The translations under genes were made by a program, and so were the position numbers. Under the pieces are notes generated by a model. It worked only from the letters and a program-made list of their open reading frames with translations. It did no database searches and had not been told where the DNA came from. DNA of 64,000 bases. It comes from Xiphophorus maculatus. Taxonomy: Eukaryota > Chordata > Actinopteri > Cyprinodontiformes > Poeciliidae. The stretch covers positions 30,443,453-30,507,452 of the forward strand of contig NC_036445.1 in assembly GCF_002775205.1 (NCBI RefSeq), read 5' to 3'. Shown one piece after another: positions 1-64,000 of this stretch (position 1 is its first letter; every line of letters begins with the position of its first letter).

Positions 1-367
1 TGCTTTGATTTATTGCCTTTCTGGAAAAAACAAATGTTCCATGAAGAAGTAGTTCTCCAACAGCTGGAAACTAATTGTGAGACAATGACAGGGGCCACCA
101 CATGAGATGGACATGGAAGATACATGATTTAGTTTTTGTAACTCTAATTTCAGATCAAAGAGGAGTTTAAACAAATAACCACAATCTATCTCGAACAAAC
201 CTTTTAGTCCAGATTAGATGGACACAAAACCAAACTCCTGGAGATATTTCAGAGGAAGCGCGGGGACGGCAGGGACCAAAATAAAACCAGTGTTGGACTC
301 AATGAATGAGGTAAAATTTCAAATAATTTTAATTCTATAATATAATAATGAGGTATTGTAGCTGAAA

Positions 368-645
368 TGACGTAATTTGACTGCACGGCGCCACGGAGAC
401 CTCGAAGAAGCGTCAAATATTAATTATGCTTTAGCTGTTGTAATTTGTTAATGTCAGTTTTATGGTTTTTGTTTGCCATAGTTTTGTATATGGCAGCACT
501 CTAAAAGCTGTCTAATAGCCGTTGGTATAAAGCAGTAGAGCTGGTGTTTGTTGTCAGTCTGTTTTGTTATTAGCAAACACCATCAGCAGAAAAGAGAAGG
601 AACAACTGGTCAAACTGCCTCAGTCACTGTGAGCGATTCATCAAG
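368..645 (+). promoter_or_regulatory. Candidate promoter and first non-coding exon of an unidentified gene
   Basis: Seen: a CRE-like TGACGTAA at 368-375, a TATAAAG box at 526-532, and a strong splice donor AAG|GTAAGT at 645/646. With the usual spacing, transcription would start near 555, giving a first exon of about 90 bases with no long reading frame. A short inverted repeat (GGTGTTTG with CAAACACC, about 543-581) lies at the inferred start. Inference: a plus-strand gene may begin here. No downstream exon can be tied to it; 16356 is the nearest plausible one, 16 kb away. The same layout could be a solo retroelement LTR, since TATA box plus donor also occurs there. Confidence 0.33.
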
Positions 646-752
646 GTAAGTAGCAACTCTCTGCATTAATTAACTGATCAGTGTTAATGGTGTGAAGAAT
701 CCTTTACAACTGGCCAACATTTTTTTCAGAATATCTGTGTATCTATGCAGAA

Positions 753-771
753 CCCCCCCCCCCCCCCCCCC
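753..771. repeat. Poly-C run (19 C)
   Basis: An uninterrupted run of 19 C. On the other strand it is a G tract that could form a quadruplex; length is likely variable and error-prone in assembly. Confidence 0.9.
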
Positions 772-930
772 AAATAATTCTAACTATTCAGAAACAGAAT
801 TGCTGTGATAGATGGCATCTTGGCCTCCTCCCTGCTGAGGGTGTGGTCCCTGCAGATGCAGGTCTTGTTGCCTTGCTGAGCTTTGGCTTCGCTGCCCTGG
901 CTGCACTTTGATAGGCTACATAAACAGAGA

Positions 931-1011
931 TACACGCACGCACACGCACACACACACACACACACACACACGCACGCACACACACACACACACGCACACA
1001 CACACACACAC

Positions 1012-1052
<41 letters not shown>

Positions 1053-1068
1053 CACACACACACACACC
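931..1068. repeat. CA microsatellite interrupted by CG units
   Basis: About 138 bases of (CA)n with regularly scattered CACG units. Reading frames through it on both strands are runs of alternating residues and are not genes. From 1069 to about 2030 I see only unique sequence without exons; 1195-1430 is less AT-rich and could be conserved non-coding sequence, which cannot be judged without alignment. Confidence 0.95.
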
Positions 1069-2035
1069 TCACAAGAGCATGCATGAACAGATGAGGCTGA
1101 ACTCTAACACAGAACCAGCTTCCAACCTGCTGCATCTTCATATAATGGTAATTCATCAGTGTGCATGCTTTACAGAGAGGGAAAAAAGTGTGTGTGAATG
1201 AGTATTCCTGCCAGGCCTGCACTAATAGTCTTAATGCTTCCTGAGGAGTTGCCCAGAGTTGCATTAGCCTCTGGATGGGCCATTGATTTGACACAAAGAG
1301 CACCAGACAAACGCACACGCAGAAACACACACTCTCCACCCATCCCGCCTCTTAAAGTTCTATATGGCCAAGGCTTCCTGTCTCACGCCCACGGGGTTAT
1401 CTCCCAATGCAATTAAGGTGCTTTAAAAGTGCATTTTCAGGAAGAAGAAGCATGAGGGTAATGAGGGAGAGTGCTAGCTGGACAGCTTCTCTGTTGAGTG
1501 GGATGGGAACCCCCCACCCCCACTCTTCAAGAGCCCTGCTAGACAATAAGATGGAAGGACACACCCCAAATAATAGAACAGCACTTGGATGAGAGGAAAT
1601 AGATGCATTACTAGAAGGGGAAATGTGTGCACGTGTGTAATATTAGAAGGGTTCAGGGGCTTATAGTGTAATAATACTTATTGGAAAATAGGTTTTACTA
1701 CCATTTTTTTGCTGCTAGAGTAAAAGCACCTACCATCACTGTCGATGTGCCAATCAATATGCAATTCTAAGCTGATTATATCATGCAGCTAATAGAATTT
1801 ATTGGGTGTAATAGCTCCATCAGATGCAGTACAGCACTTATGCCAGGCCAAAGATCATCTGTCTAGTCTCTGTGGCTTCACTTTAGCTTTAGCTTAAAGC
1901 TTTCCTCAGAAGAGGCAAGAAAAGTCTGGATTGGAACCTGGCCATAGCCCTTACTCTGTAGAGTTGGTGTTGTCTCTTTGAGCATGTGTGGGTTTTCTCT
2001 GGGTACTCCAACTTCTTCCCACGGTCCAAGAACAT

Positions 2036-2957
2036 AAACAGCTGCGTTTCCATTGGAAATCCGTTCCAAACTTTTTCAGTATTCTGCTGATGTTGACAAG
2101 ATACAATTTTACAATTGCTGTGTTTGCATTGAGTCAGAAGTGCAATTTAAATCAAGTGAATAACTTTGTTTATGCAATAAGTCATGAAAAATCATTGAGG
2201 TAACAGATGTAAACATTTACATTAGATGCATTCCTAATCCAGCTGTAATTCAGCTAGCGCTCATCATCCACCAATCAGAAGAGATCTCGGTGTCTATTCA
2301 GACGTTGGAGCGACAAGTCCTTTATATGTGGGAGCGGCGATGTACGCGGCGTTTTCAGGAAATTGTAGTTGATGATTTTACAGAAAAGCTATGGATTCAA
2401 CACGTTGGAGTGACTCAAAACTTTCTATGAACTGTGTGATGCTGTGGTGGAGCCAACTGCACATTGACAAAAGAAACAAAAACACACTGTCATGCTCCTA
2501 TTTCCTGTTATCTTCTTCATCGTTTCCGCCAGTAGTAACATCCAGTTGCAAGACGTGACAAAACGTTTCCCTTTGCTGTGAGAACGCTGGTGGAGCCGGC
2601 TTAGCTTCGCAGTGTTACTGCTGTGTACAAACTAGTGTGTCTTGTGTGATGCAAGGAGACAGTGTTTCCAACACATTTTTTACAAAATACACCAATTCTG
2701 ACACGGCTGAAAAACCACATCTTAATACAGCAAAAACGTTTCATTTTCAAAATAAACGCGTTTCCATTAAGTTAAATTCTTTTCATAATTCCAATTTGCA
2801 CAATTTTATAGTCCATGCAGACACAGCTACTGACATGTAAGCTGCTCTTTCTAAACTGCACAGAGAAAGACAAGGGATTGTTAGCTGCATTTTCACTGAC
2901 TATATAATTGCACAATAAGACATTTTGAAAATATATTCACTTAATGGAAACATGCTA
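2036..2957 (+). mobile_element. Non-autonomous DNA-transposon family, copy 1 (diverged)
   Basis: Starts with CTGCGTTTCCATT and ends with the rough inverse AATGGAAACATG. Internal blocks (GTTGGAGCGACAAG, a stretch ending in ATGGATTCAACACGTT, and a CCTGTTATCTTCTTCATC block) recur at 26245 in the same orientation and at 42275 and 46048 inverted. There is no coding capacity. Copy 3 at 42275 has the best-preserved termini. Confidence 0.55.
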
Positions 2958-3228
2958 ATTTTGGAAAAAAGTTGTGGATTTTTTGGCCACATCAATAAAA
3001 TTGGTTTATTTCAGTATGTTAAATTTAAAACAGTTTATTGTGATTCAGAGTCAGTCTCAGATTCCACCCCTCTCACATTCCAACAAGCTGGCTAACAATT
3101 TAGCGCTAAAGAACACAAGAAATGTCTCCAATCCCCATTTATTCCATCTTATGTTTTCAATCTGTTAATTGTTGGTTGTGGTGACAGCATATCACACTAC
3201 CACCGTCAGTGGTAGTGTGGTAGTGCGA

Positions 3229-3269
3229 TTTCTAATCTCTAGAATCTCTGAGATCCTAGAGATTAGAAA
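3229..3269. repeat. Perfect hairpin, 14-bp arms
   Basis: TTTCTAATCTCTAG (3229-3242) is followed after 13 bases by its exact reverse complement (3256-3269). The loop itself contains ATCTC/GAGAT, so almost the whole segment can fold. Just upstream, 3195-3220 holds another short inverted pair (CACTACCAC with GTGGTAGTG). Confidence 0.85.
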
Positions 3270-6200
3270 CTAGGATCCCACAGAGGCGGGGGTACTGGGT
3301 GCCTGTTATGAAGCCGCATGGACTCTGTGCCGTTTGCGGTCTTTTGAGATTTTCACTTCAAGCAAACCAACTCCCTGGATTTCTCCCGACATATTCCAAC
3401 ATTTCCTACACTTCTTGTCAGTGTGGCGAAGAAGAGAAATGGGTGGGCGCAAGTTTGATGAGCTAATAGTACCGTTTCAGCATGTAGAACCATGTTTTTT
3501 TTATGGCTTATCGTGTGAACAAACTTATTCACATGTAATTTTAATTGCGTTTCTTTTTTAATGAAAACACCACAATTAAGAAATTGTGTGTTTTTGACAT
3601 TAGTACATCAATCTATGTCATTTTGGTTGCTGCCATTTTGTTTTATCTTTAATATTATCTTTAAAGCAAGTAAAACCACAGAATGAACCCCAGTGGTTGC
3701 ATTTAGTAGAAACACAGCCACTCACTGTAACATCATTACACCAGTAACACCAGTGATGTTCTGAGGGAAGGTTTGCAGGAATGCTGCAGGGATCGGGTTG
3801 TTGAAGCTTTGGGTCTTGGGCTCACATCTGAAAACACAGCAGAGAGCTACGAGTACACAGACAGAACGGACTGAGAGAAAATCTCCTAATGCACTGGGAA
3901 AAGAATATGAAGTCTCAGTTTTAAGCATGGTCATTAAAGGACTGTCTTCCTGTGTTTTTCTGTGAGCAATTTCCTATTTAAGAAGGAAAGACACATCAGG
4001 GTTAACAGGCTAATTACTGCAGCTGCTGCAGCTCTGTTACTGCATGTTATGCAATATGTGGGAGGATTCAGACAATTAGGTTTCAGCATCTGACACTGAC
4101 GGAGCGTGGCTGCCTGTCTGCCTCCCTGCTGGTCTAAGCAGACACCCAGTCCAGTGCTGAAAGCGCTCCAGGTTGGGGCTGGGTTGGAGGTCTTTCTGAG
4201 CAACCAAATCAGCCGTTTGTCTCTGCAAGCAATTTCAGCCTCAATAAACCTTTTGGACAAAAAAGCAATCAAAACTTGATAGCTAGCTATACTGGCAGAT
4301 ATTTAAAGCTTCAAACAAAAAGGGGGATATGTGGAAAATGAAGTGAGACATAAGAACAATGTAGACTGGTCAGTCTCTACAAACACTGAAAAAACATCTG
4401 TTCTCATTCAAATACGTGAGAGTAGTATTTTATTTTATTTTTTAAATTATAGGTCAATTTGTATTTGGTCACAATTTTCTTAGATTTTAGAGAAAATGTA
4501 TAAAAAAATTCTCTAAAATTTGGCTTTACAGAAAATGATTTTGCAACAGAATCTTGTGACCCAACTAGCATCAGCACCTTCTAGTAAATCAGTGAAAACA
4601 GCCCCAAGTGTTCCCTTCAAAAACCACGGGGAACTTCAAAGACAAAATGTACAGAGACCACACTTCAGACCTGACAAGACCCTGACTTTTATGCGCTTTT
4701 ATTCGGAGGACAGACAGCAGTTATATCACGCTTGAGAGAATGACAGTTACTGATTTTGGGACAGCAGGTGGTATGGATTGTAAAGTGTTTTAGGCTAGCT
4801 TACCATTAGATTCATTGGTGCGCATTCGACCTCATATTCATGTAAAACACAGTGGAAGCAACGATGCTTGAAGTATTTCACTCTGTGTGATGAGAAATAA
4901 AATGAAAATATTAGATATTTTTCTTATTTTCAAATATTTTGAGCTGTACCATTACAAACTAAAGTTTGGGCAAACACTTGTAAAAAAATCACCATGCAAA
5001 AAAATTGATAACAACTGTTAACATAGTTACTGAAACAAACGAAGGGCTTATTAGGTATTTGTATTGCTCAAAACAATAACATGCTCAAAACATGTTCAAA
5101 ATTTGATCAAATGAGGTTAAAGGAAGTTGTGTCATAAAACTTTTTAAAAAATTAATAAATCTAGCAAATTTTAAAACGAGACAAGTTCAGTTTCAGTCGC
5201 TCATTTGGTGAATTTCTGTGCCAGTATAGTAAAAACCTGTGAATATATAAAACGTAATAATTCCTACAGGTGTGAGTTGTACATTTATAGGCATTGATGT
5301 TTTCTTGTCATTAACTGAACAGCCCTATTAATCATGCTTCTCATTACAGGAACCTTTGCTGAGTGTTTTGTGTTCTCTTTTGCTTTGGCAAATGACCAAA
5401 GTTTAAATGCAAGTGTAATCAAAGACAGAAAGAAGGCAGACATTGCTCATGTCCCCAAGCAAGTAAAACCACAAAAGGAAAATGAGTTAGCAGATGAGGA
5501 AGGAGGACATATGCTCCAGCAGATGAGGAGGAGGTGGTGCAGGTTACACACTATTAGCTAATAAAGTAGGAGTACTCTGCTCTTCCAGCCAGCATCTGGT
5601 CCTGCTCTGCTGCTCTCAGTGAAACAGCAACTGCAATCAATAGCCTCATAATTTTACCCAAATAGCTGCCCTAGCTGCTGTGAAATGGCGACAAATCACG
5701 AGCGCAGCCGTGGCAACATAACTGCCTGGGCTTGCTCCGCCCCTCCACTTTGACAGGGAGCCAAATGTTACATTTATCTCCCTTCAGATTGCTTTATGCA
5801 AACTGAATAGGATTAGTGAGAAACGGCAAAGATTTGTGTGGAAGCACGGGGAAGAAAAAGGGGGCAATGCGGCTCTTTTTCACGGGAGTTATACAGACAC
5901 TGGAGGTGATGAGGTGTTTTTTTTTTTTTTTAACCAGTTGGCTTAGAAGCAAGCCCTGCGCTGTTAGGGCTTTGTTTCAGGCCCAAGCAGCTGTCTGGGG
6001 GGAAGCAGCAACATGGGAGCATTTCCTCCACTCACACTGGAGACTCACAGTTAATCTAAGCACTTTGTGCATTAAAATGAAAGCAGAGTAAGAAAGGAGC
6101 GTATCAGTTTGCTCAAACTCAGCCGTCCAGAGCAACTAACCTGCAACATGTATCCTTGTTGCCACAAACTTACATTCCCTCATCAGCAGTTATTCAAGTG

Positions 6201-6290
6201 GAACTAAATGAACAGCATCGCCCCCAGATAATTTCTGGAAAACTCCACCAAAGTGGGAGGGGCAAAGAGACACTGAGGGGCGTGGCCAGG
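3270..6290. other. Intergenic, no gene recognised
   Basis: AT-rich unique sequence. The open frames here (for example 4520-4735 and 5334-5561) resemble nothing I recognise and have no splice or promoter context. The less AT-rich 5580-6090 block lacks obvious repeats and could be conserved non-coding DNA, but nothing in it proves this. Confidence 0.5.
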
Positions 6291-6295
6291 TGAGT

Positions 6296-7250
6296 CAAGT
6301 TTATTTGTGTGGCACATTCCGTAATAAGGCAGTACAAAATGCTTTTCATCATAGAAACATTTTAAAAGGTCATTAAAACATCAGTTACCAATTGCAAAGC
6401 TAGCATTATACTTGGTCACCATCAAAATCATCAATACACGTCATATGTTGATCAGTGTTCCATTTATTATGGTTCAGCTCTACCCAGGTGGGCTTAAGCC
6501 TTCATTCAAATGAACTCAGTGTTTGGGCTGTTTTGCAGTTTTCTGGAAGTTTGTTCCAGATTTGTGGTGCATAGAAGCTGAATACGGCTTCTCCATGTTT
6601 GGTTCTGCTGTTGTTGTATCAGGTTGATACAACAACAGCAGATCTTTGATGTATTGTGGTGCTAAACCTTTCAGTGGTTTACAAACTAACAACAGTATTT
6701 TAAAGTCTATTCTCTGAGCTCCAGGGAGCCAGTTTATTGACTTTAGAAGAAAAAAAGTTAATTTGGGGTTCAGTTACTCTTCCAGCTCTGTAGAGGCCTG
6801 CTAATGAGTCATTCATTAAGTTCAGGTGTTTTGGAAAAGAGATGCATCTAAAAGCAACAGGACAGTAGCTGGTTTTAGACATCTGGTTGTGAGCCTTGAA
6901 GTGCCAAGGTTTGGCTGCTCTCATAGGAATGATTAGCCCGTCTTAACAGCACTGAGATCACATTAGGAGCTGTTACAGAGACCATAACATGGAACAGCAG
7001 CAGTCCAATATGTTGGCAGTAGCTCTGCTGCTTTATGGAGGGCAGGAAGTGATGCTCTGAGGCTCATTATTCAACATAAACCTGATCTACTGACAGGTCA
7101 TGGCATTAGAGAATGGATGGAACACACACCAATGGAGACTTAGGAACGTCGACATTCAACAAGAATTCTAAGATGCAGCCTGGTTTCAAAGCAAGTTTTG
7201 TGGTTTGCATCAGTTTGCCTTGCTGGCCACTCTTTACTCTCTCATATCCA
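6296..7250. repeat. Old interspersed repeat, LINE-like
   Basis: Begins CAAGTTTATTTGTGTGGCAC and continues with phrases such as TTTCTGGAAGTTTGTTCCAG, CTTCTCCATGTTTGGTTCTG and ATTTTAAAGTCTATTCTCTG. I recognise these from a family dispersed in many spiny-rayed fish genomes and usually filed near LINE elements. It carries no intact reading frame. The class is from memory and should be confirmed with a repeat library. An 18-bp-arm hairpin interrupts it at 6604. Confidence 0.5.
6604..6642. repeat. Perfect hairpin, 18-bp arms, 3-nt loop
   Basis: TCTGCTGTTGTTGTATCA (6604-6621), loop GGT, then the exact reverse complement (6625-6642). It lies inside the older interspersed repeat and looks like a secondary inverted duplication. 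Confidence 0.9.
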
Positions 7251-10200
7251 GTTCATCCTTAACTAGAACTACCTAATTCAGAAAAGTTCAATAAATTAAT
7301 TCTTGTTCATCGTTCACCACCTAAACATTCTGGACTAAGTTCCATGCTCCAACTATGAGATAGTTTTGCTTCATTTATCACATTTAATCTGAAATAGAGT
7401 TTTAAAATATGCAGTTTTCTTGTAATGGTAAGATGTTTCTCCATTGTTAGCACATTGAGCAGCGTGTACACAAGGTTGATTGACAAGTTTTTTCATCCAT
7501 AATTTTTGCCGAGATCCTGGATATCACTTTGACCTGAGCAACTGAGGTCAACGCAGAAGAGTTTGATTTTAAGAGCCTTGGGCTGGAATAGATAGTACTT
7601 TAAAATGATTTACTCGTCTTTCTTACATATGTTTGATCAATGTGTCTCATTGACGAGTCTCAAAAAAACATGTGCAAGGTTGTTTTGTCCAGTGTGCCAT
7701 TGACTGCTGGAGATGGGCACTTCTATCACTCCTCTTACGACCTAGAAAAGACACGGAGGGAGAAAATATCTTTATTTCTAATCTAAATATTATTTTCAAT
7801 CATCCACATATTTGTTTATTTTCAACCTAGCCTTAATGTTAGCCACTTTAGCACATCTTTGAGATTGGACATGTAGCTCAGCCTGCTCTGTCAAACCCAC
7901 AACACAACCCTGCCGTGTTAAATTAGCCCAGATGTGGGTCGGTTCAGGAGTCGTTTCCTGCTTCACAGAGCCGAGAAGTCAGATTCAAACTCGTCCAACA
8001 GCTATAATGAGTGTGAATCCTTACAGCTACCATCAGATGAAACCCAACACCAGGGGAAATACCTCCATAAATCTATGTGCATGGCTGCTTTAATATGATA
8101 TATAGAACAGAATTAAACAAGAGAAAGTAATTCTCAGCTGAATACAGTGCATTCTGCTTTCCAAACAGTACATGAGCAACATTGTAATTTCAGGGTATCA
8201 GTGGTTTGAAATACAGCGTTTATATTAAATATAAATAACAGGAGTCAGTCTTTCAGTGCTCTCTGACTGATTTCCTTACATTTTTACTTTCTCCTTGTGA
8301 ATTTCCAGATTTTTCATTCAGTGCACACAGTCCTTCACAGTGGGGTAATTTGCAACCCTGCACGATGCCAGCCTTGATTGATTGTTTCCATGGTGTTTCT
8401 CGATGCACATTCAGGCATAAAACAGCAGAATGCTAAATACTTAGAATTTCTGCTGCAACCATTATATCACTGGTGTTAAAGAGGACTCACTCTGTCATGA
8501 TAGCACATGGCTGACATTAGGAGGACTTCAGAGTCCAGGAGTTCGTATGGAAATCATGAGATAATAGGTAATGAAACCTTTCATTACCAATCAGATATTT
8601 GATTGTATTAATTATATAGGCATATCAAGAAAGAGGATCTAGAATAATTCACGAGTAGATCTTTTAGCACATGGACCTATTGATTAAATGAATAGCATCC
8701 GGAGCAAATACTTCACACAATTAAGTGGAATAGAACAAAGTCTTTTGATTTAAATTGACCTTGCCCCTGTGTCCAAGAAAACTCTTTTCAATCCAAGGAG
8801 ATTTGTAATTATTAACTTCATCAGTCTGTCTAAGCCCAATCACATCATAGTTCCTCGATGATCCAGTAAGATGTTGAGTCTGTGTGTCTACTTTCAGAAC
8901 CAGCAGCTGGGAACAAAGTGGAAAACCATGTAGATTTTAACACCGTATTCACCTGCAAAAGATACAACTTGACTTGACTTTGGTTAAGGTTTTGCTAACA
9001 ATTAATAGTGTAGAGAATTTTTGGGTGCAGTGAGGTTTCAGTGTTGGCTTTACTTTAGTAAATTAAGTGGATATAATTTACTTTTCAGGTTGTTACAATT
9101 AGCATTTCATTTAAATAAATTGAGGGTCTTTTTCAAATATTAAGTTAGCTAATTTGAAGTAAATCCCGCATTTACCTTGGCAAAGAATCCCACAATGCAT
9201 TGTGCCACCACCAGCAGCAAGAAATAACTTAGTTTGTCACAAAGATGTTTGTGATGTTTGAGTTGAAGAGGTGAAGTGAACGGTAGCACTGCTGAGCTTG
9301 CTAGTCATTTTTCGGTATGTACATTTGGAATGATGTTTTGCTTTCCTTAAATGCTTTGACTGGGTGTTGGTTCCTTGCAGAAATCATAGTCATTCTATTT
9401 ATGTATTTTCCAGTTTAATAGCCACATCTGTTGACTTTGTAGGGACAGCACCATGAGTAAGTTTTACGTTCATTTTCATGACCGCTCCTTTCTGACTGAG
9501 GGCATGGTGTTATGTATGCTTCTTTCACTGAAGTAAGCAAATAAAATATAGTTTTTAAAATTGTTTAATATTTAAAGGTAGGAGTAACATGCTCCACCAG
9601 ACCCCAGAAAGCACAACCACCTCAAATTATTTAGACAGAAGTCACCCTAAATTGATGTGTTGAAGTTTTAAAACTTTGTAATCTGGTTTGTGATTAAAGA
9701 GACATTAATCAGCTGATTCTATATTTATTCAGGAACATCAGTGCAGGGGGTCCAGGTCCAGAAACGGCCAGTCAGGCTGGAAGAGAGGGACCGGAGCTCT
9801 CTTTCTGCTTTCCATGGTTCTGGAGTTAATTACATAAATATTATTTAATAAATAATCAATAAATAACTATTAATAGATGCTGTAGTAGAATAGGCTTACT
9901 ATGAAACCGCAAATACGTTATTAGCCATTAACAAAACGACTCAATTATTTTTATAGCTTTTTAAAATGTGACCAGTGACTGGACTTTCTTTTTTATATAA
10001 TTATTTTAATATTAATATTATTCTATTGCAGCAAAGCCACTTGAAAAATGCTGAAGGGTTTTATCAAAAAAAGAGTTGATTCAACTTGATTAATACATTC
10101 AATTATATCCTTTTAGATTTATTTCAGAATTACTGCTGTACTTGAATGTCTCATGATATTATCGCCTTTGGTGTAAATCATGGTGAAAGAGCCCACACTA

Positions 10201-12170
10201 TAAAAAAGAACACTACAACTCTACTCAATAAAATCAAGTAAACACAATACAACCAGTATTATTAATCATATTTTACTATGCTTGGATTTGAATTTATATA
10301 TTTTACAGTGACTAATGTAAATATATTCAAATAGAAAATATAAAGTAATTAATTATAATTTAAACAAAATACTTAATTTGGAAAAAATAAATGTGCGTAA
10401 ATTAATCATAAAATTGATTTAATTCAATGTTATCGGATCGATATAAAGTAGTCAGTCAACTGATTAAAGTTTGTTAATTATGCTCATTTAAATCTCTATA
10501 CTTTTATTTCTGATCATCATATATTCAAGCATTTAAAAACTGGTCACTTTAAAAACGATCTTTTCCAAATGCAAGTCGCATACAGCTAAATGACCTCTGG
10601 AAAACTGGACAATCATCCTCTAAAGTTCCTAACATTTGAAAACATTTCATGAAATCCCTAATTACTGCAGGGTTATATAGAATTATCCACTAATAAGCAC
10701 CATATTAAAGTAAAACCAAAGTGATGGCTTAAAAATGCAAAAATAGGTCTGATTAATAATGTCAAATATAAACTAATACATGAAAATTCCACAGGCAAAC
10801 AAAAAGAAATTTGAAGTGAACTTTGCACTTTGAATCTTCAGTAATGTAAAATAAAACAGTTGATTTTTGAGTTTTCTATCCCAGACAGCCAAACCTTTAA
10901 CATGCACAGTAAAACAAGTCGGAAAAATTCTAATTATCAGTATGGAAACCGCCAGGAGGAAGAAAAAATGTTTAAATGAAGAAATAAAGGTGAAATTCCA
11001 CAGTTCTGCAGGCAATTGCTGCACATTGTGACAGTTTGACAGTTTGACAAGATATGTCTATTAAAATGTAGTGCGCAGTAAGTTGCATTGACTTATGCTG
11101 CTTCATGGTACACATGATTACAAAATTAGTGTACTTGGAGACACAGAGAGAGAGAGAAAAGGGAAAGATCTAAACCAAGAGAGGAGGCTGATTCACCAGC
11201 AGGTAAGGAGAGAAACCAGATGGCAAGTGGACAGCAGGAGGCTGGAGTCTGTCATGGTAATGCCAAAGTTCTATTGGCAGTCTGAGCAGAGAAGTTTGCA
11301 AACTCACCGCTGCATTCAAGTCATGTCACTTTTACATCAATGAGCAGTGTGATGTCAGGATAAAACTGCAGATTCTGCCCAAGGCACTGACTTGCAATAA
11401 GCACTGAAAAATGTTCACTTAGTTCACTTTAAATGAACTTAGCTGATTTTTCACTCTTTGCTTTGTGACACTGGTCACAGGTGACAGTCCAGAACTGAAG
11501 GGTTTTGGGGAATCCTGAGTTATCTTTGTGGTTATGTTGTTATAGGTGAAGGATAATGGAGGACAAACTGACCACTTATCTGCACTTTTTTCTTCTACTG
11601 CTCTCAAATTTGCATTATTTGCTGTTGTGTCAGTTGTTAATTTTATGTTGTTTTTTTTATCAGTGTCAAAAATTTTTCACAATGACATACTGCTGCTTTT
11701 ATTCTGTTTAATGAATTGTGTCATTAACCTGTTTCGGTTTTATGAGCTGCAGGGTCGACGGATGGCTACAAAAGCTCTCTAAAATGTGAAGAGCTCCCTG
11801 AAGAGCCACATTCAGCTCTTTGTTCTGTGGGCAGATAGTGAGCGGCTGTGTATTATGTCAGGTATGTGAATGTGCACACTGTTGTCTATGTACATCTGTG
11901 CCCAGCTGTATAGCACGTGTATGCGTCCTGCCTTTGTTTCTCAGAGGGTGAGCTACTCCCTGATCCTTTCCACATAGCAGCCTCTGGACAGCCTGCTGTG
12001 GACTTGACATGTTTTATTCTGCGTGATGCATGGCCATATGTTCATGTATCCATCCAGGTGTGAAGGCTCTGTACAACAGAGCGATATGAATGTGAGAGCA
12101 AGCACATGCTCTGCCAGCTTCCAGATTTAATAGAGGATGTTTGTCTGGTTCCTTAAATAACATGGCTGCC
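7250..12170. other. Intergenic, no gene recognised
   Basis: About 4.9 kb of AT-rich sequence. No multi-exon pattern or known domain was found on either strand. Parts without repeat character (8280-8520 and 11750-12100) might be conserved non-coding elements; I cannot test this here. Confidence 0.5.
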
Positions 12171-12177
12171 AGATTTG

Positions 12178-12214
12178 CACACACACATGCGCGCACGCCC
12201 ACACACACACAAAA
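12178..12214. repeat. Short CA microsatellite
   Basis: Imperfect (CA)n with CG interruptions. The sequence from here to 13080 is AT-rich and shows no gene. Confidence 0.85.
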
Positions 12215-13086
12215 CACAGTACAATTAGCATTTTTTTGTAAAATGTGCATTTAATTGTAAATTTTTTTCTACAACTAAATGTATAGACAGTATATAATTA
12301 GTTATAATTGCTTCCTTTTTGATATTACAGTTTGCTCCAATTGTGGGGTTTCACATTAACTGTCACAATGTCTTTTTATTTGCACTGACAACTCTCAGAC
12401 ACATTTTGTTTTTTGCAGCACTGCAGCAGAAAACAGGATGTTGAAGAAATGTACAAAACCCTGGATTTGTTTAATTGTTTAACTTAAATTAATGGACACT
12501 GAACAAACTGATTTATGGTAAAAAATAAAAATAAAAAAAATAATTAAAAATACAAAAAAAAAAGAATAAAAGTAATTAGTTCATGTTAAGAAAATGATTT
12601 TATGCTGTGCATTTATCTGGATCCAGAAGTCCTAAACTGTCTCCTAATGAGTCACTTCAACATCCCAAAACTAAATCACAACAACCAATGAAGACAGTGT
12701 TTAGGATGTTTCAATGTGTTTGTTATTTTGTGCACAGCATTATCTAGTACATGTACCCATTTTTGCTATTATTATTGTCACACAGATTTGCATGGATGAG
12801 GCCATTAGTGGATTCCATCTCTGTTATGAATACATAAGCAAGCCACACTTTCATCTCTCCTACAAGGTTAATGGGATAGAAAGCATATGAAGAATAAACA
12901 GAGAAATTCAGTGCCACGGTGATGACCTGACTGATGAGCTGCTTGTCAGCCACATGTAGCTTTTAAAGTCAAGCAGGTGTGTTAGAACATTGCTTACCTG
13001 GACTTTATCGTATTTACCAGTGTGCAGTTTAAAAGGCTCATTTTAATGAAATGGGACAAAACTGAAACATTTTTTCACTGATATTT

Positions 13087-13251
13087 TTGGGCATTAGTGG
13101 CCTTTATTCAACAGTAACCTGTGAGGAAACGGGCTGGAGAGAGAAGTGGTCGACATGTAACAAATCGGCTGAAACTGGGAATTGAACCCTGGACAACCAT
13201 GTTGAGGACTGCAGCATCTACCCACTGATCCATCCATACCCCACCTTTTCA
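13087..13251 (-). mobile_element. tRNA-derived SINE, copy 1
   Basis: Read on the minus strand it has an A-box-like TGGATCAGTGGG, then a good pol III B box GGGTTCAATTCCC about 45 bases later, and ends in GAATAAAGGCCACTAATGCC. The same tail occurs in the minus-strand copies at 28465 and 38425. This order (tRNA-like head, unrelated body, shared tail) is that of a tRNA SINE. Confidence 0.65.
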
Positions 13252-13352
13252 GTGATATATTAAGGTAAAAATGTAAGATTTCTCTACTACATGCAGCTCA
13301 GGTAACATAGTTCACCCCTCTACAGTCATATAAATCGCAATTTACTTCCAAT

Positions 13353-13480
13353 AAATTAGAATGTACATCCCAAATAGTCGTGTTTATCAGAATAAAAGTA
13401 CCTTTTGAAAATAACCTTTAAGCAGATACTTGGCATACTTTTCATCAAGTTCATATGTATATCTTTCTGTCTTCACAAGA
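13353..13480 (+). repeat. Interspersed repeat shared with the THAP intron
   Basis: AATAAATTAGAAT at 13353 and AAAAGTACCTTTTGAAAATA further on recur, in the same order and orientation, at 57520-57640 inside the THAP gene. The class is unknown. Confidence 0.5.
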
Positions 13481-13534
13481 ACTTAATATTGACCCCTAAT
13501 CATCTAATCATTTCATCCATTTCTATAGCTCAAT

Positions 13535-13640
13535 CTTATCTTAAAGCTTAAACCTAAGCATTAATAGTACATGTCTAACCCTAAACCTGACCTAAACTCA
13601 ATTCACACCTTAGTCCTAAACCGAGCCCAAACCCAACAAC
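13535..13640. repeat. Degenerate CCTAAA-like array
   Basis: Repeated variants of CCTAAAC, CCCTAAA and CCTAAGC over about 100 bases. It resembles a decayed telomere-like or simple satellite array; the units are too diverged to be sure. Confidence 0.4.
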
Positions 13641-13712
13641 AGCACCGGAACAGTCAGTCCTCACTACATAGGTATTTATTGTAAAATGGGTCTTAGGTGA
13701 GAAATGCTAAAA

Positions 13713-13818
13713 CACACATACAGACACACCCCAACACACACACACACCCCCACACACACCAACACACACACACGCACACCCACACACACACACCAGCACA
13801 CCCCAACACACACACACT
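13713..13818. repeat. CA microsatellite with CC interruptions
   Basis: (CA)n broken by CCCC and CCAG units. The open frames on both strands come from the repeat. Confidence 0.9.
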
Positions 13819-14859
13819 TCCCATGTCTCCTCCTTTCATGCCTCAATGAGTATTCATTCAATCTCACTACCTTCACTTTTTCAAAAAGACATGCAATCCT
13901 TTGCACATTAAAATCTTAGTGCAGCAGCATATTGGAGCAGCCTTCGGTAGCCATATGCTGCAGGTACAGTTCAGTTTATGAACCAGAGCAGAATGGTCTT
14001 GCATGTATTAAAATCGCAGCTTTGTGTAAGCACTGGAAAGAAATAACAGCAGCCATATGGCCCTTTTAGAGAAGTATAAAAAGAAAGATGGAGGACAGTT
14101 TGAAAAGTGGATAATGATTTATACATTATATTCACATAAAGACAGAGATGATAAAGAAAGCAGGCTGGAAATATGACTCTATGACATTGAAACTCCATCT
14201 AATGGTTTGAATGGGTAATGTAACGCATCATTATGTTCACATTTTGTATTCAAATATAATGATTATATGCAATTAAACTGACCTCAGAGAGACATGATCA
14301 GTTGAATGATAATAGTATCTAAGAGAGCTTCTTGACTCAGACTTGTATGACTTTTGTTGTTTATTCTTCTCTTCCGAATTGAAAATGTGTTTTGTGTATT
14401 CAGCATTTTTTCCTAGACTGTACGGTCATTAACTATGTCTCCATCCAATTGTCACGCTGATTTTGAACAAACTTCTAAAATGTTGGGGAAAAACACAAAT
14501 TAGGCGTGTTTCCGTCTACTGGTTTGAAGTGAATCAATCAGGCCATGCAAAGTGTGATTTTGTCAGATGTTGATGTTATGCATGGCTGTAAGAAACAGGA
14601 AGTAGAGATTGCTAACTCGTACAGACCACACATTTCAGACAAGTGAAGAGAGGTTTTCAGGAATGTGTTGCAGCTTTTCTGTTATGTTAACTAATATTGC
14701 CGATGTTACATGCTGTCCTGAGATGTTGAGAAAGAAATGCAATTCTGACAGACGCTGACAATAAACACAGCTGGTCAGTTGTGAGGTGAATGTTCGCTAC
14801 ATCAGTACTTATTCAGCAAATGTGTTTCCATCTCCCCTTCGGCACATTAACTCTTTTTC

Positions 14860-15250
14860 AGAAATACCAAAAACTAATTGAAAATTGCACAACTGAAAAA
14901 AATCTTGTCATTTTCAAAGATACTTCAAAATCTGCATAGAAAAACATAGATGGAAGCATGGTTATTGCCATAAAAACTAGCCAAGTCACTTCTACCCCCA
15001 CCACCTCTGGTGTGTGCTTCATAAGTGTACTTGGTACCAGATCCCACTGAGCCAAAGGTCACCAATCAGTTTAGAAATGACTATTTCAGACCCGCTGTGT
15101 TACGTTAAAGACACACAGGTAAACAGAGAGGCAAACCTGTCATTTGTTCACCTTCAAACTGTTTTACAGAAATACTAAAAACCATCTCAAAATTGCAAAA
15201 TAGAAGAAGTTATTTAAAATTTTGTCATTTTCATTGATACTTCAAGGTAA
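14860..15250 (+). repeat. Diverged direct duplication about 300 bp apart
   Basis: A segment at 14860-14930 (AGAAATACCAAAAACT, then TTGTCATTTTCAAAGATACTTCAA) is repeated at 15168-15247 (AGAAATACTAAAAACC, then TTGTCATTTTCATTGATACTTCAA). This is either a local tandem duplication or two ends of one element. Confidence 0.55.
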
Positions 15251-15399
15251 GGAATTGGATCCACTGCCAACGGGGGCTTCAGGACATGGATAATAATAAG
15301 ATTATCATTTCTGTCTTGCTATGTCTGACGGGAGACTGATAAAGACATTTTCCATGGATCTAAATGTGAATGAAGGGAATTTTGTGGGAACATTTAGAG

Positions 15400-16355
15400 A
15401 GAACATCATAATGCTGAACATGAACAGTCCTCAACTTCAGTGATTCTTTGAACCGAGTGTCTGCTGATGGTTTTGTGGGTTTGGAGCCGACTGAGGCTAA
15501 ATGGACATCTGCTGAGATGACAGCTCTGTGTGAGACAGGCAGCCGCCCCGTCGCCCTGGGAACCAATCTCTCAAAGCTTCCTGTCCGTTTTAAACCTGCC
15601 TTTCCACGCAGTCGGCTATCGGGTACAAATAGTCCTTCTGTTCCTGTTTGCCAAACATTTTATATCTCTTGCTGAAATATTTCAGGAGCTCAGATTCTTC
15701 ATTGATTCCATCCTCCACCCTCCCAGACATCCCATCCTCTGTTCATCCCTTACCCTTACCTCTTCCTTTTCATTCCTCATCTTATTCCCACACTTCCTCC
15801 TTCTTCCATTCCGCCTCTATCCATCCTCGTTTCCTCCCTCCCCCCCCCAACCTAAAAGAGAGGATATAGAGAGGCGAGACCTCTTGTCGGCGGTGGGAAA
15901 AAAGGGAGAGACCATCAAGGCGCAGACAGAGGGATGAAGCGAAAGTATAGGTTAGTAGGTAGCAGTATAGGCCTGTTCCATCCTTCCTCCCCCTCTCCTC
16001 ACGCTCTGCTTCCCCCCTACCCCCGTTCACTGTGCCAGGGTGGTATGAACTGCTGGATTACAAAACAGCCCTCCCATGTGTCTGCCTGTTCTCTGTGCCA
16101 GCTGAGAGACAAGCGATACTATGCTCCCGGAGCGCTGCTGAGGCTGAGGGGTGGGAGGGAGGGAAGAAAGATGGAGAAAGTGAAGCAAAGAGTGAGAGAA
16201 GCAGAACGAAGAAAGTGGGAGGACAGAGAAATCAGATGAGCAGGGATGTAGGGACAAGAAGACATGGAATGGGTAGACAAAAGATGTAGAGAAAGGAGGA
16301 GAGAGAAAGAGAGAGAGAGAGAGAGAGGAGGAAAAGAAGAAGGGAGGTTGGAGTG
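15400..16355 (+). promoter_or_regulatory. GC- and purine/pyrimidine-rich promoter-like tract
   Basis: Base composition shifts here from AT-rich to CT-rich (15710-15850) and then AG-rich (16140-16345, with a (GA)n run at 16299-16327), directly upstream of the candidate coding exon at 16356. Inference: promoter or 5' UTR of the gene that starts there. No TATA box was recognised. Confidence 0.35.
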
Positions 16356-16446
16356 ATGGCAGTTGAAAGCTTTGGGAGGAGCGGAGCACTGAGCAGCATC
16401 AGCCAGCGCTGTGAGAGCATGTTGAGCCTGCAGGGACAGCCGGGGG
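16356..16446 (+). CDS. Candidate first coding exon of an unidentified gene (partial)
   Basis: An ATG in the context GGAGTGATGG opens 30 codons (MAVESFGRSG, then ALSSISQRCESMLSLQGQPG) and ends in phase 1 at a consensus donor G|GTAAGT (16446/16447). The peptide is serine-rich and non-repetitive, has a CESML motif, and is less AT-rich than its surroundings. I do not recognise the protein and found no following exon with a matching phase in the window, so the rest may lie in this AT-rich stretch unseen, or the exon may be a false positive. It could be an alternative first exon with 17277. Confidence 0.35.
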
Positions 16447-17276
16447 GTAAGTCACACACCACTCAGCTAAACATGCAACACTCACGGCTGCCTGCCGTTC
16501 TCTGCATCTCTGTCCCGTCCTGGGAGGCCAGAAGGAAAACTTTCACACGCAGTCTGAAATTAGAGACAGGTCTTAAAGCTGCAGGTCAAAAACTCAGAAC
16601 CACCCGTTTACCTGGGCTGCTACATTATTTTCTTTTCCTGTCACTTCCACCCAGGACAGCAGTATTCTGAAAAGGTAATGTGAGCGAAAGAGACAGCTCA
16701 GGAGCAGGACCATCAGGGGATGCAGATGATGGCATGGAGACCGGAGAAGGAAGCCCTGTTTCCTGGAATCAATTTCAAATGTCTGACAGGCTGTCCGAAA
16801 ATCATTATGCAACCTGCAGACACAAAGACAAGCTTTAAGAAACGGCATGCATGTGTGACGAGCCGCTGCTTCTGCACACGCATTCCTGCAGCGCACAATC
16901 AGCCCTTCTCTTCGCTGCACACACTCCACTCAGCTCTGAAACAGGCGAAGCCACTGGGCCTTAAACTGGGTTAACGCTGCAATTCAAACTATTTTTCCAT
17001 CCTGAGTTTTTCAGCCTGCAGCAGGACAGAATCTCCGTTCGGTGGGTGGGTGCGTGGAGCCAATCGGTTCTTGTTTCCGGAGGTGAGGGGTCACTTGTGG
17101 AGGGTGAAGTGGGCTTTATTGTGTAAAGGAGAACTGCTTCCTGTGATTCCTCTGCATTAGCCCCCAGCAGTGTGGGGCTGTGGAGAGTTGAGGGGGGTTC
17201 AGCCGGCCTGGCTCCGCTGCAGCCGTGTTAGCTACATTACAGGCCTCCGGAGGACGGCTGGGTGCCAGAGGTCGTC

Positions 17277-17307
17277 ATGGTGAAGGGGGTGGCGGTGGTT
17301 CGTCATG
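17277..17307 (+). CDS. Candidate alternative first coding exon (partial)
   Basis: ATG followed by ten codons (MVKGVAVVRH) and a donor CATG|GTAAGT at 17307/17308, also in phase 1. The surrounding 17000-17440 is GC-rich with several CpGs, like a first exon. A start this short is weak evidence on its own; the shared phase with 16446 is the reason to list it. Confidence 0.22.
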
Positions 17308-17309
17308 GT

Positions 17310-19085
17310 AAGTAGTTGTCATGGAGACTGTGGATGTGGGTGGGGACCCCTGCAGAAGGGGCTCACCTGGTGGAGTCCAGATGCTGGTGGTGACAGAGTG
17401 AATAAGGCGGGGTCGGGTTGATCTGTGGGAGTCAGTTCTGCTTCTGTCTGACCCCGGTGTTCACAGCTCACACTAACTCCTGGTTAACCCTTTAACACTG
17501 ACTCTAGAAAAACAGAAATTAGTCAAAAATGTCCACACATTTAAGGCTAAATCCTTTTTTTTTTTTGACAAAATCTCTGCTCATCAATATTTTTGCACTA
17601 TTTCATGGACATTATATCTTCACCTTCCTAAAATAATGGTCCAAGTCATTTTTTGTCAAAAGTGATTTAGGCAACAAGAACAGCAGCAAACCCTCCGCCC
17701 GTAAAAAAGCAACAACATTTTTGACAACAAAAATAATGGAGCATATCCGGACAAAACTGGCACTGCCCAACTGTAATACTTAGGTCCTCCAGCAGGGGGC
17801 ACAGGGTCAGTGTATGATGTGATGCAGGAGATTTTGGAGGAAAACAGCGACTTTGTTACAGAGGAAGAGATGTCAGATGAACACGTAGCGAAGCAGTTTC
17901 ATTAACTTTAGCAGAAGCCTCACAGTTTAACAACAGTCTTGGTTGAGTATCTGATGGTGGAGCTAGGGGCGGGAGAGTGGGGGAGGGGAGGGGCAGGCAG
18001 ATGGTGCAAATCCTGAAACTTCACCATTTATTTAACTAGTTTCTTTTTCACAAACTTCTTATTTGCCTTGAATTTGCCTGGACAGTCTGACACTGCGCTG
18101 CGCAACTAATGAGAAAACCAATCCCTCCAAATGCATCACTTGACACACATGAATGTAAATATAACTTCTTCATCTATTGTTCAGGCTTTATCACAGTCAG
18201 ATCACCGTGGTCCCCTGCTCCCCCCTCTTCCTCCAGCAGCATCTTTTATCTGAGCTAATAATGGCCCCCGGCGCTGATAGCGACCCTGTTTGTATACTTT
18301 TGTGGCATGAAGCCTCTGCGCTCTCACATGTGCTGGCAAGTAGAAGATCGTTTGAAAAGCACAAAGCCGTAACAGTACGCTGCTCAGTAATGCACCCCTC
18401 ACCCTCTCTCTGCAGTTCGGCCATTCAAAGCGGTTTGGTGGCTCACCTGGACTCTGGGAACAGGAGAGGCTGTCAGCAGCAAGAAAACCCCAGAATGATT
18501 TGAGGATGAAACGATTGAAACGGAGGACAAGAATCGCCTCCGATTGAATTAGTTCTGTTTGATCAGCAGTAATTCAATGTGCTGGTCTGAACGCTTGCTC
18601 ATCCGTCTCATGTATCCAAGAGGCGGAGAGGCGCCACCCACATCAGGCCGCCTGCACCGGGTATCTGCAGAGAGAACGCAGCAGCTCCACCAGGCCGGGA
18701 GCTGCTGCGTGCGTTTCATACCACGACGCTCACTGCTCGTCTATTTGCCTTGAAAACAGAATCAAACAGCGTGCGCCTGTAGCGCTGGGGCCTGTAAGGG
18801 CCCCTGGGTGCGGCTTTGGACTGAGGAAACACAGTTCTGCCAAATCAGGTGCGTTTAATCTGAAATTGTAACAGAGAAAATGTCTTTAATTTTAGTCATT
18901 TGCTATTCTTTAGCTTTGTTGCTTTTTCACAATCCCTAGACTCATTTGCTGTGATCATTGAGGCGAGTCACACATGTACAGAGGCTTTGACTTTACAGTT
19001 TCTGATAACTGCATAAATATATTGCTTTGCATATCTTTGTCTTTGATTAAACGCATCAGCTAATATTTTTCTGTATGTTAAAGCT
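17310..19085. other. Intergenic or first-intron sequence, no gene recognised
   Basis: If the exons at 16356 or 17277 are real, this is intron. The open frames at 18177-18503 and 18559-18753 lack splice context. The 18200-18800 stretch is less AT-rich and free of clear repeats. Confidence 0.4.
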
Positions 19086-19089
19086 GTAG

Positions 19090-19640
19090 CATGCAACTTT
19101 CATTTTCTATTTTATTTTTTTTCTAGTATGTAACTTTCATAAAAAAAGAAATGTATTTCACATATTTGTTTAAACTTTCACTTTCATGTCCTAACAGTCT
19201 GATATGAGAAAGATAATCTGTGAACAAATCAAGCTCCTCCGCCTTCTCCCAGTGCTAACTAGAAACAACCAATCAGAGCCAGGAGGCGGGGCTTAGGACT
19301 GTCAATCATGGTCATGTGTGCACCGCTCACAACCTCCCACCTCAGAATGTGCTAATGATGGAGAAGCAACTTACCTTTACAGGAAAACTGCTTCTCCGCC
19401 GTCATCGGTGGCCATACTTATTAGCTTGAGCATTCAGGGTAGGAGGTTGTAAGCAACAGACACACAGCCATGATTGACAGTGCTAAGCCCCGCCTCCTGG
19501 CTCTGATTGGTTGTTTTTGGTCAGGAACTGCGTATTTATTCAGGGAGGAGGTGGAGGAGAGATCCATCCTTTTTTGTTATGAGACAGATAACCTTTTCAC
19601 AGGTTATTTGTCTGTCATTTTTTTTAGGATTATAAATAAA
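19090..19640. mobile_element. Foldback (palindromic) repeat element
   Basis: The left arm contains ACAACCAATCAGAGCCAGGA, GGCGGGGCTTAG and a GTCAATCATG block (about 19265-19310). The right arm contains the same blocks inverted (about 19470-19515). Outer parts also match inverted: GAGAAAGATAATCTGTGAA on the left against the GACAGATAACCTTTTCACAG region on the right. I recognise the CCAATCAGAGCCAGGAGGCGG phrase as a repeat common in teleost genomes. The two arms are about 200 bases apart at the core. Confidence 0.6.
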
Positions 19641-19663
19641 TTCTTCTTGACTACATATATAGC

Positions 19664-19782
<119 letters not shown>

Positions 19783-19863
19783 AGTCACATTTCTTACATC
19801 AGATTCTGCTCAGACATCCTTCTGGTGAAACCTCGTCTCTTGTTTTAGCCTTTCTCTATATTT

Positions 19864-19900
19864 TCACAAAATGTCCTTAAATTTAAAGGACATTTTGTGA
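19864..19900. repeat. Perfect hairpin, 15-bp arms
   Basis: TCACAAAATGTCCTT (19864-19878), a 7-nt AT loop, then its exact reverse complement (19886-19900). Confidence 0.9.
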
Positions 19901-20135
19901 TACATAACGTATTTGAATATTTATTCCAAATACTATGTAATATATATATATTTAAATATACATTTATTTATTGGTTTTACCACTGATGACAATCCCATTT
20001 CTAAGAAGAAAATAATCCTTTTAATTATTTTTTTATTTTGCACCGGACCACTGTCCTATCTTTAAATAGTGAAATAAAATACAAACATAAACTCTCATTT
20101 ATTATTTATTTTTTATCATTTAAAAATGAATTAAA

Positions 20136-20176
20136 ATTGTTTATTTCAACAATTCTAATTGTTGAAATTAAACAAT
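20136..20176. repeat. Near-perfect hairpin, 12-bp core arms, 2-nt loop
   Basis: ATTTCAACAATT (20143-20154), loop CT, exact reverse complement (20157-20168). Pairing resumes outside the core (ATTGTTT with AAACAAT) after one mismatch. Confidence 0.85.
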
Positions 20177-21220
20177 GTCAACATGGTCATATCTAAAAGT
20201 AAAATTAAATATATAAGTGCATTTTTTTTTACTATTTCACATAATTTTAATATTAATATATAATATTTAGGAGCCCTTAACCCTTGGAAAATACAATGGA
20301 AGAATATCACGTGGGCATTCCTCTGCATGTTAAGAGGTGTTAAAGACAGCTCTGTCACAAAAGTAAGAAAAAAATACTTTTATGCATTTATTTATTTTAC
20401 TCCTAATCATAGTAGCGCTTTTAAGGAATGATTAAAAAATAATTAACTTAACTTATATCTTTACTTTATCCTAGTGAAAGCCCAATCTTCAGGTGATAAA
20501 AAAAATATGTAATAAACGTTTTGATTTATTTTACATCTGTACACAGATCTGTCTTTGAGAAAAATCCATGACTTTCCTCAAAGGAAAAAAATAATCTGAC
20601 ATGGATTAGGACATTTTGTACATTCAACTTTTTAAACTTGTGTCAAAAGAAAATATGGAGGTAAACAAAACAACCTTTTTCTACAGAGCTGAGTATTTTG
20701 TTTTATTCCAGAATGCAGAGAGAAAAATGATCAGAGAAAATAAAAGAACATTTTTGGTTTTCTTATCTGCAAACTGTGAGTCTGGCCTGTAAAGACAGAT
20801 GTGACGTTTGTCTCCAAAAGTTAATAAGCAGTTTGAAATAACATTGTGTTAATAAAAACATTTTCAGGTGGAACATTGCTGCGGCATTTAATATATGCAG
20901 GGCCGGTCACACCACAGAGCTGATGCCTGCTCCTATTCAGCAGAAATCTGAGTCCCACATGGGAACATGTTCATCCTATCAAACACGTGTTTCTAAACCT
21001 CTGCTGATCACAGAGAGGACACTGCAACAATAAAGACATTTAGATAGATTTTAATCCCGTAGACCATGCGACTCTTTCCTTAAATCAACCAGGAGATACA
21101 CTATATTGCCAAAAGTATTTTCTCACCTGCCTTGACTCACATATGAGCTTAAATGGCATCCCATTTCTAATCCACAGGATTCAATTGGACCTTGGTCCAC
21201 CCTCTGCAGCTAGAACAGCT

Positions 21221-22404
21221 TCAACTCTTCTGTGAAGTCTGTCCACAAGGTTTAGGAGTGTTTATTGGGATTTTTGACCTTTCTTCAGGGAGCACATTTG
21301 CGAGGTCACAAATGGATTGAGGATGGAGGATGAGAAGCCCTTCTCTCAGTCTCCGCTCTAATTCATCCCATAGGTTTTCTATCAGGTTTACTTCAGGACT
21401 GTGTGCAGGCCAGTCAAGCACATCCACACCAGACTCTGTCATCCATGTCTTTATAGACCTTGCTTTGTTGCTCTGGTGCAGTCATGTTGGAAGAGGAAGG
21501 GTCCAGCTCCAAACTGTTCCCACACAGTTGGGAGAATGGGATTGTCTAAAATGTCTTGGTATGTTGAAGCATTCAGAGTTCCTTTCACTGGAATTAAGGG
21601 ACCAAGCCAAGCTCCTGAAAAACAATCCCATTTTGCCCACTCCACCAAACTTTACACTTGGCACAATGCAGTCAGACAAGTACCGTTCTCCTGGCAATTG
21701 CCAAACCTGGATTTGTCCATCAGATTGCCAGGTGGAGAAGCACAACTTCAGAGAACATGCCTCCACTGCTCTAGAGTCCAGTGGCGACGGCTCTGCACCA
21801 CTGCATCTGATGCTTTACATTGCACTTGGTGATGTATGGCTTGGATGCAGCTGGTCACCATGGAGCTCCAGGAAACTCTCTGTGCACTGTTCTAGAGCTA
21901 ATCTGAAGGCCACATGAAGTTTGGAGATATGTAGTGACTGACTCTGCAGAACCTGGCGACCTCTTCACTCTATGACAGGGGTCTCAAACTCCAGTCCTCA
22001 AGGGCCGCAGTCCTGCAACTTTTAGATGTGCCTCTGCTGCACCACACCTGAATAGAATAATTAGGTCATTAAGGCTCTGGAGAACTGATCTACACAAGGA
22101 GGAGGTGATTAAGCCATTTCATTCCAGTGTTTTGTACCTGTGGCACATCTAAAAACTGCAGGACAGCGGCCCTTGAGGACTGGAGTTTGAGACCCCTGCT
22201 CTATGTGCTTCAGCATCCGCTGACCCCGCTCCGTCAGCTTACATGGCCTACCACTTCATGGCTGAGTTGCATTTTCTTAAAATGCAGCTAACAGTTGACA
22301 GGAATATTTAGGAGCGAGGAAATTTCACCACTTTATTTGTTGCACAGGTGGCATTCTATCACAGTCCCACGTTGGAATTCACTGATCTCCTGAGAGCGAG
22401 CCAT
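21221..22404 (-). pseudogene. Tc1-type transposase, broken
   Basis: Reading on the minus strand, fragments in family order are: a start near 22404 (MARSQEISEFQRGTV) that soon meets a stop, a middle part with WQSDG and [19 protein letters not shown], then [19 protein letters not shown] and GPFLFQHDC, and finally VLDWPAHSPEVNLIENLWDE with the last acidic residue of the DDE catalytic triad. In known Tc1 enzymes these lie in one frame; here they are spread over all three frames with stops, and a MITE is inserted in the N-terminal third. The protein cannot be made, so the copy is dead and could only have been moved by enzyme from elsewhere. Confidence 0.88.
21976..22198. mobile_element. hAT-type MITE nested in the Tc1 relic
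   Basis: A 223-bp element with long terminal inverted repeats, both starting CAGGGGTCTCAAACTCCAGT and matching for about 57 bases with few differences. It is flanked by 8-bp duplications CTCTATGA (21968-21975) and CTCTATGT (22199-22206), the length typical of hAT elements. The related Tc1 copy at 44380 lacks the insert and shows the uninterrupted site (CACTATGTGCTTCAG). It has no coding capacity. Confidence 0.9.
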
Positions 22405-22947
22405 CCTTTCATATGTTTGTAAAAACAGTCTGTATGATTAGGTGCTTAATTTTATTCAGCTGTGGCCATGGAAGTGACTGGAACACCCGATTCTGAAAAT
22501 TTGGATGGGTGAGCAAAAGCTTTTGTCAATATACTGTATGAGGTTAACATGGAGACTTATGTTTTACTCCAGGGTTTTACTTATAAGAGTGACTTTCTTT
22601 GTGTTTGTCTTTAGTTTTGTATCATCTAATTAAGACTTGTTCAAATGTCAAGAAGAGTAAGTGAAGCACATCAGGGCCATGTTGACTTTTCAAACGAACA
22701 TGATGATGATGTTTAACTGTAAAAGATTAGCTCAACTGCAGGAGGAATCCAGAGATAGTTGCTTCTTTTGGAGGGAGTCCAAAACAATGTGTGTGAATGC
22801 CAACAATCCTGCTGACTGGAGCGCAGCTAATAGATACTTTTTCTTTCCAAAACTAATCTCTCGATCTGTAAGAAGAAACTGCAGCAGCTCATTGTTAAGT
22901 AGTTTAAGATTATGTCAAGATTAAGAGCACAGCTTCTACAGACACTG

Positions 22948-22987
22948 CAGAATTACTGTAAAGTTACATTACTGTACAGTAATTCTG
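22948..22987. repeat. Perfect hairpin, 13-bp arms
   Basis: CAGAATTACTGTA (22948-22960), a 14-nt loop, then its exact reverse complement (22975-22987). Confidence 0.85.
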
Positions 22988-23400
22988 AGGGACTTTGAAT
23001 ATTTCTCGTCTTTATGCTTAAGAATATTTTTCCTTTACATTATGAAATGTTTTAAGCTTAATAACAAGTCTAAAGGTAAAACTTGGAAAACATATGGAGA
23101 TAAATAAGATATAAAAAATGCAAAGGAGAAGCTAGAGAGAGGAAAATATATTTAACAATAATGTAGAAAAAATACAACATTTTAAGTCATTTTTAAATTA
23201 AATCTAAAATAAATCCCACAGTGAAGAAAAAAAGCTAATAAATGATTATGATTGTAAATATTAGTGTCTCCATGCTGACCACTGAAAACTGAAAAAGATT
23301 TATTTTTGCCATGACAAGGTTTTATAAAATAATTGAAATTGCTGCACTTTGCCTTCCAGAAAAAGATGGGATTTTGACGTAGTTAGTGATTTGATCTGTA

Positions 23401-23443
23401 TTAAAGTGTTATTTGAAGAAGGAACCCACAAATAACACTTTAA
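23401..23443. repeat. Perfect hairpin, 15-bp arms
   Basis: TTAAAGTGTTATTTG (23401-23415), a 13-nt loop, then its exact reverse complement (23429-23443). Confidence 0.88.
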
Positions 23444-23906
23444 AACAAAACAAATCATGTCCTGAGGAGTTGTCAAAGTGCAAAAGAAGAATTTCATATT
23501 AGTCATTCATGTTAATGTGAACTGTTCACATAGTATAAACAAATCCTACGGAACATCTCAAAATGTTTTTTGCCAAAAATGTCACCGCTTACCCAGTCTT
23601 TCATCTTGAAGGTTTGACTTTCAAGAGACTTTGTAAAACAGGAAGTTCAATTTAGAAGGGGGATAAGATGATTGGTCAATGTTCAGTTGAGTTGCAGTGA
23701 TTGGTCAGATTTGCAGAAAAGTTGCGATGGCAGGTCTTGCAAAATTTGTGAAAGATTAATTAAATTATTAGATATTTCTGTGTTTTCAGCAGCTCTGGTT
23801 TGACCCAAAGCGGTGCGTCCCATCTCCATGCATGCTTCACACCAATTGGCTGATGAAGAGCAGACAGCAGAGCAGCACCACCGCTCTCTCTCGCCCCTCC
23901 CCCCCC

Positions 23907-24255
23907 TACACACACACACACACACACACACATGCGCACACTCATGCATTGTACATCAGGCGCTTCACATGATCCCTCTCTGTCAGTGTGACTGGAAAAG
24001 GAGCGGGAGAAGAGTGTGGATGTGATGGAATTCCTGGAGAAAAGGGAGGGTAGGCGTGCAGGGGTGTGTGTGTCTGTGTGTTGTGTGTCTGTGTGTGAGG
24101 AGTACTACTCCTACATATTCCCATCCAGACAGAGCTACGTTTCCATGTGGGAGGAGTTACAAGAACAATGATGAGTTCTCGTCTCTTCCCCCTCGTGCTC
24201 GGTGTGTGTGTAAGACATCACGTGTGTGTGTGTATCCGTGAAAGTGTGTGTTTAA
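23907..24255. repeat. CA and GT microsatellites, two blocks
   Basis: (CA)n at about 23909-23935, then interrupted (GT)n at 24062-24098 and 24203-24253. All open frames here are repeat-driven. A GAAG|GTAAGC donor-like site sits at about 24295 but no coding exon can be argued for. Confidence 0.85.
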
Positions 24256-24665
24256 AGAGCAGCAGACTGTCACATGCAGCAGAGGAAGTGGAAGGTAAGC
24301 CCCTTTTTTTCTTGTCTTTGTCTCCAGATTCCTTTACTCAGATGTTGTATGGAACAGATTTCAGTTTTGGTCAGCCAGATGTTTGAACGTTGGGGTCTGC
24401 GCTCGTTCTTCTTTGTCCGCTAATCTTTCATCCACTTTAAGCACTTTCGCTGTCAGGACGGCTGATCGGGATTGAGTACATTTAAACGATGAAGGGTTGG
24501 TTGTAACTCCATCATCCACACCTACTGTTCATGTGTCGCTGTGATGAGTGTGTGTATGTCGGCTGTGGGCTGCAACAAGCCCCTCTGAGATGATGTATCC
24601 TCGGTCCCTATTTGTCAAACTGCTCCCCGAGGATACACCTTCCATTTTTCATTGTCTTCCCACGC

Positions 24666-24694
24666 TTGTCTCTCTCTCTCTCTCTCTCACCGCC

Positions 24695-24725
<31 letters not shown>

Positions 24726-24746
24726 GCAGACACACACACCTTCACT
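24666..24746. repeat. Compound TC, poly-C and CA repeat
   Basis: (TC)n, then about 20 C with one interruption near the start, then (CA)n, all adjoining. A further G run (about 13 G) lies near 24860 and a (CCCCAC)n block at 25001-25021. The region 24780-26240 otherwise shows no gene. Confidence 0.88.
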
Positions 24747-26244
24747 CACACAAGAGCAATACTGGGAGGTAAACTTTCTATTAGAATGCATTGCCGGCTA
24801 ACATCTGGTCCTGGGTGAGTGCTGGGGGCTGTCAGATGGGCTGAAATGGAAAGGTGATCGGGGGGGGGGGGGGCTGTCAGGGACAGACTCATGGAGAAGA
24901 GGTGAACATGCCTGAAAAAGAGCAGAAACTAACAGAAAGGAACAGAGTGTCAGGAGGAGGAGAGACAGTCGGTGTGGAATATTTTCACACGCCTGGTTGC
25001 CCCCCCACCCCCACCCCCACCCTGGCTGTGTGGACAGGCAGGCGGAGCGGCCCTTTGTTTGACACATAGCTGCACACAAAGGCATCCACACTTTACTAGG
25101 GCAAAGACACACACACACAAATGCTGCCTCTCATCAGGACCACTTGTGATTGGCTGCAGCTACACTTCATGCCTGTGCTACAGAGCAGTGCTGGAGTAAA
25201 ACAAAGCCTTTTGGTTAAATTGCATCTTTCGCTGCGTGTGTGCCCAGAGGAAGGAAAGTCTTTGGTCCTACATGTTAGGAGCAGATAAGATGAAGCAGCG
25301 TTCAGCAGCAGCTGTGAGAGACCTTTGTTCCTGCTCAGACAAAAGGGAACATGTTGACTCTAGAAAGCACATTGGCTCACTTTGAGATTGCTCATCCTGA
25401 GGCAGTGTGACTCGACTGTCGCTGGAATATTTTCCCAGACGCGACGTGATTCATTAGGCTGAGCGCACACACACACACGCATCAGCAGAGATTTTGATTT
25501 TGTTCCGGTGTTGTGCTCTGAAATCCGACCTGAAGGGAACGCCGTGAGTGGGAAAAGAAAGGTTTGCCTCATATGAATTCTTGAATTTTTGAACCTATGC
25601 AGAGCTCTGTTTAGTGCAGGAGCAGTCTTCAGACAGGACTGAGTGTTTCTGATGTGATCATTCAGAGCTTAAATACAGGGTACAGTGTGAGTGTGAGGGA
25701 GAGTGACAGCTGGATCTTGTGCTGAAATAACAAAATGATCAACTTTAAATATCTGTGCTTCTAACAGAACGGAGCGTGTCTCCAATTCCAGGAAACATGA
25801 ATCTCTTTGTTTCTTCAGTTTCCTCTTTGTTAGAATCCAGGAGCTGTTCCCTGTTTTACATTCTACGCTGGGCTGGAGTTGCCACTAAAAAGATCTTATA
25901 TTGACTTGTATCACATTCTTTTCAGTGACTTTGTAATTACTGATATATTTATGCATAATGTGTTATTTGTTTCTGTGGTTTGTCTTTTTTTTAAAAAGTT
26001 TTTTCTCTCTTTCAGCAGGTTTAGAGGCAGACTTGTATTCTCGCTATCCTTCTTTCTCTCCTCTACTCTTATTCCCCTCTTTCCCTTTAAAAATGTTTCT
26101 CCACCTTTCACCCTTTCTTTTCTTAAAGCCATTTTTATCAAAGTTTTAGATATATTTCAAGTGGAGCGTCATATCGAATGCCGTAATGTTCCACTTGTGA
26201 AAATAAATTTGTTGAGCCTCACTTGACACTCAGACACACTCGCC

Positions 26245-26640
26245 ACACTGGCTGCATTCCCATTGCAAAAGTCTGCAAAACTTTTTAAATATTCTGCTAA
26301 TGTCAGAGGAAACATTGGCATCTTATTCATGTGTTGGAGCGACAAGGCCCGCCTATGGAGGAAGCATTTTGGGGAAGTAGTTCCCGATTTTACAGAAGAG
26401 TTATGGATTCAACATGTTCGAATGACAAACTTGACATTTAATGAGCCCACAAATAAGCGTGTTGCTGCTGTGTTCAAACTGGCATGATACAAAAAAAATA
26501 GTGATTCCACTGCAGTTTTGCAAAATCCATCTGTTTCTATACAGCTGAAAATGTTTTATTGAAAAAGTTGTTTTTTTTAAATTGCATTTTTCCCATAAAG
26601 CAAATTTATTTGCTTTATTTTGCTAATTTAAATTAAAATT
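26245..26640 (+). mobile_element. Non-autonomous DNA-transposon family, copy 2
   Basis: Opens with GGCTGCATTCCCATTGCAAA and contains GTTGGAGCGACAAG and ATGGATTCAACATGTTCG, matching copy 1 in the same orientation. The right end is unclear. An additional hairpin (AGCAGTAGCAAC, loop CATAT, exact inverse) lies just beyond at 26669-26697. Confidence 0.5.
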
Positions 26641-27779
26641 AAATTACGCAATAGTATGGAGTAGCAGTAGCAGTAGCAACCATATGTTGCTACTGCTGGA
26701 CTAGAAATGTTAAAAATACAAGAGATTCCAGAAGCTACTTTCAATAGCCACACCTGAACTTTTTTTTAAAAAAATTTAAATTTAAAGGAAAAATACAGTT
26801 CACATCACAAGTCAATATTATGTAGTTCTGGTGTTTCACACCATCAACACAAAACAGAGTCAGAAAGCTGACCACAGCTTCACCATTTCTCTCTTCATTA
26901 TTGCTATTGTGATAACTGCTGATGAGTCTTGGTGGAGGAGTTTTGACTTCCTCTGCTTCTCAGATTCGGATCATTGCCCTATTCCAGAACCTAAGCGAGG
27001 TTGAGCTTAGGGTCCCAAACCAATAGTGGAAAATTCTCCTTCAGATTTTTCTGCTAGAGAATGAGTGAGGCGGCCCCAAGCCATCACACTAGCACCACCA
27101 CGTTTCGCTGTTTTATGTTCAAGCTAAGAGTAGCTGAACTGAAACGTTTAGTTGTGAACACAAAAAGCAAGGACAGAAGAAATTCTTAACAGTGCTTATA
27201 ATTTCTCACAGTGCTGTATTTCAGTTGGATTTTTTTTTTTAAATTCCAGTTACAAAGTTTCTGTGGGAATGTGTGGTTGACAGATTCACACTTTAAGTCG
27301 CATAGCAAGGAATTTAGGGCAGTGCTGGGCAAAAAGAGACACGGCTGACTCTGAAATGTCATCATTTTCCAATCTGCCACAGAAAGCAGGACCACAGCAC
27401 TCTGAGAGGAGCAATGTTTAAAACAGTTCCTGGCACTGAGCTGACAAAATACTGCACAGATGTAGGGCTCGCAGGATTGGTGGTTATGCAAATAAATCTA
27501 ATAAGGACAGACAATGCTTCATTCCTGAGCTATAGAGAGCATGTTACTGTGCACATAAGGAAGCCCCAGTCTTGCACTTTTCACTATGCAAGTTATTACC
27601 ACAGAGCCTAATCCAGCACACTGCGCAGAGCTACTTAGAGATAGGAGGAAGTGTGAGTCTGGAGGCGAGGGAGAGGGAGAGGTGAGGCTTTAATTCCAGC
27701 TGAGGATGGCAGGTGTGTTAAAACCTGATAAAACGCAACATTAGCTGAGTGACAGACTTTGCTAGTGGCTTTTATCAGA

Positions 27780-27817
27780 GGATGTGTGTGTGTGTGTGTG
27801 TGTGTGTGGGGGGGTGT
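27780..27817. repeat. TG microsatellite
   Basis: (TG)n followed by a GGGGGG run. The surrounding sequence (26700-28460) shows no gene; 27400-27620 is repeat-free and of unknown role. Confidence 0.9.
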
Positions 27818-28464
27818 GCTTGCGGGTTTGTGATAAAAAGGTGTGGGGATGTGCATGTGTGTGCATTTGGTCTTGGCAGGCCATCTTCCCCCCATTGTTT
27901 TCTGTCTTTCTCTGCTGGCCTTGTTTGCTGGAGCTGAGAGGAGAGCAGTGGTGAACCAGATGCAGCTTCCACTGAGAACATCAGCAGAACCTGCTCTCTA
28001 AAAACGGGGCGAAGAAAAGAAAATCACAAATTAATTTCTTCACCCTCCTGGATTACGGCTCCAGCAGCGCTGACTAGAACATTTAGAAGTTTAGAGACAC
28101 TCGCTTAACCAATACCATCAGTATTTTTTTGCAGCACTAAGACTTTTTCATGGAGGTCAGTTGGTGTGGTGTACTTTGGTCATTAGATGACCCGTTTCAG
28201 CTGGTTTCTTGGCACTCTGTCTGACTGTACGTCCTTTTCTTAATGCGTTCAATACGTTTTCACTCTATCATTCAACTTCATTGCATATTATTTAATTTAT
28301 GAACCACTTTCTTTTTTTGGGATTTGGGGATTTTTTTTCAATTGTCATATTTTTCAGGGTCTTGAACTGCATTCAAATTCTTATTTTATTTGTGTTGTGT
28401 TATTTGAGATCATGTCATATTATTGAAACAATATTTAAGTTTTTTAAATTTTATTTTTAAAGTG

Positions 28465-28525
28465 TTTTTTTTTGGGCTCTCATGGCCTTTATTTGACAGT
28501 GGTCAGACAGGAAGGGGGTTGTGAA
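28465..28525 (-). mobile_element. tRNA-type SINE tail, copy 2 (truncated)
   Basis: On the minus strand it ends in CAAATAAAGGCCATGAGAGCCC, the same tail as the copies at 13087 and 38425. The tRNA-like head is missing; the sequence is replaced by two adjacent hairpins. Confidence 0.5.
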
Positions 28526-28588
28526 ACTCAGGTGTGATGTTTCACACCTGAGTATGCTCCATTAACCTCCTTCTGAGGTTAATGGAGC
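28526..28588. repeat. Two adjacent perfect hairpins
   Basis: Hairpin 1: ACTCAGGTGTGA (28526-28537), a 4-nt loop, exact inverse (28542-28553). Hairpin 2 starts 2 bases later: GCTCCATTAACCTC (28556-28569), loop CTTCT, exact inverse (28575-28588). Two side by side is unusual. They sit where the head of a SINE would be expected. Confidence 0.9.
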
Positions 28589-28599
28589 TGATCACATGA

Positions 28600-31300
28600 C
28601 CATGTTGGTTTGATTGTTCAACAGTGCTGCTCACAGTCGATTAGTGCCACCATAATTATTAACTGAAATACTGAGGACTGCTGTATTAATCACCTTATTG
28701 GTCAGTTAATCAAACTTTATTCTTGTGTTCAATAGGCCAAAGGAAGAGAATCTTCATCGGCGCAGACAGAGAGTTTGCATACTGCTCTATTAGGTTGTGT
28801 TGTAGCAATGGCACATAAGTTGCTATGTTTATTCAATGGAATTTGGATCAAACACTCAGTGAGGACCTGGACCTGTTGGAGATCAGATGACATGTCGGAG
28901 CAAACTGAGGCTCTTTAGGCTCCAGAAACGATGTCAAACTGAGCAGAGGTTTAACACATAAACATCATAACTAGGCTGGTTAAACCTGTTTAATGGGTTT
29001 TAACAGAGGGATGCATAGAACAGACTGACAGTAAGGATATAAAGGTCATGCTGTTGCTTAGGCTGCAGGCTACTATCAACAGGCTACTGTTGATTATTTT
29101 CTATCAATAATTCAAGACCATTTTTACATTCTCTCTGTTGTTGTTTTTTCTTATTGTTTTAAACTAATAATAACCATAGTTGACATTTTAAGTGGCAGAG
29201 ATTTAAAATACACGATCAGCTTTACTTTTATTTTTTTCTATCTCTACAAAAAATCTGCTTAGTATGTTTAAGAGCAGAAATGGCTCTTTAGATTGTAATG
29301 GCTGCTAATGCCTGTGCTACATTATTAACTAGGTTAAGAAGCATTGCTGTAACATTTTCTTACTGCTGAGTGTCTTCTTACACCGGAGAAAGTAAAGGTA
29401 AAGATAAGGCTAGAGTTTGAATTAAGCCACATACATAAATTTAAGTCATCCCGTCTTTCTAATAAGGACAGAAACATGAAGTTGTATCAGTGTGGCTTGA
29501 TCCGCCTCAGTCAGGTAGCTTCAGCAGAGAGGCGAGGACATGCTTCCTTCACTGCTGAGGGATTTGTGAGCGGACCCCAGGAGCCTCCATTCTTATTTAG
29601 GCCTGCCCTCATTTTTTATCCTCGTTTCTCCTGAAGGAGGTGAGGCTGCAAAGCGCAGCATTCACCATGAAGCCAGCACACATCCATGTGAACATAACGC
29701 ACCTCTACCTGCTGTGTATCCGGCCTCATTTTATACTACACTCCTGATGGATGGTACTTTAAATGCTTTTGCTCAGGCGACATAGGAATATTGTGTCATT
29801 TTTGAAACTATGACACATGAGCATGAATTTATATTCAGTTTTAGCTTGATGCGACATTTTCAATGAAACCATGTCAATTAGATAAAAACATTATTAGCTG
29901 TATATATTTCCATTGGCCTAATTAGAATTTTTTTTATTTATTGACTGTCAATATTTTCAACATTACAAACATAGTGTTTTCCTGATATTGTGCACTAATA
30001 TTAACACACAAATCAGTCCAAGCCCATAAAGTATGAGTAAACTGTTGTCATTGTGCCATGAGGAGCTGCTCCGGCCTGCTAATGTGTGACAGGTCACATG
30101 ATCGCTGTGTGACTTCCATCCATCACTGGGAACAAACAGACACAACTCAACTGAAAATGATCTGTTAAAAACTCACAGCAGAAAAAGTGAAGAGAGTGTA
30201 AATTATGATCAGACTTTTCCATGAACCTTTATGGGGATTTAGTTTTATGAAGATATCTGCAACAAGGTTTAATTTAGGTCCAAGCTAATGCATTTCAATG
30301 GAAACAAAACCAAGTTCAGTCCAGGATATTACTGACAATAGTCCAGCTGTGTGTAACCCTTATGCAGCTTATTCAGCAGCATGCAGGAGAAAAGAGGCAA
30401 CTAGGCAAAGAGTGGGAAAAATATGTTGCCATTTTATTTTTAGCAGAACTAGAGACAGGGAGGGAGACGATCCGCTCCAACAGGCTGAAGAATGGTCGGG
30501 TTACTGATGGTTAGCATGAAGGAAAATCTCAGCTTTCTATCAGTATTCTATGAGCTGTTGAATTTAAAATATGGTTTGAGTCCTGAACTGATTGCCATTC
30601 CTGCATCTTTAAACAGTAACAACATGTGAGTTTTTCCTGTACGGACGCAGGTCCTCCTGACGCTCCCGCTGATAACCGTCTCCTCTCCCAAGAAAAACAG
30701 GCTGATTTCATCCGGCCCCCTCCAGCATTCAGCTGCTGAACCCTCCCTGTCTTTGCTATCTCTGATTCAGAGCAGCGGCTGCTTCGTCCCCGAGCTAATC
30801 AATGCTGATCATCATAGAGGCATGATTAATGAGCTTATTATCAACGCAGAGCGGACCTCATCAGCGCCTCAGAGAGAGACAGAGGCAGCGCAGACAGACA
30901 ACACTCACACATATTAAGCACACATGTCAAACATTATTACAACATATAAATCTGTCATATTTCTCAAAACCTCTGGATATATAAATGTCAGTCCAGTATT
31001 TGAGAGGCAGATTATTTTCCTTATATGGAATGGATGACATAAAGTAAGATCCTGTATACTTCAAAAATATGCAGTTGAACTTTATACACATTTCAATACA
31101 ACAGATGTAATTTAATAGAGTAAGTAGTATATAGTCATATTTGGTGTATTATGGATAGGAATATAAAAGCTTTTACTTCATCCTATTCCCTTTGAACCAC
31201 TCAGTGTTTTTTCTCTGTCAATATGTGTACATGTTACTTTTTTAACTCCATTTGTTTAAATAAATAAAAAATTAAATTAAATGAATGACTGACATCTGTT
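28600..31300. other. Intergenic, possible conserved non-coding blocks
   Basis: No gene was recognised. Two blocks read like developmental enhancers rather than repeat decay: 29500-29720, and 30770-30890 with several TAAT-core homeodomain-type sites (GAGCTAATCAATG, GATTAATGAGC). This is a visual impression only. Confidence 0.35.
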
Positions 31301-31312
31301 CTGATCCCACAG

Positions 31313-31350
31313 GTCAGCTGTCAGCCGTAAGGACTGAAGTCAGCTGAGCG
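31313..31350 (+). other. Candidate non-coding internal exon
   Basis: A good acceptor (TCTGATCCCACAG) is followed 38 bases later by a donor GCG|GTAAGA. All three frames contain a stop, so if used it would be non-coding or terminal. No partner exon is known. Confidence 0.2.
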
Positions 31351-31499
31351 GTAAGAAAACTGCTCTTCCTGTTTCCTGCCTACTGAAACACACCATCCTG
31401 CTGTGGTTTAATGAAATTGCAGCCATACATGAACTGGTATGATGGCCTGTTTCACGCTCAGAAGTTAAAAATTGCAGGTTTCAGGTTGAATACAAGCCA

Positions 31500-31790
31500 A
31501 CTGCAGCGCTTTGTGAATTCTGACTTGGAAAGTCGGATGTTTCTGTAACAACCCCAGTTTTTGGGTAAGACACTAGAACCCCCTCCTCGCCTGCTGGTGG
31601 TCCGACGGCCTGGTGGCGCCGGTGCATGGCAGCCTGGCCTCTGTCAGACTGATCCAGGATGGCTGTGGCTACTGTCCAGTAGCTTACCACTATCAGTGTG
31701 TGTATGGATGAATGACTGAATGCAGTGTGAAGCGCTTTGAGGTTCTCTGGTGCAGATGAAGTGCTATACAAGGACAGACCATATCTGTAG
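31500..31790 (+). repeat. Interspersed repeat, LINE 3'-tail-like
   Basis: Contains TGAATGACTGAATGCAGTGT, GAAGCGCTTTGAGGTTCTCT and AAGTGCTATACAAGGACA, the recurring ending of a non-LTR family widespread in fish. It is short, without coding sequence. Confidence 0.5.
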
Positions 31791-32508
31791 TGCAGCCAGA
31801 GGGTCAGAAGGAAGAGGGGAGTTCTTTTGTGGATCTTAGGTGGGGGTGAAGAGTTGTGAGGTGTGAATGGATGTTTTCTAACCTGGTGAAGTCCAGCCTC
31901 TTGTTCTACGCTTTGCTTTGTCCGGAAGGTCTGGACCCTCGGATGTTGAGAAACGATGGCTGGCTGGAGGCCTGGACTGTGTTGAAGTTTGAAACAACTG
32001 GATCTAGTTCTCCAGTTCAGTCTGTAGACTCTGTAGCTGTGGTCCAGTGCTCTTTCTGGACCACTGCCTGGGGCTGCCTGGTGCCTGGGAGTTGCTCTCT
32101 GGTGAAACTAACATGAGAATAGCAACAAGGTACATTTGAAATGCAGAAAAACACAAAGTAGGAGTAAACGTAATGGTATTTACAGTTTTCAAATTAACAC
32201 AAGCTGTTGAGCCAGTTTATCAGTCATGTTTATCAGTTTTCAACCTTCCTTCCTTCAAGCCACTGAAAACATTATTACATTATAATCTTTTAATTTAGCT
32301 GAAGGTGATGAGCAAATAACTGTAAAAACTGAATGATTTACTTCCTTTGAACTGATGAATCATCTCCTCCCCCAAAGTTGGAACAAAGCAGGATGGAGGT
32401 AGCTACTTTTTACAGGACAAAGTAAATGAACAGGGATTGAAATAGGCCAGTAGATTGACTTTATTCAGAAGAATGGACAGGAGAAGATGATGAAAAGACT
32501 TGGTCTTC

Positions 32509-32531
32509 GCCATAAGACTTGGTCTTATGGC
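32509..32531. repeat. Perfect hairpin, 10-bp arms, 3-nt loop
   Basis: GCCATAAGAC, loop TTG, exact inverse GTCTTATGGC. An AAGACTTGGTCTT sequence occurs just upstream as well. Confidence 0.8.
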
Positions 32532-32965
32532 TCAGCTGCCTCCCATATTTGTTCTTGTTCAGAAATTTGTCTTTAAAGCAAAAATCATGCAATAGAAGAA
32601 TAAAGTACTTTTAGTCAATTCGCAAGAACAGGAAAGCCTAACCTTTCAAAGATGCTGTGGTTTTATTACCAAGTTACAATATGAAGAATCCTCCGACTGT
32701 TTCTTAAGGTTTTCATAGTTATTACATTATGAAAAAATATAGATGTAGCAAACCTCCAGGGGTCTACCTACCATCCACAAGATGGGGCCAGACAGTCAGT
32801 TATATAGGAACTGTTTTAGTTGACCCAGTGTGGTAGTAGTTAAAATAATTCATAAATGCTTAGACAAGCAAATAACAAAAATACACAACTGTAAGTTTAA
32901 ACCTAAAACCTTTCAAAGATAATTTAATCTTTGTTTTATCTTGGATGTTTTGGCTATAGAAACCC

Positions 32966-32998
32966 AAATCTAGCAATTCTAGTAGAATTGCTAGATTT
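32966..32998. repeat. Perfect palindrome, 16-bp arms, 1-nt centre
   Basis: AAATCTAGCAATTCTA (32966-32981), G, then the exact reverse complement (32983-32998). From 33000 to 34700 I see no gene. Confidence 0.9.
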
Positions 32999-34728
32999 AA
33001 GGAATCCAACCATATTTTAGTGTAACTGTGCAAATCGTCCGCTGTCAGTTGATTCAAATACTGCATGTCTCTAAAACAGTCATTTCCTCAATGACCCACC
33101 TTGTGATTTACATCTGGAACCAACCAGATATCAGCCTGAAATCCAAAATAACAGGACGTTTCTAGATAAAAGTAACTTTTAAATATGAAAAAAAAGTTTG
33201 AAAATTGTACAAAATAATAGCATTGAATACCTGATTACAATTTTGCTAGTATGACTTGGTAAATATCTGAGGCAGTGTGGACAGAGCCTAAGTTAAATAC
33301 ATTTAGAATGTCCCAAGTACAGTTGTCCAAATAAGCAATATTTAGATATGAATGGTTTTTAAGATTTCTTTTTTTACATAGAAAACATAATCATCAACTG
33401 AGATCTTTTTAATTTCCCCAAGCTAATTTAAGGCCAACATATGATGCATTTCAGCTAAATGTGTTGTATGTTATTGTTTTTACTTCACTAATTCATCACA
33501 GTTGTCTCTTTTGGGGCTGATTGTCCAGCTTGATTGTGATTGGCTCAGATGCCCTTTAATCTCCATATAGACACATTGTCAGATATCTGCAATAAGCCGA
33601 AGGTGGCATGTAAATGAAGCAAGTCATATTACAACCTTTTAGCATTTTTGGAGTACTGCTTATTCTACTTTGTAGTTTTTCAGAACCAGGCACTTATTTT
33701 ATTTTATTTACCCCTCTCATTTTTTACATTGTTGTTGTTCTCACTACTTGAATAGACTTTGCAAAAACAAAGTCATGGTGCAATTATAAAGCTTCAGATT
33801 GGGAAATGGGAACATTATCTGCTGCAAATCAAAGTAAGTTTCCACATTCTGTCGTGAGAATCAGCTGTAAAGAAAGACAGACTCTTAATAATAAGGTTTG
33901 GTTAAATAAAGTTGATGCAATGGAAGGACGAACTGCTGCAGCATCAGCTGCTCACAGGAAGTCTTGAGCTGTCACTCTCGTTGTTTAGCAAATTATAGTA
34001 CATTGTTGCATTCCTTTCTTCTTTCTGCTCACACGCCTGCACACTGGTGTGTCTCGTGGGAGCCTGGCAGACGTCCTGCACACTGAGGAAGCTGTCAGTG
34101 GCACTGTACAGCTCTCTGAAGCAACCTCTGTTTCCCTACAAGCAATTCCACATTTCCTCTTACTCCTGAATACTTTTTACTTTGCAAAAAAAAAAAAAAA
34201 ATTGTCATCTTGAACTCTCCTACAAACCCGTCTATAAAAATGGTGAGATGAGGCTCTTTGTCTGAAAATCTGAAAAACGGTTGCCATGGATATTATAGGA
34301 TTTCTCGAACATGCATGAAATAATCAAGACAACAGTCCAGGTATGTTTTTGATGAGGGAATAACATTATAACCTGTTGCAAAACTCCAAAACAATGATTC
34401 TATGTAATATGGCTTTTTTAATGAACTGATCACAATCTGATTTCATTTTTCTATCAGTGCTAAAGTAGGATTCATATGGAGAACTTTCTTTGTGCTTTCC
34501 TTATTACAGAGGTTATGGTAGAGATAGTCACCAGACCTAATGAGTGTTTATGACGGTGTAACATGTTGTGCGTTTCCTCTGGAGGTAATTGGGTGAAGCA
34601 ACAACCTAACAGGAGCCGGTCATTTGGCAGCTCTGGCTCTGTGGATGACAGCTCAATGTGCTGCTGGTGCAAACAGAGGAAGATGGTGGGAGAGGAAGCG
34701 AGGATGATGGCCCCCTACAGAGCATGAC

Positions 34729-35211
34729 ATGACATGTTTGTGTATTTGTGTGCACAAGACATCTGCGTCTTCCTTTTTTTTATTCTTTGCTTCATTCTTC
34801 CTCCACCTCTTCAACTCTCTCTCCTCCATCTTGCTCCCTCATGCCTGCCTGCCTCCCTGCGTGGCTCCCTCCGTCCTCCCGGCTGTCGGAGGGGACAGCA
34901 GCTGCTTCGGAGCAGCTGTGGCACACCAGGCCTGTCAAACTTCCATTGTACAGTCCTTGTATTTTTGGTGCCACTCTCTGCAGCTGCAAAATAACATCCA
35001 GTATCATGGAACGAGCTTCGCCCTGCTGCTGTCTGAAAGGCCGCTGGGCCACATGGTGCCTGGGAGGTCCAGGCAGCGCCGGCCGGAACGCTGCAGCGCT
35101 CTGTCAGCGCCTTGCTCCCGAACAAATCCTGAGAGGAAAAAAGAACAAGAGGAAGATTATGAATGGCAGCAGCTAAATAAGCGGTCGGAGACTCCAACGA
35201 GCAAAGGTTAA
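34729..35211 (+). other. Long open frame of uncertain meaning
   Basis: A 160-codon open frame runs through a less AT-rich patch. Its N-terminal part is CT-rich low-complexity sequence; the C-terminal part (after an AG at about 34983) is charged and has no recognised domain. No promoter or splice context was established. Most likely chance, but 34980-35180 is the best candidate exon between 18 and 47 kb. Confidence 0.2.
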
Positions 35212-35409
35212 AAAAATTCAGTTCAATTCACAACACATCGTCTCTCAAAGCAAGACTAATTCAACTATTTATTCCCGATGATGTCATTGGGAAAATGAAT
35301 CAAAAATGTGAGTTGAACTCTGAAAATCAAAGGGCTCCTTACCAGATTGTTGGCAAACTTGATGGCATGCTGAAGATGTGGTTCAGTAGTTTGATTGGAG
35401 CAGAAATGC

Positions 35410-36060
35410 AGCAAGGCTACGTTCACACAGCAGGTCTTAATGCTCACTTCCCAGTTTTTGCGGAAATCCAATTTATGCTTTATTTTGTTTTGCGTGGCCG
35501 TTCATAAATATGACTAATATCAGACTGCTGTGTGGATGGTTTATGATCCCAAAGTGACCTGCAGGCGCAGAAAAAAAACATAGATGTCACACATTGTTTA
35601 CAGAAGTAATAAAAAATGAGTCTACGCATCAGGTTTAAAGTTTATTCAGCAATCAGAGCTGACAGGATTGTTTAATTCATAACAGGATGATGGAAGTAAT
35701 AAAAAGAAAAGACGACTAGTAGTGATGGCCTTCAGTGAATCATTGGCTGCATGCAGCTTCTGTCTGTTTGGGTGTGTAGTCAGAGCCAAAAGTGGTGGAC
35801 TGTGATGGGATGCTGTCCACTGACACACACTTCTTTCATAATTTCATATTTATAACTTTCAGCCATTGTTTACATCCAGATTCACCACGTCTGAATTCTT
35901 CAGGTGCAAAATCATTAACTGAGTGACATAAAAGTCTGATGAAACATGATGTGACCGTTCAGACAACAGGCGCTTTGAAAACAATCAAATATGTATCTGA
36001 TTTAGTTCCACATACAGAAGTGGCAAAATCGGATTTTTTTGCAGGGTGAAAAGTTTGGAA
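35410..36060. repeat. Interspersed DNA-transposon-like repeat
   Basis: Begins GCTACGTTCACACAGCAGGT and ends in an AAATCGGATTTTTTTGC region, a combination I recognise from a non-coding repeat dispersed in teleosts. Ends and class are uncertain. Confidence 0.4.
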
Positions 36061-36284
36061 CTGGGCCTTTCAGACTACGATGGAAAATTTGGATATACCC
36101 ACTGTGTGTCCTGGTGTCAGTAGCTCTGGAGGGCTGTAGGTGGCGACCCCTCTCCTATAAAAACTGTAATTTTTTTCTTCCATTTCCTGTCTTTTCCAGA
36201 TCTAGTCCTCCAGGGTCTTTCGTTCTTGTTCATGAAATATTTCTCTGATTTCCTCTCACGGTCCGGCTGAGTGGGTTAAAACTT

Positions 36285-36370
36285 GTTCTTGCGTTGGCCT
36301 GTGATGGACCGTGGACGGACAGGTAACCGGTTCAGGGTGTACACCACCTCTGCATCATGATAGACAGGTG
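36285..36370 (+). repeat. LINE/SINE 3'-tail remnant
   Basis: TTGGCCTGTGATGGACC followed by GTTCAGGGTGTACACCACCT resembles the conserved tail shared by vertebrate LINE2-like and V-SINE repeats. A (TG)n run follows at 36518-36544. Confidence 0.5.
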
Positions 36371-37261
36371 GCAGCATTAACAGTTTCATGGTGGTCCTTC
36401 AGGGCAGCGAGTTTTGGACAGATAACAGTGAGGGACATCAGGCTATGACAAACGTAAGCATATGCTGGATCCACTCCTTGCTGTCACAGATTTCCTGGGG
36501 TTGTTGGATTTCTTCTCGTGTGTGTGTGTGTGTATGTGTGTGTGTTCTGCTCATGTTGCTCCAGTTTTCACGTGTGTCCCTCTATGCCGCAGAGACTCGG
36601 CTAGCAGCCCATGCAGAGCTGCAGATCCAGCCCAGTGCCTTCTCCTAATGAGCAGGCTGTTGTTGGCCTGCCATGGGGACCCTGCTTCAGGGCTGGCACG
36701 CCCTGCAACACTTTACAAACTAATTAAACTCCAAAGTCTCCTCTTCTGCACTAAAGTCAAGGCAGCTCTCATCTCAAAGAAAATCCAGGAGGAAAAACTT
36801 AATAGCTTTTTTTTTTCTTCTTCTTCTTCAAACTCTGTTCTATTTGACTTCAGTCGCACAACCTTCAGCTATAGAAGCGATACTTATTGCTTTCTGCAGA
36901 TCCCTATAAAAGTACTCGCAGCCAGTGAACTTTTTAATATTATTTTCACTTTGCAACCCAAAGCCGCAGTGTATTCTACTATTTTACACAGCAGACACAC
37001 ATATAGCAGACCATAAATGTGAAGTGCAAGGAAGATCATTCGTGTTTTTCAGAATTTTTCACTCCCTTTTGGGTGAGTCTCTACATCTTTTTGCTCTGCC
37101 TATCAGATTGGTCAGCTTTTAACCTGGAGTTATCTCCATCCATCTTCCATCAACTCATGATGCTTTAATGAATGTAACTACATATTTAGGGTGATGTGCA
37201 GTGTTAATTTCCTTTCAGTTATTATTGTTACATTTTCTTCCACGTGTGCTGTGTCTCCTCT

Positions 37262-38060
37262 AGGCCCGGCGGCATGGGTGGGCATTGGGGGCATTGCCCA
37301 CCCACGGAGTCAGCCGTGCCCCCCCTGGACTGGAAGCTGTTTGTTGTTTTTACCTCAGAGTGGCCAACTCTCTGTTATTTCTATATAGATTTGACACAGT
37401 AGGGGCTTCCGCACGTCCTATATCAGCGCCTTCCGTCACTTTTTTCAGTCATTTAAACTGTTTAATGTTGTTAACACCGTTGTGACCTGTTTTTCCGAGC
37501 CGCCTTTAAACGCAACATGAGCGCTACGACGCTCGCGCTGGGTTTACACCTGTGCGGCAGGAGACCTGCTGCTGCTGTGCACAGCTGCGCAGGTGTGTGT
37601 TAGAATTATGGCAGCAAAACGCAAAGAACTTTGCACAGTTTTTTCCCCAAACTAACCGACTGAGTTGAGTAATGCTGGTGGATGGAGGTAATGTTAGCCA
37701 AATGATGACTAGCTAATACAAATACAGCACCTTAAGCTTGTTAACTAGTAGCCTGTAGACTACTGATGTTGTTCATGTTCAAAAGTGTGTAGTACTTGTT
37801 ACATTGAGTAACTTTTTTAGAAAAAATTTACTTATATGAGTAGTTTTACTGCACTGTACCTTTTTCTTTTACTTGAGTAATATTACTATTGCTATGTATT
37901 CATTTTGCCTCCCAACCGACCCCCCACCCCCATAATAAGCTGTGCAAATGATCTAATCGTCTGTTGATTTGCAGCAATCCACATTAAAAGCAGATATAGA
38001 GGGCCCCAAAATCAAATTTCGCTTTGTCCCCATTGAGGCTTGGGCCGGCAGCCCTGATGC
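37262..38060 (+). mobile_element. Probable non-autonomous hAT-like element
   Basis: Starts near TAGGCCCGGCGGCATGG and ends near TTGGGCCGGCAGCCCTG, roughly inverse GC-rich ends. The interior has a short start (ATGGCAGCAAAACGCAAAG, reading MAAKRKEL) and then a stop, as in decayed hAT copies, and a TACTTGAGTAAT motif shared with 58980-59800. No target duplication was resolved. Confidence 0.4.
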
Positions 38061-38424
38061 TAACATCTCCACAAAACGTATTAAAGATTGTGATTGTAAC
38101 ATGTGTTACATACAGATGCTGATTTTCCTGTAAAATGTATAGAACAGGTAGGAGTGATTAAGATGTAGCAGAAACAAATTTCATATGGTTCTTGTGGATT
38201 TGACGTTTTCCTTATTGGTAATAAAAAGACAGCTCTGTACTTGAAATTTGTTACGTATGGCTTATTTATTATGAAATAAAAACAGAGCCTGTCTTGAAGG
38301 AATGATAGTTGGGGTCTGTCTATATGCTGGAACTCTTTGGTCTCAGGAGTGACGGAGCGGTAAACGTGCTGGATTCCACCCTAGCAGTCGAAACATGATT
38401 TGAGTAATTTATTTTATTTTTTAT

Positions 38425-38575
38425 TTTTTTTGGCTCTAGTGGCCTTTATTTGAAAGTGCTCAGAAAGGAAAGTCAGGTAAAGAGAAACAGGGAAAGGTCA
38501 CCAGGCCGGGAATCGAGGACTAAGGCCTCCATATGTTGGTTGTTCTTAACCCCTGAGCCACCACAGCACCCTGAG
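38425..38575 (-). mobile_element. tRNA-derived SINE, copy 3
   Basis: On the minus strand: A-box-like TGGCTCAGGGGTTAAG, degenerate B box TCGATTCCCGG, tail CAAATAAAGGCCACTAGAGCC. It is flanked by a repeat of TGAGTAATT (38400 and 38573), a likely target duplication from retroposition. Confidence 0.68.
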
Positions 38576-39340
38576 TAATTCATTCTTAAGTTTATTGAAA
38601 ATTTATGATAAAAGGATCATTTGTGATTTTCACCTTCAGCATCTTGACTGTTTGCACGAAGACATAAATGGGTTTAAACCATCCGATCAGAGTCTGTTGC
38701 TACAAAAGTAACCATGCCACATCAGTTGGGCTTTCTTGAATATTTCCATATGAAAATGTAGCGTTTCCTCCGTTGTGCTGCCTCCAAGCCACGCTCGCTT
38801 TGGAAATCCAGACAGGCATCAGATTGGCAGGCAGGCCGCTGTATAGCATCATGGCTCACCAGCCAGCTGCACTTCCTGCGATAAGGCTGCCGTTCATTCT
38901 GGGCCCGAAGGTGCTGGATTCAATCTGGCCATCTGCCGATTGCTCAGCGTTTCTGTCTGTCTGCATAAACTGCAGCACATATTCCTGTCAGTCAGAACCT
39001 CCACAGTATTTACCACCTTCATTTCATTACACTTTCTTCAGCAGAATAATCAGTGGAAAAAACTCAGAAAACCCCTCAAACCAGGAGGAAAAATATTTTG
39101 AACAAGTTAAATGTGATGAACAAAACTTGATTTAGCAGGCAGTGATTACACAGAGCAAATATTCTGAAACGCTATTGAGTGACTGAATGCAGTGACAGCC
39201 TCCTTCCTCGTCGCCCTCAGCCTGTGAGAAGAATGATAAGCCATTGAAGCTGGTGTCTGATCTGAATAAAACGACCAGGACCTCCATTAGAAAATGCTCA
39301 GCCAGCTTTGGGCTCTCATCGTTTTCTGTCTCTCTGCAGA

Positions 39341-39441
39341 GCGGAGAAACGGCGGGGCGTTGGAAGAAGCTTAAAAGATGGACGCCTTCAACAGAGATGT
39401 GAAGAGTGTGTAACTTTCTAACGACACAGAGAGGAGGAGGT
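39341..39441 (+). other. Candidate 5' exon
   Basis: A pyrimidine-rich acceptor (TTCTGTCTCTCTGCAG, ending 39340) precedes a GC-rich segment with one short ATG frame (MDAFNRDVKSV, stop) and a donor-like GAG|GTATGA at about 39441. Only the splice-site pattern supports it. From 39450 to 42270 no gene was recognised. Confidence 0.2.
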
Positions 39442-42274
39442 ATGAGGTTTCAAATGGTTTTAAATGATTTACTGTTTCAGAATAAAGGTGCACCATATTG
39501 AAAATACTGTGTCTATGTTCCTGATAGAGCCTCAGCTCTAACTGCGCAGAATCATCACAACCTGTAGAAACTAGGGAAAGGCTTGCCAAAATAATTCATA
39601 TTACTACATATTATATACAAAGAATAATACAAAAACATACATTTTGGTATACATGTGGAACTGTTCATTTTCCCAAGTTGGCATACAGACCTTTTCATGG
39701 AGCATATCTAATATATTCGAAAGAAAATACAGGTTGGAACAGCGAAGCACCCAGATGCAATGCTACTGACATGCTATCAACAAGAAGCCAATCCAGGACC
39801 TGCATTTATTTTCCTTGCTGCTGATTGGTTGTACTTCCAAAAGCAGAATTCGGGAAGACAGTAGATGTTACCTTCTATGGTAGTAATGCATAAACCTGTT
39901 TCTGATTCTTGGCTAAAGCAGGTTAGCAAAGAGAAGGAGTTCTTCCCTTCGAATAACCATCTGCTTCATTAGTAAATACAGTATATATGTTATTACAGTA
40001 ACACTTCAGACATTAACAGATGTATTGCATTAGATGTCCGTATAAAGTTTTTATAAATGTAAATGTTGAAGTGCTGTTAACACTTAGTTTATGCGGCTGA
40101 AATTTTGACACCCAAACATCCCACATAAACATCACCTAAAATAATGGAAAGTTATTTTTGGGGAAAAAAAACATCACCACCTCTTTTCTTGCCAAAAGAT
40201 GATAGAGGCAAAAATTAAATTTTTTTGACAATGAATGTCTTAGGCCATTATATTAGAATGGGGGCGATATTTTACACGTGGTTTGCTTTTTGTACATGCA
40301 CAAAAATCACATGAAACCTTCAAGCATGTTTGTCCCAGGAGACTTTCCATAGAGGTGCCTATCAAATAAGATGACCCTCTTCACAAAGTGCACTGGTCAC
40401 AGTATATTGGTCAGCATGCACTCACCAGAATTAAACTGCAAACTTAAATGATTCCATACATGTACAGCTTTAGGATTCAAATAAAAAAAAAGAAAACAGA
40501 AATATAAATGAATAACTGCACTCAAATTATAGACGAAACAATGACCAAGTTTTATTGCAACAAAACTATTTATTTACTGTGTCCTAGATTTTTCATGTAG
40601 GAGATAGTCGTAATCCTCTTAGTCAGAACACGTTTTTCTCATCATGCCTAAGGTGTCTGCTAAGCAAAATATTATCGGAGGGTGTGAGGTTCGGGGGGGC
40701 GGGTTGTCTAATCAGGAAAAAAGAATCAGAGAATCAGACAGACAGCAGCTGGCTTTGCTGCGGCACTTTGTTCACAGTGGAACAGACTGGGACCGTAAAA
40801 ATCTCTTGACAACAAGATGTTATTGCTTGAGGTATTGAGACGGCCGCATATGAGAAATATATATGTGTTTATGTAATCAAAGTCAGGCGCAGAGATATTA
40901 AACTGGAGAGCTCCTAAATAAAGATGCATGCACTGCAGTAACCCTCTGTGGTCTGTTTGTCTGCTTTTATTTCCAGTTAGACGCCTGAAGGCCCAGTCAG
41001 TTAGGATGAACTCAATCACAGTGTGAATCTGAACTTCATTAACTTATGAAATAAAACAGCCAATTTTAACTTTTTAATAGAAAAATACTAACAAGATTTT
41101 TAAGGCAGTGCCGTTAATTTACAGATGATAAACACGATCAGGTTTAAACAGTGTTTGCTTTGTAAAACATCAGCTAAGGGAAAATAAAATAAATCTCTAA
41201 TGTCCTATTGTCTGTGTGATTATCATACATGTAGTTATTGAAAATATTTCATTGTGTAAAGCTGAGCAGTGACTCTTAGATCATTTGCAAATATGTTTTG
41301 TGCTGAATCCAGATGTAACATAATGTTCAGTGATAACTGAAACGCCATGTGACCGCTCAGGTGGAGGTAAAGCTGCAGACACTCTTTCTCCTCACATTGG
41401 TGTGATGCTCTTCCTCTTCCATCTCTTCCTCTCCTTCCACTTCCTCATGTCTCTGATCACCTTTGACCTCCATATGGTTGGGAACACTTTTATGTCACTT
41501 CGTCTACTCGACCCTTCCTCCTCATTTCTTTGAAGATTTAAAGCAACTTTACCTTGATTTCTCTTATTGTTGATGGTTGTAATTTACTCATAATGATGAT
41601 CAAGATTGCTGTGACCAGTGGTTGCGCCCACATCGTAGACGCAGTACTTGCTGCTTAGAAAGGATGTAAAGCCTCTACATCCTCTGGAGCTATTAATAGT
41701 CCCTCATCCTACAGAGAAAGATTATTCCCATGTGAAAAGCATCTAGACGGCTGCCAATCTTTCAAGGAACGCTCGTCTCAGCAAAAGGGCTGCAAGGTCA
41801 GACTGAGAGTTTAAAGAAATTGCAAAAAAAAAGAAACAGAAAACCAAAGAGCTTTTTCTGAGAGTTCTCACTTAACATGCTAAACACGTCAAGTTCATAA
41901 CCGAACAGTGAGGAGAAGAGCATCCAGTATGTCTTGGTTTAAAGTGTTGAAGGAGAAAGCTTTGGATCTGAGTAAACCACCAGACAGCAAAAAGTAAAAG
42001 GCCATGTTTTTAAAACGAGTGGAGCACGGTGGTGGAGAGGAGGTTATTTGGACTTGTTCCACAGCTACTGGACTATGTTAGTTATTAACAGAGATTGTCT
42101 AATATGAAGCTAATCTGCTTGACAGATGAGGCTTTGGGGTCATCATTAGGTCAATGATCCCCAACACAGCAGCTAATCTGCATCAGCATGACCAAAGAAG
42201 AAAATGAACAACATGCTGCAAAAGTCCAGAACTCATAATTGAGATGCTCTGATGACAAGTAGTCATTTGCCCAT

Positions 42275-42999
42275 CAGTAGCTGCATTTCCATTAACCATA
42301 GAACAGGAAAAGCTGAAATAATTTTGCTTAATTAAAACACGGCAATTCCGTAAAAACTCACATCTTTTGAGAAAAGGTTGTTGAGCTGGGATGAAGTGGT
42401 TTTTCAGCTGTACCAAAATAGATCAATTTCGCAAAGCTGAAACGGAAACACTTTTTCTTTCTCCCCTCTCACGAGTCACATGATCAACAGCTGAATGTCA
42501 CTACTGAAACCCTGAAGAAGACGACAGGAAGTAGTAGAAGGACGATGGTTTGTTTCTGTTTCTTTTATGTGCAGCTGGCTCCACCAGAGCTCTCACTGCA
42601 TCACACAGCTGATTAAAGGTTGTGTCATTCCAACATGTTGGATCCATAGCTCTTCTCTAAAATCACCAACTACAATTTCCCCCAAACCCCAAAATAGAGT
42701 GAAATAGAGCCGCTCCCACATTTAAAGGGCTTGTTGTTCCAAAGCCTGAACAAGACACTGACGTCTCCTCTGATTGGCTGATAGATAATGAGTGCTAGCA
42801 CCAAGCCTGGATAATGAATATATCTCATGTAGCTGTTTACATCTGTCACTGCCATGGTCACATGAACAAGCTTATCCATGTGCAATTTTAATTTCATTTC
42901 TTATTTAATGGAAACACTGCAAAATAGTGAAATAGAGTTTTTTTTCAGTATCTGCAGAATGTAGACTTGTGCACATCTGCAGTGGAAATGCAGCTACTG
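42275..42999 (-). mobile_element. Non-autonomous DNA-transposon family, copy 3 (best ends)
   Basis: Terminal inverted repeats CAGTAGCTGCATTTCCA at 42275 and its exact inverse ending at 42999. The interior matches copy 1 inverted (CCAACATGTTGGATCCATAG, GACAGGAAGTAGTAGAAGGA). The element is 725 bp and non-coding. I could not see a clear target duplication, so the superfamily stays open. Confidence 0.65.
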
Positions 43000-44370
43000 T
43001 ATATGAATGTGCTGAAATGAAAGCCACCAAAGTGTATTGTTTGTAAGATCTGGAGAAAGATGGCTACAGAACTAGTGAAGGACAGATTAACAGCAAAGAC
43101 AGACTGTGGCAGCTGGAACAGTAGCTGAAAACAATGAAACAAAAACTATGTCATGTTTAGATGAGAAGGTTAAAGGAAACTTCCAACAGCCTTTAAATAA
43201 GATATCGTTGAGAAGATTCAGACCTCTTCCATCTTTTCAACTGGTGCACCTTTTTGCCTCTAACTGAGCCTGTCTGCATCCCCGCTGCCCTAACATGCAC
43301 ACGCTCCCTATACCTCCTCCAGCTGATAATTCCTCAGGCTACTTTTGATTGTTACTTCAAATCTTTCAGCTCTAAAAGTGTTTGTGAAATCAGCTAAACT
43401 GTGAGCAGAGTGGCTGGGTGGGTTATTTCCCCCCACCACCACTTTCTGCACCTCTTCCACCTCTCCTTCACTCAAGTGTTTCCATTCATTATGTGCATGA
43501 CATTCTTTGTCTGAAGGACATTGGCGGTCAGCCAGGAGTCTCCGCTGAGCCAGTCCAGGCGTTTAATTGAAACCATAAAAGAACTTTCTGTTGGCACAAA
43601 AGCCCTCATGTGGGCTTTGTTGCAATTAGATAGACCAGAAAGGCCAGTGAACCTGATGAAAGGGGATTAGCAGGAATGTGTTGCCTGGATATTATGTGAA
43701 GTGTGCCGTGGCAGCTTTCAGAAGAATTAGTAAAGGCTTGACCTGTCCATCACCGGTCAGGGAAAAGGACAAACTGATGACTAATGGAGTGAGAAAAGGC
43801 AAAGCTTAAAACCCAGCTTCACTACCAGGCCTGCAGAACATTGTGCACGCTGCTGCTAATCAGCTGCTCCCACCTACAGCCCAGCAAAGCACTCTGACAC
43901 AGTTACTGGGAACTTCATTATTCGAGCTGGCCCAGTGTGAAGGTTTAACCAACACATTTGCAGAGGGTCACAGTGCTGGAGGCATGTCTCTAGTCCACGT
44001 AGAACCATAAATGTACATATGGTGATTCTTCATGCCTTATGAAACTGTATCTGAAGCTGGAGATCACACTGTTTTTGATGTCTGGCCATGTTTCTCTCTG
44101 TTTTTCATAACTTTGGCAGTTTTGATGCAAATTAATGAAATTTGGCCAGGTTGTGAATTATGCAGGTAAAATTAGACAAATTTAAAAGTCAAAATAAGAT
44201 GATAATGATAATCATAATGACACATGATATGGCAATTAAAAGAGCATTTTTTGTGTGTGTGTGAGAGAGAGAGAGCAATCCAATGGGGAAAAAATGAGGT
44301 CCGGGAAAATGTCCTTGTTTTCACCAGTGTCCCGCTTTGTTGGTGATAGTGGTTATAATAGCCCGTTAAA
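43000..44370. other. Intergenic, possible conserved non-coding block
   Basis: No gene was recognised. 43520-43940 is repeat-free, moderately GC-rich and lacks open frames, the profile of a conserved enhancer; unproven. Confidence 0.3.
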
Positions 44371-44379
44371 TGCCATCGA

Positions 44380-44718
44380 TATATTATTGCCAAAAGTATT
44401 TGCTCACCTTGATTCATATATGAGCCTAACTGGCATCCCATTCCTATTGCCAGATGGAGACAATCTGAAGGCCACATGAAGTTTGAAGATCTGTAATGAC
44501 TGACTCTGCAGAACCTGGCGACCTCTTCACACTATGTGCTTCAGGATCCGCTGACCCCACCCCATCAGTTTACATGACCTACCACATCATGGCTGAGTTG
44601 CTGTCGTTCCCAAACACTTCCATTTTCTGATAATACAGCTGACAGTTGACTGGAATATTTAGGAGCTAGGAAATTTCACAACTAATTTGTTGCACAGGAG
44701 CCATCCTACCACAGTTCT
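44380..44718 (-). mobile_element. Internally deleted Tc1-type element
   Basis: Left end TATTGCCAAAAGTATTTGCTC matches the Tc1 copy at 21099. It then jumps to sequence matching 21900-21965 (AATCTGAAGGCCACATGAAG, CTGACTCTGCAGAACCTGGC) and on to 22200-22365. The right terminus is lost. It carries no MITE, so it records the ancestral site (CACTATGTGCTTCAG). Confidence 0.82.
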
Positions 44719-44719
44719 G

Positions 44720-46045
44720 TGGGCTGTGGGAAGGTGCGAAGTATCCTGGGGGCATGTTTATTATTAATGATTTGAAATAAATAAAATTATTATTTTTGCC
44801 ATAAGAGTAAAATAAACACATGAATTACCACCACTCCTATGAATAACTAATAAAACCAAACTCTATGTTTGTCAGTACCATTCATTAAACCAGCAGTTTA
44901 CTTCTTTACCTTGAACATCATTAATTGTGGTACCATTTAAAATCATGTTTTCCTGCTGAGTGTACAATCAGAGGAATCATGCCAGATTATGATTGGTAGA
45001 AACCAGATCTTGGGCCTCCCAGGGGCCCGGGGTTACAGTTTTACTAAATCTCCTCTTGCTGCAAACCTAGTTTTTCTGACATGATTGGAGTGTTCCCACT
45101 CAGCGGGGCTGCTTCAAGGTGGATTAGGGCTTGCTGCTGTGAGACCAAAGTTATTCTCAGCTTCATCATAACCCTGTCCTCAATTCCAAAGCACTTTATA
45201 AATAGATGAGCAAATTGAGCGCTGCTACATTTATGGACTGGGCCTTTTGTTTCACAGAGCAACTCTGCAAGATTTTATCTTTAATTGGGAATTTTGTAAA
45301 AGATGAACTGCTGCAGTGCTGAGGTCAAGATTCTAAATTACATATTTCCAACATTCAATTGCTGATTAAATTGATTTGCCTTTATTGTCTTTTCTGTAGG
45401 TTAAATCGAGGTGCGTGTGTGTGACCTGTTTCACATCATCAGCCTGTAAAATGTGAAAGCAGAACTCCTGTGTGCAAACTGCCCCCCAGTGGAGAGACTG
45501 TGAATGACGTGGAAACTGGTCCCAGTATTTGTTGAGGCTCCAACCTGGGTACTGCTGCAGCTATGTGTATGGACAAGGTAACCCTGGACAGAACTGTACT
45601 GCAGAGGGGAGATGGCTTCAAATGTTACAGAATCTTTGCTGGTTCAGCAGGTGTTGTGTGTGTGTGTGTTATGTTTCTGTCTGTGGAGAGAAGTTCTCGT
45701 CACACTGCCTCTGCATCATCTCACAGCGCCGTGGTGAAGGCTTGTGTGGGTGGGTGGGTGGGGAGGGTCAGCTGGTGTTGTGAATCAGGCCGCTGAGGTG
45801 TCAGGGACGGCTTCTTCACAACACCAGGGTTCCTCCCAGCCATTTCCTGCTGGAATACATCAGTGATCTGCAAGAGAGCTTGGCTGAAATAAAGCCTGAA
45901 GTCATTTCCACAGTTGGAATAAATGCATTTTTCAGTCTGGTATAAATCGACACAACGGCCATGAGTTTGCGTTGATTTTTGTAGGAATGTTGATGTTATT
46001 GAAAACTATTTAACCAATATGAATTATAAACTGAACTTGACTTCA
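44720..46045. other. Intergenic, no gene recognised
   Basis: 45040-45300 is repeat-free and could be conserved non-coding sequence. 45650-45780 has short GT and GGGT repeats. No exon pattern was established. Confidence 0.4.
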
Positions 46046-46047
46046 TT

Positions 46048-46480
46048 ATCTGCATTTCCACTGACCATATAATTCCAAAAATTGTAATTACAAAAATAGA
46101 TTAGCTTAATGGAGACACGCCAATTAAAAAGAAACAAAAAAACCCCATTTTTTTTAATTAAAAGATTTTGTCCTAGATGTACTTAAATTTGTGTATTTTA
46201 CAAAACTGCAATGGAAACATTTTTTGCATCATGGGAGTGATGTGATCAGCAGCCGGATGTTACTACTGGCAAAAAAGAAGATGACGATGACAGGAAGTGG
46301 TAGGAGGATTATGACTTTGCCTGGTTTTTAAATATCACATGAACTGACTTATGTATGTGTGATTTTAGCTGTGTTTTGTATTTAACAGAAACTCTGCAAC
46401 TGCAGAATTTCATTTTTTTACATTGACAGAATACTGATAAACTTTTGCACACATTTGTAATGGAAACACATTTACTGTTT
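46048..46480 (-). mobile_element. Non-autonomous DNA-transposon family, copy 4
   Basis: Starts ATCTGCATTTCCACTGACC and ends AATGGAAACACATTTACTG. It shares the AGCCGGATGTTACTACTGGC and GACAGGAAGTGGTAGGAGGA region with copy 3 in the same orientation. Confidence 0.55.
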
Positions 46481-46484
46481 GATA

Positions 46485-46600
46485 ACTTTGATAAATGTGG
46501 AGTGGATGTAATTGACTCGGAATATCTGTATGACTGAATTAAATTGATATTATTTGTAAAGTGTCCTGAGATGGTCACATGTTCAATAAACTCAATTAAA
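46485..46600 (+). repeat. LINE 3'-tail remnant
   Basis: TGACTGAATTAAATTGATAT, TTTGTAAAGTGTCCTGAGAT and TTCAATAAACTCAATTAAAA resemble the common ending of fish LINE2-type elements. Confidence 0.45.
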
Positions 46601-46950
46601 AATATGACCATTGGGTATTGATCAGCTTTCTGACCAAGGTCTTCAGTCAACTGGCTTTACTAGCTGGACTCCAGTCAAGTTGCAGAAATGTCTAAAGGAC
46701 AATCAGATGAACCTGATCTCAGTTCTGAGTCTTATAAAGAGTGTGACTACTTATGCATGTATTATGTCTGAATGTTTACATTTTTAAATTAATTTTTCAA
46801 ATATCTGATAAGAAAAATAAACCTTCCACTTCTATTTTAATAAATGACTCAATGAACAATGTACTGTAGTTTTTGACTCCTTGTTACCACTTATTACACA
46901 ACATGACAGAATCTTTTTCAATTAAAATGTATACACAGTTTTGTATCTGT

Positions 46951-46962
46951 TTTATTTTTATT
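46951..46962 (-). terminator. Polyadenylation signals for CNDP1
   Basis: Two AATAAA hexamers on the minus strand (46951-46956 and 46957-46962), about 300 bases past the CNDP1 stop codon and beyond the tetranucleotide repeat. They are the first good signals downstream of the gene. Placement implies that the repeat lies in the 3' UTR. Confidence 0.55.
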
Positions 46963-47058
46963 AAATGAAACAAATGCAGTGTACTACAGTACTGCATGAT
47001 CTAGAACATAACTAACACTAATTATACATGGGGAGGGATGAAAATAACCAGAAGAAAC

Positions 47059-47161
47059 ATGGATGGATGGATGGATGGATGGATGGATGGATGGATGGAT
47101 GGATGGATGGATGGATGGATGGATGGATGGATGGATGGATGGATGGATGGATGGATGGATG

Positions 47162-47248
<87 letters not shown>
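47059..47248. repeat. Compound (ATGG)n(ATAG)n microsatellite
   Basis: About 26 units of ATGG (47059-47162) pass directly into about 21 units of ATAG (47163-47248). On the minus strand it is (ATCT)n(ATCC)n and begins 13 bases after the CNDP1 stop codon. Encoded serine/isoleucine/histidine runs are artefacts. Confidence 0.95.
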
Positions 47249-47249
<1 letters not shown>

Positions 47250-47261
47250 TTCCTTTAATGA

Positions 47262-50200
47262 TCAAACACTGGTCTTGTTAATCTGGGCGACTTCATTCAG
47301 GTAGGCGATGAATAACTTGGTTCCTTCGAGGTAGTTGTATCTGCAAAATAAAAAAGTCTATTTTGTGCATTTATTAAAATTATTCAACTCAGTTGCACAT
47401 TCCTTTGATTCGGACTATGCTATTTTTAATAACTGTACAGTATTTTATTTATTAACTTTGCCCTTACTGTACACTGTTACTCCTAAATTAATTTTATATA
47501 TAGTATTATATTTGTTATCTACATGTGTGATTACCTGTCACTTCCCTAATATTACACCAGATGTTCCCCACTGTGGGACAGTAAAGCATATTTCTATTTA
47601 ATCTTTCATTCAGAAACCTCAGTGAGTTTTCACATGCATCTACATAAGAATGACTTCAAAGGAGGAAAACTAAACTTTTAGAACCGACTGACCAAGCGGC
47701 TGAAATTAATCTGACAGAAAATCTGTGGAGTCACATAAGGGCACGTAGCTTCCAACAGTGTCCTTGGGCAAAAGAGACCAAAACTGAACAGAATTAAGCT
47801 TATCTTGTGAAAAAAAAAGGAAATTAGAGTAGTTGTTAGGCATGAAGTGTGTAAAACCTGCTCATTTTCTCATTCTGGGAGTGCATTCCATCATCAAAGC
47901 CTCCAATGGGCATCATGATGATGCTTTTCCCCGTCACATCCTGGAAGGTTCTGGCAATGGGGATGGTCCCACCTTCACGGATTAGATCAGGATCCACATT
48001 GAACACTGAAAGAGAGCCAATATGTATCATGTATGTTCAGTATAACTCAAATGCAAAAACTCTTTGTCTATTGTATGTTCTTCAGAGTTGGAAGAAAAAA
48101 CAACAAAGCATTTTCAAAAGCCCTAAATACTTTTACAATTTCACAAATAAGCACAACATCTCCTGTTAGGTTAACAAGCTTCTGTAAAGCCAAACAGTTC
48201 AGGTAGAAGAGAACTGAAGTAAAACATATAGCTGTGTGCAGTACAGATAATTTTTTTCTACCTATAATGGCTCTAAAAGGCTGTTGTAGGATCCAGTCCC
48301 TGGAAAGCTGAAGTAGCTTTCTTACCTCTCTTGATCGCTGCCTTTCCAGCTTCATACAGAGGGTGCTTAGTGTCAGCCAGCCAGGGCTTGGCCCCAATCA
48401 CCATGGTAACTTTCAGCTTGTTAGGACTCTTTCTCTTAGCAAACACAGAGTGAAGGTAGTCCGTCACCTAAAGCACAAAAAGGAGACTTTAGTAAAGCAA
48501 AGCACTACATAAATCAACACTCTAAAGCACTCATATATGCTACCTGTTTCTTGACCGCTGCTGGGTCCATGTCAGGGACTTGTCTTATTGAGAACTTAGC
48601 AGTAACCTTAGCAGGGATGACCGTCTTTGTGCCGGAGTCAGAGAAAGCCCCCTCTATACCATGGATGGAAACAGTGGGGTAGCGCCACCTATGCGCCAAC
48701 AAGTCCACCTTTGGAGGAGCAATACAGAGGCAACCCCTTGTTGAGTCGGGAGAAAACTCGGGTTTTTTTCTGACTTGACTTTTTACTACCTTGTTGTTGT
48801 ACATCAGGTGGCTGACGCCAGTCTTGTTCTTGTAATTGTCCACGTCAAACTCAATATCCTGATACATTTTCCATTCTTCATCCGACAGAGGAGCCACTGC
48901 TTCCCGGATCCCCGGAATCAGAATCTTTCCACTGGGGCTGATGAGTGTGTCTGAGAGAAAAGTGACCATAAAGCAACTCAGGATTTTTTTTACGATTTTT
49001 CTTGTAATTTCCCCCAATATAAAACATTAGCTGAGAAAAGCATTCAAATATGACTATTAAACCATAGTTTACGATAACTGGTAAGTTATATTTTACATCC
49101 CTGTAGAGAAATTTTGACCCATTCATGTTTGCAGAATTGTTTTAATTCAGTCACTTTGGATTCCCCCATCATCCCAACATGCTACAGCATTTCACTCAGT
49201 TTGAATTTGACTAGATCATCCTAAAACTTCCATTTTGATTTCAGCTAAGACCGTCATAATATCAACACTACGTTTGACTATTGGTGTGATATTCTTTTTC
49301 TGAAATGCAGAGTTAGAGGGAAGTTAAAAAGAAGTACCGCTTTTTCCTCATCAGTCTACAGAATATTTTCCCAAAGTTCTTGAAGACTGTCAAGATGGGG
49401 TTTTTTTTGTGAAGATGAGACAGATCTTCGGTCAGAAGTTGTTTTTGCCCTGGAAGTTTCACTTTTCTGCTACTTGTCCATGTTTTCTTGATTTGTGGAA
49501 AGTGGTTCTACCTTGTGGTTCTCTGGACTCACTAAAAACGGTTTTCTTTTTAGGCCAGTAGATCTCTGTATCTTTGTTTCTTCTCTGCTCTTCGCCTTCT
49601 TTATTAGCTTTAGATGTGATAGGCTGCTTTTTAAAGTCTTTTAGCACATTTCATGTTGACAGCAAGGTTCTATTTAAGTGATGTTATTCTACAGGTTTGG
49701 GATTAATTAGGTCTGGGTGTGCTCACTGAAATTAAACTCACTGTTTTAGAAACAGCAAGTTTTTTTAAACATATCAGTTAATTCCTGATTTAACAAAAAG
49801 GGGTTGCAATGACTTTATCAAAGGGTGTTTGGTTTAGGTAGATTTTTCCCTTAATGAATGAAATCATTGTCTGAAAACAGTTTTTCATATTTGCTCATGT
49901 TATCTTTCATAGCAACATTATTTGACTGTCACAAACATTATCGTGTGGAAAAAAAGAAAATTTGGAAACCAACGGTAGCTAAATACACCAGATAATTTAC
50001 TGCAACAACATATAGGTTTGAACATTTTTTAACAATGATGATTTCTTACTGAAGAGATTTGTCAGGAGGCTCTTGATTTTATTTTTAAATCTGACAAAAA
50101 TGTTTGTCCACATTATAAACCAATTCACTTCTTATTTCCCTAACTTAGCTAGCCATTTCTAAACACGCAAGTATTTTAATGGATGTTTTCCTTAGAGATC

Positions 50201-52993
50201 AAAGGGTACTGCTCCTTTAGCCCTTCAGCTAGTTCACTGGGGAGTGTCTTGATGAGAAATCTTTATTCTTAAAGGAAAACAGCTGCGTAAACTACCAAAG
50301 GGAACAGAAAAGCAAATGAACAGGGCAAAGTGTGAGGATCAAAGAAAGACGCCTTTTAGACCCACCAAGAATGCCAATGAGGTCAGTCATTGGTTCGATC
50401 ACAGTGCCTCCATAGACACCAGAATGTAAGTCTTGTTTAGGGCCTTCAACCTACAAACACACAACATAGTAAGAATCAGATACAGAGAGAAACGAGTCAA
50501 GAAAGAATTCTACAACCTCTGCAAAGAAGTAGCAGTTCCCTCTGGTGCCATAGGTTAGGGCTGGCCGTCTGCTCAGCCAACCACAGTCAGAAATGATGAT
50601 GTAGTCCACATCGGAGAAGAAGGTGTCTCTCTGCGCCAGGATCATTGAATCCAGGCCGTTAGAGCCTGTCTCCTCCATACCCTCAATGAGAAACTTCACA
50701 TTCACTGGCAGGTCCTGGTGGATGCCAGAAGTAGAGTTTAAGAACAAATGCAGTAATTGTTTGACATACAGAAATATAGCCATTTGAAGTGAAAACTATG
50801 TTTACATAATACATAATGTTGTCTCTATAGGGGTCGGTGTGTTTTCTCTCACCATGCTGAGGGCTTGGTAAGACTGAACGGCGTGGATCCAGGCCAGAAC
50901 CGGAGCCTTGTTGTCTGATGTTCCTCTTCCATACAGATTACCTGAAGGTACAGTGCCATAAAACATATTTATTTATTTATGACACTACAACTAGAATTTG
51001 CTGAAGGTCAGGAAAATTTAAATGCAGATCACAAATGATGTCATTTTTGAGATGTTTCAAACAGACATAATAGGTATCTTTGGACTGATGTGTGAAAAAT
51101 AATTCCACAAGAAGAAATCATCATTCAGTCAGTTAAAAATCAGGTAAAAAGCTGTATAAAGAACATAAAGGTGACTACCGTTGATATCTGTCAGGTTGTA
51201 GGGATTGGTAGCCCAGCCGTCCTCCAGCTTCGCCGGCTGAACGTCCACATGACCGTAGACACACACTGTGTGTTTGCTGGGGTCACTCCCAAACTGAGCT
51301 GTCACTACTTTTGGCAGTGCTATTGTTTGTCCACTTGGAAGCTGCATTTTCAAAGGCATGGTTGGTATTCCCACATTTCTACAAAATGATACATTAGCCA
51401 CCTGATTTGGAAATAATATGGCACAATGTGAACCAGTACCAGGCGGTGTTGATGTGTGTTTACGCATTTGGCAGAAGCTTCTATCCACAATAACTTACAA
51501 ATGAGGGTATAACAGTAAAGTTAAAACAATAGCTAATTCAAATTCAAAATTCAAAATTACTTTATTGATCACAAAGGGAAATTAAATGTTGTAACTCATT
51601 CATTCAAATTCTTCAAAGAGTTATTGTAGCTGTTGATGGCTGTTGGCAGGAAAAACGTCCTGTAGCAGTCTGTCTTACAGTGAACTTAACTTAATCTCCT
51701 GGCCATAGCCTCCTTTCTGATCAAGTTCAAAGTACCCCACTAATTCCACCTTTCACTTTATTGTTCTCGTTGTGGAATAAATGTCGGATCATTAACTGGT
51801 TTTCCATAAAGTGGCTGCCACTGGGTCTCAGGTGGAGCAGAAATGAAAGGTAATTGGTGAGCAGGGAACACTGAAAGGCTGCATGTTTAGATTCAGTTTG
51901 AATATGGGATGCTTTTATCCAGAAGGTGATATTGTAAATTGGGTCAACGTTTGAAAATGTTTATGAACCTGCTGTTAACTGTTAGCTCCTGGCCTTCAGA
52001 AGGTTTGTGCTTGGCTGTTCTGGTAAATCAAGCTGCAGTTTTGTCATCTCAGGTATATTAATGTAGACATAAAGCTGTCCAAAGGAGCAACCCCTGCAGA
52101 ATTGTTATTAGCCTACTGAAGTAAAAACTACAAACTCCAAATTCTCAAAGAGAAGTTATAAAAGGGAATCACTTTAGCAGAGACCTGGGGGTTTCGTCAC
52201 TGACCTCTTGCTCTCCGATATCAACCAGTTGTACCATTCCTCCCATCAGTCTCAGCTTCTCAGCCACCAGCTCCATCATGCGGTGCAGGTCTGGTCTTCT
52301 CAGAATGTTGCTCGAGTCACTTTCAATTGCAACCCACTCCCTCAGAACCTGGCGCACAAATCAAAGTCTCATTGTGAATGAGCTATAACTTTTAATCAAT
52401 CCAAAGAAAGTTTATGCTGATATAACAGAAAGTTATTCTGTTGAATAAGTGAGGTGAGTCCTTCTGTAAGCAACTAATACCCACATCTTCAACAAATCAC
52501 AATGTTCTTCCTTCTAACTTTTATGTCAGACCTGTCCTCACATACCTGTGGACATGAACTATGGAGCACTTTCATGAAACAGAACTCAAACAAATGAAAT
52601 CCCTAAGGAGAACCTGCTGTCATTGTGCACTGTGGTGGAGACACAACCATAGCCGAACCATGAGGGTGAGCGGAAGATCCTGCAACAGAAAACCTGCTCC
52701 CACTTTTATTTGAGCTTATTGTTCATAGGTGCAAATTACTTGCATTGGCTGGACCCAATGAGTGTGGTTGATCAACATGTAGTCAGAGCAATCAGCTTTG
52801 GCGAGAGATGAGGCAAGTAGTATGTCAAAAAGATGAGCAGTAAGATGGAGAATCAGCACCATCAGTGTTTCAAGTTTGTCACCTCAACATGTTCTTCCTG
52901 ATGGTCATCAACGTACTGCGCCAGCTCGGTGTACGGGAAAGCCTGGCAACAGGAAATGACCAGCAGGATGAAGGGGACGGTTTGAAGATTCAT
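47262..52993 (-). CDS. cndp1: Carnosine dipeptidase 1 (secreted M20 metallopeptidase), 11 coding exons
   Basis: Hydrolyses carnosine and related Xaa-His dipeptides outside the cell, using two zinc ions. Exons (minus strand): 52993-52883, 52348-52205, 51341-51179, 50941-50853, 50714-50517, 50450-50366, 48950-48790, 48708-48544, 48467-48326, 48005-47858, 47340-47262. All phases agree and give 494 codons, near the 507 of human CNDP1. Residues 1-18 form a signal peptide (hydrophobic core [11 protein letters not shown]), which points to CNDP1 rather than cytosolic CNDP2. Metal ligands are H116, D149, E184, D212 and H461; catalytic D118 (GHVDVQP) and E183 (GMEETGS); substrate histidine H244 (LHSGVYGG). 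N-glycosylation motifs (NLTD, NKTG, NKTS) fit secretion. Oddities: Cys213 follows D212 where human CNDP1 and CNDP2 have Asn, and the donors after exons 1, 5 and 10 are weak (GTGACA, GTTGTA, GTTTTA). The start ATG directly follows the acceptor TTCCACTAG. Confidence 0.95.
48709..48789 (-). other. cndp1: CNDP1 intron 7, 81 nt, in frame and without a stop
   Basis: Lies between MYNNK and VDLLAHRW. It has a GTAGTA donor and CCAAAG acceptor, is divisible by three and is open throughout. If retained it would add 27 residues (VVKSQV...APPK) to the protein. Family alignment says the spliced form is the normal one. Confidence 0.85.
49020..50365 (-). other. CNDP1 intron 6, nothing distinct
   Basis: The largest intron between coding exons (50365 to 48951, 1415 nt). 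AT-rich, with no recognised repeat or embedded gene. Confidence 0.6.
51535..51720. repeat. Interspersed repeat in CNDP1 intron 2
   Basis: ATTCAAAATTACTTTATTGA, then GTTGATGGCTGTTGGCAGGA and CGTCCTGTAGCAGTCTGTCT. I recognise this arrangement from a repeat dispersed in many fish genomes; the class is uncertain. The rest of the intron is unremarkable. Confidence 0.5.
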
Positions 52994-54532
52994 CTAGTGG
53001 AAAAATGAAAAATCAAATGATAGTGGGAGTAGCTTGTTGGAAAAAGAAGTTATCACAAATCATTAAAAAATTAATAATTATTACATCATAATCTAACTGA
53101 ATATTGAAGAAGTTCTAATTTAAAAATCAAGCAAACAGATACTGTGTTTGATAATTGCTCAAATAACTCTGAGCAATTATCTGTACGGTGGCTCTCAAAG
53201 GTGTACATACCTTATTGAACTAACAAAAACTGAAAAAATAAAACAGGTGGCTTTCGTAAAACATAAGAAAACTTAAAACACATTCTGTGCCCTAAGCATC
53301 CAAATATACTTACTCATCGTTGTTCTTAGTAGTTAATATTTATTTCATTTTCCTTTTAAATGTGACCATCACTACACAGCTTGCTTGAAGATCCATTTTC
53401 TGATTACTTCATTAGGATTTAACTGAAGTGCAAAAAAAAAAGTATATTTATTTTAAAAAGAAATTGTGTTGGCCTTGGTTTCAGACTCTGCAATTTGGTG
53501 TTTAAATATTGTCAATAAAAAAGTGTTCCAATAACACATTATCTAGTAATATTTTCTGATATCCTGTCAACTTTTAACATTTTTGACACAGAAACATGTA
53601 GGCTGCTGGCGGACCACCCAGAGCACTTCTAACACCTCGCTTAGCAGGTTGTCAGTGAAAACAAGATGTAATATATGAGACAACAGTGAGAAAAACAAGA
53701 AACTGGTCAAGGAGGTTGCAATGAGACCAACAGTAGGACTAAAGGAGCTCCAGGAATTAAAGTACCGGTTGTGTCCTACATGGAATAACCTGTTTTCTCC
53801 GTATGTAGTGGTTCAAGATTGAAAGATGGAATCTTTTTTTCCACAGAATAATCAAACACACTTTCATGAAAAGTGAGAACCTTTGGGCCACAGATCCAAA
53901 ACATCTAATTCACAGAGAACAGCTCTGTACACCTTTGCTGGGAAGTTGTAAAGAGAGATTCTATTTTGCGGCATTAGACTCCATATCATTCCAGATTTGA
54001 TGGATGCAACCAGAGTCCAGAACTGAATATGGCAGGAAATCTGGGAGGTAAACAGTGGATAAAGGAATTTGTTTCTATCTGAAATATCTGCAGAACATTT
54101 GAAAAGCCGAGTGGAAATTCTCTGATTAAGATGTGACATCCTGACTGAATCATAAAAAGGTATTAAAAGATGTTTCAACAAATCAAGTTTGCATCCAGGT
54201 ATTTTTTAAAATCTATGTAATGTATTTGTTTTCAATTGAATTGTACAGATCATATGTCAGTTTAAAGGTGGAGAACATTTAGAAATGATTTGAAACCTTT
54301 AACATCTACAATAGCATTTTAACATGGATATGGAAACATTTTAGACCCTCTACAACCAGCTGCTCTGCTGAGTCGCTCCATCTCACTAAGCAGCTTTTAA
54401 ACAGAACTTTTGCAACTTCTGCCTGATCCCTAAACCGCTAAAAACTTTTCAGCTTTATCTCGCTATAGATTAAATCTTATTTCTATTTTTATGAACATAT
54501 AATATCTTCACAATATGAATATATTTCCTTAC

Positions 54533-54608
54533 CTTCTCTTAGATCCAGTGGAAACAGTCTTATCAGGCCCAGCAGCTGTGGCCCCATGTTGCTGGTGGGA
54601 CATTTATA
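54533..54608 (-). promoter_or_regulatory. cndp1: CNDP1 core promoter and non-coding first exon
   Basis: On the minus strand a TATAAA box (54608-54603) is followed by a segment ending in a consensus donor GAAG|GTAAGG (54533/54532). With a start about 30 bases past TATA, exon 1 would be about 54578-54533. It would splice to the acceptor CACTAG at 52994, immediately before the start codon. An ATG at 54587-54585 lies upstream of the inferred start, so it is probably not transcribed. Intron 1 (54532-52994) holds nothing recognised. Confidence 0.6.
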
Positions 54609-55439
54609 CACATTCCCTCATGCTGCACTCTTACAGGGCCCCGGGGTCACACTGTCAAATGTTTCCTGACATCTTGCCAAGACAGCAGACAAATGCCTTT
54701 CTTTTTTTGCTGAGAAAGACAAAACTCCACTCAGATCTATTGATCTTGCTCCAAGAATGTGCTCTAAGGATCGACGGTGGGGGGTTTGTGTGCGTGTGTG
54801 GGGAGAGGTGCTCGGAAGGACAAAACATCATGTGAAACTCCTAATTACTGTGCTTCCACACACACATAACAAGTTGCACAACAGACGGCCCCCTGAACTA
54901 AACCTCAAAGGAACAGCGTTTCTCAAAGGGCAATGTGAAATCATGGGAAATGACAAATGGACCGAACTTTTCCATCATATTGACCACTGATAGCATTTTA
55001 CATTAGAGTCACATTCACCCATTCGCACTCACAAATGCATACACATTTATACACCGATACACAATTGTTGTTTTCTGTCTCAGGAGGCACATGACAGAGG
55101 AGAGGAGGTGCTGTGTTGACTTGGTTCCAGAATGGAATAAACTTTGAACTACTTGAGAAAAATTGTGCTTTGAGTCGGGGGGACAAAATAAGTGCCAGTA
55201 CTCCTCTTAATGTCATACATATTGTAGGACAGAAACATGGGTGATATTTTGCATATACTGTAAATCTGTCTATCGATCTATAAATCAGTGGGTTTATTGT
55301 ACAGAAATGATAAAGAACACAAAAACAAAACCAGTTCTTAATCAAATCCACGAGTGAAATTCAACGTGTCATGGAGCCACTTAACGGCAAGCCTCATTGT
55401 GTTAATATTGACATGAAAAATAATATTGAAAAATAAAGA

Positions 55440-55800
55440 TATAAAAACCAATCACAGAAGTGATAAGTCCTTTATTACAATGATAGTGTAAGGTTTTGGT
55501 TTTTTCTGTGTTCAGTTAGGTTTTTGTGTGAGTTTCCTGTTGTCCTGTCTACCCCTTGATTGTTCCCAGCTGTGTCTCGTTCCCTGATTACCCTCTGTGT
55601 ATTTAATGCCACCTGTGTTCCTTGTTCTTTGTCGGTACCTTGTCGTCTTACATGCTGTCTATTACGTTCTTGTCTGCTGTCTGCTCCCGCTCATCTGTGC
55701 TGCCTGGATTATTGTGTTTTTTGGATCATCTTCATTAAAATCATCACTTCTTCATTCCAACCTGGGTTCTCAGGTTCCTCACCACTGCTAACTGCACTTT
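55440..55800 (+). mobile_element. Possible solo LTR or related repeat
   Basis: CAGCTGTGTCTCGTTCCCTG, then GTGTATTTAATGCCACCTGT (TATA-like), a TTGTCTGCTGTCTGC region and ATTAAAATCATCA (poly-A-signal-like). This looks like LTR sequences I have seen in teleosts. Ends, target duplication and partner LTR were not found. Confidence 0.33.
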
Positions 55801-56164
55801 ATGACAGTCTGTTAAAAATACTTCATCCCAGTATTATGAACAGAAGGCGACTATACATATACACATAGTAATCACTCTTAATATCTTTAACATGGTTTAA
55901 TAAAGAATGTACTGTTAAACCAAAAATATTTACAAATATTTTAAAAACAGCTCACAAAAACAAGGCATTTTGTTCATTTGGTTGACGCCAAGCAACAGGA
56001 CTTTCTTGTGGTAACAGACTAAACTAAAGCGTTTTCAAGTGACATTTTTTCTTGTACTACCTTTCTGTAAATCAAGAGAAGTGACTTTGACAATGTGGTG
56101 CATCTTTATCTTAAAAAAACAAAGACATAACCAATGACAACAAGTCAGAAAGAATGATGATTGT

Positions 56165-56660
56165 CAGGGTTTCCCCTCTATGCCCGGTGATCTTTAATAC
56201 TACTGGCAGTGTTAAAGATGCATTAATACATCTTTGTGTTAAAGAATGTTAAGCTGACAATTTATGTGGTTTTAGTAGCTGTTCCATTTCGTGGCTATTA
56301 AGGTTTTTAAATAAGCGCCACAAAGACAGTTTTGCTTGCCCAAACTTTATGGGACGGGTTTTTCTGCTCTCAGCGCGGATGCGCGCATTAATCTTAGCTG
56401 ACTGTAGATAAAACATTTCATTATGTGCAGTTTGGTGTGTCACTGCAAACAAATAAAATAAAAACCAACCCGTGTGCTGTGTGACAATGAGGCGAGCGTG
56501 AAAGCTCCTCCACGAACAGAACCACCAGCTCACTAACGCACCAGCTAAGCAGGAATTCAGACTTTATCAGCGCAGACACAGAGTCAGCATGTTGAGACTA
56601 AACGCACAGAAGTAAAGCCTGCTGGCCTGCCAGGCTTACGATACACTGGGGGAAACCCTG
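56165..56660. mobile_element. hAT-like non-autonomous element
   Basis: Ends are inverted repeats CAGGGTTTCCCC (from 56165) and GGGGAAACCCTG (to 56660). It is 496 bp, non-coding, with G/C-rich patches. An 8-bp target duplication could not be confirmed. It abuts the P-type transposase relic and supplies the last codons and stop of its final open frame, so it probably cut that gene. Confidence 0.55.
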
Positions 56661-57165
56661 AGTGTCAAATTATGTCTAATCTTCTCCAGTGTCTTTGCGA
56701 ACAATGTGTGCAATGGTTGACACCTTTGGAGGTTGCTGTGTTGAAGCTCCAGTATCTCAGCTCTCAGCAGCTTCACAGTGCCCTGTGATGGAATCACAAG
56801 GGCAACCATGTTCAGGGTTAGGAGGTGGTAGTTCTCATCAAATGATGATGACGTAACATTTCTGACCAGCTCACGCGACACAGCAGTTTTCATAGAATCT
56901 GCTACGAATCCTGCTGTATAGACCAGAGCATTTTCCACCAGATCACCAAACTTAGTTGGAAGATAGCCATGGTCGCACACAACAGCTGAAATGGAGATTG
57001 TTACTCTTCAGCAATTCAAGCAGAGGACATCTAAAGGTGACAGGTACACGTCATCATGTTGGGCAGCCACATTGCCTGTCCCACTAGGTGAGCCACCACA
57101 TCGAACCATCAGACGTCCTGGAACTGGCATGCAGATGGATTGTTACTCCAGCCATCTAGATTACA
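56661..57165 (-). pseudogene. P-element-type transposase, C-terminal relic
   Basis: Minus-strand fragments in family order: WSNNPSACQFQ (about 57155), then after a frameshift RLMVRCGGSPSGTGNVAAQ up to a stop near 57007, then in another frame HGYLPTKFGDLVENALVYTAGF (from about 56974) and LVIPSQGTVKLLRAE. These match the part of THAP9/P-element transposases that follows the catalytic core (NNPSA..QF, VENALVYIAGF, GGLV.PS). The frameshift, the stop and the abrupt end at the hAT-like element at 56660 show that it is broken. The catalytic DDE region that should precede it is absent between 57165 and 57286. Confidence 0.75.
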
Positions 57166-57285
57166 AAACGGGCACAACATACAGGAATTACTTATAAGAC
57201 ATAACATACAAAGATATTTATTGAGTATATTTTCAAAATTTATTGTAATTAAAACAATAAATAAACTGGTCAACATTAAGGCTAC

Positions 57286-60200
57286 CTTTGTAATGTATGT
57301 GGATGTGGGAGGGGCAATTTTCCAGTGTCCCGGAGGTACTTGTATGCCTTTGGACTGTGCAGATGGAGTGTGAGGGCAAACTCTCTGTGCTCCTTTGTGT
57401 ACTCATGGCCCTGCTTTTCCAAGAAGTCCAGCTGAAGATCTGAAATGTTAAGAGCAAAAATGAAAAACCTCTCCTTCAGATAAATAGCTGAGGATGTTAA
57501 AAAAACAGTAGTTATATTAAATAAATTAGAATATGTGTTCCAATGAGGCTCATTTGTCAGATAAAAAGTACCTTTTGAAAATAGACGACAACCCGAAAGC
57601 AGGTATAAGACAAACTTTTCATTAAGGCTACATCTCTGTATTAAAAATGTTTTTTTTTATTGGTCTGATGTAATGTCTGATGTTAATGAATCTTGTGTGC
57701 ATTAACTGTAAGCAGGAAATCATAATTAACAGCAATGAAGGATTTTAAATCTATGTTTAGTTAATCTATATAAAGTGTTTCACTTAGTGTTAAAGTTCCT
57801 GAAATAGATGGACTTTTGAATAATTTACTGAATGGGTCTTTAATATGAATTTCAAAGAGCTAATTTCATCTTACCTGAGTATAGTTCAAGCCTCTCTCTG
57901 AGCTTCTTATTTATTAGTTTCTTGTCACTCAAATCCACCAATAGAGACTGAACTGTGGTCTTTGCCCTCTTTTCTCTGGCCATGGCGTTTTTCTTTTCCC
58001 GCTCTAGACTTTCCACTCTTGCCAAGGCTTCCTTCAGTTTAGCCGCAACAGCGGAAAGAGAAGCTGGCAAGGCGTAGCCATGATCCTAAAAGACAGAGAG
58101 ATGAAGATCACACTATGTGATCTAATTGACTGCCTTCAATTGTGAGTGTGTTTAATATGAGTGCTTTGAGAGTGTAATGTGACCATGACCATAATAGTAT
58201 CATGTTTAAAATATAAATACTCACATCAATAGACTGAGGTTGCGGCTGTGAGGTACAAGTTTCTGTGGCATCCTGAGAGGCCACAGACAGGCTAGGTTCA
58301 ACTTTTATGGAGGTTACTGTCGTCCTGCACTTTTCTGGCTAAAGTGAAGAAGCATAATGATTATGAACTTTACAGTATATAGCTATCTGTACACATAAAC
58401 AAATGGAGGAATGAGTATCTCACCCTGTCCTGTGTGTGATTATACAATCTGTACATTTGTGAATGCTAAGAGACTTAAGACGATACACCTACTCTTTGGA
58501 GGTCAGCAGGGAAGCTGAAGATTGATGGAATAGCACCATCTCTCAGTCGGACAATCTGACCGGTTCTGTCAAAATCATCCTGTTTAAAATGCTCACTGCA
58601 CAGCACTGATGAATCACTTGCAGTGAATCCCTCTCTCTGCAAAGTCGCTTCCCACTTCTTCCTCACATTTTTGTCTTTGGGAAACCTTCAAAACGAAAAC
58701 GGGATATTTGCAAGTGCCTACACGAAAACATTGTTCAAAGTAGATTAGTCTTATTTTTTCATTATAATGTTCTCCCTGTTTTACTACTTTTTATTTTCAA
58801 TTTCTTATAACTTTACTTCAATTAAACTCCTATTTTGATGCATTTCTGTTAATAATGAATCAAAACTAATGAAAATGTGAATAAGCTTGTTTGAAAACTG
58901 TTCAGTCAGATGTTCTGTTGTATGAATGGTGGGCATGAGATATTGGCATCTTACTGTCAGCTGGGTAGTAGTGATTTTGATTCAATTACATTTACTTGAG
59001 TAACTTTAAAAAATATATATTGTAGGAGTTTTTCACTAAGTTGTGTTTTTTACTTTTACTTGAGTAATTTCACTATCACTACCCTTATTGAGTAGAATTT
59101 CTGGATTCTCTACCCACTGAATGAAAAACAAACATGTTTTAACTAAAAATTCACCAGACTAAGACTCAGACATACACCCACAGTTTTTGTTAAAAGTTTC
59201 ACATATTTTATATTGAATTACTGTCATTTTGGTCCTTAAAATACCAAAATTTCCCCTTAACTTTATATTTTGGTCCATCTGTTGACGTTTAAATATTAAA
59301 TGATTGATAATTTGATGAACTACTGTGGAGAATTAACCGTTCTCCATGAGGAGTTCTTGATGTATGAGGTTACAGAAGAGTCAGTGAGTTGAATTAATGA
59401 ATTCCATTTATTAATACCACAATATAGCTGGTCCATTTCACATGCCACCTTTACGAGGTAGCAAGTCAAAATGGCCCCCCAGAAGGGGTTGTGATCTCCT
59501 TTGTTAGCCTCTAGTTACGCCCCAAAGAGTTCGTTCCTTAGCTCCTAGTATAATATAATCTTCTCCTTGAGGGTGTTTCCTAATATGACATTTCTTTTAG
59601 CTTTAGCTTAGCAACTAGCTAACAAAGATAGAAGGAAAACACAGAATTATTTATTCTCAACACTACTCAGTACTTGAGAAGACTTGTTTACCAAATACAT
59701 TTTTACTCTTATTTGAGTAGTTTCTTGGATGACTACTTTTTACTTTTACTTGAATAAAAATATGTTGAATTAATGATACTTTTAATTGAGTGCAATTTTT
59801 GGGTACTCTGCCCACTTGTGCTTAATGTTAATAAGGTGAAAGAATTAAATATGAATCATCTGTGACACACCTGTGTAAACGTTTGATGGTATAATGTCAA
59901 ATTCATGACAAAAGCCGAGAAAAGCACCATTTTAATTTCCTTTTCCTAGCGTGTATTAAACTCCATGCGCGCATTGAACGTCCCACGCAAGAACAATCAA
60001 AAGTGACCAGCGCTATTATAGCAAAAAACTCAACACAAATGCACGAGATGCAGCTCTCTATGCTTTCAATATATCTACCAGGTCGCTTGTGGACTTACTC
60101 GTGTGAAATATTTGGTTAACTTTTTTTTTCAAAACTTGAAATTATACTCTTTACAATATATCAGCGCTGAAAAGAGGTGTACGCATCAAACAAAACGAAT

Positions 60201-60597
60201 ATAAGACACTGAACACAGAGAGGAAATCCGTAAGAGATTTATAAGTACATACATGCATTATGTAGTACAATGTAAGTTTCATTGTGTAGCTGATGCAATG
60301 AATCTACATTCACATACCTCACTGATTTTAAGTGTTTTGCTGTTGTTTTTTAACCAAACTTTCCCATCAGAACATTTCACCTCATTGTAAAAAGCAACAG
60401 TGTATTCGATACACTTAAATGCGATTGTACCAGTAATAGCAGAAAATTTATAAGGCACTCAGAATTTATTTTATGTGTACGGTTTTCAATCGACGCATTC
60501 TTCCACGTTTATCTTACTTGTGAAAAGTTATCCCCCGAGTCCTAACGTCAACAGTCCGTCGATTTGAGCAAAGATTAGCCGCACAGTGCTGAGGCAT
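57286..60597 (-). CDS. THAP-domain protein joined to P-type transposase start (partial or domesticated)
   Basis: DNA-binding THAP zinc finger followed by a coiled coil and the beginning of a P-element transposase. Exons (minus strand): 60597-60518, 58685-58493, 58338-58225, 58085-57875, 57439-57286; all phases agree (275 codons so far, then an AG carried to a next exon). THAP residues 1-91: C5, C10, C56 and H59 bind zinc; W38, FP at 28-29 and AIPSIF at 78-83 are family landmarks. Exon 3 carries a SUMO-type IKVE. Exon 4 is a charged heptad-like coiled coil (KLKEALARVESLEREKKNA region). Exon 5 has FALTLHLHSPKAYKYLR and LPLPHPHTLQ, the typical transposase entry. After that the frame is lost: reading into 57165 gives RWLE and a stop. 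It could be a decayed transposon or a host gene making a short protein. The intact five exons favour either recent origin or selection. Confidence 0.78.
57520..57640 (+). repeat. Interspersed repeat in THAP intron 4
   Basis: Matches 13353-13480 (ATAAATTAGAATA, then AAAAAGTACCTTTTGAAAAT and CTTTTCATTAAGG). Class unknown. Confidence 0.5.
58930..59830. repeat. Interspersed repeat in THAP intron 1
   Basis: Two TACTTTTACTTGAGTAA-type motifs near 59050 and 59740 and a GGGTACTCTGCCCACTTGTG end match a non-coding repeat widespread in teleosts. Related motifs lie at 37800-37890. The remainder of the 1.8-kb intron (60517-58686) is featureless. Confidence 0.45.
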
Positions 60598-60639
60598 CTT
60601 GTGATGTTTATGATTTAGCCAAGTAGGTAGGACGACCGC

Positions 60640-60735
60640 TCCAAGATGGCGGCCGTATTTCCCATAGAAATGAATACGTATACGCCGCATTGAGCGCTGA
60701 GTCCTGGGTTACGTCACCGCCATCTTGTGTGTGGC
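60640..60735. repeat. Left arm of a diverged inverted repeat with two YY1-type motifs
   Basis: The segment CCATAGAAATGAATACGTAT through TACGTCACCGCCATCTTG matches, inverted, 61562-61650 (CCATAGACATGAATACGTAG through TACGTCACAGCG, CCGCCATATTGG) over about 75 bases with scattered differences. It contains AAGATGGCGGC (60643-60653) and the inverse ACCGCCATCTT (60716-60726), the consensus of YY1 sites. It lies just upstream of the THAP start codon (60597). Confidence 0.7.
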
Positions 60736-61560
<825 letters not shown>

Positions 61561-61561
61561 A

Positions 61562-61893
61562 TCCAATATGGCGGACGCTGTGACGTATCGCAGCAATGGG
61601 CTGACCCGCTCCATGAGGCGTCTACGTATTCATGTCTATGGTATTTCCTGCCTTCCAACAGCCAATGGGATGCAGGAAATACGACTATTTTCTCAACCAG
61701 GCTCCGCCCACATGGAGTAGTTAAGGTGTTCCTGTTTTTATTCAAGTTAATCTGAGTAATAATAACAATTTAATACTTATGATTCAAATTTGGTCGTTCT
61801 TATAAGTGTAAGTTTTATAAATTTATTTATTTTTCCTTTTTTGTTTAGTTTGTTTTTACGCGGCAGGTCAAAGGTTACAAACAAAATGGCGGA
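61562..61893 (+). promoter_or_regulatory. TAF2 upstream region: CCAAT, GC box, DR1, YY1-type sites
   Basis: Seen in order: right arm of the inverted repeat with AATATGGCGGA (61565-61575), GCCAATGGG near 61660, GGCTCCGCCC near 61700, a direct repeat AGGTCAAAGGTTA (61865-61877) of the nuclear-receptor DR1 type, and AAAATGGCGGA (61883-61893). TATA is absent at the expected place, as in many housekeeping promoters. Inference: TAF2 starts near 61880-61930, where a YY1 motif often sits at the start site. Confidence 0.55.
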
Positions 61894-62210
61894 ACACCAA
61901 AGCGCTGCAGCTACAGTTCTGTGAGCGTCTATTTTGATGTTACAGAGTCTCCTTTCTGTATAAATGAAGTAACGGTTCCATGTCGTTCAACCCCTCTTCG
62001 GAACTAATCGCTTCTCTTTATTATTTTATGTGGAAATACTTCCGCGGAGTTCTTACGACGGTCTCCGGGTGAACACAGCTCTTGGGGAGCCCACAGCACA
62101 GCGGCTTGCAGCTGCAGATCTGTCCGCTGTGTGATGAGTTTTCTCTGATGATCTTCAGCAGCTCTAAGTGAAGAGCACCATTACGGATGCATGACTTATT
62201 CAAGCTCTAA
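61886..62210 (+). other. Series of upstream ORFs in the TAF2 leader
   Basis: Short ATG frames before the main start include 61886-61924 (MAEHQSAAATVL), 61937-61963, 61980-62072 (31 codons with stop) and 62187-62210 (MHDLFKL), whose stop lies 6 bases before the main ATG and in the same frame. Whether all are transcribed depends on the true start site. Confidence 0.5.
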
Positions 62211-62216
62211 TCAAAG

Positions 62217-63393
62217 ATGAACAAGAAGAAGGATAAAGGATTCGAAAGTCCACGACCTTTTAAATTATAAGTATTCTGTTCTACGTTGCAAGAAATCAGA
62301 ATGAAAGAAAATTGATTTCCAGTTGTGTTCAGAATAGTCACCGTGTTGCATGTTGCTAATATTTACTAGTGTTTGTCACATTACTTACGTGTTAATATTA
62401 TTTGGTTATTGCTTTTACGACCCATCAGGTGGTGTGCATCAACAACATCAATTTCCAAAGGAAGTCTGTCATTGTGAGTACTATTCTTAGTGGGGGATTT
62501 TTACATTCCAGGTCTTAAAGAAGACCAGAAAAGGGGCAGCATTCGTTTTATCCATTATCTATTAATCTTTTTATCCATCCATATGATTTTCCCCTCATAC
62601 TTCTGTCCATTTGCTTTCTTACAGTCTAGTTTTTCAGGTTAATTAATTAAAACCTTCCCTGTGAAGGAATATTATCGAAAAATTCATACTTACAGTGGCT
62701 TACAAGGTTCAACAAAATGCAAAACTTCAACACAACAGCAAAAGCCAGAAGAGGATTCATGCTAACATGAGAGTTATGACACATTAGCTGGCATAACTTC
62801 CACTTTAACCTAACGCACAACACAAAAACAAAAGGCCACAACACAACAACAAAAGGTTACAATGGATGTTATGCTTAAAAAAAAAATCCCTATGGTCGCC
62901 TAGGAGGGTCAAGAAAATGCAAAAGCCACAACAGAATTCATTCAACAAAGGTTTTGATAAACTTTAAAATAACTATAACATTTCTGATCTGACACATGAT
63001 AATTACATTATGCAAAGGAAAATTACTAGTTACATATTAAAATAGCAAATATTAATTCCTATTTTCAGTTTGAAATGTAGACGGAGCAGCAAAAACAATT
63101 TTCTAAGCTTCAGTAATCATTTCTTTTAATACCCTTTAAGTATTTGTTTTTAACCAGATAAATGAACCTCAAATCATTTGTATTTTTCTAGTGATAGCAG
63201 TGACTGACCTCTGCCTCCTCACTGTGCCGCAGGGTTATGTGGAGCTGACCATTTTTCCCACAGTGGTCAACCTGAACAGGATCAAGTTGAATAGTAAACA
63301 GTGCAGAATCTACAGGGTCAGAGTCAACGATCTAGAAGCCCCTTTCATTTACAACGACCCCACCCTTGAGGTGTGCCACAACGAGTCCAAGCA
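62217..63393 (+). CDS. taf2: TFIID subunit 2 (TAF2), exons 1-3, partial
   Basis: TAF2 is a core subunit of TFIID that helps bind the initiator of pol II promoters. It has an inactive M1-aminopeptidase fold. Exons on the plus strand: 62217-62266, 62419-62473, 63233-63393; the rest lies beyond the window. Translation: MNKKKDKGFESPRPFKL, THQVVCINNINFQRKSVI, then GYVELTIFPTVVNLNRIKLN and on to NDPTLEVCHNESKQ, nearly the same as vertebrate TAF2 N-termini. The start is set by an in-frame TAA at 62208-62210. Exon 2 to 3 joins at phase 0 (ATT|GGT) with GTGAGT and CCGCAG; exon 3 ends in phase 2 at GTAAGT (63394). Exon 1 to 2 is phase 2 and needs AT-AC borders: TT|ATAAGT and TTTTAC|G, giving Leu (TTG) in KLTHQ. 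It is divergent from the THAP gene and shares its upstream region. Confidence 0.95.
62267..62418 (+). other. taf2: TAF2 intron 1 with AT-AC borders (152 nt)
   Basis: The donor reads ATAAGTATTC, not the ATATCC of the U12 class, and the acceptor is a pyrimidine-rich GCTTTTAC. The GT at 62271 would leave an in-frame TAA just before it, and no AG exists where the reading frame needs one. The borders fit the rare U2-type AT-AC class. Confidence 0.85.
62474..63232 (+). other. TAF2 intron 2
   Basis: AT-rich. 62690-62950 contains repeated CAACAAAA/CAAAAGCCACAACA phrases (a low-complexity purine-rich stretch), otherwise nothing. Confidence 0.7.
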
Positions 63394-64000
63394 GTAAGTA
63401 GAACCAGAGCTGTCACAGAAAGGGAACCAACAAACTAGTTTACGCTTTAGTTTGTGGAGTTGATGAGTTCTGTGTGATTGGATGCTATTGTTTCAACTTT
63501 TAGCCATTTTATTGTTTTGTAATTTTGATTTCTTCCTGTCTTGATCATTTTGGCTTGCTATGTAAGCTATTCCTAGTCTGAAAACATAAAGTATTGCTTG
63601 AAACCTGTGGCCTCCTTGATAATGTGGAACATCCTTCTTAAGTAGATTTCCTTTATTTGAGCTCACCAGACAAACTAATCAACCCAGCTCTCTGAAATTA
63701 ATTATAGTGATTCAAAGAGCCCTGACACAGAATACTATCTATAAATTTAATAGCACAACAAAACATTTTATTTTTATGACACCTAAATCCAATTTGCATA
63801 ATAATTTGGAACACGGTGTAATATGTAAAATTGTAGTTCCTGCTCAGAATAATGTATCTCAGGGACAGAGTTGTAACATAAATGTGGGCTTCTGAAGTTA
63901 AGCACAGTGGAGGAGCTGTGGTAATGTGGGAGTTTGTTGCAGGGAAAAACACAGTTTAATTCCCAATTTTCCAAAACTATATTTATAATTTTGACCATAG
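63394..64000 (+). other. TAF2 intron 3, incomplete
   Basis: Starts GTAAGT. AT-rich sequence with no recognised exon; open frames here are not supported. Runs to the end of the window. Confidence 0.7.

Follow-up and report, generated by a model that had tools for sequence, protein, structure and literature searches.

TAF2 intron 1 of Xiphophorus maculatus: an AT-AC intron with a U2-like donor

The window analysed here, a 64 kb stretch of the Xiphophorus maculatus genome, contains on its + strand the start of TAF2, a gene whose product is part of the general transcription machinery (Table 1). Translation of the joined exons 1 to 3 gave 89 residues, which matched human TAF2 in the PDB (30ff_DB) with an E value of 7.7e-51. 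The reading frame of exon 1 opens at an ATG at 62217, with an upstream in-frame stop at 62208, and agrees with the human N-terminus (DKGFESPRP). A model extended past the window encodes 888 amino acids, is interrupted by 20 introns, contains no stop and reaches approximately residue 899 of the human protein. The assignment to TAF2 made in the earlier note was thus supported by a sequence match along the gene as far as that residue. When the 89 residues were searched against the 704 Mb genome, a single match was obtained, that of exon 3 (query residues 35-89); no second TAF2 copy was found with this N-terminal query, a result that rests on exon 3, given that a match to exon 1 or exon 2 by itself would be too short to be listed.

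Table 1. Features of TAF2 around intron 1, with intron 12 of the extended gene model
Feature	Position	Strand	Description
TAF2 exon 1, coding part	62217..62266	+	MNKKKDKGFESPRPFK plus 2 bases; intron phase 2
TAF2 intron 1	62267..62418	+	152 nt, AT-AC borders, major-spliceosome-like
5' splice site ATAAGTATT	62267..62275	+	+2 to +8 fit the U2-type consensus
Candidate branch adenosines	62387..62395	+	motif match only
Pyrimidine-rich stretch	62399..62418	+	14/20, ending in the 3' splice site TTTTAC
TAF2 exon 2	62419..62473	+	starts G-ACC-CAT-CAG (completes L, then THQ); ordinary GT-AG intron next
TAF2 exon 3	63233..63393	+	GYVELTIFPTV...
TAF2 intron 12	75232-75472 (window coordinates continued past its end; L010:2232-2472)		GT-AG, donor GTATCCTT

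Inspection of the intron 1 borders revealed the junctions ...CCTTTTAAATT/ATAAGTATT at the 5' end and ...TTGCTTTTAC/GACCCATCAG at the 3' end, confirming the position, borders and length that had been proposed for this intron. Joining 62266 to 62419 restores KLTHQVV, as in the human protein at that place, and through KLTHQVVCINNINFQRKSV the fish and human residues (30ff_DB) are the same. It had also been argued that a GT donor at 62271 would take in an in-frame TAA, which held true, and that no AG acceptor precedes the THQ codons, which calls for a small correction: AG dinucleotides exist upstream, the nearest ending 49 nt before the end of the intron.

The join was examined with two scans. In a dinucleotide-blind comparison, candidate joins near the ends of the neighbouring exons were scored against a human TAF2 sequence, residues 13-100 of which agree with 30ff_DB. 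The AT-AC join 62266/62419 tied for first place with a TA-CG join lying one base over (62267/62420), which yields the same mRNA; the human-identical KLTHQVVCINNINFQRKSV was obtained only with one or other of these two, and GT-AG and GC-AG borders were absent from the joins of that length. A second scan, covering last exon bases as far as 62271 and first exon bases between 62275 and 62439, returned 418 stop-free joins in which VCINN was kept, none of which was GT-AG or GC-AG; the upstream AGs gave no such join either. Across both scans, no alternative with GT-AG or GC-AG borders was found for intron 1. The + strand of the 64 kb window contains the octamer ATAAGTAT a single time, as the intron 1 donor, and the other strand contains it four times; from base composition, the chance of finding it together with AC at the two peptide-restoring joins was estimated at approximately 5e-6.

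The other 19 resolved TAF2 introns were all GT-AG and served as a control for the blind procedure, which placed GT-AG among the top joins in 16 of them, a count that includes intron 11, for which the target was out of register (top score -5) and GT-AG was among the ties. For introns 8, 10 and 12 the equal-length blind join gave no solution; they were resolved from a list restricted to GT-AG joins, with the peptide checked, and hence do not constitute blind tests.

The earlier note had described the intron 1 donor as U2-like rather than U12-like, and the letters at +2 to +8 supported this view. The donor ATAAGTAT differs from GTAAGTAT in its first base alone, and over +3 to +8 (AAGTAT) carries U2-type letters at six of six places and U12-type letters at two. 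U12-type AT-AC introns, the donor consensus of which is ATATCCTT, have the same terminal dinucleotides as TAF2 intron 1, but its donor departs from that consensus, agreeing at four of eight places, two of which are the AT itself. According to PMC2831892, U2-type AT-AC donors are characterised by G at +5 in combination with either A at +4 or T at +6, letters that ATAAGT carries. The score of the intronic part of the donor (+3 to +6) exceeded those of 16 of the 18 TAF2 GT donors taken as U2-type; with positions -3 to -1 added the score was 2.06, higher than only 4 of the 18, and the exonic side (ATT) does not pair with U1. In a duplex model, the energy of ATAAGTAT paired with the U1 end was -4.5 kcal/mol, compared with -2.0 for the U11 end. 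In the same model the full U2 consensus paired with U1 at -14.1, much more strongly than the intron 1 donor, and the U12 AT-AC consensus gave -5.4 with U11 and +1.3 with U1.

At the 3' end of the intron, two candidate branch adenosines were identified, one at 62387 in CTTAC (31 nt from the intron end) and another at 62395 in TTAAT (23 nt from the intron end), and downstream of either the AC encountered first is the terminal one. Near the acceptor, the best match of intron 1 to the U12 branch motif TTCCTTRAY was 6 of 9 places, a count that separates introns poorly, as among the 20 introns 14 scored 6 (intron 1 included), four scored 7 (introns 3, 12, 16 and 19) and two scored 5.

Sodium-channel and SYCP2 genes of the same genome were used as further controls. 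Ten sodium-channel loci were fetched and the donor was located in nine, where the codons for NFNQQKKK-like residues were followed by ATAAG in all nine and by ATAAGT in seven; at L048 and L051 the AT-AC donor reads ATAAGA. Eight acceptors were found, all ending in AC, and the junction after VDSR had ordinary GT donors. From exon order, we take the fish site to be that of SCN4A intron 21. Like TAF2 intron 1, this U2-type intron is AT-AC with an ATAAG donor, but it lies in another gene, is of phase 0 rather than 2, and has AAG before the donor.

In the blind comparison with an LGG target (Nav1.4-like), AT-AC was the sole top join at three of eight loci (L046, L049 and L050), and at the remaining five an isoleucine read from ATA was preferred. 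With an FGG target, AT-AC was the sole top join at four (L044, L045, L048 and L051), tied at three and came second at one, L053 (51 versus 53). Both F and L are found at the next residue in solved channels, and AT-AC therefore explains seven of the eight loci under one target or the other, the F-or-L target having been chosen after the first result; L053 is explained by neither. At the tenth locus, on C21 (L052 plus L057, 16,901 bases), no NFNQ, IFMT, GGQD or KKYYNAM frame was detected. Beside the L046 locus, a second sodium-channel locus (L047, C16:2824200-2827500) had kept the ATAAGT donor, with changed residues (NFNQRKPK) and a gap before the donor, and no acceptor was seen in the stretch fetched. 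It may be a degenerate tandem sodium-channel copy; the stops in its tblastn alignment fall at the margins of exons and could belong to introns.

The SYCP2 intron, AAG/ATAAGTATT...GAGTAC/ATGG, is presumably SYCP2 intron 5. It resembles TAF2 intron 1 in its AT-AC borders and identical donor, and differs in gene, in length (88 nt) and in the AAG before the donor. In the blind comparison its AT-AC join scored the same as a TA-CA and an AA-AT join; joins of that length with GT-AG or GC-AG borders were not found. The nine bases ATAAGTATT are common to TAF2, SYCP2 and the sodium-channel locus on C6.

A second unusual donor was encountered within TAF2 itself. The intron 12 donor GTATCCTT carries U12-type letters at six of six places from +3 to +8, compared with at most three of six in each of the other 19 introns. 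The sequence CCCCTTAAC, 13 nt before the end of intron 12, matches the U12 branch motif at seven of nine places. As introns 3, 16 and 19 score seven too, this match counts for less than the donor does. Matches to the U11 and U12 RNA families above the curated cut-off were found in the genome, so that a minor spliceosome probably exists in this species. Judged by these sequence features, TAF2 seems to combine a U12-type intron (intron 12) with a U2-type AT-AC intron (intron 1).

In the literature, TAF2 in connection with an AT-AC, minor or U12-type intron was found only in PMC8280824 (2021), and a search for TAF2 with AU-AC found nothing. In a figure legend of PMC8280824, TAF2 intron 1 is given as one of the major (U2-type) AT-AC introns analysed by RT-PCR in HeLa cells, and the text, with reference to that figure, reports that 85 major AT-AC or related introns all failed to respond to CENATAC depletion. 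SYCP2 intron 5 is likewise given there as a major AT-AC intron, in the only source found for SYCP2 with AT-AC. The requirement of SCN4A intron 21 for a major-type spliceosome is stated in PMC2831892, and the mapping of AT-AC junctions by TopHat in PMC4176328. TAF2 is absent from the main texts, as available, of PMC2831892, PMC7367187, PMC10639083, PMC12363858 and PMC4176328. The intron in the figure legend of PMC8280824 is in the same gene, is intron 1, is AT-AC and is called major; it belongs to another species, and its positional identity with the fish intron is assumed. As human TAF2 intron 1 is in print as a major AT-AC intron, at least in that legend, the fish observation is not new but is a conserved example of an intron previously described for the human gene. 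It places a very rare class of intron in a core transcription gene of a second, distant vertebrate.

We consider it very probable that intron 1 of this orthologue of human TAF2 is a U2-type AT-AC intron, handled by the major spliceosome. This confidence derives from the donor, the reading frame and the human report, which carry the odds despite a weak branch-site argument. A degenerate U12-type intron, removed by the minor spliceosome, would also have AT-AC borders, and the full U12-type donor of intron 12 means that TAF2 uses that machinery, if intron 12 has been read correctly. This reading of intron 1 is nonetheless very unlikely, given the agreement of ATAAGTAT with ATATCCTT at four of eight places and two of six beyond AT, and the classification of the human intron as major in the legend of PMC8280824. 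Its best U12 branch match of six of nine, shared with most TAF2 introns, is a poorly separating count and was no help, and the U12-type reading was rejected on the donor.

It is more unlikely still that an upstream alternative first exon is joined to CAG/GTGGTG, or that the AT-AC borders result from an error in the assembly. An acceptor-like CAG/GTG site does exist at 62425/62426, but its use would leave idle an exon 1 frame that matches the human N-terminus, whilst an assembly error would need to have produced matching errors at both borders. Either account is further opposed by the same kind of intron 1 having been reported, in the above legend, for the human gene.

Under the U2-type reading, TAAGTAT at +2 to +8 would be recognised by U1 and U6, the branch site at which U2 pairs would lie 23-31 nt before the acceptor, and the terminal A and C of the intron would replace the usual G and G. 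Joining 62266 to 62419 gives the conserved TAF2 N-terminus. From the human-gene report and the consensus, we infer that RNA of this species would be spliced at 62266/62419 by the major spliceosome. At 152 nt, the intron offers a short natural substrate for study.

It has been proposed, in PMC2831892, that U2-type AT-AC introns descend from U12 AT-AC introns and are then trapped, the path running through replacement of C by G at +5, followed by A at +4 or T at +6. The ATAAGT of TAF2 intron 1 would be the letters in which that path, as set out there, would end. The U12-type donor of intron 12 is compatible with the suggestion that intron 1 may be a converted U12 intron. We tentatively raise the possibility, which we regard as rather doubtful, that the U2-type AT-AC introns of the unrelated genes TAF2, SYCP2 and the sodium channels have been frozen on almost a single donor, ATAAGT(ATT), since before the split of fish and mammals, and that TAF2 intron 1 was formerly a U12 AT-AC intron. 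If this were true, a single gene would display the starting point of the conversion put forward in PMC2831892, in intron 12, along with its trapped outcome, in intron 1. Should intron 1 descend from a U12 intron, TAF2 would be well suited to tracing U12-to-U2 conversion without a GT-AG stage.

Elsewhere in the window, the open frames at 51129-51488 and 56636-56980 on the - strand matched no Pfam family. A third open frame on that strand, at 48514-49017, matched the Pfam M20 peptidase dimerisation domain (E 9.4e-8) and, by eye, looks like a carnosine-dipeptidase exon.
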